Shown: in pieces, positions 1 to 63,568 of the stretch | Position numbering within the stretch: position 1 is the first letter of the stretch | Layout of the letters: each line of letters opens with the position of its first letter | Source of the DNA: Clostridia bacterium | GTDB lineage: Bacteria; Bacillota; Clostridia; Oscillospirales; Acutalibacteraceae | Length of the DNA: 63,568 nucleotides | Direction: 5' to 3' | NCBI GenBank assembly: GCA_017436285.1 | Contig: JAFSDL010000053.1 | Coordinates: 1 to 63,568 of the forward strand | Made by a program: the position numbers and the translations under genes | Notes under the pieces: model-generated | Database searches by the model: none | Seen by the model: the letters and a program-made list of their open reading frames with translations, nothing else | What the model was told of the DNA's origin: nothing

Positions 1-2
1 AG

Positions 3-236
3 CAGTTTACTTTTGCGGTCCGTAAGTTTATGCAGATGGAAACACTAACACCTGCACTCCTGAATGAACTGATTGAGAAAATTGAAGTTCATTCTATTGA
101 GGGTAAGGGCAAAAACAAAACACAGAAAATCATAATCCATTACCGATTTATCGGAGTGATTGAAAATCCTGTTAAAGAGGAAAATATAGTCCTTGAAGCA
201 AGACAAGGTGTAGCCGTAGAATATCTCACGGCATAA
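3..236 (+). CDS. Large serine recombinase, C-terminal fragment (cut by window edge)
   Basis: The frame is open from the first bases of the window and ends in TAA. The 77 residues resemble the very C-terminus of large serine recombinases of the TnpX/Tn4451 type with the DUF4368-like tail: a run like FAVRKFMQMETLTPALLNEL, then IEKIEVH, then a basic segment and a beta-strand-rich IIIHYRFIG. These enzymes excise and integrate mobilisable elements in Clostridia. The catalytic N-terminal half lies outside the window, so activity cannot be judged. The ATG at 30 is internal and not a real start. The fragment probably marks the right end of an integrated element, which fits the tRNA-derived repeats just downstream. 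Confidence 0.75.
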   Translation, partial: QFTFAVRKFMQMETLTPALLNELIEKIEVHSIEGKGKNKTQKIIIHYRFIGVIENPVKEENIVLEARQGVAVEYLTA

Positions 237-237
237 C

Positions 238-264
238 AAAAAAGAGCAGGCTCAAAACCTGCTC
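238..264 (-). terminator. Rho-independent terminator, minus strand
   Basis: A 7-bp stem (GAGCAGG/CCTGCTC, 244-250 with 258-264) is followed on the minus strand by six T residues. It would stop leftward transcripts, for example from the tRNA-Leu gene, before they run antisense into the recombinase gene. Confidence 0.6.
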
Positions 265-305
265 GATACATAACAAATTATATCAAATTTAACTATGAGG
301 AAATG

Positions 306-350
306 TAAAAAAAGAAAAGTGAGTATTCACTTGTTTTATGAATACTCACT
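306..350 (-). terminator. Terminator of the tRNA-Leu transcript
   Basis: A perfect 12-bp inverted repeat (318-329 with 339-350) sits two bases beyond the encoded CCA end of the tRNA. On the minus strand it is followed by a T-rich run, so it reads as the tRNA gene's own intrinsic terminator. Confidence 0.75.
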
Positions 351-351
351 A

Positions 352-435
352 TGGTGCGGGTGACAGGACTTGAACCTGCACGGGGGTGCCACCAGAACCT
401 AAATCTGGCGCGTCTGCCAATTCCGCCACACCCGC
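352..435 (-). tRNA. tRNA-Leu (anticodon UAG)
   Basis: Read on the minus strand, the acceptor stem GCGGGTG pairs with CACCCGC, followed by A and an encoded CCA. The anticodon stem CCAGA/TCTGG encloses the loop TTTAGGT, giving anticodon TAG (leucine). A long variable arm and a T-loop containing GGTTCAAGTCC are present, as expected for a class II tRNA. At 84 nt including CCA the gene looks intact. Confidence 0.93.
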
Positions 436-608
436 ATATTAACATAATTAAATTGTCACTCAACGGTTTGGTTGAGGAAAGAGCTTTATGGGAAGGACAC
501 TTGTGGTACCCAAAATTGTTCGCTTGCTATTCGCTTCGCACAATTTTGACCACTACGCCATTTCGCCCTTACTGCATCCGCCACAGGCGGCGTGCGGGCT
601 CAATGCTA

Positions 609-634
609 CCAATTCCGCCACACCCGCATATTAA
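609..634 (-). repeat. Duplicated 5' end of the tRNA-Leu gene
   Basis: A 26-bp segment covering the tRNA-Leu 5' end (417-442) is repeated exactly here, 192 bp away in direct orientation. Only the acceptor 5' strand and start of the D arm are copied, so no functional tRNA is encoded. The 166 bp between the copies contain a hairpin whose arms include CAAAATTGT/ACAATTTTG, and a GC-rich CCGCC/GGCGG hairpin. It may be an attachment-site scar, or a tRNA-gene remnant from a tandem duplication. Confidence 0.7.
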
Positions 635-690
635 ATGCAAAATGAAGAATGCAAAGTGGAAAATTATAGGGGAAGCTTCGCTTCCAAACA
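635..690. repeat. Heptamer-phased tract plus short palindrome
   Basis: The first 34 bases form a degenerate tract with 7-bp period (ATGCAAA, ATGAAGA, ATGCAAA, GTGGAAA), the same type seen in many gaps of this window. It is followed at about 670-690 by the palindrome GGAAGCTTCGCTTCC, which recurs inverted near 28010. No gene is seen from here to the rny promoter. Confidence 0.55.
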
Positions 691-861
691 ATAATAACCT
701 ATGGAATTGTAGCATAACCGCGATTAAAATGCAAGTGGTATTATGGTGCATAATAGAAGAGTCTGGTGGATTTTTTGTAGGATTATTATAAAAAATATGC
801 CCCAAAAGAAAAATAATGACAAATTTTTACAAAAAACTTTTAATTTGGTGTTCATTTTTTC

Positions 862-890
862 TTGACTAATGGTATGTTTTTTATTATAAT
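862..890 (+). promoter_or_regulatory. Sigma-A-type promoter of rny
   Basis: TTGACT (862-867) and TATAAT (885-890) are separated by exactly 17 bp. The transcript would carry an AT-rich leader of about 330 nt before rny. I see no riboswitch or open frame in that leader (891-1229). Confidence 0.8.
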
Positions 891-1229
891 ATACGAGATG
901 ATGTGTTATTTATGGGAATAATGCACTATCCGTATGATATGATAATCGTTTTGTTATTTATATTTTTATATATTTTTCTTAATAAATATTCTGGGAATTA
1001 CATAAATTTTTGTGTTTTGTGAATATTTTTTGTATATTTATTAGTAGCTTTTATATTTTTTAATATAGATATGTCCCGCACGAATGTGAATTCCTGCGAC
1101 AAAACTTTTATTATAGGCGATAATTGGATTTATATTTCCTTTATCGCAATTCAGATGGCGGAAGGTGCTTTTGCATTTTCGTCATTTTTTGTTTTATTTT
1201 AATTTATTTATGAAAGGAGCACCGATAAT

Positions 1230-2786
1230 ATGATGAGTCTCGGTTTAGCAATAGGACTTATTGTTGCCGCTGCTGTTGTGTTCGGCGTTGTGGGCTTTGT
1301 TGTCGGCGGCGCTCACCGTAAAAAGGTTGCGGAGGCTGCCATTGGCTCTGCTACAGAAGAAGCCGCTCGCATTGTTAATAATGCAATGACAGAGGCTGAG
1401 CAGAAAAAGAAGGAAACTATTCTTGAAGCCAAAGATGAAATTCACAAATTAAGAAGCGAAACTGAACAGGATTTGCGCGAAAGGCGTGCAGAGGTTCAGC
1501 GTCAGGAAAGAAGACTTATTCAGAAGGAAGAAAGTCTTGACAAGAAAATTGAAAATCAGGAAAAGAAGGAGGAAGCTTTAGCCCAGAAGGTTAAGGATTT
1601 AGAGGCTAAAGAGCTTGAGGTTGAATCCCTTAAAAAGAGTCAGCTTGAAATCCTCGAAAGAATTTCCGGTTACACAAAGGAGCAGGCTAAGGATGTTATC
1701 CTCAAAACTCTTGAGGAACAGCTTACTCACGAAAAGGCTGCAAAAATATTTGAATATGAGCAGCAGGTTAAGGATGATATGGATAAGCTCGCAGGTGAGA
1801 TTATCTCCGGTGCAATTCAGCGTTGTGCTGCTGACCACGCTGCAGAGGCAACTGTTTCTGTTGTTACAATCCCCAACGATGAAATGAAGGGTCGTATTAT
1901 CGGTCGTGAGGGTAGAAATATCCGTACAATTGAAACAATCACAGGTGTTGACCTTATTATTGACGATACTCCCGAAGCAATCACAGTTTCCTGCTTCGAG
2001 CCCGTAAGAAGAGAAATTGCAAGGCTTACTCTTGAAAAGCTTGTTTCTGACGGTAGAATTCATCCCGCTCGCGTTGAGGAAATGTATGAAAAATCCAAGC
2101 GCGAGGTTGAGCAGACCATTAAGCAGACCGGTGAAAAGGCTGTTATTGATGCAGGCGTGAACGGTATTCACGGTGAGCTTGTTAAGCTTCTCGGTAAGCT
2201 TAAATATCGTACCAGCTACGGTCAGAATGTTCTTAACCACTCCCTTGAGGTTTCTTACCTTGCAGGTCTTATGGCTGCGGAAATGGGTGCAGATGTTAAG
2301 CTTGCAAAGCGTGCAGGTCTTCTTCACGATATTGGTAAGGCTCTTGACCACGAAAAAGAGGGTACTCACATTGAGCTTGGTGTTGAGGTTGCTAAAAAGA
2401 ATCGTGAAAACGAACAGGTTATTCACGCTATTCAGGCTCACCACGGTGATGTTGAGGCAAAAACTGTTATCGCTTGCCTTGTTCAGGCTGCTGATGCTAT
2501 TTCTGCTGCTCGTCCCGGTGCAAGACGCGAAAATATTGAATCCTATATCCAGCGCTTACAGAAGCTTGAAGAGATTACAAACTCCTTCCCCGGTGTTGAC
2601 AATTCCTTCGCTATTCAGGCAGGTCGTGAGGTTCGCATTATGGTTAAGCCCGATGCAGTTTCTGATGACCAGATGGTTCTTCTTGCAAGAGACATTGTTA
2701 AGAAAATTGAAAGCGACCTTGAATATCCGGGTCAGATTAAGGTTAATGTAATCAGAGAAAGCAGAGCAATTGAGTTCGCTAAATAA
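1230..2786 (+). CDS. rny: Ribonuclease Y
   Basis: Membrane-anchored endoribonuclease that starts mRNA turnover in Firmicutes. At 518 aa it matches the usual family length of about 520. One N-terminal transmembrane helix (residues 4-27) is followed by a long charged coiled coil (about 30-190), a KH RNA-binding domain with [12 protein letters not shown] (about 215-235), and an HD phosphohydrolase domain with LLHDIGKA (the metal-binding HD pair) near residue 370. The start follows a GAAAGGAG ribosome-binding site 11 bases upstream; the next ATG is immediately adjacent. The gene is followed by ymdB, the same order as ymdA-ymdB in Bacillus subtilis. It is transcribed from its own strong promoter. 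Confidence 0.97.
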
Positions 2787-2797
2787 GACTATTTAAA

Positions 2798-2836
2798 AAA
2801 TCGCGAAACCCTTCCGTATGGTGAGTTTCGCGATTT
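2798..2836. terminator. Hairpin between rny and ymdB
   Basis: A 12-bp perfect stem (AAATCGCGAAAC/GTTTCGCGATTT) with a 15-nt loop. There is no T-run on the plus strand, while the minus strand has one. On the plus strand it is more likely a processing or attenuation hairpin that reduces ymdB expression than a full terminator. Confidence 0.5.
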
Positions 2837-2867
2837 GTAATCTATATATAGAAACGACGGTAAAAAT

Positions 2868-3638
2868 ATGCGCTTACTATTTTTAGGCGATGTTGTGGGT
2901 CAGGGCGGTTGCGAATTTTTAATGAAAAGGCTTCCTGACTATAAAAGAAAAAATAATATTGATGTTTGTATTGCCAACGGTGAAAATTCTGCTCAGGGTA
3001 ACGGTGTAACCCCAAAATCCTGCGATATGGTTTTTTCAAGCGGTGTTGATTTTATAACCCTCGGTAATCATACCTTCAAAAGACCTGAAATAATGGAATA
3101 CCTTGATAAAAATGTTCCTGTAATCCGTCCGTATAATTTCCCTGAAGGCGCACCCGGAAGGGGTGTGGGTATAATTGATAAGGGCAGATTTCGTGTTGCG
3201 GTTATCAATATGCAGGGAACAGCGTATTCCGACCCTTTGGGAAATCCCTTTTGGGAGATTGACAAGGCTTTGAAGGAAACTGACGGTTGCAAAACAGTAA
3301 TTGTGGATTTTCACGCGGAAGCAACTGCAGAAAAACGGGCTATGGGCTTTTATCTTGATGGCAGAGCTACTGCAGTTTTAGGTACCCATACCCATGTGCA
3401 GACTGCAGATGAACAGATTTTGCCCAAGGGCACTGCATATATAACTGATTTGGGAATGTGCGGTCCTGTGCAATCTGTTTTAGGTATTGAGCCTGAGCTT
3501 ACTATAAGAAAATTCAAAAGCAATTTGCCTGTAAGATTTGAAAATGCAAGGGGCGAGTATTCAATTGATGGCTGCCTTTTGGAAATTGATGAAAAAACGG
3601 GTAAGGCAATTTCAATAGAAAGGGTGAATATAAGATGA
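2868..3638 (+). CDS. ymdB: YmdB-family metallophosphoesterase
   Basis: Calcineurin-like phosphoesterase of the YmdB family; in B. subtilis YmdB hydrolyses cyclic nucleotides and affects biofilm and motility decisions. The 256 aa protein opens with LFLGDVVG (first metal motif), then NGENSAQG, LGNHTFKR (GNH motif) and VDFHAEATAEK, and has the C-terminal GTHTHVQTAD motif, so the two-metal site looks complete. It follows rny after a hairpin and overlaps the next gene by four bases (ATGA). No strong Shine-Dalgarno is seen, so translation may be modest. Family assignment is firm; the physiological role here is inferred. Confidence 0.93.
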   Translation: MRLLFLGDVVGQGGCEFLMKRLPDYKRKNNIDVCIANGENSAQGNGVTPKSCDMVFSSGVDFITLGNHTFKRPEIMEYLDKNVPVIRPYNFPEGAPGRGVGIIDKGRFRVAVINMQGTAYSDPLGNPFWEIDKALKETDGCKTVIVDFHAEATAEKRAMGFYLDGRATAVLGTHTHVQTADEQILPKGTAYITDLGMCGPVQSVLGIEPELTIRKFKSNLPVRFENARGEYSIDGCLLEIDEKTGKAISIERVNIR

Positions 3639-5152
3639 GAAAAATCATTTCAATATTTCTTATTCTTTCTCTTTTAGTTGCTTTTTGCTCCTGCGGTGAT
3701 AACAAAAATGGTGATGAAACCACCACCGGTGAAAGCTATGTTTTGCCGACTCCTGTTATTGCCTCAAACATTTCCTTGCCATACACAAGTGCGGCGGATT
3801 TTAATCCTTATAAAACCAAAAGCTCATTAAACAGAGATTTGTTGCCCATAATGTATGAGAGCCTTTATATAGCAACGGATAACGGCAAGGGTGAGCCTCA
3901 GCTTGCTTCAAACGGTGAGATTGACGGAAAAACTGTTACTGTTAAAATATTACAGGGTCTTAAATTCAGTGATGGTGGAGAATTTATTTCCTCCCACGTT
4001 AAATATTCCTACGAAAAGGCAAAGAGCAGCTCTTATTATAAAGCACAGCTATCAAACATCAGCTCAATTACCCTTATTGATAATTACACAATTAAATTCA
4101 CTCTCAGAAATGCAGACCCTATGGCATTGAATGCCCTTGATTTTCCTATCACCAAGGGTGGTGACGGAGAATACGTGGGAACAGGTAAATATACCTTGGG
4201 AAAATCCGGAGATATGGTGTATTTTCAGGTGAATAAAAATCATAGGGATTATAACAATAGCTGGAATGAGCAGATTGCCCTTTATGATATGGCGGGTGTT
4301 TCAAGCCCTATTTACCCGTTCAAAGCCAACAAAATCAGCATTTACAGAAATGATTTGAATTCTTCTGAATATATAAATCTTTCCTCCAAAACTGTTTCTG
4401 TAGGGTTGGATAATCTGGTTTATGTGGGAGTTAATTCCCAATGGGCAGGAACTGTTACATCAATAGACTGGGTGCGCCAGGCGGTTAATATCGGTATTGA
4501 CAGAAATATAATCGCTTCCTCCTCGTATCTGGGGCAGGGCACCGCAACAGTAACGCCCTTCAAAAAAGGCTATTATGAATTAGAGAAAATGGAGCTTATA
4601 GGTGAAAGCGGTAATCTTGAAAAAGCAATAAATATTCTTGAACGCCATGGGTACGATAAATTCAATGGCGATAAGGTCCGCACAAATGGTTCTGCTTCAT
4701 TAAGAGTTGATATTCTGGTTTGCACAGAAAACCCCTATAAGCTTACAGTTGCTGAGAATTTTAAGGCTCAGCTTGAAAAATTAGGCTTTGGAGTAAAAAT
4801 CAGAAAATATGAAAAATCTGAGGATTATATTCTCGCTTTGGAAGAGGGGCATTATAGCTTTTATATCGGCGAGGCAAGGCTTACAAATAACTGCGATCTT
4901 TCAGAATTTTTCTCAACTGACGGTAAGCTCAATTACGGAATAAATGAAGAAATTTTCGAAATTTATTCAATGCTCAGAAGTGGTGAATCAAGCACAAAGG
5001 TATTTGTTGAAAATTTCAGTGCTAATGTGCCGTTTTTACCTCTGTTTTACAGAAAGGCAGTTGTGTCTGTAAACCCCAATATTACAGGTGTTGGCGAGGG
5101 GAATAGCCTTTATTCTTCAGTTTCTGATTGGAAAATGCCAAAAGAACAGTAA
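3635..5152 (+). CDS. ABC-transporter solute-binding lipoprotein (SBP family 5)
   Basis: Likely extracytoplasmic lipoprotein that binds peptides or a related ligand. The N-terminus is a hydrophobic signal with a lipobox-like FCSC (lipidated Cys near residue 20), then a polar Asp/Asn/Thr spacer. The body has family-5 features: PYTSAADFNPYKTKSSLNRD and a central VRQAVNIGIDRNIIASSSYLG resembling the conserved RxAxxxAIDR block. At 505 aa it is normal in length. The start overlaps the ymdB stop (ATGA), implying translational coupling. No cognate permease or ATPase gene is nearby, so the ligand is unknown. Confidence 0.82.
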   Translation: MRKIISIFLILSLLVAFCSCGDNKNGDETTTGESYVLPTPVIASNISLPYTSAADFNPYKTKSSLNRDLLPIMYESLYIATDNGKGEPQLASNGEIDGKTVTVKILQGLKFSDGGEFISSHVKYSYEKAKSSSYYKAQLSNISSITLIDNYTIKFTLRNADPMALNALDFPITKGGDGEYVGTGKYTLGKSGDMVYFQVNKNHRDYNNSWNEQIALYDMAGVSSPIYPFKANKISIYRNDLNSSEYINLSSKTVSVGLDNLVYVGVNSQWAGTVTSIDWVRQAVNIGIDRNIIASSSYLGQGTATVTPFKKGYYELEKMELIGESGNLEKAINILERHGYDKFNGDKVRTNGSASLRVDILVCTENPYKLTVAENFKAQLEKLGFGVKIRKYEKSEDYILALEEGHYSFYIGEARLTNNCDLSEFFSTDGKLNYGINEEIFEIYSMLRSGESSTKVFVENFSANVPFLPLFYRKAVVSVNPNITGVGEGNSLYSSVSDWKMPKEQ

Positions 5153-5236
5153 AATAACACTTGTAATTATAATGTTAATAGTCTATAATTATATGTTGAA
5201 TAAAATATAATTTTTTAGTAAAAAGGAGTTGTCAGA

Positions 5237-7048
5237 ATGGATCCTATCAAAGTGGATTTTTCCGGTAAGGGCAGACCCAAAGAGGTTGTTATTCCTCCGG
5301 ACAAAAAGGTTCTCAAAATTATAATCAGTCTTATTGTAACAATCATCGGTGGTGCAATAGCATATTATATGATGCTTCCTGCATTGAATTTCAAATCCCT
5401 TGATTTTTACTACTTTATTGCAGTTGTTATTGCAATTTATGTTGGTATGATTTTCCTTACCTCTAAGGCGTTTATCAAGCCCGAATACATTACCTATGTT
5501 AAAAGGCAGAGCATAGTTCCTGTTGCAATCGGTCTTGTATTTGCTCTTGTTCTTGGTGTCGGTTATCTTACATCTGCTGCACTTTTCCGTGCAAGAGATT
5601 ACAGCGAGATTATCGAGGTAAAAACCGAAGATTTCGGTGAAAGTGAAGATAGCATCACAACAATCACAAGCCTTAAGGATTTCAGCAGTGTTCCTATGAT
5701 TGATAAGAATGTTGCTCTCAACCTTGCAAATAAAAAGCTTGGTGACCTTTCTGAATGGGTTTCTCAGTTCGTTATTGATGAGGCATATTCAACTCAGATT
5801 AACTATGAGGGTAACCCCTACAGAATTTTCCCCTTGAAATACGGCGATGTTTTCAAATGGTTGAAAAATACCCGTGATGGTATTCCTGCATACCTTGCAG
5901 TTAATATGTACACTCAGGAAGCAAATGCTGTTGTTCTTAAGGATATGAACCTTCCTAACATCAAGGTTTCTACAAGCGAGTATTTCAACGAAAAGCTTTC
6001 CCGTGTGCTTCGTTTTGCATATCCCACATATATGTTCGGCACACCATCACTTGAAATTGATGAAGAGGGACATCCCTGGTGGGTTTGCGAAAGAGTAGAC
6101 AAAACCGTTGGTCTTATCGGCGGTACAGATGTTGTAGGTGTTGTTCTTGTCGATGCTTGCGATAAAAATAATATCAAATACTATGATATTGAAGAAGTAA
6201 AAACCAATGAAGAAATTCAGTGGATTGACCAGATTTATTCTGATGACCTTCTTGTTCAGCAGTATAACTACTATGGTAAATATTCAGGTGGCTTCATTAA
6301 CGGTTATATCGGTCAGAGTGGCGTTGTTTCCACAACAACAGGCTCCAGCTATATTGCAAGTGGTGATGACGTTTGGCTTTACACAGGTGTTACATCTGTT
6401 ACAAATGACGACTCTATCGTAGGCTTTGCAATTATCAACCAGCGTACAAAGGAAGCTGTGTTCCAGAGAATTTCAGGTACAACCGAAAAGGGTGCTCAGA
6501 CTTCTGCTGAGGGTATTGTTTCCGATAAGGGCTGGAAGGCAACCTTCCCCGTTCTTCTTAACCTTGATGGCGAAGCAACCTACTTTATGGCACTTAAGGA
6601 CAATGATGTTGTTAAGAGCTATGCAATGGTAAGCGTTGAGCGTGTTCAGGACGCTGTAAGAAGTGAGGATGACGCTAACCCCGATCTTGAGGCTTGTCTT
6701 AAATCCTATGTTGCAAAGGTTAAATCAAGCACAAAGAAGGCCCTTGAAATTACCTATGATGCGGTTCTTCCCGATGCCTTGACAGGTAATGAATCAACAG
6801 GCGATGCAACTGAAAACACAGAATCTGCAAAGCTTGAAAGCGTAACAGGTGTTATTACTGACATCCGTTCAGCAGTTGTTAACGGTAACAGTATTTATTA
6901 CATTGCTCTTGATGGTAACAAGACCTACTACTCAATTTCTGCTTCTGATGATGATTCCGTTGTAATCCTCAACACAGGCGATAAGGTTAAAATTTCTTAT
7001 AAATCTGCAGATGGTAACATTATTACCGCAAAATCTGTTGAGAGATAA
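5237..7048 (+). CDS. Membrane-anchored protein of unknown function
   Basis: I do not recognise a named family. The 603 aa protein has three predicted N-terminal membrane helices (about residues 26-50, 57-80 and 92-116), then a large polar domain to the end. The soluble part contains GHPWWVCERVDKTVGLIGGT near 275-295, and a C-terminal stretch (about 530-603) of alternating beta strands that could form a small OB-like fold. An AAGGAG site lies 8-10 bases before the ATG. The gene sits alone between AT-rich DNA and a strong terminator. It could be a cell-envelope stress or secretion accessory protein, but nothing in the sequence shows this. Confidence 0.8.
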   Translation: MDPIKVDFSGKGRPKEVVIPPDKKVLKIIISLIVTIIGGAIAYYMMLPALNFKSLDFYYFIAVVIAIYVGMIFLTSKAFIKPEYITYVKRQSIVPVAIGLVFALVLGVGYLTSAALFRARDYSEIIEVKTEDFGESEDSITTITSLKDFSSVPMIDKNVALNLANKKLGDLSEWVSQFVIDEAYSTQINYEGNPYRIFPLKYGDVFKWLKNTRDGIPAYLAVNMYTQEANAVVLKDMNLPNIKVSTSEYFNEKLSRVLRFAYPTYMFGTPSLEIDEEGHPWWVCERVDKTVGLIGGTDVVGVVLVDACDKNNIKYYDIEEVKTNEEIQWIDQIYSDDLLVQQYNYYGKYSGGFINGYIGQSGVVSTTTGSSYIASGDDVWLYTGVTSVTNDDSIVGFAIINQRTKEAVFQRISGTTEKGAQTSAEGIVSDKGWKATFPVLLNLDGEATYFMALKDNDVVKSYAMVSVERVQDAVRSEDDANPDLEACLKSYVAKVKSSTKKALEITYDAVLPDALTGNESTGDATENTESAKLESVTGVITDIRSAVVNGNSIYYIALDGNKTYYSISASDDDSVVILNTGDKVKISYKSADGNIITAKSVER

Positions 7049-7093
7049 TTAGGGGCAGTTAAAAAGTGCAGACCGCATAAAACTAAAAAACAC

Positions 7094-7135
7094 TAAGGGC
7101 TTTGACAGGAAAAACCAACCTGTTGAAGCCCTTAA
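7094..7135 (+). terminator. Terminator after the 5237 gene
   Basis: A long imperfect stem (TAAGGGCTTTGACAGG with CCTGTTGAAGCCCTTA) sits 45 bp after the stop codon and is followed by a short A/T run. It probably closes the rny-side transcripts. Confidence 0.7.
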
Positions 7136-7174
7136 AAATATTGTCAATTTTAAGTGTGGTAAAAAGTGACGTTT

Positions 7175-7334
7175 TATGCTACAAACAAACCTCGCCACTC
7201 GACGTACCTTTGTACGCCTTCGGGTAAATCCCGATAAGCTTCAGGCTTATCGGGACTCGGTTTGTTCGTTCTGCATCTTTTTCCCAAGCCCCTAATAAAA
7301 AGAGTTGTAAAAAACTAATCGTTTTTTACAACTC
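7175..7334. repeat. Dispersed 160-bp element with terminator hairpin, copy 1
   Basis: The core (7175-7282) contains GACGTACCTTTGTACGCC and the palindrome CCCGATAAGC...GCTTATCGGG. It is followed by a hairpin GAGTTGTAAAAAAC/GTTTTTTACAACTC with a T-rich flank. A nearly identical core with an equivalent hairpin lies in inverted orientation at 63407-63568. The hairpin can terminate transcription from either side, including the minus-strand rightmost genes. Confidence 0.8.
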
Positions 7335-7342
7335 TATATTTT

Positions 7343-7858
7343 TTATTTTTCTAATTGTTTCTGATTCTGAATGGGAATCGGTCTGTGCTTTGCGGTATAT
7401 TCTTTAACATCAATTTTAATAACTGCAACTGCGCTTACCATTCTTTCGTTAAACTGAAAATCCCGACCTGTCTGGGATTTCATAAAAAGTGAAAGACCTG
7501 ACATTTTATCCTCGGGGTTTTCTAAAATTTCTGCAACACCCTTACCCATAATTGAGGAATAGGATGTGCCGTATTGACAAGCAATATCGCCACCTGAAAA
7601 CGCGGTTATACCACTTTCAATTGAAAAAAATACCTTGGGATTCTTTCTCATTAAATCAAGCTTTTTGCCCTCGGTTGCACCGTGCATATAAAGAGTAAGC
7701 TTGCCATTTTCCATTGTAAAGCCATAGTTCATAGGCACAACATAGGGCTCGTCACCATCCACAAGACCGATATGTATAATATTTTCATTTTCAAGAATTT
7801 TTATAATTTCTTCAATATCTGTTATTTCACGCTCTCGGCGTGTGAGTCCTTGAATCAT
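7343..7858 (-). CDS. Pyridoxamine 5'-phosphate oxidase-like flavin split-barrel protein (NimA-like)
   Basis: The 171 aa protein starts MIQGLTRREREITD and continues with IIHIGLVDGDEPYVVPMNYGF, the typical opening of the NimA/PNPOx-like FMN-binding split barrel. A GKGVAEIL strand and the closing KHRPIP element are also present. Relatives bind FMN or heme and some reduce nitroimidazoles, but most are uncharacterised, so a resistance role should not be assumed. The start follows AAAGGAG seven bases upstream. It is a single-gene unit between the terminator element and the PD-(D/E)XK gene. Confidence 0.88.
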   Translation of the reverse strand: MIQGLTRREREITDIEEIIKILENENIIHIGLVDGDEPYVVPMNYGFTMENGKLTLYMHGATEGKKLDLMRKNPKVFFSIESGITAFSGGDIACQYGTSYSSIMGKGVAEILENPEDKMSGLSLFMKSQTGRDFQFNERMVSAVAVIKIDVKEYTAKHRPIPIQNQKQLEK

Positions 7859-7927
7859 AGTTATAACTCCTTTATTTGTTAGTTGAGTTGCATTTTCTAT
7901 TGAATTTGTTCTTCAGCAAGGAGAATA

Positions 7928-8560
7928 TTATAAAATTTTATTTATTAATACTTTAAAAACACCTGTGTTTGTCGAATCTATTATACTGTATGTACTCCAT
8001 TTTATTGCATACTTACCATTTAGAATGATAGCATATTTGCAATCTCTTCCTTTGGTACCATCACCTGTGTTTTTACCCCAATTCATAACGCCACTTTTTG
8101 TTGTTCCTTCGTGAATTGAGAATTCATAATAATTCACATTTTTAGAAGCAGGTGATTTTGTGTATGATAATTCATTGGTTATTAAAATTGCATAGCCTTC
8201 ACTAAATAAAGAAACGTTTTCTTTGATTGTTTCTATACGTTGGATGTCTTTTAGGTATGCATAACAATTGACATCTTTTGCAGAATGATTTTTTAAATTG
8301 TAAAATTCTCCATCAACTATTTTTTTACAAGCCTTTGTTTTGTATTTCAATTCAATTGGAATCCATTTGCCATCAATAATCACCAATAAATCTATATGCA
8401 TATCGGTATCAAACTGAGGACAATATTCCAATCTGACAATAGCATGTGGATAAATTGACCTTATCATCCAAGCCAACTCTAATTGAAAATCAGCTTCTGA
8501 CACGAATATTTTTCTTTTTATACTTAATTCTTTTAATACCATTTCTATGTTAAAATCCAT
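7928..8560 (-). CDS. Predicted PD-(D/E)XK-fold protein, possible nuclease
   Basis: No named family is recognised. The 210 aa sequence has the order of a PD-(D/E)XK nuclease core: a helix with acidic residues (SEADFQLELAWMI, residues 21-33), then a strand carrying Asp (DMHIDLLVII, about 53-62), then PIELKYK (about 68-74) supplying the (D/E)XK pair. The C-terminal half, rich in Asn, Lys and Tyr, is unassigned. Base composition is more AT-rich than its neighbours, which hints at acquisition. The gene starts just inside one edge of a hairpin array, after a GGAGAT site. It may be a defence or DNA-repair nuclease; the context does not decide. Confidence 0.6.
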   Translation of the reverse strand: MDFNIEMVLKELSIKRKIFVSEADFQLELAWMIRSIYPHAIVRLEYCPQFDTDMHIDLLVIIDGKWIPIELKYKTKACKKIVDGEFYNLKNHSAKDVNCYAYLKDIQRIETIKENVSLFSEGYAILITNELSYTKSPASKNVNYYEFSIHEGTTKSGVMNWGKNTGDGTKGRDCKYAIILNGKYAIKWSTYSIIDSTNTGVFKVLINKIL

Positions 8561-8577
8561 AGATTAATCTCCTTTTG

Positions 8578-8750
8578 TCGATATACAAGCAAGCTTGTTC
8601 GATATATTTTGCACAACAAAATTCGATATATTTAGCGTTGCTAAATTCGATATGATATAAATCCTTATTTACTCGTGCCAACGGCACATATCGAACCACA
8701 GGTATATCGAATCGTCAGATATATCGAAAATCCGTCAGGATTTATATCGA
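8578..8750. repeat. Hairpin array 1 (TCGATAT x4 / ATATCGA x4)
   Basis: Eight copies of a 7-base word separate short palindromes. The first four words read TCGATAT, the last four ATATCGA. Spacers in order include ACAAG-CAAG-CTTGT, ATTTTG-CACAA-CAAAAT, ATTTAGC-GTT-GCTAAAT, a longer irregular spacer, GTGCC-AAC-GGCAC, ACC-ACA-GGT, ATC-GTCA-GAT and AAATCC-GTCA-GGATTT. Thus almost every spacer is itself a hairpin, and the two halves face each other. The array fills the gap between the PD-(D/E)XK gene and rlmD and supplies the last codons of rlmD. Function unknown. Confidence 0.9.
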
Positions 8751-10097
8751 GGAGAGGGTGAGCAACGCCACACTCTCCACATGGCTTGTTCTCGGAAACA
8801 TATCTACCGGTGTGACTTCCTTCACTTCATAACCAAGTGTAAGAAGGCGAGAGCAATCCCTTGCCAATGTTGCGGGGTCGCAGGAAACATAGACAATTTT
8901 CTGCGGGTTTATTTCTGCAACAGTTTTCAAAAGCTCCTCTGCACAGCCCTTTCTTGGTGGGTCGAGAATGACTGTATCGGGCTTGATACCCTCATTTTTA
9001 AGCTCTTCTGCGGCAACGCTTGCATCACCGCAAATGAAACGAGCATTGTTAATATCGTTGAGTTTTGCATTAACCTCTGCATCCTCAATAGCCTCGGGGA
9101 TGATTTCAACGCCAACCAATTCTTTAACAGAATTTGCCATTGAAAGACCGATTGTACCTGTACCGCAGTAAAGGTCAAGAATTGTCTGGTCAGGGGTGGG
9201 TGCAACATATTCTGCGGCTTTTTTATAAAGAAGCTCTGCACCGTTTCTGTTTACCTGATAGAAAGAAAGGGGAGAGAGCTTGATTTTTACACCGCAGAGA
9301 ATGTCGGTAATGTAACCATCGCCATAAAGGTTAATGCAATTTTCGCCTAAAACAACATTGGTCTTTTCTCGGTTTATGTTTACAACAAGTGTTTTGAAGC
9401 CTTCAATTTCTTTAAGGCTTTCAATCAGCTCTTCGCTATTTGGAATGGTGTTACCATTTATAACAACGCAAGCCATAATTTCGCCTGTTGCAAAGGCTTT
9501 TCTCAGATATATATGGCGGATAAGACCGATGCCGATTTCCTCATTATAAACTGTAACGCTATTTTCATTAATCCATTTGCGGAATATTTCTATTATGCTT
9601 GTAAAATCCTGAGGCTGTAAAAGGCAATCACCACCGTCAATTACACGGTGGCTTTTTTTAGCATAAAAGCCGATATTTAAAATACCGTTTTCACGCCTTA
9701 CAGGGTACTGCGCTTTGTTGCGGTAGCGTGTTGTTTCAGGGGAGGAAATAATTGGCTTGAATTCGGGAGAAAGACCGCCGATTCTTTTGAAGGCATCCTC
9801 AACCTTTTGAGCCTTGTATTCAAGCTCTTCCTCATATTTTATGTGACCGAATGAGCAACCGCCACAGCTTTTAAAGGAAGTGCATTCAGGCTCAATTCTG
9901 CTTTTTGAGGGCTTTATTATTTTCATAGCCTTACCTATGGCATAGGTTTTCTTTGCCTTAATAATATGGCAGAGAATTTCATCACCAACAGCAGTGTTTT
10001 CAACGAAAATTGCTTGTCCGTCGAATTTACCTACACCGCCACCCTCTGAGGTGTAGCCGGTTATATTCAATTTGAATTCATCGTTTTTGTTAACCAT
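8742..10097 (-). CDS. rlmD: 23S rRNA (uracil-5-)-methyltransferase, RlmD/RumA family
   Basis: SAM-dependent methyltransferase forming 5-methyluridine in 23S rRNA. The 451 aa protein has an N-terminal TRAM domain (about residues 4-60), an iron-sulfur cysteine set CTSFKSCGGC (about 72-81), a Rossmann-type SAM domain with LDLYCGTGTIGLSMA (about 310) and ILDPPRKGC, and the catalytic cysteine in YVSCDPATLARD. Gram-positive RlmCD enzymes can modify two sites, so exact specificity is uncertain. It overlaps the upstream rnmV-like gene by eight bases. The last residues (SSI) and the stop codon lie within hairpin array 1, so the original 3' end was probably replaced. Confidence 0.93.
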   Translation of the reverse strand: MVNKNDEFKLNITGYTSEGGGVGKFDGQAIFVENTAVGDEILCHIIKAKKTYAIGKAMKIIKPSKSRIEPECTSFKSCGGCSFGHIKYEEELEYKAQKVEDAFKRIGGLSPEFKPIISSPETTRYRNKAQYPVRRENGILNIGFYAKKSHRVIDGGDCLLQPQDFTSIIEIFRKWINENSVTVYNEEIGIGLIRHIYLRKAFATGEIMACVVINGNTIPNSEELIESLKEIEGFKTLVVNINREKTNVVLGENCINLYGDGYITDILCGVKIKLSPLSFYQVNRNGAELLYKKAAEYVAPTPDQTILDLYCGTGTIGLSMANSVKELVGVEIIPEAIEDAEVNAKLNDINNARFICGDASVAAEELKNEGIKPDTVILDPPRKGCAEELLKTVAEINPQKIVYVSCDPATLARDCSRLLTLGYEVKEVTPVDMFPRTSHVESVALLTLSSI

Positions 10098-10686
10098 TGC
10101 TCTTTACTTCCTCAATAGCGGTTTTATATTCTTCAAAAGTTAAAAATGTGTTCAATATCTGCACAAGTGCATTTGATGTGAGCCTTTCGGGTAAATCAAG
10201 AGCTTTAAGAAGCTTTTTTCTTAAAGCATCACTGTCGGGCTTGCCTGAAAGCCCATCCTCAAATAAATCAAGCTTGGTAATTTCTCTGCGCTCAGTTTTT
10301 TCGGTTTCCTCGCAGAGGACACCTGCTTTTTCTAAAGCATCAATTATAACCTGAATATTTACGCCCTCAACACCTAATTTGCCCTCTTTGGAGGGCTCGG
10401 CTTTGCGTTTTTCCTTGCCGAAAATATCGGGTATGTAGGCGTGCTTGATTTGTTCATTGGGTACAATTCCCCGTATAAAGGAACGAATTTTGAAGCCTGC
10501 AGAATCACTGTCTGTGAGAATTAAAAGACCCTTTGCTTCTGCAAGCCTTCTTATAAGCCTTTGCTTTTCCTTATCGTTGAAAATGCCGAAGCCATCCGTT
10601 TCTATAATTATACCGTCAATAACAGAGGAAAGCTTGATTTTATCATAGCGCCCCTCAACTATAACCGCTCTGTCTATTTTTATCAT
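10090..10686 (-). CDS. rnmV: Ribonuclease M5-like Toprim protein
   Basis: RNase M5 matures 5S rRNA in Firmicutes. The 198 aa protein starts with AVIVEGRYDKIKL (Toprim glutamate motif, residues 8-20), has LLILTDSDSAGFKIR (the DxD motif, about 54-68), and a C-terminal DUF4093-like helical half ending in a TFEEYKTAIEEV stretch. The Toprim acidic residues appear intact. It abuts holA with a one-base overlap and overlaps rlmD, so all are translated from one transcript. Some relatives are called only primase-related; the M5 role is by family. Confidence 0.85.
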   Translation of the reverse strand: MIKIDRAVIVEGRYDKIKLSSVIDGIIIETDGFGIFNDKEKQRLIRRLAEAKGLLILTDSDSAGFKIRSFIRGIVPNEQIKHAYIPDIFGKEKRKAEPSKEGKLGVEGVNIQVIIDALEKAGVLCEETEKTERREITKLDLFEDGLSGKPDSDALRKKLLKALDLPERLTSNALVQILNTFLTFEEYKTAIEEVKSNG

Positions 10687-11726
10687 TAAACTCTCAACAA
10701 CCTTAAAATAAGCTCTTCAAGTACTGTTCTTCCGTCCTCATTAGTGGATTTTAAGCGACGGTCTGTGTCCGAAAGAATGTTAAGTGCGTTTCTTAATTGG
10801 GTTATGGAATAGCTTGCACCATCTCGGGCAGCATTATCAAGAATAAAGGTTTTACCCTTGTATGCTGATGGGAAGCAATCTGCAAGTGCAGTATAGGAAA
10901 CGCCCTTTTCCTTGGCGGCTTTAACCCGATACATATCAACAAATGCTTTTGAAAGCACTGCTAAAATCATAACAGGCTCTTCACGAAGCTTGAAAAGGTT
11001 GGAAAGGGTTTCAAAAGCATTATCTGCTTCACCCCTTGCAATCATTCTTGAAAGGTTAAAGATTTTTGCTTCTACACTTACTATAACAGTTTCATCAATA
11101 TGCTTTCGTGTGATTTCACCTGAGCCTGCATAGGCGCAAACCTTGTTAAGCTCGTTCTGAAGGGTGCTCATATCCTCACCCACAAGGTTAATCATATACC
11201 CTGCATCGTTTCGGGAAAGGGTGCAATCCTTTTTGGTAGCAGATGCTACAAGGAGCTTTTCAAGAGCTGAACGGGTGCGCTTATCAATTTTGGCACAAGC
11301 GCCTGATTCATCAAAGGTTTTAATAATTTTTGACCATTTATTGTTTTTTTCATCCACCTCAATAGTGTCCATCCAGAAAACAAGAATTGAGGTTTCGGGA
11401 ATATCTGCAAGAATTGTGAATAATTCCTCGTCAATTTTTCCTCTGTCACCAACATAGGTGTTTAAGGGGAAATCCTTAACAAGAGTGCAGGTGTAATTAT
11501 CCATCATAGGAAATGAGGTTGTGCAGTCATAAATCTCGTTAAGATTTGTGTCCTTACCGTCTAATTTCTTTAAGTTGAAATCAGCAAAATCGGGGCTTAC
11601 GGATTTACTGCAAATCTGATTAGCATAAAACTGCTTTAAATAACCCTCATTACCGTAAAGGAGATAAAGGTTACTGAATTCACAGCTTTTTATTTGTTTT
11701 TTGAGAGTATCTTCATTTAAAAGCAT
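10686..11726 (-). CDS. holA: DNA polymerase III subunit delta
   Basis: Clamp-loader delta subunit that opens the sliding clamp during replication. The 346 aa length is typical. Visible features are YLLYGNEGYLKQFY near the N-terminus, the characteristic TILADIPETSILVFWMD strand near 110, a central AAA+ lid region with YMINLVGEDMSTLQNELNKVCAYAG (shown only for its LGxDLxxLxxELEKL-like pattern), and a helical C-terminal collar domain. It follows comEC by 12 bases, a common pairing in Firmicutes (comEC-holA). Confidence 0.93.
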   Translation of the reverse strand: MLLNEDTLKKQIKSCEFSNLYLLYGNEGYLKQFYANQICSKSVSPDFADFNLKKLDGKDTNLNEIYDCTTSFPMMDNYTCTLVKDFPLNTYVGDRGKIDEELFTILADIPETSILVFWMDTIEVDEKNNKWSKIIKTFDESGACAKIDKRTRSALEKLLVASATKKDCTLSRNDAGYMINLVGEDMSTLQNELNKVCAYAGSGEITRKHIDETVIVSVEAKIFNLSRMIARGEADNAFETLSNLFKLREEPVMILAVLSKAFVDMYRVKAAKEKGVSYTALADCFPSAYKGKTFILDNAARDGASYSITQLRNALNILSDTDRRLKSTNEDGRTVLEELILRLLRV

Positions 11727-11738
11727 CTTTCTTCTCCT

Positions 11739-13943
11739 TTATAAGATAATCTTTAAATCGCCATTTTCGGCGGTAGTATAAAATTTATTGCACTGATTTT
11801 TGAGTGCAGAAATATTTTTATTTATGATAATATCACTGATACTGCTGATTATAAGAGTATCAACATTTTCGGGCAGACCCTCGGGTATGGATTCTGAAAG
11901 CACAAGAATATCAGGTGTGCCGTAGGTATCAAAAAGAAAATCCAACTCTGAACTACTGCCATAAGAAATTGCAACAGTCTTTTCATACCCTTTTATTATA
12001 ACACAACCTACAGGGTATGTGTCAACGGTTTCAATAGTAATTTCCTCATTAAAGCGATATATATATGAATCTGCAATAATTGTATTTTCTGTAAGCTCTA
12101 CATTGCTTTCGTTCAAAGCACCCTTGGAATATTGTGTGATAACGGTTGCTTGGGGTGAATAGCTCAATAAAGCATTGGTAAGCTTGTTTGTGGTTTCATC
12201 TGCATTTCCTATATACAGAAAATCAAGGCTTTCACATTCAGAGACGGGAACAACATCATAAGATATATCATCAGATGAAGCACCACAGTTAAAATATGCA
12301 TAGCTAAGACCTTGCCGAAGACTTACATTAACACCATTCTCTATATTTATAACTGAAACAGTTGCGGGAGTGAGCCTTGTGCAAGGAAGGAATATGCTTG
12401 AAATCATAAAAACAGCACTGATTACAGCAGAAAGCTTAATGATTGCTTTATTTCTCTTCTTAGTGTAAGCAAGGAAAGATAGGAAGGCGGTTAATGTAAC
12501 TAAAATAATACCGCAGATAAAATATTCCTTATGAGTGGGCAGAGTGCAGAATCTGAATTTTTCAAGAGCATCTGCAGTATTTATAACAAAATCCGATAAC
12601 ACCTCAGTTATATCGAAAAGAAAAATTGAAAGTGAATGAGTGATATTATTGGGTATAAAGGAGATTGCCGCTGCAACAACTGCCGAAAGAAGACTCCAGA
12701 AGGCAGGCTTAACACAGATGATGTTGCTTATAGGCGAAAGAACACTGAAAACCCCGAAGAAATATGCAACTACGGGTAAGGTGAAAATTCCTGCAAAAAC
12801 TGATGTGAGCACACTGCTTGATATGTATTCCGCGATTTTTCGTATGGGATTGATTTTGATTTTTAAAAGCTTGCCTTCTGCTTTTGCGGTTATATTAATT
12901 GAAACAAGTATGCCCAATGTGGCGAAAAATGAAAGCAGAAAGCTGGGTGAGGTTATTACATAAGGATTATTTAAAACAAGAACTCCCATTGCAAAGCCCA
13001 AGGAATTCAGTGCATCCTGCTCCTCGTTAAAGAATGGTGCAAAAAGAACAATTGCCATCATTATTGAGGCTCTCATAACCGATGGAGTAAAAGCAGAAAC
13101 AATGCATAGCAGAGAAAGGAATAAAAGACAAGCGATGTTTCGCCATTTTTCTTTTATTCTGAAAAGCTTAAGCAGGGCGATTATATACCCGCACCAGGTG
13201 CTTGTGTGAAGCCCTGAAACTGCAAGCAAATGTGCAATTCCCGTTGCACGAAAATCATTTGTTATGTCGCCATCCAAGAGGGATTTATCACCGAAAAGCA
13301 TACCGAGAATAAGACCTGCGTGGAAATTATCAAGGTATGAGGTTATCTGCTCTGTTACAATTTCTTTTAAGCGCAGGCAGTAATAATAGGGTGTTTTTTC
13401 ACATTCCCAAAGAATATTAAGGCTACTTGCCTGTGCTTCAAGAATTATACCGTCACTCATAGAATCTGCATCAGGCTTGTTGTATTCGTTTTTTACAATG
13501 GTTAATTCAGTGTCGGAGAGTGATATGTAATCATATAGCTTGAAATCTGTTTCGTAGTCAGAATTAAGAAGCACCTGAATTTTTGTGCTTTGGTTTTTGT
13601 TTCCAGTTTTATCGGCTTTTAAAGTGAATTTTGTGCCGTAGGCAGTTTCTTGTGGCGTGGTGATAATTTTACCCGAAATATCGGTTACTGTGTTGTGAAG
13701 CTTTTTTGCAGGGGCAATTTTCGTAAAATGATAAGCACCGAAGAAAATACAAGCTAAAACAACTGAAATGCATATTGTCGGAATTATGATTTTTTCTTTT
13801 AACTTAAGTGGCTTTATAAAATAAATGATAAAGACCGATACTGCGCCCAGGAGCAGAAAGGGGAGAACGCCAATTCCTGAAAGAACAAGAATTGCCGAGC
13901 TTAACCCAATTGCTGTGCCTGAAACGAGCATCGGTCTTTTCAT
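11739..13943 (-). CDS. comEC: ComEC/Rec2-family DNA uptake channel protein
   Basis: Polytopic membrane protein that in competent bacteria moves single-stranded DNA across the membrane. The 734 aa protein has N-terminal membrane helices and an OB-like DUF4131 segment (about 30-190), then the competence domain with GLILGMLFGDKSLLD, ATGIAHLLAVSGLHTS (about 225-245) and many helices to about residue 500. The C-terminal 220 residues align in order with the usual metallo-beta-lactamase-like domain, but the zinc motif HxDxDH is absent: its place reads YIGNADETTN. So that domain looks catalytically dead. The gene lies between hinT and holA in the alaS operon. Confidence 0.92.
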   Translation of the reverse strand: MKRPMLVSGTAIGLSSAILVLSGIGVLPFLLLGAVSVFIIYFIKPLKLKEKIIIPTICISVVLACIFFGAYHFTKIAPAKKLHNTVTDISGKIITTPQETAYGTKFTLKADKTGNKNQSTKIQVLLNSDYETDFKLYDYISLSDTELTIVKNEYNKPDADSMSDGIILEAQASSLNILWECEKTPYYYCLRLKEIVTEQITSYLDNFHAGLILGMLFGDKSLLDGDITNDFRATGIAHLLAVSGLHTSTWCGYIIALLKLFRIKEKWRNIACLLFLSLLCIVSAFTPSVMRASIMMAIVLFAPFFNEEQDALNSLGFAMGVLVLNNPYVITSPSFLLSFFATLGILVSINITAKAEGKLLKIKINPIRKIAEYISSSVLTSVFAGIFTLPVVAYFFGVFSVLSPISNIICVKPAFWSLLSAVVAAAISFIPNNITHSLSIFLFDITEVLSDFVINTADALEKFRFCTLPTHKEYFICGIILVTLTAFLSFLAYTKKRNKAIIKLSAVISAVFMISSIFLPCTRLTPATVSVINIENGVNVSLRQGLSYAYFNCGASSDDISYDVVPVSECESLDFLYIGNADETTNKLTNALLSYSPQATVITQYSKGALNESNVELTENTIIADSYIYRFNEEITIETVDTYPVGCVIIKGYEKTVAISYGSSSELDFLFDTYGTPDILVLSESIPEGLPENVDTLIISSISDIIINKNISALKNQCNKFYTTAENGDLKIIL

Positions 13944-13997
13944 AATTTTACCTCATTTAAAATACTGAAGAATTCACTTCTTCACTATTTAACTATT

Positions 13998-14336
13998 TTA
14001 GCCTGCCGGCCAAGTAAATTTTCTGCCTGACATAAGGTGGAAATGAATGTGCTTAACAGTCTGACCGCCATCCTCACCGCAGTTGTTAACAACGCGGAAG
14101 CCATTAGTCATATCAAGCTCCTTTGAAAGCTTTGCAATAACCTCAAAAATATGAGAAATTACTGCACTGTTTTCTTCATTCACATCTGCCGCGGAAGAAA
14201 TATGAGCCTTTGGGATTACAAGAATATGTGTGGGTGCCTGAGGCTCAAGGTCGTTGAAGGCAACAACAGTGTCATCCTCATAAACCTTTGTTGCGGGAAT
14301 TTCGCCATTAGCGATTTTACAAAAAATACAATCCAT
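13998..14336 (-). CDS. hinT: HIT-family nucleotide-binding hydrolase (HinT-like)
   Basis: Small purine-nucleoside phosphoramidase-type protein. The 112 aa sequence begins MDCIFCKIANGEIPATKVYEDD, the family start, with the zinc-type CxxC of many HIT proteins. It ends with the HIT triad HIHFHLMSGR, where the central His is the catalytic nucleophile. Length is standard. It lies 12 bases after alaS and 54 bases before comEC, so it is probably co-transcribed. The cellular substrate is unknown in most bacteria. Confidence 0.95.
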   Translation of the reverse strand: MDCIFCKIANGEIPATKVYEDDTVVAFNDLEPQAPTHILVIPKAHISSAADVNEENSAVISHIFEVIAKLSKELDMTNGFRVVNNCGEDGGQTVKHIHFHLMSGRKFTWPAG

Positions 14337-14348
14337 AGTTAAAACTCC

Positions 14349-16988
14349 TTATTTAACAAAACCTTTTACAATCTCTTCTGCTGCTTTAAGTGCATCGGGA
14401 ATTTTAGCAATTTCCTTACCGCCTGCCATAGCAGAATCGGGCTTACCGCCACCTGCACCACCTGCAACCTTTGCAACCTCTCTTACAATGTTACCTGCGT
14501 GTGCACCTTTGGCAATAGCATCCTTACCGCAGAAGCAACCGAAGGAGCAGGTGCCCTTTTCATTCTGCTCTGCTGCAAGAATAACAATAATGTTGTCGCC
14601 CTTGTCCTTTGAAGAGTCAAGCATTCCGCGAAGCTCCTTTGCATCTGCTTCGCCAAGAGGTGCAGTAATAAGCTTAACTCCGTTGATTTCAACAAAATTA
14701 TCAAAAAGCTCGCCTGCTTTAGCCTTTGAGATTTCTGCCTTAAGGTCTGCTAATTCTTTTTCTTTAGCCTTAAGCTCATTGGAAACTGCAGCTGCCTTGT
14801 TGCAAAGGTCGTTAACATTTGCAAGCTTAAGAGCATTAGCAGTATCGTGGATGAGCTTTTCCTGCTTATCAAGGTGAGCCAAAACACCAAGTCCTGTAAC
14901 ACCTTCAATTCTTCTTACACCTGCAGCAACAGATGATTCGGAAATGATGCGGAAAAGACCGATATTACCGGTATTTGAAACATGAGTACCACCGCAAAGC
15001 TCTGTTGAGAAATCGCCTGCAGAAACAACGCGGACTGTGTCACCGTATTTTTCACCGAAGAGAGCCATTGCGCCTTTTTTCTTTGCATCATCAATGCTCA
15101 TTTCCTCTGTGGAAACAGGAAGAGCAGAAAGAATAATTTCATTGACTCTGCTTTCAATTTTAACAATTTCATCTGCAGTAAGAGCAGAGAAATGAGAAAA
15201 GTCGAAACGAACTGCACTGTCATTTACAAGCTGACCTGCCTGCTCAACGTGAGTACCGAGAGCCTCACGAAGTGCTGCCTGAAGAAGATGAGCGGCAGTA
15301 TGGTTTCTCATAATTGCCTGGCGGCGGGCTTTGTTTACCTGACCGCTTACTGTGTCACCAACATTGATTGCATCGCCCTCGGTAAGAGTACCGTGATGGA
15401 GAATTACACCCTCTGCGGTTTTCGTTGTGTTGGTAACTGTGAACACAGAACTGTTAACGGTAAGTGAGCCTGTGTCGCCAACCTGACCACCGCTTTCTGC
15501 ATAGAATGCGGATTTGTCAAGAACAATAACTGCATCGGTATCAATGCCGATAAAGTCAACCTTTTCGCCATTTGAGGCAATTGCGAGAACCTTGCCCTCC
15601 TGCTCTGTTACAGAATAGCCTGTGAACTCAGTTGCATCACATTCCTTAAAGGAAATCTCTGAGGATTTCCAGCCCTCTGTACCTGCAACCTTACGGGAGG
15701 ATTTTGCAAGTGCCTTTGCATCTGCAAGATATTTTTCAAATTCCTCGTTATTAACTGTGTATCCGTTTTCTTCTGCAATTTCACGGGTCAGGTCAATGGG
15801 GAAGCCATAGGTATCCTGAAGCTTGAAGGCATCTGCACCTGAAAGAACAGTACCTTCAGTTTTCTTAATCATATCGTTGAAAAGCTCAAGACCGCTGTCA
15901 ATGGTTTTATAGAAGCTGTTTTCCTCCATTGAAATAACCTTGATAATATAATCCTGCTTTTCACGAAGAACGGGGTATGCATTTTCGTTTTCCTTAATAA
16001 CAGTTTCGCAAACCTCTGCAAGGAAGGGTCTGTCGATACCTAAAAGTCTGCCATGACGGGCAGCTCTTCTGAGAAGTCGGCGAAGAACATAGCCTCTGCC
16101 AACGTTTGAGGGAATAACACCGTCACCAATCATAAAGGTGGTTGAACGGATGTGGTCGGTAATAACACGAAGTGAAATATCGCTCTTTTCGTTTTCGTGG
16201 TATTTAACACCTGCAATTTCCATTATGTGCTTCATAATGTTCTGAACTGTGTCAACCTCGAAAATGTTGTTAACGTCCTGAGCAATGCAAGCAAGTCTTT
16301 CAAGACCCATACCTGTGTCAATATTAGGCTTTGCAAGGGGAGTGTAGTTATTCTTACCGTCGTTTTCAAACTGTGTGAAAACAAGGTTCCAGAATTCAAC
16401 ATAGCGGTCACATTCGCAGCCAACCTTACAATCGGGGCTACCGCAACCGTATTTTTCGCCTCGGTCATAGTAAAGCTCTGAACAAGGACCGCAGGGACCC
16501 TGACCGTGCTCCCAGAAGTTATCCTCTTTGCCGAAGCGAACCATATGGTCGGGCTTTACGCCAACATCCTTTGTCCAGATATCGTAAGCCTCGTCATCCT
16601 CAAGATAAACACTGCAATAAATTTTATCGGGGTCCATTTCCATAACTTCAGTACAGAATTCCCAAGCCCACGGAATAACCTCTTTTTTGAAATAATCACC
16701 GAAGGAGAAGTTGCCCAGCATCTCGAAATATGTTCCGTGACGGGCGGTGATACCAACTCTTTCAATATCGGGTGTACGAATACATTTCTGGCAGGTGGTA
16801 ACTCTCTTTCTCGGGGGAGTTTCCTCGCCTGTAAAGTATTTTTTCATAGGTGTCATACCTGCGTTGATAAGAAGAATACTCTTATCTCCCTGAGGCACAA
16901 GAGGGAAACTGGGAAGCCTTAAATGGTTCTTTGATTCGAAGAATTTAAGATATTTTTCTCTTAATTCATTAAGTCCTGTCCACTGCAT
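14349..16988 (-). CDS. alaS: Alanyl-tRNA synthetase
   Basis: Class II synthetase charging tRNA-Ala. The 879 aa length is typical. The aminoacylation domain opens LREKYLKFFESKNH and has motif-2-like RVTTCQKCIRTPDIERVG. The editing domain carries the HxxxH zinc motif in NHTAAHLLQ and the CGGTHV motif. The C-Ala domain ends in GGAGGGKPDSAMAGG. Expression is controlled by a T-box leader. A hairpin array and a MITE end have been inserted between the T-box and the ribosome-binding site (AGGAGT, 6-11 bases before the ATG). It heads a six-gene minus-strand operon. Confidence 0.97.
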   Translation of the reverse strand: MQWTGLNELREKYLKFFESKNHLRLPSFPLVPQGDKSILLINAGMTPMKKYFTGEETPPRKRVTTCQKCIRTPDIERVGITARHGTYFEMLGNFSFGDYFKKEVIPWAWEFCTEVMEMDPDKIYCSVYLEDDEAYDIWTKDVGVKPDHMVRFGKEDNFWEHGQGPCGPCSELYYDRGEKYGCGSPDCKVGCECDRYVEFWNLVFTQFENDGKNNYTPLAKPNIDTGMGLERLACIAQDVNNIFEVDTVQNIMKHIMEIAGVKYHENEKSDISLRVITDHIRSTTFMIGDGVIPSNVGRGYVLRRLLRRAARHGRLLGIDRPFLAEVCETVIKENENAYPVLREKQDYIIKVISMEENSFYKTIDSGLELFNDMIKKTEGTVLSGADAFKLQDTYGFPIDLTREIAEENGYTVNNEEFEKYLADAKALAKSSRKVAGTEGWKSSEISFKECDATEFTGYSVTEQEGKVLAIASNGEKVDFIGIDTDAVIVLDKSAFYAESGGQVGDTGSLTVNSSVFTVTNTTKTAEGVILHHGTLTEGDAINVGDTVSGQVNKARRQAIMRNHTAAHLLQAALREALGTHVEQAGQLVNDSAVRFDFSHFSALTADEIVKIESRVNEIILSALPVSTEEMSIDDAKKKGAMALFGEKYGDTVRVVSAGDFSTELCGGTHVSNTGNIGLFRIISESSVAAGVRRIEGVTGLGVLAHLDKQEKLIHDTANALKLANVNDLCNKAAAVSNELKAKEKELADLKAEISKAKAGELFDNFVEINGVKLITAPLGEADAKELRGMLDSSKDKGDNIIVILAAEQNEKGTCSFGCFCGKDAIAKGAHAGNIVREVAKVAGGAGGGKPDSAMAGGKEIAKIPDALKAAEEIVKGFVK

Positions 16989-17020
16989 AATTATTTCACT
17001 CCTAATAAAATTAAATCTTT

Positions 17021-17090
17021 TACCTTAGCTATCCCTCTTTTTTGCTTTAGCAAAAAGGAGGGGGGACCGCGTCAGCGGTGGGTGGTACAT
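17021..17090. repeat. Solo terminal segment of the palindromic MITE-like family
   Basis: Contains CTATCCCTCTTTTTTGC...GCAAAAAGGAGGGGGG followed by ACCG and GGTGGGTGGTAC, the same series seen at the left ends of the elements at 27.1 and 51.4 kb. The right half is missing, so this is a truncated or solo copy. It lies inside the alaS leader, between the hairpin array and the ribosome-binding site. Confidence 0.75.
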
Positions 17091-17099
17091 AATTTTCTC

Positions 17100-17278
17100 A
17101 TTTCGCCGCAAGGTGAAATATATCGAGTGACTTGTCACATATCGAGTCCTTTAGGACATATCGAGCCGTCAGGCATATCGATTGTCGATATGTTTGTCTT
17201 ACGATAAACTCGATATATTGCTATGCAATTCGATATACAAATCAAAGATTTGTTCGATATGTTTTGCCAAAGCAAAAC
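17100..17278. repeat. Hairpin array 2 (ATATCGA x4 / TCGATAT x4) in the alaS leader
   Basis: A leading hairpin ATTTCGCC-GCAA-GGTGAAAT is followed by four ATATCGA words enclosing GTGAC-TT-GTCAC, GTCC-TTTA-GGAC and GCC-GTCA-GGC. Four TCGATAT words then enclose an imperfect GTTTGTC-TTA-CGATAAAC, ATTGC-TAT-GCAAT, ACAAATC-AAA-GATTTGT and GTTTTGC-CAAA-GCAAAAC. The number (4+4) equals array 1 but the halves are in swapped order. It would be transcribed as part of the alaS mRNA leader, downstream of the T-box decision point. Confidence 0.9.
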
Positions 17279-17289
17279 AAGTTTTTAAA

Positions 17290-17522
17290 ATAAAAAAGCA
17301 CGTTCACACCAACACGGGACGGAATAACCGCGGTACCACCCGAATTGTGCAAAACGCACCACTCAAACTGACGGTTAACGCCCGTCAACGTACTGTTTTC
17401 AGTAAGACTCAGCAAGTAGCAAATTTAAAGGCGGTAAGAAACTTTCAGCAACCGTTCCCTCTCTGAATACCGTATCAGTAAATCATCTTGCATCGTAGCC
17501 AATATAACCAATATAATTTGTA
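17290..17522 (-). promoter_or_regulatory. T-box leader (tRNA-Ala sensing) of alaS
   Basis: The minus strand carries the near-canonical T-box core GGGTGGTACCGCGG (17328-17341 on the plus strand). Upstream is the stem I signature AGAGAGGGAACGGTTGCTGAAAG, shown here only by its conserved order. A plausible specifier GCT followed by A lies in TTTGCTACTTGC, which decodes alanine. A run of T follows the core (TTTTTTATTTT). Uncharged tRNA-Ala would favour antitermination and alaS expression. Confidence 0.9.
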
Positions 17523-17530
17523 ACATATAT

Positions 17531-17558
17531 ATTATATATGTTTTTCTCTTAAAGTCAA
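17531..17558 (-). promoter_or_regulatory. Promoter of the alaS T-box operon
   Basis: On the minus strand TTGACT (17558-17553) and TATAAT (17536-17531) are 16 bp apart, immediately upstream of the T-box. Confidence 0.75.
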
Positions 17559-17634
17559 GATTTTTTATTTTACCAAATTCGCTTTCGTGTATTTCACAAA
17601 AATTTCTTTTGAAGATTGTGAATGATTTTTGCTA

Positions 17635-17662
17635 TTGATAATTGCAAACAAAATGATATAAT
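17635..17662 (+). promoter_or_regulatory. Promoter of the secreted lipase-like gene
   Basis: TTGATA (17635-17640) and TATAAT (17657-17662) with a 16-bp spacer lie 48 bp before the start codon. Confidence 0.7.
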
Positions 17663-17709
17663 GTTATAATTTTTAAAAGAGGAAAAATCTTACAAAGGGG
17701 GCGTTTTTT

Positions 17710-19659
17710 ATGACTAAAAAATTTATAGCACTTATTCTTTCTCTTACTATGCTTTTTTCTGTTATTAGTGTAGGTGCCGCTGCTGTTGATAGTGAATATA
17801 ACGATTATACAGAATATCCTGTGATACTTGTTCCCGGTTATAGCGGTTCTGAACTTGATATGGTAAATGATGACGGAACAACAGAACGTGTATGGCATTT
17901 TGATATGATGAACATTCTTACCTTGGTGCTTAACGATATTGCAGAATTTTCCAGAAGTATGATAGAGTATGCCAAGGGCGATTCTACACTTTTGGCATTA
18001 AAAATTGAAGACGGGTTAAATCAGCTTTTGGGAAATATTAAATGCAACCCTGATGGCTCAAGTGTCAAAAACATAAAGGTCGCTTACGATAATGCCGCTG
18101 TTACAAATATGGGCTATATTCATGAAAATGGACTTAATGATGAAGTTATCGGTGAAGCTGATTTGTTTGCTGAGATTTCCGCCGTTATAGGTGAACAGAA
18201 CTGTTTCTTTTTCCAATCAGATTGGCGAATGAGCGTTCTCGACTGTGCCGCAAGGCTTGACAGTTATATTCAAATGGTAAAAGAGTTTTCCGGAAAAGAT
18301 AAGGTTAATATCATAGCAGTTTCGCATGGTGGTCAGGTTACTGCAACCTACCTTTCTCTTTATGGCTATAAGCAGGATGTTGATAATGCAGTTCTTACCG
18401 TTCCTGCAATAGGTGGTGCGTTGCTTGCTTACGATATTATGAATGAAAGCGTAGCACTTGATGAATATAATCTTATATATTTCCTTGAACACGGTTTCAT
18501 TTCAGAAGATGATTATAAGTGGCTTCTTCAGGCAGAGCAGTTAGGTTTTTTAGATGATCTTATTGCTGCAATTCTTCCGCCTATAAAAGATTTTGCACGA
18601 AATTTTGGAAGCATCTGGGATTTTATACCTGAAGAGTATTATGATGAATTAAAAGCAAAAGAACTTGACCCTGTTGAAAATGCAGGTATAATCGCTAAAA
18701 GTGATATTGTTCATTACGAAATAATGCCGAATATGTCGGAAAATCTCAAAAAATGTATCGACGAGTACGGAATGAATATTTCAATTATTGCAGGTTACGG
18801 TGTTCCTGCCGTTACCGGTACACAAGAGCAATCTGATGCCATTATTGGTGTTAATGATGCAACGGGTGCATATTGTGCTCCTTACGGACAACGTTTTAAC
18901 GATGGCTATACAGGTTGCGGTGTGGTTTGCTCAGATTTTACACACGACCATATTTCACCATCCTTCGAAGTTGATGCATCTGCTGCATATCTTCCCGAGA
19001 ATACTTGGTACGTGGAAGAGCTTTTTCACGGAATGACTTTTAGTGACAAGTATTCAAGAACTCTTGCATTGAAAACTCTTTTAACAGATGATATAACTGA
19101 TGTTTATTCTGATCCTACATATCCTCAGTTTTGCTCATCCACAAATGCGTGTAATACCGTTTTTGCAAAATTTGATAAAAGTCCTGTAGGTTATGTTTCG
19201 GACGAAGATAATTATCTGATTGTTACAAATATTTCAGAAAAATACTCTGTTAAAATAACATCAATTATTTTTGCGGGTTCGGAGTTTATCGCTCACTCTG
19301 CGGGTATAAATGCACTTGCACCGGGTCAGTCCGTAAGTATTCCTGTATCGGGTAAACTTCCGGCTGTAAGCCGGCAGAATATGCAACTGCAAATTGATTA
19401 TTATTGCGAGGGAAGAACTTTAACACCAACGGGAACAAAAACCTTTAATTTTATGATTATGAATGGTGGCCCTATAGAATATAATTATGAAAATCCTTTG
19501 ATTGCCGCAGATTATGTAATCGGAATTGACGGAGTTATAGGAGAAAAAGCAACAGAAAAACTTGAGCCTTTCGGTATAATTAATTTTATCGAGTTCTTCT
19601 ATAATTGGTTTGCAGCCATTATGAAAGAATTGGGATTTGCATATTTATTCAGTATTTAA
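17710..19659 (+). CDS. Secreted alpha/beta-hydrolase, LCAT/lipase-like
   Basis: Probable exported esterase or acyltransferase. The N-terminus is a signal peptide (MTKKFIALILSLTMLFSVIS, cleavage near AAA, residues 22-25). PVILVPGYSGSEL (about 37-49) is the oxyanion-side motif of the lecithin:cholesterol acyltransferase-like family. The nucleophile elbow reads AVSHGG with Ser205. A late His in the DFTHDHISPSFEV stretch (about 417-430) could complete the triad. Residues after about 500 form a beta-rich tail. At 649 aa it is longer than a plain lipase. An AAAGGGG site precedes the ATG. The substrate is unknown; the gene stands alone. Confidence 0.78.
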   Translation: MTKKFIALILSLTMLFSVISVGAAAVDSEYNDYTEYPVILVPGYSGSELDMVNDDGTTERVWHFDMMNILTLVLNDIAEFSRSMIEYAKGDSTLLALKIEDGLNQLLGNIKCNPDGSSVKNIKVAYDNAAVTNMGYIHENGLNDEVIGEADLFAEISAVIGEQNCFFFQSDWRMSVLDCAARLDSYIQMVKEFSGKDKVNIIAVSHGGQVTATYLSLYGYKQDVDNAVLTVPAIGGALLAYDIMNESVALDEYNLIYFLEHGFISEDDYKWLLQAEQLGFLDDLIAAILPPIKDFARNFGSIWDFIPEEYYDELKAKELDPVENAGIIAKSDIVHYEIMPNMSENLKKCIDEYGMNISIIAGYGVPAVTGTQEQSDAIIGVNDATGAYCAPYGQRFNDGYTGCGVVCSDFTHDHISPSFEVDASAAYLPENTWYVEELFHGMTFSDKYSRTLALKTLLTDDITDVYSDPTYPQFCSSTNACNTVFAKFDKSPVGYVSDEDNYLIVTNISEKYSVKITSIIFAGSEFIAHSAGINALAPGQSVSIPVSGKLPAVSRQNMQLQIDYYCEGRTLTPTGTKTFNFMIMNGGPIEYNYENPLIAADYVIGIDGVIGEKATEKLEPFGIINFIEFFYNWFAAIMKELGFAYLFSI

Positions 19660-19687
19660 AAACAAGCATCTGACTGAAAAATAGTTC

Positions 19688-19716
19688 TTGACATATTGTG
19701 CCAAAGGTGTTATAAT
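19688..19716 (+). promoter_or_regulatory. Promoter of rpsF-ssb-rpsR
   Basis: A consensus TTGACA (19688-19693) and TATAAT (19711-19716) with 17-bp spacing, as expected for a strongly expressed ribosomal operon. Confidence 0.9.
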
Positions 19717-19762
19717 CCGTAACTGTTGCGGTATGTCCGTTGAGATTTGACCGCATAAATTT

Positions 19763-19802
19763 CCTTGCTCTCAAATAGGTAAATGAGAGCCGGAGTCCAT
19801 AA
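19763..19802 (+). promoter_or_regulatory. Possible S6:S18-binding leader hairpin
   Basis: A stem GCTCTCA/TGAGAGC just before the ribosome-binding site is followed by CCGGAG. A CCG next to such a stem is characteristic of the known S6:S18 autoregulatory rpsF leader. Placement fits; the full secondary structure was not computed. Confidence 0.5.
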
Positions 19803-19815
19803 GGAGGTGCAAACG

Positions 19816-20097
19816 ATGTCAAACAGTTATGAGACAATTATCGTCTATTCACTCGCTAAAGGTGAAGAAGCAGCAAAAGAGCTTCACGCAAAATTCGAGG
19901 CGATGATGGCAGAGAACGGTACAGTTGACAGCGTTGACGAATGGGGTAAGCGTAAGCTTGCATACCTTATCAACGATGAAGACAACGGTTACTATGTTCT
20001 TTACAACCATACTTGTGATGCTGAATTCCCTGCTGAGCTCAGCCGTGTTCTCAAAATCACAGATGGCGTTCTTCGTTCTTTGGTTATTAAAAAATAA
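19816..20097 (+). CDS. rpsF: 30S ribosomal protein S6
   Basis: The 93 aa protein begins MSNSYETIIVYS and contains VDEWGKRKLAYLI, both diagnostic of S6; it binds S18 and 16S rRNA in the 30S platform. The start at 19816 is chosen because a strong AAGGAGGTG lies seven bases upstream; a longer frame from 19783 would place that site inside the coding region. It is first in rpsF-ssb-rpsR, the conserved Firmicute order. Confidence 0.97.
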   Translation: MSNSYETIIVYSLAKGEEAAKELHAKFEAMMAENGTVDSVDEWGKRKLAYLINDEDNGYYVLYNHTCDAEFPAELSRVLKITDGVLRSLVIKK

Positions 20098-20109
20098 GAG
20101 GTGTGAAAG

Positions 20110-20544
20110 ATGCTTAATTGTGCAGTTATAATGGGTCGCCTTACAGCAGACCCCGAGCTTCGCCAGACTCCCTCAGGCGTTTCTGTAACAAGATTTACTG
20201 TTGCGGTTGACAGAGGCTATGTTAAAGCAGGCGAAGAGAGAAAAGCAGATTTTATTAATGTTGTTGCCTGGAGACAAACAGCAGAATTCGTTTCAAGATA
20301 TTTCCAGAAGGGCTCAATGATTGCCGTTCAGGGTTCTATTCAGACAGGTTCCTATGAAAAGGATGGCGTTAAACGCTATACTGTAGAAATCAGTGCTGAT
20401 AATGTAAGCTTCTGCGGTTCAAAAAGTGAGACCGGAACAAACGGTGCACCCTCAACAACAGCTACTACAGCTGCACCGTCTTTCTCTAACGGTGGTTTAG
20501 ACGATTTCGCAGCAATGGCTGACGATGACGACTTACCGTTCTGA
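20110..20544 (+). CDS. ssb: Single-stranded DNA-binding protein
   Basis: OB-fold protein protecting ssDNA in replication and repair. The 144 aa chain starts [20 protein letters not shown], continues through [12 protein letters not shown] and [13 protein letters not shown] (core OB strands), then a Thr/Ala-rich linker and an acidic tip ending DDDLPF, which recruits partner proteins. It lies 12 bases after rpsF with a GAGGTGTG site, and 23 bases before rpsR. Confidence 0.97.
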
Positions 20545-20567
20545 TTCTAATAGGAGGTAAATTTACA

Positions 20568-20813
20568 ATGGCATTTGATAAAAACGATCGCCGTCCCAAC
20601 AAAAGAGGCCGCAAAAAAGTTTGCGCTTTCTGCGTTGAGAAGGTTGAAGCAATTGATTACAAAGATACAGCTAAGCTCAGCAGATACACATCTGACAGAG
20701 CTAAAATCCTTCCCCGCCGTGTAACCGGTACTTGCGCTTATCATCAGAGAGAGCTTACTACCGCAATTAAGAGAGCAAGACAGATTGCCCTCCTTCCTTA
20801 TACCGCGGATTAA
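20568..20813 (+). CDS. rpsR: 30S ribosomal protein S18
   Basis: The 81 aa protein has the S18 signature: [18 protein letters not shown], then [20 protein letters not shown] shortened here to its core IDYKD...LPRR, and a C-terminal [19 protein letters not shown]. The two N-terminal cysteines (CAFC) suggest a zinc-binding C+ type S18. An AGGAGGT site is nine bases before the ATG. A strong terminator follows. Confidence 0.97.
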
Positions 20814-20827
20814 TTTTAAAGGTTGTT

Positions 20828-20861
20828 CAGAGACTCTTTTCGAAAGGGTCTCTGTTTTTTT
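20828..20861 (+). terminator. Terminator of the rpsF operon
   Basis: CAGAGAC/GTCTCTG stem (20828-20834 with 20848-20854) followed by seven T residues. Confidence 0.9.
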
Positions 20862-20862
20862 A

Positions 20863-20894
20863 CCCCAACTCACGTGCATTTGTACGCTTCGGGG
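20863..20894. repeat. Short palindromic fragment resembling the terminator-linked element
   Basis: CCCC...GGGG hairpin containing ACGTGCATTTGTACGCTTC, which resembles ACGTACCTTTGTACGCCTTC in the elements at 7.2 and 63.5 kb. It is probably a degenerate remnant. The rest of the gap to 21008 shows only AT-rich sequence and a weak hairpin near 20950. Confidence 0.45.
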
Positions 20895-21008
20895 CTCATA
20901 AAACAAAAAATCTGCTAACTACAAAAAATATACTTGTAATTCAGGTAGCCTCTTAATGAGGGTGCTTTTTTGCTTTTGTAAAGAAAATGTAAACTTATAT
21001 ATAGTTTG

Positions 21009-21037
21009 TTGAAAACATTAGAAAAAGCTGTTATAGT
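21009..21037 (+). promoter_or_regulatory. Promoter of the 21071 gene
   Basis: TTGAAA (21009-21014) and TATAGT (21032-21037) with 17-bp spacing. Confidence 0.65.
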
Positions 21038-21070
21038 TTAATTGTAATATTAGTTGAGGGCGGTGCTGAT

Positions 21071-21511
21071 ATGAAAAAGAAAATTTTGATTGTTGTATTA
21101 ATAATTGTTTCCGTTTTTGTTATAGGCATTGTGGGCGTAGAAGCAAGGTATCGATATTATCACGGTGGTTCACCCTCGGGAAAGGGCTGGTATGCAGAGG
21201 AAACAGTCGAAAGCAACGGAGAATTTGTATTAAAAACCAACCTTTATGAAGCTGATGATATTGAATTTATGAGCTTCTGTATTGAAAACAAGAAGGGCGA
21301 AGTTGTTTTTGATTCCAATGGGGGATGGAGAACTTGGGATTTACACGGAATAAGGTTTGCAGATGATACCAATGATGTTATTGTTGATTCAGGTGACATA
21401 GGCGAAATTATTTATGAATATAATGGTAAAACATGGACTTGTGAAGAATATGAGTCTGAAGAGATTGAGGTAAGTGTTGAGCAAACTTTACCTTGGAAAA
21501 ATTGGAATTGA
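21071..21511 (+). CDS. Small membrane-anchored hypothetical protein
   Basis: Not recognised. The 146 aa protein has one N-terminal membrane helix (KKKILIVVLIIVSVFVIGIV, residues 2-21) and an extracytoplasmic domain of alternating polar strands with aromatic residues (GWYAEETVESNGEFVL, GGWRTWDLHGIRF). The C-terminus is acidic. An upstream consensus promoter and a hairpin after the stop mark it as a single-gene unit. It could be a lipid-facing or signalling accessory protein; nothing decides this. Confidence 0.7.
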   Translation: MKKKILIVVLIIVSVFVIGIVGVEARYRYYHGGSPSGKGWYAEETVESNGEFVLKTNLYEADDIEFMSFCIENKKGEVVFDSNGGWRTWDLHGIRFADDTNDVIVDSGDIGEIIYEYNGKTWTCEEYESEEIEVSVEQTLPWKNWN

Positions 21512-21561
21512 TAGTTTTTGTTTTTCAATTGTTAAATAAAAATTACATTTTGCAGAAATGC

Positions 21562-21600
21562 TTGAAAGAATGCTCTTGTTATGGTATTATACAAGAGCAT
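21562..21600 (+). promoter_or_regulatory. Overlapping hairpin and promoter before the 21630 gene
   Basis: TTGAAA (21562-21567) and TATTAT (21585-21590) are 17 bp apart. The same bases form the hairpin ATGCTCTTGT/ACAAGAGCAT (21570-21579 with 21591-21600), followed by TAATTTTTG, which could terminate the preceding gene. A single site may thus serve as terminator and promoter. Confidence 0.55.
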
Positions 21601-21629
21601 TAATTTTTGTTTGTTAGGATTTTTTATAT

Positions 21630-22136
21630 ATGAAAAAAGTCAGGCACTCTTTCTTTGTTGTGTTGTTTTTATGTGCAGTTCACGCTCTTTTGTGTGTTGC
21701 ATATAACTACACATACTTTTCCTCGGAATTTAATTTCTCTGAAAAATTTCAGGGGGGGCTCTATTGGGTAATGCTTATGGTATCCTTCCTTGCAGGTCCG
21801 TTTTTCTATTATGTTGCAGGGCGGTTGTGTAAGAAAAAGGGTAGCAAAAAGCTCATTCTTTCTTCGTTGCTTGTAATGAATATTGCAGTAAGTGTTTTGG
21901 GAATCGTTTCATTCTTTTCTGCAGATTTATTGGAGACATACCGCCTTGTAAATGCACCCTCATACCTTTATTATTCACTTTTTTCAGATGGTGTAATGTA
22001 TCTGGCAGTTCCTGCTATGATAATTTCATCATTATTTCCTGTGTTTTTCTTTAAAATCGGTTATGTTAATAAGCCGAGAACAAATAATGAGATTAAGATG
22101 GAAGATATAGAAATCAAAGAAGAGAAAGAGTTATAA
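21630..22136 (+). CDS. Small integral membrane protein, unknown function
   Basis: Not recognised. The 168 aa protein has four predicted membrane helices (about residues 7-26, 44-64, 74-96 and 112-142), with short loops and a charged C-terminal tail rich in Glu and Lys (EDIEIKEEKEL). No Shine-Dalgarno consensus is obvious: the start is preceded by TTTTTATAT, so translation may be weak or the start misplaced. It is closed by a strong terminator shared with the convergent pseudouridine synthase gene. Confidence 0.65.
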   Translation: MKKVRHSFFVVLFLCAVHALLCVAYNYTYFSSEFNFSEKFQGGLYWVMLMVSFLAGPFFYYVAGRLCKKKGSKKLILSSLLVMNIAVSVLGIVSFFSADLLETYRLVNAPSYLYYSLFSDGVMYLAVPAMIISSLFPVFFFKIGYVNKPRTNNEIKMEDIEIKEEKEL

Positions 22137-22173
22137 AAATTACCGACAGTATTTTGATACTGTCGGTAATTTT
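22136..22173. terminator. Bidirectional terminator
   Basis: A perfect 17-bp stem (22136-22152 with 22157-22173) and a TTTG loop with A/T-rich outer bases. It lies between two convergent genes and includes the stop codon of each. Confidence 0.92.
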
Positions 22174-23137
22174 ATATCGTTCCGTCATAGAATGCTTTTT
22201 TGAACCATACATCCTGAACCTCAAATTCCCTCTGGTTAAGGTAGTTAAGAATTCCTGCATCGCTCCGGAAATCAAATTTTAATTTATATGAGTATAAAAA
22301 CTGTTTTTTGTAACTGCCGAAGCTTTTGTTCCGGGCATTTGTTCCGTATTTGCCGTCACCTAAAAGGGGGTTACCTAAATAAGAAAAATGGGCTCTTATC
22401 TGATGTGTTCTGCCCGTTAAAAGCTCAACCTCTAAAAGTGAAAGACCGTCCTTGTAGCCAAGCACCTTGTATTTTGTGGAAATATGCTTGGTTTTGTCAT
22501 TTCCCTTTTCGCTTACATAAACCTTGTTCTGCTTTTCATTCTTTTCAAGGTAGCCCTCAATGATACCGCTTTCTTTTTTCAGCTTACCGATCACAACACA
22601 AAGGTAAAGCTTGTGCATTTCGCGATTTTTCAGCTTTTCGTTGAGTATGCGCAGGCTTTCTGCATTTTTAGCACCGATAATAATACCGCTTGTGTTACGG
22701 TCAATTCTGTTGACGAGGGCAGGAGCAAATGAGCTTTCCTCATCGGGCTTATAATCGCCCTTTTCATAAAGATAACGCTTAACTCTTGTTATGGCGGTGT
22801 CGGTATAATTATCCTCATCAGGGTGGGAGAGAAGCCCTGTGGGCTTATCTATGAGAATAATATTTTCATCCTCATAAACAATATTAAGGCTTTTTCCTGC
22901 ATTGAGGAAATCATATTTGGGCTTTGTAACTTCAAAGAATTCGTCATTAATATACATTGAAACGAGGTCGTTTTCTTTAAGTCTGTAAGAAATTTCCGAC
23001 CTTTTGTTATTAACCTTGATTCTTTTGCTTCTTATGTATTTATACATAAGCGACTGAGGAAGCAGGGGAACGGACTTTGTAATGTATTTATCAAGCCTTT
23101 GACCCGCATCATTTTTGTTTATATAAAATTCCTTCAC
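22172..23137 (-). CDS. RluA-family pseudouridine synthase
   Basis: Converts uridine to pseudouridine in rRNA or tRNA. The 321 aa protein has an N-terminal S4 RNA-binding domain (GQRLDKYITKSVPLLPQS, residues 12-29) and the synthase domain with VNRIDRNTSGIIIGA, where Asp in RIDRNTSG is the catalytic residue. TGRTHQIRAHFSYLG is the second conserved block. The exact target (RluC/D-like or other) cannot be set. It overlaps whiA by four bases and is the last gene of the hprK operon. Confidence 0.92.
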   Translation of the reverse strand: MKEFYINKNDAGQRLDKYITKSVPLLPQSLMYKYIRSKRIKVNNKRSEISYRLKENDLVSMYINDEFFEVTKPKYDFLNAGKSLNIVYEDENIILIDKPTGLLSHPDEDNYTDTAITRVKRYLYEKGDYKPDEESSFAPALVNRIDRNTSGIIIGAKNAESLRILNEKLKNREMHKLYLCVVIGKLKKESGIIEGYLEKNEKQNKVYVSEKGNDKTKHISTKYKVLGYKDGLSLLEVELLTGRTHQIRAHFSYLGNPLLGDGKYGTNARNKSFGSYKKQFLYSYKLKFDFRSDAGILNYLNQREFEVQDVWFKKAFYDGTI

Positions 23138-24039
23138 CTTGTTTTCAACTCCGCGGCAATTTTTTCAAGCTTTTTGAAGCGTCTGCTTACTGCAGATCGT
23201 GAAAGCTCAGGATTCATCATTTTACCAAGCTCGTCTAAAGAAATATCAGGATTTTCAAGCCTTAATGAGCAAAGCTCACTCAAATCCTTTGTCATATCAG
23301 AGAGCTTGATTTTTGAAAGAATTTCTTCAATAATCGCAACCTGCTTTAAGCCTGCCTCAATTGAACGGCTCAAGTTTGCCGATTCAAAATTTGAACGGCG
23401 GTTAATCTGATTTTTAATATCCTTCATAGCACGGGTCTGCATAACCTCTAAAAAGGCGTTGTTTGCACCCATTGTGCCGATATAATCCTCAATGGATTCG
23501 GCTTCCTTTGCATAAACAACATAGCTGTTGCTTCTTATAATCTTTTTGCAACGAAGCCCTAAGTCGCCGATTATCTGCATTAAATCCTCGCAGAGCTTTG
23601 CCTTTGTTACACTGAATTCAATGTGGTAATCCTTTTGCGGGTCGGTAACACTTCCGCAAACGAGGAATGCACCTCTGAGAAATGCCTTTGAGCAACAGTC
23701 ATCATTAGTTTGTTCAAGGTTTGAAAGGTTCACTCTTAAGGTGATTTCTTTACCCGTGTAGCCGAAATATTCTAAAATTTTAAGGCGCTCTGCCCTTGTT
23801 GGAATGTTTATTTTATAATTTCCCGCTTTTGAGCAGGTGAGTTCGGGAGTAACACCTGTAAGGTCACGGATGCTTGTGGAATAATGCTCGGCAACCGCCT
23901 GAATTTCTGTCATAAGTGAAATTTCAGAGAGTGAAAAGGCTCTGCCGAAAATGAGCATACCGAAAGCCTCCGCCTTTGTGCAACAGGCGGAGGGTATTAG
24001 TCCGGTTAATTCTGTTTTAACGTCCGAAGAGAATGACAT
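23134..24039 (-). CDS. whiA: Sporulation/division regulator WhiA
   Basis: DNA-binding protein found across Gram-positive bacteria, with an N-terminal LAGLIDADG-like fold and a C-terminal helix-turn-helix. The 301 aa chain starts SFSSDVKTELTGLIP, has KAFLRGAFLVCGSVTDPQKDYHIE near 120-145 (the degenerate homing-endonuclease core, written here only by its GAFL-CGS centre), and the C-terminal LDELGKMMNPELSRSAVSR HTH. Length is standard. Usually it sits next to rapZ and yvcK; here both are absent and it directly follows murB with two bases between. Confidence 0.95.
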   Translation of the reverse strand: MSFSSDVKTELTGLIPSACCTKAEAFGMLIFGRAFSLSEISLMTEIQAVAEHYSTSIRDLTGVTPELTCSKAGNYKINIPTRAERLKILEYFGYTGKEITLRVNLSNLEQTNDDCCSKAFLRGAFLVCGSVTDPQKDYHIEFSVTKAKLCEDLMQIIGDLGLRCKKIIRSNSYVVYAKEAESIEDYIGTMGANNAFLEVMQTRAMKDIKNQINRRSNFESANLSRSIEAGLKQVAIIEEILSKIKLSDMTKDLSELCSLRLENPDISLDELGKMMNPELSRSAVSRRFKKLEKIAAELKTR

Positions 24040-24041
24040 AA

Positions 24042-24965
24042 TTACCTCAGTATAATAACTTCCGGCTCCAATGTGACACCGGTTTCTTTTTTTACTGTTT
24101 CTTGTGTAAGCTTTATAAGGTCGAGAATATCCTTTGCGGTAGCATTGCTTTTATTAATAAGAAAGCCTGCGTGCTTGTCGCTGATTTGTGCACCACCGAG
24201 AGCCTTACCCTTAAAACCAATCTGTTCAATAAGCGCACCTGCAAAATAACCCTCGGGGCGCTTGAATGTGCTGCCTGCACTTGGGTATTCAAGGGGTTGC
24301 TTATCCTTTCTGCGTGAAAGGAAATCATTCATAGCAGCCTTGATTTCTTCCTGTGGTGCTTTTTTCATTTTGAATTTAGCAGAAACCACAATGCAACCAT
24401 TTTCCTTGAAAACTGAGTGGCGGTAGGAAAGCCTTGCTTCCTCTGCGGGCATTGTTTTAAGCTCAAGCTGAGGGGTAAGGTAGGTTATCTCTGAAATAAC
24501 ATCCTTTACCTCGCCACCATAAGCCCCTGCATTCATAAACACCGCACCACCGCAAGTGCCGGGAATACCATAAGCGAATTCAAGTCCCGAAAGGGAGTTT
24601 TCCAAAGCGAATTTGCAAAGAGTGACAACCTTTGTACCTGCAGAGCAACAAATAACATCCTCGCCCTCAAGGGAAAGTGATGTCATTTCATCACCGATTT
24701 TAACAACAACCTTGTCAAGACCCTCATCAAGCACCAAAACATTAGTGCCGTTGCCTAAAATGATATAGGGGGTGTCGGTTTCCTTTATTAATTTAAGAGC
24801 TTCTGTTAATTGCTTTTCGTTTTTGGGCTCAATTAAGAGGGGACAGGGTCCGCCGACCTTAAAGGAAATATGATTGCAAAGCATTTCATTTTTATATGCC
24901 TTGCAACCCATTTCAATTGCCGAATCAAAAAGCAGATTAGTTGTTTCGATGTTTATATTAATCAC
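24042..24965 (-). CDS. murB: UDP-N-acetylmuramate dehydrogenase (UDP-N-acetylenolpyruvoylglucosamine reductase)
   Basis: FAD/NADPH enzyme of peptidoglycan precursor synthesis. The 307 aa, type II (short) protein has the FAD-binding ILGNGTNVLV and ALENSLSGLEFAYGIPGTCG blocks, a SYRHSVF substrate motif, the catalytic serine in YPSAGSTFKRP, and a final Glu in LEPEVIIL. It is in the middle of the hprK operon. Confidence 0.97.
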   Translation of the reverse strand: MININIETTNLLFDSAIEMGCKAYKNEMLCNHISFKVGGPCPLLIEPKNEKQLTEALKLIKETDTPYIILGNGTNVLVLDEGLDKVVVKIGDEMTSLSLEGEDVICCSAGTKVVTLCKFALENSLSGLEFAYGIPGTCGGAVFMNAGAYGGEVKDVISEITYLTPQLELKTMPAEEARLSYRHSVFKENGCIVVSAKFKMKKAPQEEIKAAMNDFLSRRKDKQPLEYPSAGSTFKRPEGYFAGALIEQIGFKGKALGGAQISDKHAGFLINKSNATAKDILDLIKLTQETVKKETGVTLEPEVIILR

Positions 24966-24979
24966 CTTTTTGTGTTTGC

Positions 24980-25927
24980 TTATTCATCAAGTAATGCAGC
25001 ACCGATAATACCTGCATCGTTACCTAAAGCTGCAGGAATAATAGCCGCCTGTTTGTCTGCGTAAACGCTGTAACGCTCTGCTTTTACTATATCGCGAATG
25101 GGCTTAAGAATCTTTTCGCCCTGACCGCTGATGCCACCACCGATGCAAACTGCTTCGGGCTGAAGAGCGTTGATAACATTAGCAAGGCCGATTGCAACAT
25201 AGTAAAGATATCTGTCAACAACAGTTTTTGCAATTTCATCGCCCATATCAAGAGCATCAAAGATGGATTTTCCGTCTACTTTATTAAGGTCGCCCTCACA
25301 GGTTTTCCAGAGGAGAGAATCTCTGTTACCCTCCATTGCTTCAACTGCCTGAGAAACAAGTGCGGTTGCAGAGGCATATTTTTCCCAGCAGCCCTTTCTG
25401 CCACAGTTGCAGGGGATACCATCTACATTAATAACCATATGACCCATTTCACCGCCACAGAAGTTGCTGCCACGATAAATTTTACCGTCAATGATAATAC
25501 CGCTGCCAACACCTGTGCCGAGAGTTACTGCAACAAAGTTTTTAACACCGTTGCCACAGCCTGCAACTGCTTCACCAAGTGCTGCTGCATTTGCATCGTT
25601 TTCAAGATAAACGGGTTTGCCGAATCTTTCTTCAAGCATCTGCTTTGCAGGAACATTGTGGAATTTAAGGTTGTTTGAAAATTCAATTGCACCTGTATCC
25701 TTGTTTACTGAGCCGGGAGTACCGATACCAACAGAAACAACATCATCATAAGAAACGCCTGCATCTGCCATAGCAAGATCTGCCGCTTCCTTGATTGAAT
25801 CGAAAATTTCTTCTGCAGGACGGGGTGCATTGGTTTTAACCTTGCCTCTGCCGATTATTTTATAATTTTCATCAATAACACCTACTGCGATATTAGTACC
25901 GCCAAGGTCAACACCGATTCTTAACAT
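24980..25927 (-). CDS. glcK: ROK-family glucokinase
   Basis: Phosphorylates glucose to glucose-6-phosphate. The 315 aa protein has the ATP-binding GVDLGGTNIAVGVID start, the sugar-binding LENDANAAALGEA, GTGVGSGIIIDG, and the ROK zinc motif CNCGRKGCWE. No N-terminal helix-turn-helix is present, so it is a kinase and not a repressor. A linking role with hprK, the carbon-catabolite sensor just upstream (39 bases), is plausible: both respond to glycolytic flux. Other hexose kinases of the family cannot be excluded. Confidence 0.92.
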   Translation of the reverse strand: MLRIGVDLGGTNIAVGVIDENYKIIGRGKVKTNAPRPAEEIFDSIKEAADLAMADAGVSYDDVVSVGIGTPGSVNKDTGAIEFSNNLKFHNVPAKQMLEERFGKPVYLENDANAAALGEAVAGCGNGVKNFVAVTLGTGVGSGIIIDGKIYRGSNFCGGEMGHMVINVDGIPCNCGRKGCWEKYASATALVSQAVEAMEGNRDSLLWKTCEGDLNKVDGKSIFDALDMGDEIAKTVVDRYLYYVAIGLANVINALQPEAVCIGGGISGQGEKILKPIRDIVKAERYSVYADKQAAIIPAALGNDAGIIGAALLDE

Positions 25928-25966
25928 AATTATATCTCCTTTTATGTATCTTATTTATTTTTGGCA

Positions 25967-26893
25967 TTATTCTTCCATACCAAGCTGTTGCATAAGCTCT
26001 TTTGCTGCATTATAACCAAGCTTTTTCTGACGATTATTCATAGCGGCAATTTCAATGATAATTGCAAGGTTTCTACCGGGCTTGACGGGAATTGTTGTTG
26101 AGGGGATTTTTATTCCGAGAATTGTTGTATATTCATCCTCAAGTCCCAGGCGGTCATAAGCTTTCTGAGGGTCCCAATGTTCAAGCTGAATAACCATATC
26201 TATTTTTTCTGTAAGCTTAACTGCACCAACACCGAAGATGTTACGGGCATTTACGATACCGATACCGCGAAGCTCCATAAAGTGACGGATGTTATCGGGA
26301 GAGCTGCCGACAAGAGTTTTTGAAGAAACCTTTTTGATTTCAACTGCATCGTCTGCAATAAGACGATGACCTCTTTTAATAAGCTCAACTGCGGTTTCAC
26401 TTTTACCCACACCGCTATCACCCAAAATGAGAATACCCTCACCATAAACCTCAACCATAACACCGTGGCGGGTTATGCGCTCTGCAAGCTCTGTTCCCAG
26501 ATAGGAAATAAGGGTTGCGGTAATCTGTGATGTGATTTCTGCAGTTCTCAAAAGCGGAACCTCATATTTCTTTGCAAGCTCCAGCATAACATCGGGGTAA
26601 TAGATGTTGCGGGTGATTATAACTGCAGGGGGCTTGAAGGAAAAGAAAAGCTCAAGGCGCTCTCTTTGTGTTTGTTCATCAAGCTCTTCAAGGTAGCTCA
26701 TTTCCGCAAGGCCGATAAATTCAACCCGCAACGGGTCAAAGAATTTTTCATACCCTGCAAAAAGAAGCCCCGGTCTGTTAATATCCTGAGAACAGATAAC
26801 AAGCTCTGAATCGGGCTTATCGGGCATATATATTTCTTCAAAAGAATGGGTTTTAATAACCTTTCTGAGAGGGACGGAATATTTACCGCTCAA
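25967..26893 (-). CDS. hprK: HPr kinase/phosphorylase
   Basis: Bifunctional sensor that phosphorylates HPr on serine and governs carbon-catabolite repression in Firmicutes. The 308 aa protein contains the P-loop GDSGVGKSETA (about 155-165), the signature MELRGIGIVNARNIFGVGAV and the C-terminal IPVKPGRNLAIIIEIAAMN block. It is first in the operon hprK-glcK-murB-whiA-rluA-type. The TTGGCA-17-TATAAT promoter is 35-60 bases upstream. Confidence 0.97.
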   Translation of the reverse strand: MSGKYSVPLRKVIKTHSFEEIYMPDKPDSELVICSQDINRPGLLFAGYEKFFDPLRVEFIGLAEMSYLEELDEQTQRERLELFFSFKPPAVIITRNIYYPDVMLELAKKYEVPLLRTAEITSQITATLISYLGTELAERITRHGVMVEVYGEGILILGDSGVGKSETAVELIKRGHRLIADDAVEIKKVSSKTLVGSSPDNIRHFMELRGIGIVNARNIFGVGAVKLTEKIDMVIQLEHWDPQKAYDRLGLEDEYTTILGIKIPSTTIPVKPGRNLAIIIEIAAMNNRQKKLGYNAAKELMQQLGMEE

Positions 26894-26927
26894 AATAACT
26901 CCTCCTTTTCTTTATACAATTAAAAAC

Positions 26928-26956
26928 ATTATAAACTATAATTTAAGATATGCCAA
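26928..26956 (-). promoter_or_regulatory. Promoter of the hprK operon
   Basis: On the minus strand TTGGCA (26956-26951) and TATAAT (26933-26928) are 17 bp apart. Confidence 0.8.
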
Positions 26957-27052
26957 TAGGGTTTTTGAATAAATTTAAAAAGTCGCCAGCTACCAGTCGC
27001 CAGAAAGCAACCGTAGAGCACAGGATTGCCTGTGCCGTAGAATAAAATATAA

Positions 27053-27362
27053 GTAACGCGAAGCCTATCCCTCTTTTTTGCTTGCAAAAAGGAGGGGGGA
27101 CCATTCTTGGACAGATAAATTTTCTGATTATGTGAATTTCGGGTAACTTGGCTTCTTTTGGTAATAGTTCGGACGGAATGGTGGGTGGTACTTTCTATAC
27201 TGCTTTACTTGGCTTTGTACCCTCCACCACCCCGATTAAGCTTTTTTACAAAAGAAACAACAGGCACGAAATAAACCAATTCACAAATTACTGTATTCAA
27301 GGGCGGTCCCCCTCCCTAAATTTCCCTTACGGGAAGATTTAAGGAGGATAGCGTTGCATTAC
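27053..27362. mobile_element. Palindromic MITE-like element A
   Basis: About 310 bp bounded by inverted ends: GTAACGCGAAGCCTATCC on the left and GGATAGCGTTGCATTAC on the right. Each end holds an internal hairpin and a run of G or C (GGGGGGACC / GGTCCCCC). The middle contains TTCGGACGGAATGGTGGGTGG, listed here by its GGACGGAATGG core, and a facing CCACCACCCCG. No transposase is encoded and the open frame inside (27148-27342) is not coding. It ends eight bases from the stop codon of the XRE gene. Confidence 0.8.
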
Positions 27363-27369
27363 TTTTACT

Positions 27370-27594
27370 TTATTTCTTGGGTAAGGGTTTTGGTGTATCT
27401 GTAAAGCCTAAAAGATAATCGGCACTAACATTATAATATTCGCATAGTGTGATTAAATGGTGTATAGGCATTTTGGATTCACCGGTTTCGTATCGGCTAT
27501 ATACTTTTTGTGAAGTAAATAAAATTTGCGCTACTTGTGTTTGGTTCAGGTCTGCATCTTGTCTTAAATCTTTAATTCGTTGTCTGTATTTCAT
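27370..27594 (-). CDS. XRE-family helix-turn-helix regulator
   Basis: The 74 aa protein is one Cro/C1-type HTH domain: LRQDADLNQTQVAQILF (helix 2) and TSQKVYSRYETGESKMP (recognition helix), ending YNVSADYLLGFTD. It is homologous to the regulator at 34477. A start with a GGTGA site faces a divergent promoter region containing two exact copies of ACATTAGTACAA (27620 and 27644), likely its own operators. No gene lies next to that divergent promoter, unlike the second XRE locus. Confidence 0.9.
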   Translation of the reverse strand: MKYRQRIKDLRQDADLNQTQVAQILFTSQKVYSRYETGESKMPIHHLITLCEYYNVSADYLLGFTDTPKPLPKK

Positions 27595-27619
27595 AAATAT
27601 TCACCTCACTACTATTTTA

Positions 27620-27669
27620 CATTAGTACAAAAATGTGGTATTGACATTAGTACAACTTAGTGGTAAAAT
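27620..27669 (+). promoter_or_regulatory. Divergent promoter with direct-repeat operator
   Basis: TTGACA (27641-27646) and TAAAAT (27664-27669) are 17 bp apart on the plus strand. The 12-mer ACATTAGTACAA occurs at 27620-27631 and 27644-27655, the second overlapping the -35 box. The plus-strand transcript would run into repeat DNA and then the ileS leader; no frame is seen there. Confidence 0.65.
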
Positions 27670-27752
27670 ATATTTAAAGCAAGGCTCCTGTTGTTGCGAC
27701 ACAAACCACTGTCCCTCTACTCGTTAACTCGGGTAGGGGGATGGTGGCTATT

Positions 27753-27786
27753 AAGTTGAAAATTGAAAGTGGAAAATTGAAAGTTC
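27753..27786. repeat. Heptamer-phased tract
   Basis: Five consecutive 7-mers: AAGTTGA, AAATTGA, AAGTGGA, AAATTGA, AAGTTCA. It borders a GGGTCTGTGACGC core on its right, the same arrangement as the complete element at 28337. Confidence 0.75.
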
Positions 27787-27870
27787 AGGGTCTGTGACGC
27801 TATTATTATGAGCGTAGCGAATAACAAGGTTCTGTCGCAGACAGGTTCTTATAAAAATGCACTATTGTAG

Positions 27871-27976
27871 TTTGTTCTGCGGTATAGGCAAGCCTATACC
27901 TTACGGTTACACTCCTATCTGACATATTTACTTAAACCATCAAACCCGTAAGGCACTGGCTTGCCTGTGCCACAGA
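27871..27976. repeat. REP/BIME-like inverted doublet
   Basis: Left unit GGTATAGGCAAGCCTATACC followed by TTACGG; right unit CCGTAAGGCACTGGCTTGCC continuing to TGTGCC. The two palindromes face each other. A single related palindrome lies at 27009-27042. To the right, 27981-28000 (GTAAAAGTAACGCGAAGCT) matches a MITE end, and 28007-28025 carries the palindrome also seen near 675. Confidence 0.75.
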
Positions 27977-28066
27977 AAATGTAAAAGTAACGCGAAGCTA
28001 TTAAAATGTTTGGAAGCGAAGCTTCCCCGACATTCCTCACGCCGAATTCCGAATTCAAAAAAACTC

Positions 28067-28095
28067 TTGCAATATTTGTAAATCTATGGTATTAT
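28067..28095 (+). promoter_or_regulatory. Promoter of the ileS T-box transcript
   Basis: TTGCAA (28067-28072) and TATTAT (28090-28095) with 17-bp spacing, just before the T-box leader. Confidence 0.75.
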
Positions 28096-28101
28096 GCTTT
28101 C

Positions 28102-28335
28102 TGTATGAAAAGGCATTGACGGAGACAGTAGCTCTTTTGCTGAAATAAGCGAGTCGGGGATGGTGTAAGCCCGATAGGATGCAGAGATGTCGAATATCAC
28201 TCCTGAGCCGAGAGCTGAATTTTCAGTAAGCTTCTCCGGTTGTTCACCGTTATAGAGCAACGTATGATGGTACGGTTAATATAGGTGGTTGCAAAGTATG
28301 TCTTTGTCCTGTATTACAGGGCGAGGATTTTTTAT
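28102..28335 (+). promoter_or_regulatory. T-box leader of ileS
   Basis: The leader has the T-box order: GGAGACAGTAGC at the start, stem I with a plausible specifier ATC followed by A (in GAATATCACTCC), a GAGAGCTGAA segment, and a late TAGGTGGTTGC (28282-28292) that supplies the TGGT needed to pair with an ACCA tRNA end. The last hairpin before TTTTTTA (about 28306-28333) is terminator-like. The T-box core departs from the canonical GGGTGGTACCGCG, so confidence is slightly lower than for alaS. Confidence 0.8.
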
Positions 28336-28336
28336 T

Positions 28337-28447
28337 AATTGAAAGTTGCAAGTTGAAAGTTGAAAGTTTCGGGACCTGCGGTCAGCATTATAATAGCGTC
28401 GCAGACCCTTAATTTTCCATTTTCCATTTGCCACTTGCCATTTTATT
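28337..28447. repeat. Heptamer-bounded element (complete copy)
   Basis: The left edge is a forward 7-bp-period tract (AAGTTGC, AAGTTGA, AAGTTGA, AAGTTTC; 28343-28370). The core is GGGACCTGCGGTCAGC...GCGTCGCAGACCC around ATTATAAT. The right edge is an inverted 7-bp tract (TTTTCCA, TTTTCCA, TTTGCCA, CTTGCCA). It lies between the T-box terminator and the ileS ribosome-binding site, so it is within the mRNA leader. Confidence 0.75.
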
Positions 28448-28464
28448 ATTTGGAGGTAAAGTCA

Positions 28465-31400
28465 ATGTACGATCCTATTTCCCCCAACGTGAATTTCGTT
28501 GAGCAGGAAAAGAAGATTGAAGAGTTCTGGAGAGAGCATAAAATCTTCGAAAAGAGCATTGAGGACAGAAAAGACGGAACACCCTATGTGTTCTATGATG
28601 GTCCTCCCACTGCTAACGGAAAGCCACATATCGGTCACGTTCTTACCCGCGTTATTAAAGATATGATTCCCCGTTACCGCACAATGAAAGGCTGTATGGT
28701 TCCCAGAAAAGCAGGTTGGGATACTCACGGTCTTCCCGTTGAGCTTGAGGTTGAAAAAATGCTCGGTCTTGACGGCAAAGAGCAGATTGAAGAATATGGT
28801 CTTGAACCCTTTATCGGTCACTGTAAAGAAAGCGTTTGGAAATACAAAGGTATGTGGGAGGATTTCTCACGCACAGTTGGTTTCTGGGCAGATATGGATG
28901 ACCCTTATGTAACATATCATAATGAATTCATCGAATCAGAGTGGTGGGCACTTAAGCAGATTTATGAGAAAAATCTTCTCTATAAAGGCTTCAAAATCGT
29001 TCCTTATTGCCCTCGTTGCGGAACTCCTCTTTCTTCTCACGAGGTGGCACAAGGTTATAAAACTGTTAAGGAGCGTTCAGCAGTTGTTCGCTTTAAGGTT
29101 GTTGGCGAGGATGCATATTTCCTTGCTTGGACAACAACTCCCTGGACACTCCCCTCAAACGTTGCTCTTTGCGTAAACCCTGTTGATGTTTATGTAAAGG
29201 TTAAGGCAGCAGACGGCTTCACATATTATATGGCAGAGGCACTTCTCGACAAGGTTCTCGGCAAGCTTGCAACAGAGGATGCTCCCGCTTACGAAATTCT
29301 TGAAAGCTACAAGGGTATCGACCTTGAGGGCAAGGAATACGAGCCTCTCTTCAGCTATGTTAAGCCTATCTGCGATAAGCAGAACAAAAAAGGCTTCTTC
29401 ATTACTGCAGATAACTATGTAACAATGACTGACGGTACAGGTATTGTTCATATTGCTCCCGCATTCGGTGAGGATGACGCCAAGGTCGGCAGAAAATATG
29501 ACCTTCCCTTTGTTCAGCTTGTTGACGGTAAGGGTGAAATGGCAGAGCCCACACCTTATGCAGGTACTTTTGTTAAGGATGCGGATAAATTAGTTCTTAT
29601 TGACCTTGAAAAAGCAGGTCTTCTTTTCGATGCTCCCAAATTCGAGCACGAATATCCTCATTGCTGGAGATGTAACACACCTCTCATTTACTACGCAAGA
29701 GAATCCTGGTTTATCAAAATGACAGAGGTTAAGGATGACCTTATCAGAAATAACAATACAATTAACTGGATTCCCGAAAGCATCGGTAAGGGTCGTTTCG
29801 GCGACTGGCTCCAGAATGTTCAGGACTAGGGTATTTCCCGTAACAGATATTGGGGTACGCCTCTCAACATCTGGGAATGTGAATGTGGCTGTCGTCATTC
29901 AATCGGTTCTATTGAGGAGCTTAAATCAATGAGCGATAACTGCCCCGATGATATTGAGCTTCACAGACCCTTTATTGATGCAGTAACAATCAAATGTCCC
30001 GATTGCGGTAAGGAAATGAAGCGCGTTCCCGAGGTTATTGACTGTTGGTTTGACTCAGGCGCAATGCCCTTTGCTCAGCATCACTATCCCTTTGAAAATA
30101 AAGAGCTTTTCGAGGCACAGTTCCCTGCAGATTTCATTTCCGAGGCAGTTGACCAGACTCGTGGATGGTTCTATTCTCTTCTTGCAATTTCAACCCTCAT
30201 TTTCAACAAAGCACCCTATAAGAACGTTATTGTTTTAGGTCACGTTCAGGATGAAAACGGTCAGAAAATGAGTAAATCCAAGGGTAACGCAGTTGACCCC
30301 TTTGATGCACTTGAAAGCTACGGTGCAGATGCTATCCGTTGGTATTTCTATACAAACTCTGCTCCCTGGCTTCCCAACCGCTTCCACGGTAAAGCAGTTG
30401 TTGAGGGTCAGCGTAAGTTTATGAGCACACTCTGGAACACCTATTCCTTCTATGTGCTCTATGCTAACATTGATAAATTTGACCCCACTAAGTATAATAT
30501 TGACGATTGCAAGCTTTCCGTAATGGATAAATGGCTTCTTTCAAAGCTCAATTCAATGGTTAAGGCAGTTGATAGTAACCTTGCTAACTACCGCATCCCC
30601 GAGGCTGCAAAGGCTCTTCAGGAATTTACCGATGAAATGAGTAACTGGTATGTTCGCCGTGGCAGAGAGCGCTATTGGGTACAGGGTATTACAGAGGATA
30701 AAACTGCTGCTTATATGACCCTTTACACAGCCCTTGTTACAACTGCAAAAACTGCCGCTCCTATGATTCCCTTTATGGCAGAGGCAATTTACAGAAACCT
30801 TGTTTGTAATGTTGATAAATCTGCTCCCGAAAGCGTGCATCTTTGCGAATTCCCTGAAATTCAGGAGAATCTTATTGATGCAGAGCTTGAAAAGAATATG
30901 GATGAGGTTGTAAGCATTGTTGTTCTCGGCAGAGCTGCAAGAAACGGTTCAAATATCAAAAACCGTCAGCCTCTTAACACAATGTATGTTCAGAGCGATA
31001 AAAAGGTAGAGGGCTACTTTACCGATATTATCCGCGAAGAGCTTAATGTTAAGAATGTTGATTTCGTTGATGATGCTTCAGGCTTTGTTTCCTATATCTT
31101 CAAGCCTCAGCTTAAAACCCTAGGCCCGAAATATGGTAAGCAGTTAGGCGAAATCAGAGCTGCAATGGCAGAGCTTGATTCCTCTGCAAAGGCAACTCTT
31201 GATGCAGATGGAAAGCTTGTTCTCAACCTTGTGAGTGGTGATGTTGAGCTTACTCACGATGATATTCTTCTTGAAACAAAGCAGAAGGAGGGCGTGTTCA
31301 CAGTTTCTGACAGAGGCGTTACTGTTGCGCTTGATACAGAGCTTACTCCCGAGCTTATTGAAGAGGGCTTTGTGAAAGAGCTTATCAGTAAGATTCAGAC

Positions 31401-31608
31401 AATGAGAAAGGATTCTGACTTTAATGTTATGGACAGAATCAATGTTACTCTCTCAGGCAACGATAAGCTTTTCGGAATTGCTAAAAACAACGAAGCAACA
31501 ATTTCAACAGTTGTTCTTTCTGATTCTATTTCCGATGGCGATGGTGTAAACGGAAAAGAATGGGATATCAACGGCGAAAAGGTTACAATTTCAGTTGAAA
31601 GAGTATAA
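28465..31608 (+). pseudogene. ileS: Isoleucyl-tRNA synthetase (type 2) with one in-frame amber codon
   Basis: Charges tRNA-Ile. The frame from 28465 (after TGGAGGT, eight bases upstream) to TAA at 31606 encodes 1047 codons, the length of eukaryote-like type-2 IleRS. The HIGH motif is PHIGHVL, the KMSKS motif is QKMSKSKG, and zinc-type cysteines are in CPDCGKE. Codon 455 (29827-29829) is TAG, in NVQD*GISRNRYWG, where the family has Trp (DWGISRNRYWG), so a single G-to-A change (TGG to TAG) explains it. Everything after remains in frame and conserved. It may be a real null allele, a suppressed codon, or a sequence error. If stopped, only the first 454 residues are made; a restart at 29929 is possible but would lack the HIGH domain. 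Confidence 0.9.
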
Positions 31609-31631
31609 TTAATAATTGCTTTTATAAAGCG

Positions 31632-31662
31632 TAAAAAGAAGGTTCGTTCGAGCCTTCTTTTT
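31632..31662 (+). terminator. Terminator of ileS
   Basis: AAGAAGGTTCG hairpin pairing with CGAGCCTTCTT, followed by TTTATTTT. Confidence 0.85.
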
Positions 31663-31684
31663 ATTTTGGCAAACAATATACACA

Positions 31685-31713
31685 TTGACGAATTAAAATA
31701 AAATTGTTATCAT
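31685..31713 (+). promoter_or_regulatory. Promoter of the CAP-domain surface gene
   Basis: TTGACG (31685-31690) and TATCAT (31708-31713) with 17-bp spacing. Confidence 0.7.
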
Positions 31714-31744
31714 ATAAATAAGAACTAATTAATGAGGTGAGTGT

Positions 31745-33820
31745 ATGAAGCGTATATTATCATTGCTTATGTCCTTGGTTTTTGCAGTTGGACTGCTTGG
31801 TTCAATGCCATTTCTAAATAAGTATGAAATAAGTGGTGGTATAACTGCAGTTGCTGCAGATGAACAATACACTTTTAACACAATTAAGGGCGGTTCAACA
31901 AAAACCTATTTTGTTGATTATGATGTAACAATAAATGTTTTTGGAAGAGATAATTGCTATAATACCCAATCATTACTTCAAAAAATTATTGAATTGGATA
32001 TTGATGAGATGCAGGGCGTCAAGGTCAATTTTATTGATATTGACCGGAATTCAAAGGCTGATATAGAAGCTTTTGCAAATCTTTTTGAGGAGTCTTATAT
32101 AGATTTTTGTTATGATACCGGCACTACTGCTAATAGTGTGATGTGGAGCTATGCCCAGTCAGTTGCCTCCAATGGTTCTGTAACTCTTCCTGTGGTAGCT
32201 TTTATAAATGGTGATGGTAGTATCAGAAATGTTACCTCAGGCACATTATCAGATTTTTATCTGTTGGGTATAATTAATGGTAACGAAGCTGTTGATGAAA
32301 CAATAAGCTTTGATATTACCGGAATTGAAAATTACACCTATGCAAAATCAGTTTTCAACCAAATTAATTCCTTGAGAAGTTCTTTGGGCCTGGATGAGTT
32401 GACATTGGATAAAAATCTTATGGAAATCGCAATGCAACGTGCCGCAGAAATTTCTGTTTTCTATTCTCATACAAGACCGAATGATACATCCTGCTTCAGC
32501 TTTTCAGTAGCTGGAAATGTACGTGGTGAAAATATTGCCAGCGGATATACTTCTCCTGAAGATGTTATGTACGGATGGACCAATTCAAGCGGGCATTATG
32601 CAAATATGGTTAATTCCGGTTATAATGCAGTTGGTGTGGGGTGCTTTAAGGCATCAGACGGAACGCTTTGTTGGGTACAATACTTTTCAGGTGGTTCAAC
32701 TCCACAGAGTGCAATTATAATCGGTTCTGAAAAAATCACACGAACAATTACCGCAAAGGTGAAAAATCTGGATTTCAGCATAGTAAATAACCTTGCAGAT
32801 GCTTCCGTAGCAAAAGCAGGCGATAGTGTTGAATTTGGTGTTATTAACAGAAATGTAGGTTTTACTTATCAGACTCAGGAGCTTTCTTCTTCGGATTTTA
32901 CATTTAAAAGCTCAGATGAAGATGTTGTTGAAATAAACAGTAGTGGTGCGGGTATTGTTAAAGGCAATGGTACTACTGAAATAACTGCAACCTTAAAAAG
33001 CAACACGGATTTTGTAGTTTCACAAAAAGTAACTGTCGGGCATACACATTCATTTACGCACTATTATTCCAATAACGATGCAACCTGTGCTTCTGACGGT
33101 ACTAAAACTGCTTATTGCGATTACTACGGATGCACAGAGCAGGATGTTATAAAGGATAAGGGCACAAGATTAGCACATAGCTATGTGTGGACTACAACAA
33201 AAAAAGCAACAGTTTATTCTGAAGGTAAAAAGCAGAAGGAATGCTCTGTATGCGGTTATGTTACAAAAACTGTAGCAATCGACCAGCTTAAATGCTCCAA
33301 GCCTACCTTGAAATCAATTGAAAATACCGAGTATGGTGTTTTAACAAAATGGGGCAAGGTAAAGGGTGCAGACAGATACAGAGTTTATCGCAAAACAAGT
33401 AAAACCGAATGGGAATATATCGGCTACACAACAAATACCTACTATACAGATAAAACTGCAAAATCAGGCACAAAGTATTATTATGCGGTAAAAGCAATAA
33501 ACGAAGCCGGTTCTTCCTCCCGCTCAGGCGCACTTTCAAAATATTACCTTGCAGACCCGACCTTGAACACACCTTCAAGCACATCAAAGGGTATAGGTCT
33601 CAGATGGTCTGAGGTTAAAGGTGCGGAAGGCTATATTATCTACCGCAAAACAGGTAGCGGAAGCTACAGTAGGCTTAAGGTGGAAAAGGGTGCTTCAAAT
33701 GTTACTTACAGAGATACCACCGCCAAGAAGGGGAAGAAATACACCTACAAGGTTAAAGCTTATTACAGTAAAACCTATAGTGCGTATTCAAATACTAAAA
33801 CAATAACAGATAAATATTGA
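31745..33820 (+). CDS. Secreted CAP/SCP-domain protein with fibronectin-III-like C-terminus
   Basis: The 691 aa protein has a signal peptide (residues 1-37, ending near VAA). A thioredoxin-like segment follows (about 50-185: INVFGRDNC, LPVVAFINGDGS). Then comes a CAP/SCP domain (about 200-325: VFNQINSLRSSLGLDEL, HTRPNDTSCF, GENIASGY, GWTNSSGHYANM), an Ig-like strand region, and two His-Cys-CxxC units (about 440-515). Two Fn3-like modules end in SNTKTITDKY. It starts after GAGGTGAG. The last modules and the 3' hairpin are shared with the next two large genes. CAP proteins are often adhesins or toxins; no role is shown here. Confidence 0.88.
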   Translation: MKRILSLLMSLVFAVGLLGSMPFLNKYEISGGITAVAADEQYTFNTIKGGSTKTYFVDYDVTINVFGRDNCYNTQSLLQKIIELDIDEMQGVKVNFIDIDRNSKADIEAFANLFEESYIDFCYDTGTTANSVMWSYAQSVASNGSVTLPVVAFINGDGSIRNVTSGTLSDFYLLGIINGNEAVDETISFDITGIENYTYAKSVFNQINSLRSSLGLDELTLDKNLMEIAMQRAAEISVFYSHTRPNDTSCFSFSVAGNVRGENIASGYTSPEDVMYGWTNSSGHYANMVNSGYNAVGVGCFKASDGTLCWVQYFSGGSTPQSAIIIGSEKITRTITAKVKNLDFSIVNNLADASVAKAGDSVEFGVINRNVGFTYQTQELSSSDFTFKSSDEDVVEINSSGAGIVKGNGTTEITATLKSNTDFVVSQKVTVGHTHSFTHYYSNNDATCASDGTKTAYCDYYGCTEQDVIKDKGTRLAHSYVWTTTKKATVYSEGKKQKECSVCGYVTKTVAIDQLKCSKPTLKSIENTEYGVLTKWGKVKGADRYRVYRKTSKTEWEYIGYTTNTYYTDKTAKSGTKYYYAVKAINEAGSSSRSGALSKYYLADPTLNTPSSTSKGIGLRWSEVKGAEGYIIYRKTGSGSYSRLKVEKGASNVTYRDTTAKKGKKYTYKVKAYYSKTYSAYSNTKTITDKY

Positions 33821-33828
33821 TTAACAAG

Positions 33829-33869
33829 TCGGACAGTCACAAATTTATTTGAAATTTGTGACTGTCCGA
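33829..33869. terminator. 3' hairpin of surface gene 1
   Basis: An 18-bp perfect stem TCGGACAGTCACAAATTT/AAATTTGTGACTGTCCGA eight bases past the stop codon. The identical stem follows surface gene 2. The T-run after it is weak (TGACTTTTG). Confidence 0.65.
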
Positions 33870-33900
33870 TGACTTTTGTCAAATTTGTTTTCTGAATAAA

Positions 33901-34375
33901 GTAAAGGTATCGCGAAGCCTATCATCCCTGTTTGCCCTAAAGGCAAATAGGGAGGGGGACCGTTCTTCGTTGGGTAAATCATAACATTGTGTGAAATTCG
34001 GGTGTTGTGTTTTTTAACTGATACAGTTCGGGCGGAATGGTGGTGGGTAGCCACGTGCCCTCTTTACATCGTTGATGAGGGGTAATTAGTTGGGTCGGGT
34101 CTTGACCCGACCGCAAGTTTTTGTGAAGATTTATTTTGCGGAACGGTCAAGACCGTTCCCTACGGTTGTACTGAATATATAAAATCATAACAACAACTTT
34201 ATTACAGTTTCGCCTATAGCGAAATGACGCTCGACACTCGCGTCAAGAACCACCCACCACCCGACCAACTGTATTTTTGTTTTTTGCTTTCGGACTCGTT
34301 TGGGACTTTATTGGTAAATATAAAAATCAAAAGGTGGTCCCCACGCCTTTGAAAGGCAGGCGAGAACCACCAACA
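33901..34375. mobile_element. Palindromic MITE-like element B (composite)
   Basis: The left end GCGAAGCCTATCATCCCTG, with an internal TTTGCC...GGCAAA hairpin and AGGGGGACCG, matches elements A, C and D. It continues with TTCGGGCGGAATGGTGGTGGG and a facing CCACCCACCACCC at about 34250-34265. A second palindromic doublet (34091-34164) sits inside. The right end is unclear; a GGTGGTCC...GGACCACC-like hairpin at 34334-34372 may be its remains. No gene is seen in 33870-34438. Confidence 0.65.
34091..34164. repeat. GTCGGGTC palindromic doublet, copy 1
   Basis: GGTCGGGTCTTGACCCGACC followed by GCAAG, then an AT-rich spacer, TTGCGGAACGGTCAAGACCG and TTCCCTAC. Both arms are palindromes. A second copy is at 43664-43740. 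It is nested in MITE B. Confidence 0.7.
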
Positions 34376-34431
34376 ACGTTATTGCACCAAATTTACTTGT
34401 TCTTTTCACCTGACCGATAGCTTTTGCATTA

Positions 34432-34481
34432 AATAAAAATAACCCTTGAGCTTTCCGTTAATTGAAAGACCAAGGGTTATT
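34432..34481 (-). terminator. Terminator of the second XRE gene
   Basis: AATAACCCTT pairs with AAGGGTTATT (ends at 34439 and 34481), enclosing an inner CTTTC/GAAAG stem. On the minus strand it is followed by TTTTTATTT. Confidence 0.8.
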
Positions 34482-34689
34482 TGTATGTTCTCTTTTTATC
34501 GGTAATACCCAGAATATAATCAATACTGATATCATAATATTTTGCAAGCTTTATTAAAACCTCGGTGGGTACATCCCGCAGACCTAATTCGTATCGTGAA
34601 TAACAAACCTGGGAACAACAAAGATATTCTGCAAGGTCTTTTTGTAAAAGATCCGAATCCTCACGCAACTCGCGAATACGCCTGTACAT
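34477..34689 (-). CDS. XRE-family helix-turn-helix regulator
   Basis: The 70 aa single-domain HTH protein has LREDSDLLQKDLAEYLCC (helices 1-2), SQVCYSRYELGLRDVP (recognition helix) and YYDISIDYILGITDKK at the end. It resembles the regulator at 27370. It is transcribed away from the large surface gene at 34809. A 13-bp inverted repeat straddles that gene's -35 box, so this protein is the obvious candidate repressor of both. A GAAGGTGAT site lies upstream of the ATG. Confidence 0.9.
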   Translation of the reverse strand: MYRRIRELREDSDLLQKDLAEYLCCSQVCYSRYELGLRDVPTEVLIKLAKYYDISIDYILGITDKKRTYK

Positions 34690-34732
34690 ATTACCATCAC
34701 CTTCAGAAATATACTATATAAACAGTATAAAC

Positions 34733-34777
34733 AAACCGTTTTGGTATATTGACAGATAAACCAAAATGGTTTATGAT
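34733..34777 (+). promoter_or_regulatory. Promoter of surface gene 2 with palindromic operator
   Basis: TTGACA (34749-34754) and TATGAT (34772-34777) are 17 bp apart. The arms AAACCGTTTTGGT (34733-34745) and ACCAAAATGGTTT (34760-34772) form a 13-bp inverted repeat with one mismatch and flank the -35 box. This is a classic repressor operator arrangement between divergent genes. Confidence 0.8.
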
Positions 34778-34808
34778 GAAGTTGTACTTTTTATAAGGAG
34801 TGATACAG

Positions 34809-37800
34809 ATGAAAATACGAAGAATAATCGCTGTTATATTAGTGGTGATGTTCGCAGTTTCGATGTTTCCGGTATGTAAAACAAATGTTAGTGCTGCCGG
34901 GAAAATGACAATAGAGCAATTAAAGGCTAAATTTCCTGCGGGAAAGTATTGGAATGGAGGTAACGCCGACTCCTATACCTCTTCACCTTGCACACATCAC
35001 GGAAGTTGTACATATTCCGGTACTTGTGGTTGTAATTCTTTCAAGGGTTTGTCAATTCAGTGTATGGGATATGCTGAAAAGTTAGGATACGATTTTACAG
35101 GTTATAATCCCAGAAATAATTCTAATGGTTGGTACACATATACCAGCTCGTCCTCCCTGAACAACTTAAAACCAGGTGATATTGTCAGATTTTATAATGG
35201 AAATTATGAACATTCGATTTTTATCATTGGTGTAAGCGGCGATACAGTAACATATACAGATTGTAACAGTGATGGCCATTGTATTATCAGATGGGGCAAG
35301 ACAATAACAAAAACAACATTAAAATCCAAGTTTATTCATTTAAGGTCAGCTCCGTATTCAATTGACTCCAAACATACTCTTTCAATCAAATATGATGCCA
35401 ATGGCGGTATTATTAAGGGTTCGGATAAAACATATAACAAATATAAAGTTTCAACCAGCGCTGGTCTTAATATGCGAAGCAATGCCGGTACAAGTTATAG
35501 CGTTTTAATTTCAATACCACAGAATAAAACCTTTGTGGTTACATCTACAAAAACAGCAAATGGTTACACATGGGGAAAAACAACATATAGCGGTAATACC
35601 GGTTGGGTTGTTATAAGTGAAGACTGGACAACAAAAACAGGAACACAACCGCAAACTACATATTATTTAAATTCATCCGAGTTAGTTTACACAAGTTCAA
35701 CCGGTGCTGTTAAAGTTCAAAATATGGTGGACGGCGAAAGTTATGCCGATGGTCTCTATAATTACACCACTTTTGGCATTTCCAGAGATGGATATGTTTT
35801 TAAAGGTTGGGGAACAACATCTACCGGAGGAACCATATATAGTCAAAATGGTGCAATGACCGCTAAGGATATATACTCTAATATTTCCAAAGAAGACAAG
35901 ACTATAATTTTATACGCGATTTGGGAACCTATAAAATTCACAATATGCTATAATGCAAACGGTGGTGTTGGAACAATGTCAAACACCTCTGCCAGTTATC
36001 AGTGTGAATTTTCACTTTCCAGTAATACCTTCACAAAGCAAGGTTATAGTTTTTCCGGATGGAATGTATATAGAAGTTCAGACAAAACATGGTATTGTAC
36101 CGGTATAGGTTGGAAAACTGCTGACGAAATAACCTCTGGAGGTTATACGAAACGCGTGTATGCAAATTCATGTAATGGTGTTCTTAACAATTCTTGGATG
36201 AATAGTTCTAAAACTGCTGATACGATTACATTCTATGCTGTATGGACTCCTAACACTTTAACTGTTAGTTTCAATACAAATGGTGGTAGTATAAATTCCG
36301 ATACATATAAATCTGTAGGGGATGCGATTTGTTACAGTTCGGACAGTTCAGCTGTGACGCAGGAATGGACATACAATAACAAAAAAACCAATGGCTTGCC
36401 TAACGCATCAACAATGGGGTTGTACAAGGATGGTTGTGTTTTCTTAGGTTGGGGAACAACAGCTACCGGAACAACAATTTTAGACCAAAATAATGTTGAT
36501 TTGGTTCCAACACAAATAGATTCAACAATAAACACAAAAAGTTGCTCAAAAACACTTTATGCTATTTGGGTTGAAAAAGAATATACTGTTACATTTGATG
36601 TCGTTGGTGGTGAGTGCTTAACCAAAACAAAAACACTTGCTTATAATTCCTCTTGTGGAAATCTACCAACACCTACAAAAGATGGTTACTCTTTTAAGGG
36701 CTGGTATACTGCTTCCGAAAATGGTACACAAATAACTTCTTCCACAACATTTACAAAAGACACCACAGTTTATGCACAATGGACACCCAATACCTATAAT
36801 ATAAAATATAATGGTAATGGTAGTACCGGTGGTAACATGAGTAATACTACTCATACATACGATGTAAAAAAAGCGTTAAGCAAAAACACATTTACAAAAA
36901 ACGGATACACTTTTGCAGGTTGGAAAGACGCCTCAGGAAAAACTTTTGCTGATGAAGCTATCGTTTCTAATTTATCAAAAGAAAATGGAAGCACTGTTCA
37001 ATTAACAGCTCAATGGACAGCAAACAAATATACTGTTACATTTGATGCTAATGGTGGTTATTGTAGCACAACCACCAAAACTGTTGCGTATAATTCCGTA
37101 TATGGTGAATTACCGGTTCCTTCCCTAAGTGGATATACATTTGTTGGTTGGTATACTGATAAATCGGGCGTTACAAACATAACATCTGTTTCAACATTTA
37201 ATTTGTTAGGAAACCAGACACTTTACGCACAATGGTCTCAAAATCATATCCATAGCTATTCCAACTCTATCACCAAACAACCTGCCTGTACAGAAAAAGG
37301 TATTGAAACCTTTATCTGTTCTTGTGGAGATTCTTATACACAGGAAATTCCAGCAATTGGTCACAAATATTCTTCAGAGTGGACAATTGATACGGTAGCT
37401 ACTTGTCAAACAGAAGGTTCGAAATCTAACCACTGTGAAAATTGTGATAGAAAAACAAACATAACAACAATTCCTGCATTAGAGCACACATACAGTAACT
37501 GGATTATTTCAATTAATCCTTCGTGTAATAGTGATGGTTCCAAATACAGTATCTGTGACTACTGTGACAATAGCATAACAGATGTTGTTCCTGCTACTGG
37601 ACATAATTACTCAGATGAATGGATAGTGGACAAAGAAGCAACTTGTAATAATACCGGATTAAAATCACAACATTGTACGAATTGTGGGGAGATAAAAGAA
37701 TCAACTATTATCCCGGTAACTGAACACAATTACGGAGAATGGATTTTTATTACAGCAGCAACTTGTACATCCAAAGGTTCAAAATACAAAGTATGTGATA

Positions 37801-38984
37801 CTTGCAACAATTTTATTACTGCAGTAGAACCTGAAATCGGTCATAGTTTTTCAACAAACTGGACAATAGATCAAAAAGAGACTTGTACACAAAATGGTAT
37901 CAAATCCCATCATTGTTCAGAATGTGGTGAAAGAACCGATATTACGGTAATTATAGCTACCGGGCATTACTATGGTAGTTGGTATATAGTTGAAGCTCCC
38001 ACATGTAAAAATGATGGTATAAAAAAACAAGAATGTATAAATTGCGAAGATGTAATTGTTGATACTATTCCCGCATCAGACCATATAGAAAGTCTTTGGA
38101 TTGAAGATTTACCTGCTACACTCTATGCAAATGGTAGCAAACACAAAGAATGTGTCGAATGTGATGAGGTTTTGAAAACTGCAACAATTCCACAGCTTAA
38201 ATGCGCAAAGCCTGCTCTTAAGAAGGTATATAATGCGAATGACTATGTTAAGGTGACATGGGGCACAGTTAAGGGTGCGGATTTATACAGAGTTTACCGC
38301 AAGACCGGCACAGGTGAGTATGAATACATCGGCTCAACAACTCACACATATTTTAACGATAAGGAAGCCGGTGCGGGAAAGACCTGCAGATATTATGTTA
38401 AAGCTAAAAATGAGGCTGGTAATTCTGTTGCAAGTAACAGCCTGGCAATAAAGCATATTGATGAACCTACTCTCAAATCAATAGAAAATTCTGCTTATGG
38501 TGTTTTGATTAAGTGGTATAAGGTAACAGGTGCGGAAAAATATAATGTTTACCGAAAAGTAAGCGGTGGCGAGTATGAGTACATAGGTACAACAGAAAAT
38601 GCCTATTATACCGATAAAACCGCAGAATCCGGCACTAAATATTATTATGCAATTCGCGGTAAGAGGGATGATAGCGTATCAAGTCAGTCTGCATCACTTT
38701 CAAAATATTACCTTGCAGACCCGACCTTGAATGTACCCACAACCACATCAGAAGGCATAGGTCTCAGCTGGTCTGAGGTTGAAGGTGCAGAGGGGTATAA
38801 GGTTTATCGCAAAACCGCAGATGGCAGCTATAAGCTTCTATCAACTGTAAAGGGTGTATCAAACCTTTCATATACAGATAGTTCTGCATATAAAGGCACA
38901 AAATATACATATAAGGTAAAAGCTTACAAGAGTAAAACCTATAGTGCGTATTCAAATACTAAAACAATAACAGATAAATATTGA
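34809..38984 (+). CDS. Large secreted multidomain protein: cysteine-peptidase-like, SH3, InlB-type and Fn3-like repeats
   Basis: The 1391 aa surface protein starts at ATG 34809, eight bases after ATAAGGAG; an in-frame GTG nine bases earlier is within the site. A signal peptide (1-31) leads to a CHAP or NlpC/P60-like domain (about 35-180) with Cys in LSIQCMGYAEKLGYD and His in YEHSIFIIGV. An SH3b-like domain (about 210-275, AGLNMRSNAGTSYSVL) and about six InlB/Flg_new-type repeats (YDANGG, YNANGG, FNTNGG, FDANGG; 195-810) follow. Then come eight His-Cys-CxxC units of about 40 aa (815-1125), three Fn3-like modules and the shared end SNTKTITDKY. No LPxTG sorting signal is seen. It is probably a wall-associated hydrolase or adhesin. 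Confidence 0.85.
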   Translation: MKIRRIIAVILVVMFAVSMFPVCKTNVSAAGKMTIEQLKAKFPAGKYWNGGNADSYTSSPCTHHGSCTYSGTCGCNSFKGLSIQCMGYAEKLGYDFTGYNPRNNSNGWYTYTSSSSLNNLKPGDIVRFYNGNYEHSIFIIGVSGDTVTYTDCNSDGHCIIRWGKTITKTTLKSKFIHLRSAPYSIDSKHTLSIKYDANGGIIKGSDKTYNKYKVSTSAGLNMRSNAGTSYSVLISIPQNKTFVVTSTKTANGYTWGKTTYSGNTGWVVISEDWTTKTGTQPQTTYYLNSSELVYTSSTGAVKVQNMVDGESYADGLYNYTTFGISRDGYVFKGWGTTSTGGTIYSQNGAMTAKDIYSNISKEDKTIILYAIWEPIKFTICYNANGGVGTMSNTSASYQCEFSLSSNTFTKQGYSFSGWNVYRSSDKTWYCTGIGWKTADEITSGGYTKRVYANSCNGVLNNSWMNSSKTADTITFYAVWTPNTLTVSFNTNGGSINSDTYKSVGDAICYSSDSSAVTQEWTYNNKKTNGLPNASTMGLYKDGCVFLGWGTTATGTTILDQNNVDLVPTQIDSTINTKSCSKTLYAIWVEKEYTVTFDVVGGECLTKTKTLAYNSSCGNLPTPTKDGYSFKGWYTASENGTQITSSTTFTKDTTVYAQWTPNTYNIKYNGNGSTGGNMSNTTHTYDVKKALSKNTFTKNGYTFAGWKDASGKTFADEAIVSNLSKENGSTVQLTAQWTANKYTVTFDANGGYCSTTTKTVAYNSVYGELPVPSLSGYTFVGWYTDKSGVTNITSVSTFNLLGNQTLYAQWSQNHIHSYSNSITKQPACTEKGIETFICSCGDSYTQEIPAIGHKYSSEWTIDTVATCQTEGSKSNHCENCDRKTNITTIPALEHTYSNWIISINPSCNSDGSKYSICDYCDNSITDVVPATGHNYSDEWIVDKEATCNNTGLKSQHCTNCGEIKESTIIPVTEHNYGEWIFITAATCTSKGSKYKVCDTCNNFITAVEPEIGHSFSTNWTIDQKETCTQNGIKSHHCSECGERTDITVIIATGHYYGSWYIVEAPTCKNDGIKKQECINCEDVIVDTIPASDHIESLWIEDLPATLYANGSKHKECVECDEVLKTATIPQLKCAKPALKKVYNANDYVKVTWGTVKGADLYRVYRKTGTGEYEYIGSTTHTYFNDKEAGAGKTCRYYVKAKNEAGNSVASNSLAIKHIDEPTLKSIENSAYGVLIKWYKVTGAEKYNVYRKVSGGEYEYIGTTENAYYTDKTAESGTKYYYAIRGKRDDSVSSQSASLSKYYLADPTLNVPTTTSEGIGLSWSEVEGAEGYKVYRKTADGSYKLLSTVKGVSNLSYTDSSAYKGTKYTYKVKAYKSKTYSAYSNTKTITDKY

Positions 38985-38992
38985 TTAACAAG

Positions 38993-39033
38993 TCGGACAG
39001 TCACAAATTTATTTGAAATTTGTGACTGTCCGA
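38993..39033. terminator. 3' hairpin of surface gene 2
   Basis: The stem is identical to that after surface gene 1 (TCGGACAGTCACAAATTT and its complement), again eight bases past TGA. Weak T-run. Confidence 0.65.
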
Positions 39034-39199
39034 TGAGCTTTTGCTAATCTCTATTTGCTAACCGATAGTGATAGGTGGCTTTTTCTTGCACAAAATTACA
39101 AGGTCTTTTTTGTTTATTAGTGCTATTTAAATGATATGTGAATTTGTGGTAAAATTCAGGTGCGATTGAAAATTTTCAAATTTTTCGAGGTGAACGTTT

Positions 39200-42100
39200 A
39201 TGAAAAAAACATTGAGCCTGCTTTTATCGTTGTTAATGGTATTAAGCATAATAACAAGTGTGCCGTTAACTGCAAGTGCGGTAAGCACAAGTGATCTGAC
39301 ATTCAAGTTAAACAGTGATGGCGAAAGCTATTATGTTTATTCCTGCAATGAGTCAGCCGAAGGTAAGCTTGTTATTCCGGGCACATATGAAGGCAAGCCT
39401 GTAACAAGTATAGGTGCCAGAGCTTTTATAAATTGTGCAGGTCTGACTTCAATTGAAATTCCCGATAGTGTTACAAGCATAGGCTATAAGGCGTTTTCAG
39501 ATTGCACAAGCCTTAAATCAATAAAAATTCCCGATAGTGTAACCGGTATAAGCCAGTTAGCTTTTTATAATACCGCTTATTATAACAATGAAAGTAATTG
39601 GAAGAATGGTGCGCTTTATATAGACAATAATCTGATAGCTGCTAATAAATATGAAAAAGAAGATTATACAGGTAATGTCAAGGGCGAATACACCATAAAA
39701 AACGGTACAAAAACTATTGCTGATTACGCTTTCTATAATTGTACAGAGCTTACATCAATAACAATACCTGACAGTGTAACAAGCATAGGCGAATATGTAT
39801 TTGATAAGTGCAATGCTCTTAATGCTGTGCATATAACTGATATCGGCGCATGGTGCAATATAAATTTTGATAATTGGTGGGATGAGGATGAGGATGAATA
39901 CTTTTCCAATCCGCTATATTATGCTGAAAATTTGTATTTGAATGGAAAGCTGTTAACTGATGCTGTTATTCCTGATGGTGTTACAAGTATAAACAGTGTC
40001 GCTTTTTCTTATTGCAAATCGCTGACTTCGGTTACAATTCCCCATAGTGTAACAAGCATAGGTTACAAGGCATTTATGGTTTGCACAAATCTTAAATCAA
40101 TAAAGCTTCCTGATAGTGTAACAAATATAAGTGAATTGGCTTTTTACAATACCGGTTATTATATGGATGAAAACAACTGGGAGAATGGTGTTCTTTATAT
40201 AGATAATCACCTGATAGCTGCAAATAAGCCGGATTTTTATTATAATGATTATAATGGTAATGTTACAGGGGACTATACCATAAAAGAAGGAACAAAAACC
40301 ATTGCCGATTATGCTTTTGCATATTGCACAGCTCTTACATCAATAACAATACCTGATAGCATAACAAGTATAGGCAAATATGTTTTTTACAGTTGCAGTG
40401 CTCTTAACGCTGTTTATATTTCAGATATTGCTGCATGGTGCGGTATAAGCTTTTCAGGCTTTGATAAAAATAAATATAGTTCTTCAAAAGCTTCAAATCC
40501 GTTGTCGTATGCTAAAAATTTATATTTGAATAAAGAGTTACTGACTGATGTTGTTTTTCCTGACGGTGTTAAAAATATAAAAGATGGGGCTTTCTACAAA
40601 TGTGCAAGCCTTAAATCAATAACAATTCCGGATAGTGTAACAAATATAGGCTGCGAAGCTTTTGGTAGCTGCACCGGCCTTGTAACCGTCACATTTGGTA
40701 ATGGTGTGAAAAGTATTGGTTATCAGGCGTTCTCCGATTGCACAAGCCTTGAAGCAATAACAATACCCGATAGTGTTATTAGCATGGGGGTTTGTGCTTT
40801 TCAGGATTGTAAAAGCCTTGTAAGTGCCACAATATATAGTGAAAGCACCGGTTCTTTTACTTTTGGTGGTTGCACAAGCCTTGCAAATATCACATTTGGT
40901 GATGGCGTAAAGCATATAGGTGAAGCTGCTTTCCAAGAATGCAGAAGTCTTGCAGCAGTAACAATACCTGATAGTGTAACAAGCATAGAGTCTTCTGCTT
41001 TTGAATATTGCACAAGCCTTGAATCAATAAGTATACCCGATGGTGTAACAAGCATAGGGTCTTCTGCTTTTGAATATTGCACAAGCCTTGCATCAATAAA
41101 TATACCGGATAGTGTAACAAGCATAAAGTCTTATGCTTTTGAGAGCTGCACAAGCCTTGAATCAATAACTATTCCCGATAGTGTAAAATCTTTAGGCTCC
41201 GGCGTGTTCAGGTATTGTGATAATCTTAAAGCAGTAAAACTTCCGGGCAGCATAACAACTATTCGTAAAGATATGTTCCGTTCCTGTAGCAGACTTAAGG
41301 AAATAGTAATTCCAAATGGTGTAAAAACTATTGGTGAATCTGCATTTTCCTGGTGCAAGACTCTTGAAAAGATTACAATACCTGATACTGTAACAAGTAT
41401 AGGGAAGAGTGCCTTTGCAAATTGCTATAAGCTTGCTGAAATTAATTTACCAAAAGCTCTTACAAAAATTGATAACTCTGCATTTTGGTGTTGCGAAAGC
41501 TTAACGGCAATTACTATTCCTGCTGATGTTGATTCAATAGGCACATCAGTTTTCAGCAATTGTGATAAGCTTGAAGCAGTTTTGGTTGATAGCAAAAATA
41601 AGACTTATTCCTCTGAAAATGGTGTGTTATTCAATAAAGATAAAACAACCCTGCTTATGTGCCCCACAGCATTTCCGTCTGATACATATAAGGTGCCAAA
41701 TGGTGTGAAAACCATAGGTGTAAATGCCTTTTACGGAAATAAAACTGTTGTTAATGTAGAATTGCCGGATAGCGTAACTGATATCAGCGCTTATGCTTTT
41801 TATTGGTGTGAGGTGCTTAAGAAAATAAGTATTCCGGATAGCGTAACAAGCATTGGCGAGGGTGCGTTTGGCTATTGCAAAAGGCTTAGCTCTATAAAGC
41901 TCCCCAAAAACCTGAAAAGCCTTGAGTCTTCAACCTTTGCCTACTGCAAAGCGCTTAAAAAGGTAACTCTGAATAAGGGCTTGAAAAAAATAAAATCCAA
42001 AGCCTTTTATGGTTGTGAAAAGCTTGAGTCTGTTACTGTGCCTCAGGGTGTTACAAGAATATATGATAATGCATTTTCCGGTTGTATAAGCCTTAAGGAT

Positions 42101-43477
42101 ATAACCTTACCGGATACTATTACAAAAATAGGTAAGAATGTTTTTTATAACACTGCATATTACAATACAAAAAGTAATTGGAAGAGCAGAGTTCTTTATG
42201 TAGGCAATTATCTCATTAAGGCTAAAACTACTCTGAGTGATGTGTATGAAATCAGGAGAAACACCAGAGTAATTGCAAACGAGGCTTTTGAGTATTGTGA
42301 CAAGGTTACAGGTGTAAAAATGCCTGGTAGCTTGGTTTGTATCGGCGACTATGCATTTTATGAGTGCAGAGGCTTAGAGTCCCTGGATGTTCCTGATAAG
42401 GTTACATATATAGGCGACCAGGCATTCTATTGCTGTTACGGTCTTAAATCAGTTAAGCTTGGGGATGGGTTGAAAACTATAGGCGATTTAGGCTTTTATT
42501 CCTGCGCCAGAATTGCTGATATAACATTCGGTAAGGGCTTGCAAAGCATCGGTAGCTCAGCCTTTTATAATTGTGACAAAATCGATAATGCTTTCTTTTA
42601 CGAAGGTTTAATCAGTATTAGTTCATATGCTTTTTATGATTGCGATGGTCTTAATTCTTTGGTAATTCCTTCCAGTGTGAAAGAGATAGGTAAGTGTGCG
42701 GCTGGGTATTATGTTACCTGTGACGAAGGCGAACAAGTAATTTACTCAGATTTTGAAATTTTTGGAGCAAAGGGCTCAGTTGCAGAAGAATATGCCGAAG
42801 CTGTCGGATTGACTTTTGTTGAACATCAAAGCCATTCCTTCGGAAAGTGGACTGTTGTTGATGATGCAACTGTATATAGAGATGGATGCAAATACAGGGA
42901 ATGCTCTTCTTGTATGAGTACCGAGAAGGTTGATATTCCTCAGCTTAAATGCAGTAAGCCTACATTGAAAAAGGTGCAAAATACCAGAAGTGGTGTTAAA
43001 ATAACATTCAGTAAAGTTAAGGGTGGCGATTTCTACGACATTTATCGCAGAACGAAGAGTGGCTCTTACAGAAAAATCGGCACAACTAAAAACAATTACT
43101 ATACCGACAAAACTGCAAAATCAGGTAAGAGATATTATTATTACGTCAAAGCGGTAAATGAAGCAGGCTCATCCTCAGCTTCAAGCTCAAAATCAATCCT
43201 GCATCTCGCAGACCCGACCTTGAATACTCCTTCAAGCACCTCAAAGGGCATTGGTCTGAGATGGTCAAAGGTAACAGGTGCAGAGGGCTATATTATCTAC
43301 CGCAAAACAGGTAGCGGAAGCTACAGCAGGCTTAAGGTGGAAAAGGGCGTTTCAAATGTTACTTACAGAGATACCACCGCCAAGAAGGGTAAGAAATACA
43401 CCTATAAGGTGAAAGCATATAAGAGCAAAACCTATAGTGCGTATTCAAATACCAAAACAATAACAGATAAATATTGA
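39200..43477 (+). CDS. BspA-like leucine-rich-repeat surface protein with Fn3-like C-terminus
   Basis: The 1425 aa secreted protein has a signal peptide (MKKTLSLLLSLLMVLSIITS, cleavage near ASA, residue 28). More than twenty 23-residue BspA-type LRR_5 units follow (about 45-1190), with consensus SIGxxAFxxCxSLxxIxIPDSV. Several units are expanded by YYNNESNWKNGALYI-like inserts. Near 1210 is one His-Cys-CxxC unit (HSFGKWTVV...ECSSC), then two Fn3-like modules and the shared end SNTKTITDKY. Related proteins mediate adhesion to host or to other bacteria. A GAGGTGAA site precedes the ATG. Its C-terminal block is nearly identical to that of the CAP protein. Confidence 0.9.
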   Translation: MKKTLSLLLSLLMVLSIITSVPLTASAVSTSDLTFKLNSDGESYYVYSCNESAEGKLVIPGTYEGKPVTSIGARAFINCAGLTSIEIPDSVTSIGYKAFSDCTSLKSIKIPDSVTGISQLAFYNTAYYNNESNWKNGALYIDNNLIAANKYEKEDYTGNVKGEYTIKNGTKTIADYAFYNCTELTSITIPDSVTSIGEYVFDKCNALNAVHITDIGAWCNINFDNWWDEDEDEYFSNPLYYAENLYLNGKLLTDAVIPDGVTSINSVAFSYCKSLTSVTIPHSVTSIGYKAFMVCTNLKSIKLPDSVTNISELAFYNTGYYMDENNWENGVLYIDNHLIAANKPDFYYNDYNGNVTGDYTIKEGTKTIADYAFAYCTALTSITIPDSITSIGKYVFYSCSALNAVYISDIAAWCGISFSGFDKNKYSSSKASNPLSYAKNLYLNKELLTDVVFPDGVKNIKDGAFYKCASLKSITIPDSVTNIGCEAFGSCTGLVTVTFGNGVKSIGYQAFSDCTSLEAITIPDSVISMGVCAFQDCKSLVSATIYSESTGSFTFGGCTSLANITFGDGVKHIGEAAFQECRSLAAVTIPDSVTSIESSAFEYCTSLESISIPDGVTSIGSSAFEYCTSLASINIPDSVTSIKSYAFESCTSLESITIPDSVKSLGSGVFRYCDNLKAVKLPGSITTIRKDMFRSCSRLKEIVIPNGVKTIGESAFSWCKTLEKITIPDTVTSIGKSAFANCYKLAEINLPKALTKIDNSAFWCCESLTAITIPADVDSIGTSVFSNCDKLEAVLVDSKNKTYSSENGVLFNKDKTTLLMCPTAFPSDTYKVPNGVKTIGVNAFYGNKTVVNVELPDSVTDISAYAFYWCEVLKKISIPDSVTSIGEGAFGYCKRLSSIKLPKNLKSLESSTFAYCKALKKVTLNKGLKKIKSKAFYGCEKLESVTVPQGVTRIYDNAFSGCISLKDITLPDTITKIGKNVFYNTAYYNTKSNWKSRVLYVGNYLIKAKTTLSDVYEIRRNTRVIANEAFEYCDKVTGVKMPGSLVCIGDYAFYECRGLESLDVPDKVTYIGDQAFYCCYGLKSVKLGDGLKTIGDLGFYSCARIADITFGKGLQSIGSSAFYNCDKIDNAFFYEGLISISSYAFYDCDGLNSLVIPSSVKEIGKCAAGYYVTCDEGEQVIYSDFEIFGAKGSVAEEYAEAVGLTFVEHQSHSFGKWTVVDDATVYRDGCKYRECSSCMSTEKVDIPQLKCSKPTLKKVQNTRSGVKITFSKVKGGDFYDIYRRTKSGSYRKIGTTKNNYYTDKTAKSGKRYYYYVKAVNEAGSSSASSSKSILHLADPTLNTPSSTSKGIGLRWSKVTGAEGYIIYRKTGSGSYSRLKVEKGVSNVTYRDTTAKKGKKYTYKVKAYKSKTYSAYSNTKTITDKY

Positions 43478-43486
43478 TTAACAAAT

Positions 43487-43520
43487 TCGGTCAGGTACAA
43501 ATTGATTTGTACCTGACCGA
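43487..43520. terminator. 3' hairpin of surface gene 3
   Basis: TCGGTCAGGTACAAAT pairs with ATTTGTACCTGACCGA. It is the same length class and position as the two hairpins above but a different stem sequence with conserved pairing. Followed by TAAACTTTTATTG. Confidence 0.7.
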
Positions 43521-43546
43521 TAAACTTTTATTGTGGTTTTTGTTCT

Positions 43547-43641
43547 GGGGCACAGGCAAGCCAGTGCCTTACGGGTAAGATGGTTTAAGTGAGATTTTTG
43601 GTTAGAGCCATAACCGTAAGGTACAGGCTCGCCTGTACCAA
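43547..43641. repeat. REP/BIME-like inverted doublet
   Basis: GGCACAGGCAAGCCAGTGCC then TTACGGG; facing CCGTAAGGTACAGGCTCGCC then TGTACC. Same architecture as the doublets at 27871, 48383 and 58981. Confidence 0.8.
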
Positions 43642-43663
43642 GCGATGTAGTAAGATAGAGCAA

Positions 43664-43740
43664 TGTAGGGTCGGGTCTCGACCCGACCGCAAGCTCTTGC
43701 AACGAATTATGTGGCGGAACCGTCAAGAACGTTCCCTACA
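43664..43740. repeat. GTCGGGTC palindromic doublet, copy 2
   Basis: TGTAGGGTCGGGTCTCGACC continues into CGACCGCAAG; after an AT-rich spacer comes GGCGGAACCGTCAAGAACG and TTCCCTACA. Near match to 34091-34164. Confidence 0.75.
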
Positions 43741-43763
43741 TTACAATGCGTCGCAGACCCGAA

Positions 43764-43835
43764 ACTTGCCACTTTCCATTTTGAATTTTCAACTATATAG
43801 CTGACCGCTGGTGACTGGCGACTGGTGACTAATTC
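43764..43835. repeat. Heptamer-phased tract of ten units
   Basis: A continuous 7-bp period: ACTTGCC, ACTTTCC, ATTTTGA, ATTTTCA, ACTATAT, AGCTGAC, CGCTGGT, GACTGGC, GACTGGT, GACTAAT. The left edge abuts GCGTCGCAGACCCGAA. The period is kept while the base content changes along the tract. Confidence 0.75.
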
Positions 43836-43871
43836 TGCACTCATTATTTTTTGAATAATTATCCCGTTTTT

Positions 43872-43900
43872 TTGACAGAATAAAGATATTGGATTTTATT
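43872..43900 (+). promoter_or_regulatory. Probable glmS promoter
   Basis: TTGACA (43872-43877) with a TTTATT -10-like box at 43895-43900. The leader before glmS is only about 10-20 nt, so a glmS ribozyme is absent. Confidence 0.55.
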
Positions 43901-43917
43901 GTTAAGGGAGAATTATT

Positions 43918-45747
43918 ATGTGCGGAATTATTGGTAAGGTTGGGGTTGGGAATGTTTTTCCGGAGCTTTTGAATGGTCTTAAAAATCTGGAGTATCGTGG
44001 GTATGATTCTGCAGGAGTGGCAGGGATTATTGATAATAAAATAATTCGCTTCAGGCAAGAGGGGAGAATTTCCAATTTAGAGGCAGAAGTTGAAAAGGCA
44101 AGCCCTGAAAGCTTTATCGGTATAGGGCATACAAGATGGGCAACTCACGGCAGTCCCACTAAAGATAATGCCCATCCGCATATAAGCACCAATGGTAAAT
44201 TTGCCATTGTTCACAATGGTATTATTGAAAATTCAGATGAACTGAAAAAAAGCTTTTTAGAGGGTAAAATTCAGCTTTCCTCCCGGACTGATACGGAAAT
44301 TGTTGTGCAGCTGATGGGGCTTTTTTATAAGGGTGATGTTATATCTGCCATAAGTGAAGCCTGCAAGGCTTTAACAGGTAGCTTTGCTTTGGGTATTCTT
44401 TGTGAGGATACACCGAATATTCTTTATGCAGTGGGGCAAAGCAGTCCGCTTCTTGTGGTTAAAGGCAAATCAGGTAATTATATTGCCTCGGATTTTTGTG
44501 CGGTAGGTGAAGGCACAGATGAGGTTTACAGATTAACAGATGGTGAAATTTGCGCGCTGACAGAAGGTAGCATCAGATTTTTCAATCCATCGGGAGCACC
44601 TATTGAAAAATTTCCTGAAAAAGCCGAGTTTTCTTGCGTTGCTTTTGACAAAGGCAATTATGAACACTTTATGCTTAAGGAGATTTTTGAGCAACCCAAA
44701 GCAGTGAAGGATACAATAAATTCTTTTTTAAAAGAAAATGAAATTGTTTTCCCCAATGTGAAATTATATGATAATTTTATAAAAGAAAAATTAGAGAAAA
44801 TTGTTATCGTGGCTTGCGGTTCAGCCTACCACGCAGGGCTTGTGGGCAAGTCTGTTTTGGAGAGTCTTTGCAAAATTTCCTGCTCCGTTGAAATTGCATC
44901 GGAGTTCAGATATTCCCAAAGCTTTATAAATGAAAAAACTCTTGCTGTTTTTATTAGTCAGAGTGGTGAAACTGCAGATACATTGGCGGCGTTGCGCCTT
45001 GCAAAAAAGAAGGGTGCAAAAACACTTTCAATAGTGAATGTAACAGGCAGTGCAATAGCTGAGGAAAGCGAAAGCGTTATATATACAAAGGCGGGGCGCG
45101 AGGTGGCAGTTGCCACAACAAAGGCTTACAGTGCTCAGCTCGCTTCCCTTTATGCTCTTGCAATTTTTATGGGAGGAATAAGAGCTGCTATTGATACTGA
45201 AAGGTATAAAAGGCTTGTTGAAGAATTAAGATTTTTGCCTGAAAAAATAAAGAGAAGAATTACCACCCTTGCGCCTCAGATGGAGGAGCTTTCTAAAGAT
45301 ATTTATAAGAAAAGGGATGTGTTCTTTATTGGACGCCTGAATGATTTTGCCACTGCCGCCGAGGGCTCTCTTAAAATGAAGGAAATCAGCTATATCAATT
45401 CTCAGAGCTACCCTGCTGGGGAGCTTAAGCACGGTACAATTTCATTGATTGAAGAGGGCACCGTTGTTGTTGCGGTGGCAGGAAAAAGCAAAGTGTTTTC
45501 AAAAACTGCAAGCAATATTTCTGAGGTTCAGGCAAGGGGTGCAAGGGTTATTTTAATAACTGATGAAAGTGAAAAAGATTGCAAGGTAACAGCAGAAATT
45601 ACTGTTACAGTGCCCGAAACTTTAAAGGAATTTCAAAGCTCGCTTTTGGTTTTACCTCTGCAGCTTTTAAGCTACTATACCGCAAAGCTCCGTGGCTGTG
45701 ATATAGATAAACCCAAAAATCTTGCAAAAAGCGTGACGGTTGAATAG
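43918..45747 (+). CDS. glmS: Glutamine--fructose-6-phosphate aminotransferase
   Basis: Makes glucosamine-6-phosphate, the first step to UDP-GlcNAc and peptidoglycan. The 609 aa protein starts MCGIIGKVG, where Cys2 is the N-terminal glutamine-amidotransferase nucleophile. RWATHG and the two SIS domains (ISQSGETADT near 343) follow, and it ends in the canonical DKPKNLAKSVTVE. The stop is TAG, the only TAG stop I saw for a complete gene here. A GGGAGAA site precedes it. The usual Firmicute glmS ribozyme is not present upstream. Confidence 0.97.
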   Translation: MCGIIGKVGVGNVFPELLNGLKNLEYRGYDSAGVAGIIDNKIIRFRQEGRISNLEAEVEKASPESFIGIGHTRWATHGSPTKDNAHPHISTNGKFAIVHNGIIENSDELKKSFLEGKIQLSSRTDTEIVVQLMGLFYKGDVISAISEACKALTGSFALGILCEDTPNILYAVGQSSPLLVVKGKSGNYIASDFCAVGEGTDEVYRLTDGEICALTEGSIRFFNPSGAPIEKFPEKAEFSCVAFDKGNYEHFMLKEIFEQPKAVKDTINSFLKENEIVFPNVKLYDNFIKEKLEKIVIVACGSAYHAGLVGKSVLESLCKISCSVEIASEFRYSQSFINEKTLAVFISQSGETADTLAALRLAKKKGAKTLSIVNVTGSAIAEESESVIYTKAGREVAVATTKAYSAQLASLYALAIFMGGIRAAIDTERYKRLVEELRFLPEKIKRRITTLAPQMEELSKDIYKKRDVFFIGRLNDFATAAEGSLKMKEISYINSQSYPAGELKHGTISLIEEGTVVVAVAGKSKVFSKTASNISEVQARGARVILITDESEKDCKVTAEITVTVPETLKEFQSSLLVLPLQLLSYYTAKLRGCDIDKPKNLAKSVTVE

Positions 45748-45761
45748 ATTTATATGATAAC

Positions 45762-45806
45762 CTTACAAAATCTTAATTTGATTTATTCACTGCTGTATGT
45801 TATCAT
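45762..45806 (+). promoter_or_regulatory. Promoter/operator of the two-component genes
   Basis: TTGATT (45778-45783) and TATCAT (45801-45806) with 17 bp. Upstream is CTTACAAAATCTTAA (45762-45776), a near match to CTTACGAAATCTTAA before the ABC ATPase gene. It is a likely binding site for the response regulator, implying autoregulation. Confidence 0.65.
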
Positions 45807-45822
45807 TTAATTGGTGATAAAT

Positions 45823-46485
45823 ATGGCAGTGAAAATTCTTGTAACTGAAGATGATGTTTTCCTTCGTGACGGGCTTTGCGAAATGCTCAAAAAAGAGGGC
45901 TATGATGTTGTTACCGCAGGAACAATTGAGGATGCTAAGGTAAGCTTTTTAAAAGATAGCTTTAACCTTATAATCCTTGATGTGATGCTTCCTGACGGTA
46001 ACGGTTTTGATATGTGCGCCTTCATTCGTGAAAAGAACGAGGATGTTCCCATATTGTTCCTTACTGCTTGCGATGACGAGGTTCAGGTGGTTCGCGGTCT
46101 TGATGCAGGTGCAGATGATTATGTTACAAAGCCCTTCAAGCTTCTTGAATTGCTTTCAAGAATCCGAGCTCTTTTGCGAAGAAACAAGGCTACTGTTTAC
46201 AGTTGCGAAAATATTGTTATTGATATAAACACAATGACCGTGAAAAAGGACGGAGAAAATGTTTTTGTTACTCCCACAGAGTTTCAGATTCTTTCTGCAC
46301 TTGTGAGAAATAGTGGTGTTATTGTTACAAGAGCAATTTTGTTGGAAAACATCTGGGATGAGGGTGGCTCATTTATTGACGATAACACTCTTTCCGTGCA
46401 TATAAGCAGACTTCGTGAAAAAATCGGTGCCGAGCATATTGTTACTGTTCGCGGTATCGGTTACAGATGGGAGGATGGGAAATGA
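45823..46485 (+). CDS. OmpR-family response regulator
   Basis: The 220 aa DNA-binding response regulator has a receiver domain with the acidic pair EDD (residues 8-10), phospho-acceptor Asp53 in LIILDVMLPD, Thr in FLTACDD and Lys in DDYVTKPFK. Its C-terminal winged helix contains TPTEFQILSALVRNSG and VHISRLREKI. Start 45823 is preferred to the upstream TTG at 45811, since homologues begin MxxKILVxEDD. It overlaps the kinase gene by four bases (ATGA) and is first in a TCS-ABC cluster. Confidence 0.94.
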   Translation: MAVKILVTEDDVFLRDGLCEMLKKEGYDVVTAGTIEDAKVSFLKDSFNLIILDVMLPDGNGFDMCAFIREKNEDVPILFLTACDDEVQVVRGLDAGADDYVTKPFKLLELLSRIRALLRRNKATVYSCENIVIDINTMTVKKDGENVFVTPTEFQILSALVRNSGVIVTRAILLENIWDEGGSFIDDNTLSVHISRLREKIGAEHIVTVRGIGYRWEDGK

Positions 46486-47387
46486 GTCCTTTTGAAATCT
46501 GCTTGATTATTTCTGCTTGCTTGTTGCTTTTTGTTGTTATGGTTTTGAGTGTCTTGCTTGCCAACAGCAAAAGAAAAGTGAAAAAGCTTACTAAAAGCAT
46601 CAATAAATATCTTGAGAAGGGTGAGCAGACAAAATTCAGCACCAAGGATGATTATTTTGCACCTCTTCAGAATGCAGTTTGCGATTTGGAAAATGCTCTT
46701 GAGGTTCAAAAACAAAACACAGAGCTTGAAACTCAAAAGAATACGGATTTTATTGCAGATGTTTCCCATCAGTTAAAAACTCCCTTAGCAGGTCTTCGTC
46801 TTTACCTTGAAATGGATAACGCGCAGAATCCGACAGAGCATACTCAAAAAGAGCTTCAGCTTGTGGAGAAAACGGAAGAGCTTGTTGCAAAGCTTTTGCG
46901 CCTTGAAAAGATAAAAAGCGATACATATGTTATGGATTTTCAGTTCTATGAAGTGAGTGAAATCCTTAAAAGTATTGTTCTTGATATGAAGCATATTTTT
47001 CCTGAAAAGCAATTCAGTGTTGTCGGAAAAAGTAATATGAGATGCGACAAGGAATGGCTGACAGAGGCTTTAGGGAATGTTATAAAAAATGCTTGCGAGC
47101 ATACGGATAATAAGGGCAAAATCAATATAACCGTTGAGGAAAATGAACGCTCAACAATTGTTACTGTTTCCGATAATGGTGGCGGTGTTGATAAAGACGA
47201 TGTAGGCAAGCTCTTTAAAAGATTCCACAGAGCTAAAAATGCCAAGCCTCAGAGTGCGGGAATCGGTCTTGCAATAACAAAAGCCATTGTCGAAAAGCAT
47301 CACGGAACAATAAGTGCTGTAAATTCTGCAACAGGGCTTGATATTATAATGTGCTTTCCGCATATTGACGGGTATCAGGCTATTTGA
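46482..47387 (+). CDS. Sensor histidine kinase with minimal sensor region
   Basis: The 301 aa kinase has a single N-terminal membrane helix (about residues 5-28), a short cytoplasmic linker, and the dimerisation/phosphotransfer His96 in DVSHQLKTP. The N box is NVIKNACEHT, the G1 box VSDNGGGV, then FKRFHRA and G2 SAGIGLAI. There is almost no extracytoplasmic domain. In peptide-sensing Bce-type systems, such kinases learn of the ligand from the ABC permease, which fits the downstream permeases. It is translationally coupled to the regulator (ATGA). Confidence 0.93.
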   Translation: MSPFEICLIISACLLLFVVMVLSVLLANSKRKVKKLTKSINKYLEKGEQTKFSTKDDYFAPLQNAVCDLENALEVQKQNTELETQKNTDFIADVSHQLKTPLAGLRLYLEMDNAQNPTEHTQKELQLVEKTEELVAKLLRLEKIKSDTYVMDFQFYEVSEILKSIVLDMKHIFPEKQFSVVGKSNMRCDKEWLTEALGNVIKNACEHTDNKGKINITVEENERSTIVTVSDNGGGVDKDDVGKLFKRFHRAKNAKPQSAGIGLAITKAIVEKHHGTISAVNSATGLDIIMCFPHIDGYQAI

Positions 47388-47389
47388 TT

Positions 47390-47484
47390 GCCAAGATTAA
47401 CTTGGCAGCGATATAAATCCTTGCGGATTTGCGATATATCTGACGATGCGATATACCTTCGGTGCGATATGTGCCTGATGGCAC
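47390..47484. repeat. Hairpin array 3 (GCGATAT x4)
   Basis: A first hairpin GCCAAG-ATTAA-CTTGGC (which includes the end of the kinase transcript) leads into four GCGATAT words followed by AAATCC-TTGC-GGATTT, ATC-TGAC-GAT, ACC-TTC-GGT and GTGCC-TGAT-GGCAC. These stems match, in the same order, the reverse complement of the second half of array 1, with changed loops and a changed junction word. Confidence 0.88.
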
Positions 47485-47487
47485 GAG

Positions 47488-47524
47488 AAAACTCTCTCTT
47501 TGATTTTACAAAGGGAGAGTTTTT
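47488..47524 (+). terminator. Terminator after the two-component genes
   Basis: AAACTCTC pairs with GAGAGTTT around an inner CTTTG/CAAAG stem, followed by TTTT. Confidence 0.7.
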
Positions 47525-47529
47525 GCAAT

Positions 47530-47583
47530 CTTACGAAATCTTAAGATAAAAGTCACCTAAAATTAAGATTGGTGTTTTATACT
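47530..47583 (+). promoter_or_regulatory. Operator and promoter of the ABC genes
   Basis: CTTACGAAATCTTAA (47530-47544) and an inverted half AATTAAGATT (47561-47570) precede a TATACT -10 box (47578-47583). No good -35 box is present, as in promoters needing an activator. The same motif precedes the response-regulator gene. Confidence 0.6.
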
Positions 47584-47638
47584 GAAATCAACATAGAGGA
47601 TTAGTATTCTCAAAATCAAATTCAAAGGAGAGTTTTAT

Positions 47639-48322
47639 ATGAATATTATTGAATGCAAAAATCTCACAAAGGAATATTTAAGTGGTGAAAATACGGTTGT
47701 GGCACTTAACGATGTGTCATTGGAATTTGAAAAAGGCGAATTCTGTGCAATAACAGGACCCTCAGGTTCGGGTAAATCTACCTTCCTGCACGTTTTAAGC
47801 AGTCTTGAAAATTCAACCTCAGGCGAGGTTATTTATAACAATGAAAGTCTTAAAAAATATAACGATAATCAGCTTTCAATCCTCAGAAGGAGACGCTTTG
47901 GCTTCGTTTTTCAGGCATATAACCTTGTGGAAGAATTAACAGGTTATGAGAATATTCTTCTTCCCATTATGCTTGACAAAAAGAAACCAGATGAAGAGTA
48001 TCTTAAGAAAATTATTGATATTCTTGGCATTGAAGACAGACTTTCTCATTTACCATCTGCTCTTTCAGGCGGTCAGCAACAGAGAATTGCTATTGCAAGA
48101 GCACTTGCAAACAAACCTTCAATCCTTTTTGCCGATGAACCTACAGGTAACCTTGACGGTAAAAGCGGTAGAGAGGTGCTTTCGCTTCTTAAATATGTAA
48201 GTAAGGAATTAGGCGTAACCCTTATTCTTGTTACTCACGATTTGCACGTTGCCGAGCAGGCAGACAGAGTTATCAGAATTGAAGACGGTGCGGTTGTTGA
48301 AGATAGTAAATATAATCAATAA
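47639..48322 (+). CDS. ABC transporter ATPase of the MacB/BceA type
   Basis: The 227 aa cytoplasmic ATPase shows Walker A GPSGSGKST, Q-loop VFQAYNLVEELT, the signature LSGGQQQR, Walker B ILFADEPTGNLD and the H-loop in TLILVTHD. It belongs to the family that powers FtsX-fold permeases, many of which resist or sense antimicrobial peptides. An AAAGGAG site precedes it. Three permease genes follow, but only this one ATPase, so all three probably share it. Confidence 0.94.
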   Translation: MNIIECKNLTKEYLSGENTVVALNDVSLEFEKGEFCAITGPSGSGKSTFLHVLSSLENSTSGEVIYNNESLKKYNDNQLSILRRRRFGFVFQAYNLVEELTGYENILLPIMLDKKKPDEEYLKKIIDILGIEDRLSHLPSALSGGQQQRIAIARALANKPSILFADEPTGNLDGKSGREVLSLLKYVSKELGVTLILVTHDLHVAEQADRVIRIEDGAVVEDSKYNQ

Positions 48323-48330
48323 ACCTTATT

Positions 48331-48460
48331 TGTAAGGAACCGGCTTGCCTGTTCCGCTTGTTTCTCTAAGTTAGTTTATCGCAGGGTATGGGCAAGCCCA
48401 TACCTTACGGTAACGACACTAATCAGCAAATCGTAAGGTACAGGCTTCCCTATACCACAG
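48331..48460. repeat. REP/BIME-like cluster of three palindromes
   Basis: A single unit GTAAGGAACCGGCTTGCC (to TGTTCC) is followed by a facing pair: GGTATGGGCAAGCCCATACC-TTACGG and CGTAAGGTACAGGCTTCCC (to TATACC). It occupies the whole gap between the ATPase and first permease. Confidence 0.8.
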
Positions 48461-48475
48461 AAAAAGGATGTTATT

Positions 48476-51286
48476 ATGAAAAAATTAACCTTTAATTCCC
48501 TTGCTTTCGGTAATCTGAAGCATAGGAAAAAACAATATACCTTGCTTGTTATCGGTATCATTCTTTCAATGGTGTTTTCTTCGGGCTTTGTTTTCTTCGT
48601 TTCAAGTGCAGTTACTTCAGCAATTGAAACACATAATTACAAATACGGAAAGCAGTCCGAAATTGTAACCAATGTTGTTACTAACGATTCTCTGGAAGCC
48701 GTATTAAATGAAACTTATGAAGACCACGGCTATATGCACATCTTAGGTGCAATTACAACAGTTGACAGTGAAATTGAGTTGGGTACTGCTGTTGGTTGGC
48801 TTGATGAAGGTGGTAAAGAGCTTTATTATCAAAGCCTTGCAGAAGGCAAAATGCCACAAAAGAAAAATGAAATAGCAATAGAAAAGTGTGCACTTACAAG
48901 ACTTGGCGGAACTTATAAAATCGGAGATAAAATAACCTTTGATTTATATGCTCAGAATGGTGCAGAGAAATCAGAAAAACCAACAAAAAAAGAATATACT
49001 CTTGTTGGTATTCTTAATGATAAAAGGTCAAATATCGGAAATCAGCACGGAGGTCAGGCATTCGAGCTTCCTGCAGCCTTTGTTGCAGATGGCTCAAAAG
49101 TTGAATTAGGCGGTAAGGAAAGCTTACATTGCCTTATTTTATCGGGTGATGAAGAAGACGAAATCGGAGCATATATTAAGGCATTAAGAGAAACAAAGGG
49201 TTCCGGTGATGGTACCGGTATCTACACAACAGGCGGATATGAGCTCAGCTACACAATTGCAGATATGTTCGGAGTTGATGCACCGTTTTTGTTGTTGCTT
49301 GTTTTTGTTGCGGTGTTGGCTCTTGTTTCAAATATCGGTATTGTTAATGCTTTTTCAACCAATTTAAAGGAAAGAAAAAAGCAAATCGGACTACTCAGAA
49401 GCGTTGGTGCAACAAGAAGACAGATTATAAAAATCTATGGAAGAGAAAGCTTTATTATTTGCTTGCTTTGTGTTCCTTTAAGCCTTGTAATATCTGTTTT
49501 TGCAGTAAAAATGAGCGTTAACCTTATGGGAACAAACTTTGTTTTCAAGCCAAGCTGGTGGGTGCTTCCTTTAAGTGCATTTTTCAGTATCTGCGTGGTT
49601 CTTCTTTCTTCTCTTATTCCTCTCGCTTCTGCTTCGAAAATTTCTCCTATGCAGGCAATAAGGAATATTCAGATTAACCGCAAAATGAAGAAGAAAAAAA
49701 TCAAAACCCAAAAGGAATTTATTCCTTCAAGGCTTTTAGCATCAAGAAATATTAAGCTTTATAAAAACAAACAGGTTTTAACAAGCATCATTCTTGCTAT
49801 AGCAATTTTCGGATCGGTTTTTGGTTATTCAATTATAGGCGGAGTTAAAAAGAATAACCGGATGATTGACTATGATTATGGCATTGAAGCAGAATATTAT
49901 GACTTTTCTTACAGACAGTTGGCAAATTATGAAAAACAGGTTAATGGTTTTTCTGATAATGATGTTCAGGATGTTCTTTATAACTCTAATGTAGAAAGAG
50001 TTGTAACAGGTAAAGCCACAAACGGATACATTTTAGTTGATGAATTAACAGATTATCTGCGCCTTTGCGGTTATACAAATGATGTTTACCAGCAGAATTA
50101 TTCTAAAAAAGGTGAGATTACACCTGAAAACTATCATAAATTTACCGAAGATAATCTTGAAAATAAAGCTGTTAAGGAAAAAGCAGAGATTAAAGGCGAG
50201 GTATTTCCTTTGAGCTTTTACGGTGTTGAGGAAGAATACATTGAATCCTTAAAGGATGCGGTTACAGTAGGCAGAATTGATATTGATAAAATTAATTCCG
50301 GCGAAGAGGTTATTCTTCTTGTACCCGAATACATTGAACTTTCAGCTTGGGATTATGACGGCGCAACTGGTCCGGATATGGATTTTGAGTGGAGCTTGAA
50401 ACCAACCGAAACAATTGCTGATAATCAGGTTGTTCTTGATTCTGCAAAAATAGGGGATGAATTCAAGGTCGATAAGGGAATTACATTAGGTTGGATTGGC
50501 ACAGAAGAAGGCGAACCCGTTGAATATGAATATGAGGGTGGAGAAGGAAAAATCAAAACAGGCGAATTCAAGCACACAAAAATTGAAACTGATACAAAAA
50601 TTGGTGCAATAATTTATTTGCCTGCTGATATTTCAAATCTCTTTTATGATTATAGTTTCTTTAGTAGCAGTAAACCTTGCATAGTTACAAGTGTTGACGG
50701 AATTGATACCTTCACAAAAAACTTGCCATATCTTTCAATGAAAGTCCATCTTAATCAAGAGTGTAATGATGAAATTGAAGAAGAAATGATGACACTTTTT
50801 GACAGGCTTACTGCAGAAATGGGTAGTCCGAGCATATATTCTGCTTATGAACGTGCGAAATCCGGAGAAACAACAGCCAAAACCTTATTGCTTATTATAA
50901 CTGCAGTTGTTGCACTTCTTTTCACCTTAAGCGGTAGCCTTATTAACAATGCTCTTACTGCACGAATAAGAGAAAGCAAAAAGGAAATCGGAACGCTGAG
51001 AGCAGTCGGTGCATCTGTTAAGGATATTTCAAGCTCATATATAAGGCAGTTGCTGTCTGTACTCGGCTTCGGAACTGCTTTAGGCTTCGGTGCTTTTGCA
51101 CTTTTCTATGGTATTTATTGCCTGATATTCATAAGTATGGGCGATACTACCGATGACTTTGTTCTGACATTCTGGCAAACAATTGCTGCTGTTATTGCAC
51201 TTTTTGTTTGCTGTGTGGCTAATGTTCATTTCAAAGTGAAAAAAGAAATGAAGAACAGTATTGTTGAGAATATAAGAGAACTGTAA
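48476..51286 (+). CDS. FtsX-fold ABC permease, copy 1
   Basis: The 936 aa permease begins MKKLTFNSLAFGNLKHRKKQ. There is one membrane helix (about 22-44), a first extracytoplasmic domain (about 45-255), an FtsX core of three helices with the motif KERKKQIGLLRSVGATRRQI (about 300), and a helix near 435. A large, divergent extracytoplasmic domain (about 455-800) leads to a second FtsX core (RESKKEIGTLRAVGAS) and the end NSIVENIREL. It is a fused two-half permease. It differs from the two following paralogues mainly in the big external domain. An AAGGATG site precedes the ATG. Confidence 0.9.
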   Translation: MKKLTFNSLAFGNLKHRKKQYTLLVIGIILSMVFSSGFVFFVSSAVTSAIETHNYKYGKQSEIVTNVVTNDSLEAVLNETYEDHGYMHILGAITTVDSEIELGTAVGWLDEGGKELYYQSLAEGKMPQKKNEIAIEKCALTRLGGTYKIGDKITFDLYAQNGAEKSEKPTKKEYTLVGILNDKRSNIGNQHGGQAFELPAAFVADGSKVELGGKESLHCLILSGDEEDEIGAYIKALRETKGSGDGTGIYTTGGYELSYTIADMFGVDAPFLLLLVFVAVLALVSNIGIVNAFSTNLKERKKQIGLLRSVGATRRQIIKIYGRESFIICLLCVPLSLVISVFAVKMSVNLMGTNFVFKPSWWVLPLSAFFSICVVLLSSLIPLASASKISPMQAIRNIQINRKMKKKKIKTQKEFIPSRLLASRNIKLYKNKQVLTSIILAIAIFGSVFGYSIIGGVKKNNRMIDYDYGIEAEYYDFSYRQLANYEKQVNGFSDNDVQDVLYNSNVERVVTGKATNGYILVDELTDYLRLCGYTNDVYQQNYSKKGEITPENYHKFTEDNLENKAVKEKAEIKGEVFPLSFYGVEEEYIESLKDAVTVGRIDIDKINSGEEVILLVPEYIELSAWDYDGATGPDMDFEWSLKPTETIADNQVVLDSAKIGDEFKVDKGITLGWIGTEEGEPVEYEYEGGEGKIKTGEFKHTKIETDTKIGAIIYLPADISNLFYDYSFFSSSKPCIVTSVDGIDTFTKNLPYLSMKVHLNQECNDEIEEEMMTLFDRLTAEMGSPSIYSAYERAKSGETTAKTLLLIITAVVALLFTLSGSLINNALTARIRESKKEIGTLRAVGASVKDISSSYIRQLLSVLGFGTALGFGAFALFYGIYCLIFISMGDTTDDFVLTFWQTIAAVIALFVCCVANVHFKVKKEMKNSIVENIREL

Positions 51287-51321
51287 AAGTTGCAAGTGGA
51301 AAATGGAAAGTGGAAAGTTTA
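51287..51321. repeat. Heptamer-phased tract
   Basis: AAGTTGC, AAGTGGA, AAATGGA, AAGTGGA, AAGTTTA, directly after the permease stop codon, then a GGGGCGCG...CGCC core. Confidence 0.75.
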
Positions 51322-51357
51322 GGGGCGCGAAAATGCGCCGTAGAAGAATATGTAAAA

Positions 51358-51672
51358 GTAACGCGAAGGCTATCCCTCTTTTTTCGTGAAACGAAAAAGG
51401 AGGGGGGACCGCCCTTAAATATATTTCAATTTATTGATAGATATATTTCGTGCCTATTGGTGCATTTATAAATAAACTTATTCGGAGTGGTGGGTGGTAC
51501 ATAGAAAACGAAATAAGTACAAGGGTACCACCCACCGTTCCGCCCGAACATTGATTTATAAACTGCTGTATTTTTCGTAATATATCGAAGGAAAACAACA
51601 GCTTGTTTCGAGAACGGTCCCCCCTCCTTTTTGCCAAGGCAAAAAAGAGGGATAAGGCTTCGCAAAATTTAT
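51358..51672. mobile_element. Palindromic MITE-like element C
   Basis: The left end GTAACGCGAAGGCTATCCC mirrors GGGATAAGGCTTCGC on the right. Each arm contains a hairpin and a GGGGGGACCG/CGGTCCCCCC run. The centre has GGTGGGTGGTAC and GTACCACCCACC facing each other, plus TTCCGCCCGAA. It is the cleanest copy. The open frames inside are non-coding shadows of the palindrome. Confidence 0.85.
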
Positions 51673-51703
51673 GCTTTATTCCTTACAGGAAGATGGTGAA
51701 ACT

Positions 51704-54511
51704 ATGAAAAAGAAAAAATTAACCTTTAATTCCCTTGCTTTAGGTAATCTGAAGCATAGGAAGAAAAGATATACCTTGATGATTTTTGGTATAATTCTTT
51801 CAATGGTGTTTTCATCAAGTATTATTTACTTTGCTTACAGTATATATGACACAACCGTAAAGCAAACAGAGGCAGATTATGGCTTTTATGATTGGTTTGA
51901 TTCAGGCTATAGCGAATCGGTGTTCAAAGAGTTTAAAACTAAGGGTTATCTTGAAGAATACGGTGTAGGTAAAACAATCGGTTTTATGTTTACTGATGAA
52001 AAAGATAAAATTAACGGTACACCAATTGCCAAGCTTGATGAAACAGCAAAAAGACTTGTTAACCCTATTTTAATTGATGGTACATACCCCGAAAATAAGG
52101 GCGAAATTGCTATTGAGCAAGCAACACTTTTACAGTTAGGCTTATCTGCAAAGGTGGGCGATAAAATAACCCTTAAATATCAGGTTCAGAACGGTGAGGA
52201 TTTATTACCGGAAATCAAAGAGAAAACATATACTCTCACGGGTATTTTAAGAGATAAGCGCAGTAATGTTGCAGAGTACGGGGAATTGTTACCGTCTGCA
52301 TTTGTAAGTAATTCTGAAAAAGTCGATTTAGGCGGAAAAGAAAATACATTGATTTATTCTGTTGTAAATCGTAAAAATGTGAAAGGTGTTTCTTCTTGGG
52401 CGTTAAGAGAGGATAAGGGCTTGTCTCCCGATCCTGAGATATGGGTTTATAAGGAGTTGGGCTATCTGGCTACATCTCTGGAAGGCTACACCCACGTTAT
52501 AATGGTAATTGTTGTGGTGGTAATTCTTTTGATTGCCTCTTCATTAGGTATTATTAATACGTTTGCAAGTAACCTGAAGGAACGGAAAAAGCAAATCGGA
52601 TTTTACAGAGCTGTTGGTGCGACTAAAAAGCAGATATTCTCGCTGTTTATGAGAGAAGCCTTAATTTTAGCAGTAATCTGCACTCCCGTAAGCCTTTTGA
52701 TTTCTTTCTTTGCAGTAAAGCTTATTATTGTTAAAACTTTCAGTAATTATTTCTTTACACCGAATTTATGGGTGCTTTTGGTTTGTGGTGCTTTTAGCAT
52801 TTTCTCTGTTTTTATGGCTTCACTCATTCCTCTTTTTTCTGCAATGAGAATCACACCCTTGCAGGCAATCAGAAATATCGAAGCTATGAGAAAATTCAAA
52901 AACAAAAAAATCAAAGGTCAAAAGGATTTTGATGCTTCAAAGCTTCTTGCAAAAAGGAATATGCTTGTTTCAAGAAGAAAGCAGGTTGTTGTCAGTATAT
53001 TTCTTACAATAACGATTATATTTTCCTCTTATGCAATGTCGTATATGACTTATGAGGTCAATAACATTGGCTTTATAGGTTTGGATTATGCTTTAAAGTA
53101 TGATTATGATTTGCATTTGTCCCGTGATGGCGGTAACGCTTATTATAACTCTCCTGAAAGCAATAACGGATTTTCCGAAAACCATATTCAGACAGTTTTG
53201 AATCACGAAAGCATCACTTCTTTTTATGGTGAAAAAGGAGCAGAGGCTATTATAGAATATGAAGCTGATGATATTTCAAATTATTTCAGGCTTGCAACAG
53301 ATGTTGCCGGTGATGTAAATATAGATGGTTCAAAGGAAGTAAATAAAGATAATTATATTAAATATTTCGAAGAACAGGAAGCGGAATATTCAGGTGGCGA
53401 TTTCGAGAGTCAGGAAACTGTGGATGTAAAAAATGCGACGGGCTATGACGGAGATATTTTGCAGGTGAACCTAATTTCCGTTGATGGTGAATTAATAGAG
53501 AAGCTTTCTTCCGTAGCGTTAATGTCTGGAAAGGTTAATATAGATAAGCTTGATTCCGGTGAACAGGTGCTTGTTATTGCCCCGGCAAAAATATATGTTA
53601 CGGTGGAAGAGGGTTACACCGACACAAAGGATATCGTTAGTCGTTGGAATTCTGAATATACTGAGGAATTGATTGAAGCAAACCCCGAAATATTAATCAC
53701 AACAGAAGAATGTGATATTGTTCCCGGAGATATTCTTGATATAGGTGTTGTTTATGCAGAAAACCCTGACCCTGATTACGATGCTGAAGGTAAGCCCTAT
53801 TTGGAGAAAGAGAAAATTATTACTCAAACACGTTCCGATGTTGAAATAGGCGGAGTTTTAGATATGAGGTGTGTTGGTGAAAGTATTAGCCACTTCGCAG
53901 ATTTTACAATTGTCACAACGCATGAGGGAATGGAAAAGTTTTTCTCTGATGCTAAATATAAAGAGGTTAAATTTGTTTTAAACGGAGATTGCACAGAGGA
54001 AACAGATAAAGAAATCTGCACGATTCTCAATTCTGTTGCAGAGTGCGTTGATGAAGGTGAATATACCTCAAAGTACGAAAATATACAAACTCAAAAGGAA
54101 GAGTGGAAAAATCTTGGAATTCTTTTGTATGCAATTGTAATTTTGTTCTATACAATTTGCGGAAGCATTGTAAACAATACGGTTATGGCAACTATCAAGG
54201 AAGATAAAAAGAAAATAGGTACACTTCGTGCAGTTGGTGCAAATGAAAAGGAGATTTCAAAATCATATATTCTCCAGCTTCTTTCGATGTTTAAATGGGG
54301 CTTCGGAATAGGCTTTGGCGGGTTTGCTTTGTCATATTTGATAATAGTGCTGACAAATAAATATACAAGCCTTGCAGAGGTTCTTGTGTTCAATCCTTGG
54401 GTTACACTTTTATTAGGTCTCATCCTTTTCGCAATCTGCTCATTGAGTGTGTATACAAAGATAAGAAAAGAAACACGGAACAGTATTGTTGAGAATATAA
54501 GAGAATTATAA
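51704..54511 (+). CDS. FtsX-fold ABC permease, copy 2
   Basis: The 935 aa paralogue of the preceding permease has the same layout. The chosen start gives MKKKKLTFNSLALGNLKHRK, matching both paralogues; a start at 51671 would add residues from the MITE. The first FtsX motif is KERKKQIGFYRAVGATKKQI, the second KEDKKKIGTLRAVGANEKEI. The final 110 residues are almost identical to copy 3, while the large external domain (about 455-790) differs strongly. A weak AGGAAG site precedes the ATG. Confidence 0.9.
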   Translation: MKKKKLTFNSLALGNLKHRKKRYTLMIFGIILSMVFSSSIIYFAYSIYDTTVKQTEADYGFYDWFDSGYSESVFKEFKTKGYLEEYGVGKTIGFMFTDEKDKINGTPIAKLDETAKRLVNPILIDGTYPENKGEIAIEQATLLQLGLSAKVGDKITLKYQVQNGEDLLPEIKEKTYTLTGILRDKRSNVAEYGELLPSAFVSNSEKVDLGGKENTLIYSVVNRKNVKGVSSWALREDKGLSPDPEIWVYKELGYLATSLEGYTHVIMVIVVVVILLIASSLGIINTFASNLKERKKQIGFYRAVGATKKQIFSLFMREALILAVICTPVSLLISFFAVKLIIVKTFSNYFFTPNLWVLLVCGAFSIFSVFMASLIPLFSAMRITPLQAIRNIEAMRKFKNKKIKGQKDFDASKLLAKRNMLVSRRKQVVVSIFLTITIIFSSYAMSYMTYEVNNIGFIGLDYALKYDYDLHLSRDGGNAYYNSPESNNGFSENHIQTVLNHESITSFYGEKGAEAIIEYEADDISNYFRLATDVAGDVNIDGSKEVNKDNYIKYFEEQEAEYSGGDFESQETVDVKNATGYDGDILQVNLISVDGELIEKLSSVALMSGKVNIDKLDSGEQVLVIAPAKIYVTVEEGYTDTKDIVSRWNSEYTEELIEANPEILITTEECDIVPGDILDIGVVYAENPDPDYDAEGKPYLEKEKIITQTRSDVEIGGVLDMRCVGESISHFADFTIVTTHEGMEKFFSDAKYKEVKFVLNGDCTEETDKEICTILNSVAECVDEGEYTSKYENIQTQKEEWKNLGILLYAIVILFYTICGSIVNNTVMATIKEDKKKIGTLRAVGANEKEISKSYILQLLSMFKWGFGIGFGGFALSYLIIVLTNKYTSLAEVLVFNPWVTLLLGLILFAICSLSVYTKIRKETRNSIVENIREL

Positions 54512-54514
54512 ATC

Positions 54515-54584
54515 AGCAAATAGCAGATAGCAGATAGCAAATAGCTAACAGCTAATTGCTAACCACTAATCGCTAATTGGTAGG
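54515..54584. repeat. Heptamer-phased tract of ten units
   Basis: AGCAAAT, AGCAGAT, AGCAGAT, AGCAAAT, AGCTAAC, AGCTAAT, TGCTAAC, CACTAAT, CGCTAAT, TGGTAGG. It fills the entire gap between permeases 2 and 3 and includes the region where a ribosome-binding site would lie. Confidence 0.85.
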
Positions 54585-54591
54585 TGAAACT

Positions 54592-57336
54592 ATGAAAAAG
54601 AAAAAATTAACATTTAATTCCCTTGCTTTAGGAAACCTGAAGCACAGGAAGAAAAGATATACCTTGATGATTTTAGGTATCGTTCTTTCAATGGTGTTTT
54701 CTTCGAGTATTATTTACTTCGGGTTTAGTATTTACACAACATCTCAGGAACAACGTAAAGCAGAGTTGGGTTTATATGACAAATTCTTTGGTGTTTTCAA
54801 TGAAAAAATGTATGAAGCCGGAAAAAGCAGAGGTGCTTTTGAAGAAACAGGCTTCGGTGAAACATTGGGTTTGATTTTTACTGATAAAGAAGAAAAAATC
54901 AACGGAACACCAATTGCCAAGCTTGATGAAACTGCAAAGAAGCTTGTTAACCCGATTTTGATAGAAGGTAGTTATCCTGAAAAGCAGGGCGAAATTGCTA
55001 TTGAACAAACAACACTTTTGCAGTTAGGAATTACCGCAAAGCCCGGTGATAAAATCAAATTAAAAATGCAGGTTCAGAACGGCGAGGATTTATTACCGAA
55101 AATTAAAGAAAAAAACTTTGTTTTGTCCGGCATTTTAAAGGATAAAAGATCTAATATTCTTTACAGCGTTGATGATAAGGATGTTCTGCCGTCAGCCTTT
55201 GTCAGCGAATATGAAAAGGTTGATTTAGGCGGAAAAGCCAATAAGATTGTTTATTATAAGCTTACTGATGACGGTTGGAACATAATTTATGATGTTATGG
55301 CGGAATATGACGGCTTCACTAAAGAAATTGGTGTTTATAGTGAGGTTGGCGAATTTATGTCTGACCAATTCTCATCATTGATGTTTATCGGCACTATAGT
55401 TGTGATTTTGCTTCTTGCATCTTCTGTTGGTATTGTTAATGCTTTTACCAGTAATTTAAAAGAACGTAAAAAGCAAATCGGTATGTACCGTGCGGTTGGT
55501 GCAACCAAAAGGCAGATTAGAAAGCTTTTCGGCAGAGAAGCGGTTTTGTTAAGCGTTATATGTACACCAATAAGTCTTTTGATTTCTTATGGTGCAGTAA
55601 AAATCCTTGTAAACAATCTTTTTGAAAATGCATATTTTGAGCCTAATATATGGGTGCTTTTAGCTTGCGGTGCTTTCAGTATTATCTGCGTTATAGCAGC
55701 ATCCTTTATTCCTTTGGTTTCTGCTTCTAAAATTTCGCCAATGCAGGCAATCAGAAATATTGAAGCCACAAGAAAATTGAAGAATAAAAAAGTGAAAAGC
55801 CAAAAGAATTTTAATGTTTCAAAGCTTATTGCAAAAAGAAATCTTGTTATTTCAAAGGGTAAGTTAGTTGTTGTAAGTCTTTTCCTTGTTATCACAATTA
55901 TCTTTTCTTCTTATGCACTTTCATATCTTTCCTTTGCTAAGGATGATTTATATGAACAGGAATATGACTATAGCTTACACTTGAGCAGAGATTCAGGCTA
56001 TTTTGCAATTAATTATCCGAAAGGCAATAACGGATTTACCGAAAATCACAAGCAATCAGTTTTGATGAATGAGAATATAAAAAGTGCGTATGGAATTAAA
56101 ACCGCTAATGTTAATATACTTGTTGATGAAATGACTGAGTATCAGCGAATTACAGATGGTGATTTCACGGCACCTGAAAAGGATGAGGATTTGCAAAATC
56201 TTGATGAAACAAATTATCAAGAGGTTTTTAATCAAGGTTTTAGTCAAGAAAAGCTTGATATAATTAATCTTGCAGAATATGATGGTAATTTTATCAACTT
56301 TGAAATTGTGGCTTTGGATGAAGAATTGATAAATCAAGTTGATAGTGTGCGTGCCGGTGAAATAGATATAGCAAAGCTGAATAGCGGGGAACAGGTTATT
56401 CTTCTTGCACCTGAAAAGGTTTATTTAGTGGCACGAACAGAAGAGTACGGTACATTTTTAGACACTTATCAACATATAAGCCATATAGAAGAAGCAAAAA
56501 AGGGGTACGGGGAAAATATAAGAATACTAGCTGAAAAGGAATGTGATTTTAAAGCTGGCGATTTGCTTGATTTAAGTATTCTTTACAGTGAAAAGTCCAA
56601 TGAAGATTATGATATAACAGGCGAAACAATTGTAGATAAAGAGGATTTGGAAATTAACACTAAACAGGTGGAAATCTGTGCAATTGCAAATGATACAATT
56701 CCTATGTTTACTTTTGGTGGTTCTGAATTTTCTTTAGTCACAACTGTTGAGGGAATGGAGCATTTTTTCCCAAGAGCAAAGTATAAAGAAATTATGTTCG
56801 ATTTAAAGGGTGAATGTAATGACGAAATTGATGCAGAGATAACAGATTTGCTCAAAAGCATTGTTAATTGCGTTGATGAATCCGATTATATGTCTAATTA
56901 TGAGTATAACCGGGAGCAAAAAGAAACTATTAAAGGTTTAACATTCCTTGTTTATGCTATTGTAATTCTTCTTTTTACAATCTGCGGAAGTATTATCAAT
57001 AATACAATTGCAGCGAACATCAAAGAAGATAAAAAGAAAATAGGTACACTTCGTGCAGTTGGTGCAAATGAAAAGGAAATTTCAAAATCCTATATTCTCC
57101 AGCTTCTTTCAATGTTCAAATGGGGCTTCGGAATAGGCTTTGGCGGGTTCGCTTTGTCATATTTGATAATAGTACTGACAAATAAATATACAAGCCTTGC
57201 AGAGGTTCTTGTGTTCAATCCCTGGATTACACTTTTATTAGGTCTTATCCTTTTTGCAATCTGCTCATTAAGTGTGTATTCAAAGATAAGAAAAGAAACA
57301 AGGAACAGTATTGTTGAGAATATTCGTGAATTATAA
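54592..57336 (+). CDS. FtsX-fold ABC permease, copy 3
   Basis: The 914 aa third paralogue has an N-terminus (MKKKKLTFNSLALGNLKHRK) and C-terminal 110 residues that match copy 2 with only a few substitutions (V/I and T/S). The external domains keep anchors such as YDYSLHLSRDSG, NNGFTENH and LNSGEQVILLAPEKVY but are otherwise diverged. The first FtsX motif is KERKKQIGMYRAVGATKRQI. The start 54592 is chosen by homology; a TTG 15 bases earlier is in the repeat tract. Likely shares the single ATPase. Confidence 0.9.
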   Translation: MKKKKLTFNSLALGNLKHRKKRYTLMILGIVLSMVFSSSIIYFGFSIYTTSQEQRKAELGLYDKFFGVFNEKMYEAGKSRGAFEETGFGETLGLIFTDKEEKINGTPIAKLDETAKKLVNPILIEGSYPEKQGEIAIEQTTLLQLGITAKPGDKIKLKMQVQNGEDLLPKIKEKNFVLSGILKDKRSNILYSVDDKDVLPSAFVSEYEKVDLGGKANKIVYYKLTDDGWNIIYDVMAEYDGFTKEIGVYSEVGEFMSDQFSSLMFIGTIVVILLLASSVGIVNAFTSNLKERKKQIGMYRAVGATKRQIRKLFGREAVLLSVICTPISLLISYGAVKILVNNLFENAYFEPNIWVLLACGAFSIICVIAASFIPLVSASKISPMQAIRNIEATRKLKNKKVKSQKNFNVSKLIAKRNLVISKGKLVVVSLFLVITIIFSSYALSYLSFAKDDLYEQEYDYSLHLSRDSGYFAINYPKGNNGFTENHKQSVLMNENIKSAYGIKTANVNILVDEMTEYQRITDGDFTAPEKDEDLQNLDETNYQEVFNQGFSQEKLDIINLAEYDGNFINFEIVALDEELINQVDSVRAGEIDIAKLNSGEQVILLAPEKVYLVARTEEYGTFLDTYQHISHIEEAKKGYGENIRILAEKECDFKAGDLLDLSILYSEKSNEDYDITGETIVDKEDLEINTKQVEICAIANDTIPMFTFGGSEFSLVTTVEGMEHFFPRAKYKEIMFDLKGECNDEIDAEITDLLKSIVNCVDESDYMSNYEYNREQKETIKGLTFLVYAIVILLFTICGSIINNTIAANIKEDKKKIGTLRAVGANEKEISKSYILQLLSMFKWGFGIGFGGFALSYLIIVLTNKYTSLAEVLVFNPWITLLLGLILFAICSLSVYSKIRKETRNSIVENIREL

Positions 57337-57390
57337 AAGTTGAAAGTGGAAAATTGAAAGTTTCGGGTGCTGCGCACGGCAATTTTAAAG
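57334..57390. repeat. Heptamer-phased tract with GC core
   Basis: AAGTTGA, AAGTGGA, AAATTGA, AAGTTTC then GGGTGCTGCGCACGGC. The same core begins GGGTGCTGCGCACAGC near 63333. Confidence 0.7.
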
Positions 57391-57441
57391 AACTCGGAAT
57401 GCGGAATGAGCTTCGCAAGGAGTAGAGATAGAAGAATTAAG

Positions 57442-57832
57442 TAGATAAAAGCGAAGCCTATCATCCCTGTTTGCCATTGGGCAAATAGGGAGGGGGACCG
57501 TTCTTCTATGAGTAAATTATTTCAATATGAATATTTCGGGTGGTATGGTTTTGTATTGATATAGTTTGGGCGGAATGGTGGTGGGTTGCCACGTAAAGAC
57601 AATCCTTTGTTGATTAGAGCTAATAAAGAAGTTAATTATATAATTGATTATTCCCCTAATCAACGAAGTAAAGAGGGAAGGGGGCAACCCACCACCACCC
57701 CGCTTTAATTTATTTATAAATGTACTTATTGGCACGAAATAAACTTAATTCGTAAGTTTTTTACATTCAAGGGCGGTCCCCCTCCCTATGTGGCAGAGCC
57801 ACACAGGGATGATAGGGCTTCGCATAACTTAC
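57442..57832. mobile_element. Palindromic MITE-like element D
   Basis: Left GCGAAGCCTATCATCCCTG, right CAGGGATGATAGGGCTTCGC, each with an inner hairpin and AGGGGGACCG or CGGTCCCCCT. Internal GGTGGTGGGTTGCCAC faces GGCAACCCACCACC. About 390 bp. It separates permease 3 from the single-pass surface protein. Confidence 0.85.
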
Positions 57833-57862
57833 AGAATGTCCTTAACAGAAAGATGTGATTAT

Positions 57863-58966
57863 ATGAAAAAAATATTGATTTTATTATTGAGTTTAATGCT
57901 CTGCACAGTGCCTTGCTTAGCAGTTGAAGAGGGTAGCGAGAGTGTGACGGAAGCTACAGAGGTCACAACAGAAGCTAACACCGAAGCCACAACAAAGAAG
58001 GCAGAAAAAACAACTGAAAAAGCAGAGTCAACAACTAAAAAGGTTAAAACAACAAAGAAGGCTGAAAAGGTCGAACCGGATGTGGAAGAAGAGAAGGCAC
58101 CCGAGAAAACCGAAGAGGTAACTGAGGACAGCTCTCAGCCTCGTCTTATGGTGACGGGCTATGTTGTTGAGAATGATTATTTAACTCCCGAAAAGGATGG
58201 TAAAATAACAGTAACTCTTCAGAATATGCACCCCTCAAAATCGGTGAAAAATATTATGCTTTCTATTGAAGATGGTGCAGATGAAATTATTCCCGAGGGT
58301 ATGGGAACAAAATATATTTCATCAATCGGTGCAGGAAAAATTTATAGCTGGGAAATTCCTGTTTCAGTATTCCATTCCGCAACCGTAGGTGAGCATAAAA
58401 TGAATTTCACCTGCGAATATGAGGATGAATATGGTTCAGGGTATTCTGTAAATGCAGCCTTAAGAGTTCAGGTTCGTCAGCCTGCAAAATTGGATTATGA
58501 CGGTGCAAAGCTTCCCGTTAAGGTTGTTCAGGAGGATACGGTAACACTCAATATAAACCTTATGAATACAGGTAAATCCACTCTTTATAACTGCAAGGTT
58601 GAATTTGATATTGAAGGACTTGAATCCGGTGGCAGTAGCTTTGCAGGCGAAATTCCTGTTGGTGAAAGCAAAACTGCAACAGCAAATCTTCGTGTTGACA
58701 GCGAGAAAACAGGTAATGTAAAAGGCACAATCAAAATTACTTATGAAGACGCTTTCGGTAAGACCTTTGAAAAAGAACAAGAGGTAAAAACTCTTATTGA
58801 AAAGAAGGTTATCAAGGCAGAGAAAAAGGAAGAGGAAGAAAAGAAAAATCCTCTGTGGTGGCTTTTCCTTCTTGCTGGTCTTGTAGTCGGTGGCGGTCTC
58901 GGCTTCGGTATTCCCTTTGCAATCAACTCTAAAAAGCAAAGAGATGAGGATGAAAAAAGATTATAA
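57863..58966 (+). CDS. Single-pass surface protein with Thr/Glu/Lys stalk and NEW3/CARDB-like domains
   Basis: The 367 aa protein starts at ATG 57863, giving a signal peptide (MKKILILLLSLMLCTVPCLA). A low-complexity Thr, Glu and Lys stalk (about 25-100) follows, with repeats of TEATTKKAEKTT type. Two beta-sandwich-like domains (about 105-210 and 215-320: VTLNINLMNTGKSTLYNCKVE) lead to a C-terminal membrane helix (about 335-358) and a short basic tail. It resembles archaeal and clostridial S-layer/COG1361-type proteins that often accompany FtsX permeases. It may be a periplasmic-side partner of the three permeases; this is inferred from position. Confidence 0.75.
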   Translation: MKKILILLLSLMLCTVPCLAVEEGSESVTEATEVTTEANTEATTKKAEKTTEKAESTTKKVKTTKKAEKVEPDVEEEKAPEKTEEVTEDSSQPRLMVTGYVVENDYLTPEKDGKITVTLQNMHPSKSVKNIMLSIEDGADEIIPEGMGTKYISSIGAGKIYSWEIPVSVFHSATVGEHKMNFTCEYEDEYGSGYSVNAALRVQVRQPAKLDYDGAKLPVKVVQEDTVTLNINLMNTGKSTLYNCKVEFDIEGLESGGSSFAGEIPVGESKTATANLRVDSEKTGNVKGTIKITYEDAFGKTFEKEQEVKTLIEKKVIKAEKKEEEEKKNPLWWLFLLAGLVVGGGLGFGIPFAINSKKQRDEDEKRL

Positions 58967-58980
58967 CAATTTGCTTTATT

Positions 58981-59055
58981 CTGTGGTATGGGCAAGCCCA
59001 TACCATAGATTTATTATAGTCAACAACCGTAAGGTACAGGCTTGCCTGTACCAAA
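58981..59055. repeat. REP/BIME-like inverted doublet
   Basis: GGTATGGGCAAGCCCATACC and, inverted, CCGTAAGGTACAGGCTTGCC (to TGTACC). Confidence 0.8.
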
Positions 59056-59087
59056 GAATTAGTCATATAACACAAATAAACAGCAAT

Positions 59088-59112
59088 TCCTTTGGTGGAG
59101 TTGCTGTTTTTG
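59088..59112 (+). terminator. Terminator before the GH35 gene
   Basis: AACAGCAA-TTC stem pairing with GAG-TTGCTGTT, followed by a T-rich run. Confidence 0.75.
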
Positions 59113-59190
59113 ATTTTGGGGTTTGTTTTTAATGAGCTCTTTTAGTATAATTAGAGGTGTGTATTTACCTTATAATGAGGAGAAGTTTTT

Positions 59191-60945
59191 ATGCTTGAAA
59201 TGAAAAACGGAAAATTCTATATGGATGGTGAGGAATTCCATATTTATTCGGGTGCAATGCACTATTTCAGAATTCCCGAGGAATATTGGCTTGACCGTCT
59301 TCTGAAATTAAAGGCGGCAGGGCTTAACACAGTTGAAACCTATGTCCCTTGGAATTACCACGAGCCTAAGAAAAATCAGTTTAATTTTGAGGGTATGCTC
59401 AATATCGAAAAATTTGTTAAAACTGCGCAGGATTTAGGGCTTTATGTTATTGTTCGCCCCGGTCCTTATATCTGTGCAGAATGGGACTTCGGTGGTTTAC
59501 CTGCCTGGCTTCTTAAGGATAAAAATATAAGGCTTCGCTGTTGGGATAAGGCATACATAAAAGCAGTTGAGGATTTTTATAAGGTGCTTATTCCTAAGCT
59601 TGTGCCTTATCAGATTACAAAGGGCGGAAGGCTTATTGCAATGCAGGTTGAGAATGAATATGGCTCCTTCGGCAGAGATAAAAAATATCTTTACTGGTTA
59701 AGAGATTTAATGAAAGAGCTTGGTGTTGATGTTCAGCTTTTTACCTCTGACGGTGAAAACCGTTATTTCTTCTCGGGTGGCGGAATTCCTGAGGAGTGGA
59801 TGGTTGCAAACTTCGGTGGCTACCATGAAAACCGCTTTAATGATTTGAAGCTTTTACAGCCTGATAAGCCTCTTATGTGCGGTGAGCATTGGTGCGGTTG
59901 GTTTGACCGCTATGGCGCAAAGCACCATACCGACAATCCCGAGGAAACTCTCGGCAGAAGCCTTGATGGCTTCTTTAAAGAGGATGCCAATTTTAACCTT
60001 TATATGTTCCACGGTGGCACAAACTTCGGTTTTTCATCGGGTGCAAACTACTACGATTACTATTGCCCCACAACCACAAGCTATGACTATGGTGCACCCC
60101 TTTCGGAAAATGGTGCATATACAGAAAAATACTTTGTTCTTCGTAACAGAATGGCAAAGCAGTTGGGCAAGGAGCTTCCCGAATTACCTGAGGATTCAAA
60201 AACAAAGGCTTATGGTAAGGTTGAATTAACTGAATTTGCAGATTTAAAGGATGTATACAAGAAATTTGCAGTTCATAAAAAATCCCATATCCCTCATTAT
60301 ATGGAACATTACGGACAGAATAGCGGCTTTATTCTTTACAGTACAACTCTTAAGGGCTTCTATGGTGATACAGAGCTTAATGCCTTTGGCGTTCACGATA
60401 TTGCGTATATCTACATAAACGGTGAGTTAAAGCATATTTATGACAGAACAAAGCTTAAGGGTAAGGAGCTTTATGAGGAGAGCTTCTCTGTGCCTGTTAA
60501 GGCTTTTAATGGCGAAATCAAGGTGGATATTCTTGTTCAGGCTCTTGGCAGAATAAATTATGCAAGAAGAATTTATGACAGAAAGGGTCTTGATGAGATT
60601 TACCTTGGCGGTCAGGCTATTGTTGACTGGGATGTTTATTGTATGGAGCTTGATAAGGCACCCCATATCAGATATAAGAAATCTCATAAAGACTTCCCGT
60701 GCTTTATGAAGGGTACTTTCAAGGCGGAAGAAAAGGTTGATACCTTTGTTGATATGCGTGGCTTTACCAATGCAGTTATTTATGTTAACGGCTTTAACCT
60801 CGGTAGATTTTTAAAGCGTGGACCCCAATACACCTTCTATCTTCCCGCACCCATTCTCAAGGATGAAAATGAAATTGTTATTTTTGAGCTTGAGGGCTGT
60901 AGGAAAAATGAAATAAGACTTACAGATAAACCTATTTTTAAATAA
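59191..60945 (+). CDS. Beta-galactosidase, glycoside hydrolase family 35
   Basis: Hydrolyses terminal beta-galactosides. The 584 aa, apparently cytoplasmic enzyme (no signal peptide) opens with the GH35 block FHIYSGAMHYFRIPEEYW and GLNTVETYVPWNYHEP. The acid/base Glu156 is in QVENEYGSFG and the nucleophile Glu232 in CGEHWCGWFDRYG. C-terminal jelly-roll domains end with GFNLGRFLKRGPQYTFYLP. The start follows GAGGAGAAG. It is followed after 33 bases by a sugar-type MFS transporter, so both likely form one uptake and degradation unit. Confidence 0.95.
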   Translation: MLEMKNGKFYMDGEEFHIYSGAMHYFRIPEEYWLDRLLKLKAAGLNTVETYVPWNYHEPKKNQFNFEGMLNIEKFVKTAQDLGLYVIVRPGPYICAEWDFGGLPAWLLKDKNIRLRCWDKAYIKAVEDFYKVLIPKLVPYQITKGGRLIAMQVENEYGSFGRDKKYLYWLRDLMKELGVDVQLFTSDGENRYFFSGGGIPEEWMVANFGGYHENRFNDLKLLQPDKPLMCGEHWCGWFDRYGAKHHTDNPEETLGRSLDGFFKEDANFNLYMFHGGTNFGFSSGANYYDYYCPTTTSYDYGAPLSENGAYTEKYFVLRNRMAKQLGKELPELPEDSKTKAYGKVELTEFADLKDVYKKFAVHKKSHIPHYMEHYGQNSGFILYSTTLKGFYGDTELNAFGVHDIAYIYINGELKHIYDRTKLKGKELYEESFSVPVKAFNGEIKVDILVQALGRINYARRIYDRKGLDEIYLGGQAIVDWDVYCMELDKAPHIRYKKSHKDFPCFMKGTFKAEEKVDTFVDMRGFTNAVIYVNGFNLGRFLKRGPQYTFYLPAPILKDENEIVIFELEGCRKNEIRLTDKPIFK

Positions 60946-60978
60946 GAACTTTAAATAATTATGAAATAAGGTGATTTT

Positions 60979-63324
60979 TTGCCTATTATGATAAAAGACC
61001 TTTTAACAAAGGTCAAGGAAATGTATCAGGAGCTTAGGCTTTATTGGAATCAACCAAGACCCGGTGAGTATGTGCCCTATAAAGAGGTTATAATGCTTTC
61101 TGTGGGTTGGATGGCACTTCATATGTCTGTTCAATGGACTATCGGCTTCGGTGTTGGTAACCAATTTACAGGTATGACCTTGGGAATGAACAACAACGAG
61201 CTTCTTATTATGGGGTATATTTGCCAATTTTTAGGCTATGCCCTGACACCTCTTAACGCTTGGATTGTTGATAATCTTCGCAGTAAGGATGGTAAATACA
61301 GAGTTTATATCAAGCTTGCAATTCCTGCTATGGTGCTGACGCTTCTTTCTTTGTGGCTTCCTTATGAGCAGATTCGTGACGGCTCTCATCCGCTTTCACG
61401 ATATTTTATGATAATTGTTCTGTTCCTTATCGGTCAGGTTCAGGGCTATGTTCAGAGCTGGGTGCAGACCGGTGTTACTAATATGGTGCACGTTATGACA
61501 CCTAACACACAGGAACGCACCAAGATAATGGCTATAACAAGTATTATTTATTCTCTTGGATACTCAATAAATAACATTTATTATCCATTGATGGTTGATA
61601 TGCTTACTGATAACGGCGAGAAATATACAATGACCTATTTCCGCGGTGCATATACGCCTATGGCACTTCTTATGCCCATTGTTTTAGTTGCGTATTTCGG
61701 TACAAAGGAAAGACTTGTTCTTCCCAAGAGCCGTATTACCAAAATGAGCTTTACAAGCTCTATGCGTGCGGTTGCAGGAAACAAGATTTTCTGGATTAAA
61801 TGCGCCGACGGTTGGAATAACTTCCTTGAGGGTGCAAAGGGAAATATATGGGATTGGATGGTTTACAGAGCCCATATTATGAAGAGTAGTACATACGGTC
61901 TTCTTAACACTATTTCCTATAATGCTAATTTCTGGGGGATGCTGTTCTCTCCTTGGTTTATTAAAAAATTCGGTAAGAAGAAAATCAAAATTGTCAAGAA
62001 TATTATTCAGATTTTCCTTGTGGCATCATATTTCCTTTTCTACAAGAGTCCGTTTGCAGGCGTAGGTCTGTTTATTGTTTATACTCTTGATAGATTTGTT
62101 GATACATATAATGTTATTGATAGTGCTATTGAATCAGATATGCGAGATAATCAGCAGTATCTGATTGGTGAACGAATAGATGGTGCTTTCGGTTTTGTTT
62201 CCACCTATGCAGGTGGTGCAATCAATGCAGTAACAAACCTTTTCATTCCTTATGTTTATAAGAAAAAGGGCTTTGACGGAAACGATTATTCCGTTCTTGA
62301 TGTTTACCTTGATTATGATGAATCCAAGCCCCTTTCAATGCAGAAGAAAAATCCCAATTGTGTTCTCTATGAGTTAATGGATACACTTCTGGTGATTTCC
62401 ATAATCGGTGCGGCGGTAGACGTTCTTCCCTGGTTCTTGTATGACATTTCCGAAACAGGTCAGAAATCTATGATCCGCGCTATCAGAATAAGAACAATTG
62501 TTGAGGATGCCAATACAGGAAGCAGAGATGAAGCCTCTTATATTGAGGGCTGTGAAGCAATTTTCAAGGCAAAGAAATTCTTTGGCGTTGAAAAAATTGA
62601 GAATTACAAGGATAAATTAAAAGAGGCAAAGGCACTTCCCAATGCAACTGAAAATGAAAAAGAAATCAGAAGACAGGCAATAAAATCTGCAAAAGAGTAT
62701 ATAAATGACTCGGAAATTCACAACGAAGAGGTTGAAATTGCAGATTTTGTTATGCACGAATTGAACCGTTTTGAAACTGAATTTGGAAAAAAACAGCTTG
62801 AGCTTTGCCGTCTTATAGCAGAGGGCGGACCTCAGAATTTCTTTAAATGTGCAGAAGAGGCTCAAAAGCTTGCAATTGCTCTCCCTAACACTGAGGATAA
62901 AGAGGAACGCACATGGAGAAAGCAAGAGGTAAGAAATGCAAAGGCTCTTGTTAAATCTGAAAAGCTTGCTAAAAAGCATTATCCTGAAGGAATTGTTCCC
63001 TTTGATAATCAGGTTTATGAGGATGCTTATAATATGCCTGATGATACAAAAGAACAAGCCAAGCTCAGAAGAAAAGCTATGCGAAAGGCAAGTAAGGAGC
63101 GCAATATTTACGGTGTTGTTGCTGCACCCTATCTTGCGGCGTTGAGAACACTCAATCTTTATGAGGGCTATCAGAAGCTTGATGAATTGACAGCGGACTA
63201 TGAAGATGTTATGAATGCCCGTACCGAGCGCCTCGATGAAGAAAGAGCAGAGCAGGAAAGACTTACTGCCGAAAGGAATTTCGATAAGGAAAGTAAAAAA
63301 GCAAGCAAAAAACTTAAAAAGTGA
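60979..63324 (+). CDS. MFS/GPH-type transporter with long repeated cytoplasmic tail
   Basis: The 781 aa protein begins with TTG at 60979, six bases after AAGGTG; an ATG three codons later is too far from that site. Residues about 35-500 hold 11-12 membrane helices of the glycoside-pentoside-hexuronide/MFS type. After the last helix (LLVISIIGAAVDVLPWFLYD) lies a highly charged helical tail of about 270 residues. It contains three related repeats: ALPNATENEKEIRRQAIKSA, ALPNTEDKEERTWRKQEVRN and NMPDDTKEQAKLRRKAMRKA. It probably imports a beta-galactoside for the GH35 enzyme. The tail is unusual and may be regulatory. Confidence 0.85.
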   Translation: MPIMIKDLLTKVKEMYQELRLYWNQPRPGEYVPYKEVIMLSVGWMALHMSVQWTIGFGVGNQFTGMTLGMNNNELLIMGYICQFLGYALTPLNAWIVDNLRSKDGKYRVYIKLAIPAMVLTLLSLWLPYEQIRDGSHPLSRYFMIIVLFLIGQVQGYVQSWVQTGVTNMVHVMTPNTQERTKIMAITSIIYSLGYSINNIYYPLMVDMLTDNGEKYTMTYFRGAYTPMALLMPIVLVAYFGTKERLVLPKSRITKMSFTSSMRAVAGNKIFWIKCADGWNNFLEGAKGNIWDWMVYRAHIMKSSTYGLLNTISYNANFWGMLFSPWFIKKFGKKKIKIVKNIIQIFLVASYFLFYKSPFAGVGLFIVYTLDRFVDTYNVIDSAIESDMRDNQQYLIGERIDGAFGFVSTYAGGAINAVTNLFIPYVYKKKGFDGNDYSVLDVYLDYDESKPLSMQKKNPNCVLYELMDTLLVISIIGAAVDVLPWFLYDISETGQKSMIRAIRIRTIVEDANTGSRDEASYIEGCEAIFKAKKFFGVEKIENYKDKLKEAKALPNATENEKEIRRQAIKSAKEYINDSEIHNEEVEIADFVMHELNRFETEFGKKQLELCRLIAEGGPQNFFKCAEEAQKLAIALPNTEDKEERTWRKQEVRNAKALVKSEKLAKKHYPEGIVPFDNQVYEDAYNMPDDTKEQAKLRRKAMRKASKERNIYGVVAAPYLAALRTLNLYEGYQKLDELTADYEDVMNARTERLDEERAEQERLTAERNFDKESKKASKKLKK

Positions 63325-63371
63325 GGAGCGTCGGGTGCTGCGCACAGCGTTATAATTGGCTTTGCCCCGAA

Positions 63372-63402
63372 ATTTGCCACTTGCCACTTTCAATTTGCAA
63401 CT
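63372..63402. repeat. Heptamer-phased tract (inverted)
   Basis: TTTGCCA, CTTGCCA, CTTTCAA, TTTGCAA, preceded by GGGTGCTGCGCACAGC and GCTTTGCCCCGAA, the heptamer-element core. Confidence 0.7.
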
Positions 63403-63406
63403 AAAA

Positions 63407-63568
63407 GGGGCTGTAAAAAAACGACAAGTTTTTTTACAGCCTCTTTTCTGGGATAGGAAAAAAAGATGCAGAACGGACAAACCGAGTCCCGATAAGGCTT
63501 CAGACTTATCGGGACTTGCCCGAAGGCGTACAAAGGTACGTCGAGTGGCGAGGTTTGTTCGTAGCATA
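63407..63568. repeat. Dispersed 160-bp element with terminator hairpin, copy 2 (inverted)
   Basis: The hairpin GGGGCTGTAAAAAAAC/GTTTTTTTACAGCCTC (63407-63443), followed by TTTT, can terminate the transporter gene. The following 63460-63568 is the near-exact reverse complement of 7175-7282. The window ends exactly at the end of the homology, suggesting a contig broken at a repeat. Confidence 0.85.

Follow-up and report, generated by a model that had tools for sequence, protein, structure and literature searches.

Hairpin arrays on a 7-nt word in a Clostridia genome as probable S23-less copies of a mobile element

The cyanobacterial STRRs are intergenic heptamer arrays, and IS200/IS605-type PATEs, REP/BIME elements and MITEs are palindromic, non-autonomous and dispersed. 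Two other systems bear directly on the arrays analyzed here. The IVS of Coxiella 23S rRNA is described as carrying an S23p ORF, with terminal inverted repeats that form a 28-bp stem and tandem heptamers (GACAGAT) before the ORF; it is termed a selfish element there, an older proposal by which the ORF has a role in mobility is cited, and the function and origin of S23-bearing IVSs are said to be unclear (PMC4990558). Arrays of the heptamer TAACTGA in Beggiatoaceae and Cyanobacteria are described as intergenic and of unknown source, with many located just before start codons and with indels mostly in 7-nt steps; the author raises the possibility that a mobile element spreads them, and that the mobile element is a protein binding the repeats (PMC4679880). 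A text search of the latter paper for S23 or 'four helix' returned no mention. The S23 family (PF05635, 23S_rRNA_IVP) is reported to resemble Avd of diversity-generating retroelements (PMC10053308). Among the titles and abstracts listed by searches of openly licensed PMC text, we found no description of hairpin arrays on a fixed word or of a general link between S23 and heptamers.

We analyzed a 63,568-nt stretch of contig JAFSDL010000053.1, hereafter the window, from a Clostridia assembly (G000, 84% complete). Array 1 consists of eight exact words, TCGATAT or ATATCGA, four per orientation (Table 1), just as a preliminary description had it. The six spacers between words of the same arm are 14, 17, 17, 9, 10 and 16 nt long, and the centre is 34 nt. 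Nearly all spacers had been called perfect hairpins. By eye all six do self-fold, but two of the stems are just 3 bp long, and a stricter hairpin script scored only 4 of 7 spacers, the centre counted among the seven. TCGATAT occurs 21 times in the window versus 5.4 expected, a count reached by 0 of 100 shuffles. Two further arrays reported earlier are also present, one (array 2) with the same 4+4 design in the opposite layout and one (array 3) with four direct copies of GCGATAT. All arrays of the window are placed between ORFs or at an ORF end. CRISPR arrays have unique, non-palindromic spacers of ∼30 nt; the same-arm spacers here are 9–17 nt, palindromic and recurrent among copies, and CRISPR was rejected, in agreement with the first reading. 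A known structured RNA was rejected as well: an Rfam search of the whole window at gathering score returned a tRNA only, and no rRNA family match.

Table 1. Positions of the arrays and neighboring features within the window
Feature	Positions	Strand	Details
Array 1, type A (R arm + L arm, S23 absent)	8578..8750	-	8 words, 6 same-arm spacers, 34-nt centre
Array 1 L arm with its four ATATCGA words (- strand)	8578..8653	-	hairpins 8585-8598, 8606-8622, 8630-8646
Array 1 R arm with its four TCGATAT words (- strand)	8688..8750	-	hairpins 8695-8703, 8711-8720, 8728-8743
Fourth hairpin beside array 1 R arm, inside centre	8675-8687		
Internal inverted repeat of array 1, GATATAAATCCT / AGGATTTATATC, one half	8654..8665	.	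12/12 complementary
Internal inverted repeat of array 1, other half	8737..8748	.	co-varies across elements
tRNA/rRNA uracil-5 methyltransferase gene	8742..10097	-	Pfam tRNA_U5-meth_tr + TRAM
210-aa ORF, putative ribosome-binding site adjoining array 1 L end	7928..8560	-	
Array 2, type B (L arm, CAA, R' arm; without S23)	17100..17278	-	outer hairpins 17100-17119, 17261-17278
Eight words of array 2 (4+4, layout opposite to array 1)	17120..17260	-	
Plain tandem heptamers in two inverted arms, (TGAAAGT)n, GACCTGCGGTC centre, inverted arm; S23 absent	28339..28440	.	
Array 3, solo R arm	47389..47491	+	4 direct GCGATAT words at 47408-47470; outer hairpin 47389-47407, fourth hairpin 47471-47484, end GAGAAAA
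Tandem heptamers TAGCAGA/TAGCAAA, then inverted run	54515..54575	.	

The L end of array 1, ATATCGA-CAAAAGGAG, precedes the start codon of the 210-aa ORF, which had no match in a Pfam search, and is similar to the L end of S23-bearing copies. The stop codon of the methyltransferase gene, which we take to be RlmD, sits within array 1; in G000 the array supplies the stop, and the six orthologues compared end otherwise. The region 3' of this gene looks different in the relatives inspected. Array 2 is flanked on one side by the start codon of alaS, identified by Pfam as tRNA-synt_2c, and on the other by a stretch that we assume, from its motif, to be T-box-like; Rfam made no call there at gathering score. 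Next to array 2, at 17020-17085, is a further hairpin repeat (GGGGGGACCGCGTCAGCGGTGGGTGGTACATA), and similar stretches recur in G003, in the alaS leader and at a second site. Array 3 matches by eye the architecture of R arms in S23-bearing elements. Among the plain heptamers of the window, the inverted arms at 28339-28440 look like a tandem-type relic.

Two readings of the arrays as expression signals can be weighed against these positions. If they were ordinary bidirectional terminators or attenuators, the terminator-like hairpin and T run that follow array 3 would be accounted for, as would the additional hairpin that many copies have just beyond the R end. But the array hairpins themselves are not followed by T runs, termination needs neither fixed words nor a 4+4 design, and the Rfam search at gathering score found just a tRNA; we consider this reading extremely unlikely. 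Alternatively, the arrays might be RNA leader elements, with S23, RNA-binding like Avd, binding the word in mRNA leaders to control translation of the gene that follows and with copies recruited as a regulon. The location of array 2 in the alaS leader is consistent with this, as is the adjacency of the L end to putative ribosome-binding sites, both at array 1 and at S23 genes; yet the end of array 3 lies ∼150 nt ahead of the next ORF. Together with the folding evidence given below, this makes the leader reading rather unlikely in our judgment.

The preliminary description had suggested looking for a protein family that co-occurs with the arrays, and S23 is such a family. Several arrays terminate in ATATCGA-CAAAA just 5' of the putative ribosome-binding site of a small gene, and all four of these genes that were submitted to Pfam belong to PF05635. 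A word scan of genome contigs gave at least 119 stretches, from which a hairpin filter retained 66 loci (444 kb, identical arrays counted once). Among the matches listed for these loci there are seven S23 genes, all of them 13–24 nt from an array, and every organism is of Clostridia type as judged by title keywords. In viral contigs, 75 stretches were found; the filter retained seven, and removal of three as simple repeats (L191, L200, L241) left four distinct hairpin arrays. A distant-mode search with array 1 against phage and plasmid records gave no match.

Within G000, a word search found 38 word pairs in seven places and none for the backwards-read pattern. Besides array 1, five of these places were taken to be whole or partial copies of the same type, and hairpin order is constant among the copies while stems change together. 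Among relatives, 39 of 60 have at least one word pair, although single pairs are often due to chance, the reversed control also matching in many; the richest genomes are G006 (61 pairs), G056 (44), G046 (18), G017 (17), G055 (14) and G014 (12). PF05635 is present in 42 of the 60 relatives, in up to 11 copies per genome, and in 27 of 119 genomes sampled phylum-wide, 24 of them above the curated cut-off. The 84%-complete G000 assembly has two S23 genes, whose words are GTGATAT and ATGATAT; no S23 gene with TCGATAT was found in it. For pairs with unsaturated synonymous sites, dN/dS of S23 ranges from 0.04 to 0.16, values by which the family is under purifying selection. At the threshold used, its solved relatives are limited to 2RLD (PDB; one entry, five chains). 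Some S23 genes lie between other annotated genes (L439, L448, L440, L444, L438, L450 and L443, that of L448 being an unannotated S23-like stretch), the pairs around them being drmD/pglX, restriction subunit S/HsdR, DUF1156/Swt1, helicase/methylase and cas2/cas1. For two of these pairs, three relatives were fetched, all without S23.

In its fullest observed form, the element has an R arm, an L arm, the S23 gene and a further R arm, in this order. An arm usually comprises four 7-nt words with hairpins of varying sequence between them, and the R word is the reverse complement of the L word. The earlier proposal that arrays grow by hairpin units is unsupported, four words per arm being the usual layout. 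In G020 (L414), an outer hairpin is followed by four words with hairpins (R) and a centre ending in GGAATTTATATC, then by four inverted words with hairpins (L), CAAAAGAGG, the S23 gene and a near-identical R copy of ∼100 nt; one or two words per arm are one base off GCGATAT. By eye, G001 has two more R-L-S23-R elements (L298, L299), and G056 an L-S23-R' form (L307). Also in G056, TCGATAT arms in inverted layout surround a small ORF that is not S23 and that looks by eye like a membrane protein (L308:3106-3573). Judged by layout, array 1 is R plus L without S23; array 2 is L plus R', with CAA alone between the arms (- strand); and array 3 is R only. Within R, an inverted repeat links the 5' half of the first hairpin to the end of the centre; it differs between families and matches inside each element: agreement was 6.6 of 7 nt within elements versus 4.5 of 7 between elements (n = 14 elements).

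Orthologous sites were compared for array 1, array 2 and sister copies. At the site of sister copy C45, G000 has R-L, G020 has R-L-S23-R with GCGATAT, and G009 has an element-free gap of 74 nt; G003 and G014 have other repeats there. By eye, the array 1 site, 3' of the methyltransferase gene, is without array in G003, G009, G014 and G017 and holds arrays built on other words in G002 and G012. The alaS leader has no array in G014, G017 and G020, an S23 gene in G006, heptamer-like repeats in G008 and other repeats in G003. For two more sister copies, the G003 sites are broken or replaced. A base-by-base comparison, made for one site and against diverged relatives, revealed no recognizable target-site duplication. 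With both a copy that carries S23 and a site lacking the element turned up by these comparisons, the arrays have the look of non-autonomous element copies, which fits a suggestion already made in the preliminary description. The explanation we favor, and hold to be likely, is that they represent non-autonomous, S23-less versions of a mobile element whose fullest observed form is R-L-S23-R.

The arrays resemble the S23 IVSs of Coxiella and Leptospira, a further mark of which is excision from RNA by RNase III. In both, an S23 ORF lies between inverted repeats (here, in the relatives' elements) and the words are heptameric; the complementary R and L words would give a terminal stem, and predicted folds pair word to word. 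Unlike those IVSs, the window arrays are intergenic rather than in 23S rRNA and have no S23 gene. They also differ in the hairpins between words, in a direct R repeat beside the R/L arms and in the presence of S23-less copies in the same genome.

To assess S23 genes chosen without regard to repeats, we scored inverted similarity between the 250 nt upstream and the 250 nt downstream of Pfam-picked genes (score of at least 20). Inverted flanks were present at 31 of 63 S23 genes (L308 excluded), compared with 0 of 249 shifted positions and 15 of 315 mismatched pairs; against the shifted controls, the Mann–Whitney p was 1.6e-17. A phylum-wide set gave 13 of 25 versus 2 of 91 controls; here 29 loci were fetched, 28 were tested (the G000 locus excluded) and three without a match to the S23 profile were dropped. 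By eye, several of these phylum-wide genes are located in 23S rRNA-like sequence. Among 16 named plasmid or phage records, hand-picked for organism spread from 28 with a match, 11 had inverted flanks (0 of 28 controls) and 13 had tandem arrays, all of period 7, compared with 1 of 64 control stretches, also of period 7. The plasmid hosts are Cyanobacteria, a spirochaete, a Bacteroidota member, Chloroflexota and a Clostridia member, so that four other phyla are represented. Two phage scaffolds failed both automatic tests; by eye they have hairpin-like arrays.

Arrays beside S23 genes were also called automatically. For 77 genes, some of them word-chosen, tandem arrays were called 24 times on the upstream side and 17 times on the downstream side (5 of 301 controls), and 39 of these 41 arrays had period 7. 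Hairpin arrays were called 23 times upstream and 8 times downstream of the same genes (3 of 301 controls); at least two of the calls (L268, L295) are plain tandem arrays picked up by the hairpin test. The automatic array test was negative at 25 of 69 Pfam-chosen S23 genes. In being composed of 7-nt units, intergenic and placed before start codons, the window arrays are like the TAACTGA arrays, which, unlike them, are described without hairpins between the words (PMC4679880). The preliminary claim that the arrays fit no repeat class was thus too strong, with heptamers before an S23 ORF (PMC4990558) and intergenic heptamer arrays (PMC4679880) already in print.

The word had also been called invariant. 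It is fixed within the window's arrays but constant just within a family; other S23 genes have GCGATAT, ATGATAT, GTGATAT, GTTATGA, ATGAATT and others instead. In a tree of 73 S23 proteins (eight hand-set labels: L268, L295, L275, L298, L308, L314, L325, L326), 24 of 26 hairpin-labelled genes fell in one clade of 36 and two outside it. The clade has 12 members without an array label and none labelled tandem. Ten members without an automatic array were inspected by eye: eight have hairpin arrays, L316 has plain heptamers and L284 has neither. On a tree of 46 proteins, 11 words on 33 labelled proteins required 10 changes, the minimum, and the lowest of 300 shuffles required 18; words were assigned by eye, some once a first tree was known, and 8 of the 33 had been found via TCGATAT-holding flanks, seven of those by the word scan. 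The remaining 13 rows were unlabelled (11 outgroup rows, L284, L316), and L141 was excluded. Both trees omit duplicates and proteins of <85 aa. Word ATGAAGC did not form a single group. On these trees, word and S23 protein travel together. As the word and the S23 gene are adjacent, their co-segregation demonstrates linkage but not binding.

Pairing is kept as stems change, as had been noted. In 14 type A elements, of which G000 contributes four, Watson–Crick pairs fill 352 of 372 stem cells, versus 207 expected with 3' letters dealt among elements; the elements are related, and the shuffle ignores kinship. Most stem cells of accepted hairpins are Watson–Crick (1329 of 1362, the filter having admitted Watson–Crick, G.T and A.C cells alone; 903 of 961 in a looser count). 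Such near-perfect stems could also be expected of inert dispersed repeats, with hairpins kept perfect by template-switch correction of quasi-palindromes and S23 proximity due to hitch-hiking. That reading leaves unexplained the identity of the word across eight copies, the loop polarity described next, the word–S23 clade association and the purifying selection on S23, and we think it very unlikely.

Predicted folds pair R words with L words, partly or wholly, giving four-way junctions with hairpins pointing outward, although not every fold has all four word pairs. Compared with shuffles, array 1 RNA gave z of –5.8 for the + strand and –2.7 for the - strand (3 of 200 shuffles as good), and array 2 RNA gave –5.8 for the - strand. 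The - strand of array 1 as single-stranded DNA gave –5.9. Good folding as RNA is in line with leader elements, but in array 1 it is the - strand, the sense of the neighboring genes, whose RNA folds worse.

The hairpin loops are polar. Of 169 distinct hairpins on the ATATCGA strand, 126 have tri- or tetraloops; GNA makes up 33 of 59 and GNNA 36 of 67 (69 of 126 together), with no mirror TNC or TNNC. By arm, in the 14 elements, the counts on this strand are 22 of 32 (R) and 11 of 20 (L), with no mirror loops in either. On the S23-sense strand, the R arm accordingly has T..C in 22 of 32 and no G..A, and the L arm has G..A in 11 of 20. The two arms read ATATCGA on opposite strands, and no single transcript could therefore present both of them with the favored loops. 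This speaks against RNA leaders and makes folding at the DNA level the preferred option. The loops d(cGNAg) and d(cGNNAg) are unusually stable in DNA, and GNRA is the RNA counterpart. GNYA loops outnumber GNRA, 25 to 11, also contrary to the leader reading. Wobble pairs point the other way: re-oriented to the ATATCGA strand, distinct hairpins have 20 G.T and 8 A.C (p 0.036), and the ratio is 12 to 2 in L arms, that is, on the S23-sense strand. With arms as found, the counts are 18 and 15, R arms having 6 and 13. The 20:8 bias fits ATATCGA-strand folding in either nucleic acid. We lean towards the folding strand being perhaps DNA rather than RNA.

What is sequence-based in the mobile-element account is the architecture, the closeness to S23, the S23-bearing form and empty site at one orthologous site, the heptamer periodicity beside S23, the covariation, the loop polarity and the association of word with clade. 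A mechanism can be proposed on this basis. S23, a small four-helix bundle and Avd relative, would bind the repeated word. A single strand would fold, with R words pairing to L words in a chain of four-way junctions and hairpins outward, and the moved entity would be this folded strand, most likely DNA. Bound to the word arrays of the folded strand, S23 may enable copying or movement of the element, whether in cis or in trans. We know of no catalytic site in S23, and cutting and joining would therefore probably be done by host enzymes. An S23 that matches the word would mobilize S23-less copies in trans. The hairpin form would be a single clade within a broader class whose S23 genes sit between inverted arrays of plain tandem heptamers.

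The mover could instead be an enzyme encoded elsewhere, with S23 as helper: either a reverse transcriptase or an HUH/Y1 transposase like those of IS200/IS605 and REP elements. Hairpin ends and single-strand polarity are reminiscent of IS200/IS605, and Y1_Tnp is found in 6 of 8 genomes examined, G000 included. PF05635 also resembles Avd, the partner of a reverse transcriptase (PMC10053308). Yet RVT_1 is missing from 6 of the 8 genomes, with none in G000 (84% complete), and Y1_Tnp is missing from G001 and G006, each of which has 10 S23 genes; G001 lacks both. From these absences, neither enzyme looks obligatory, in assemblies that are incomplete and with later enzyme loss possible. A separate mover of this kind seems to us doubtful, on the unlikely side. 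Diversity-generating retroelements were rejected as an identity for the arrays, with RVT_1 in only two genomes, and the same absence sets them apart from Avd systems. REP elements seem an unlikely identity, the arrays having several hairpins on a fixed word and two of the 8 genomes lacking Y1_Tnp. With PATEs, REP/BIME elements and MITEs the arrays share a palindromic, non-autonomous and dispersed nature; they differ in the points just named, and no target duplication was recognized at one site.

More broadly, and tentatively, S23 (PF05635) could be the protein that reads the word in minimal mobile elements, which would form a widespread class; we put this proposal at somewhat short of an even chance. 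Each element would consist of a protein of ∼120 residues and the inverted arrays of 7-nt words that it recognizes. Such an element would encode no enzyme and would move as a folded single strand of DNA. The 23S rRNA IVSs, the cyanobacterial and Beggiatoaceae heptamer arrays and the hairpin arrays would be members or relics, and word and protein would co-evolve. The simple rule that a 7-letter word frames the S23 gene and goes with its clade makes both the function of S23 and the source of heptamer arrays testable, and gives a poorly understood family a testable job. If true, this would be an element class with a very small protein, no recognizable recombinase and a natural chain of four-way junctions.
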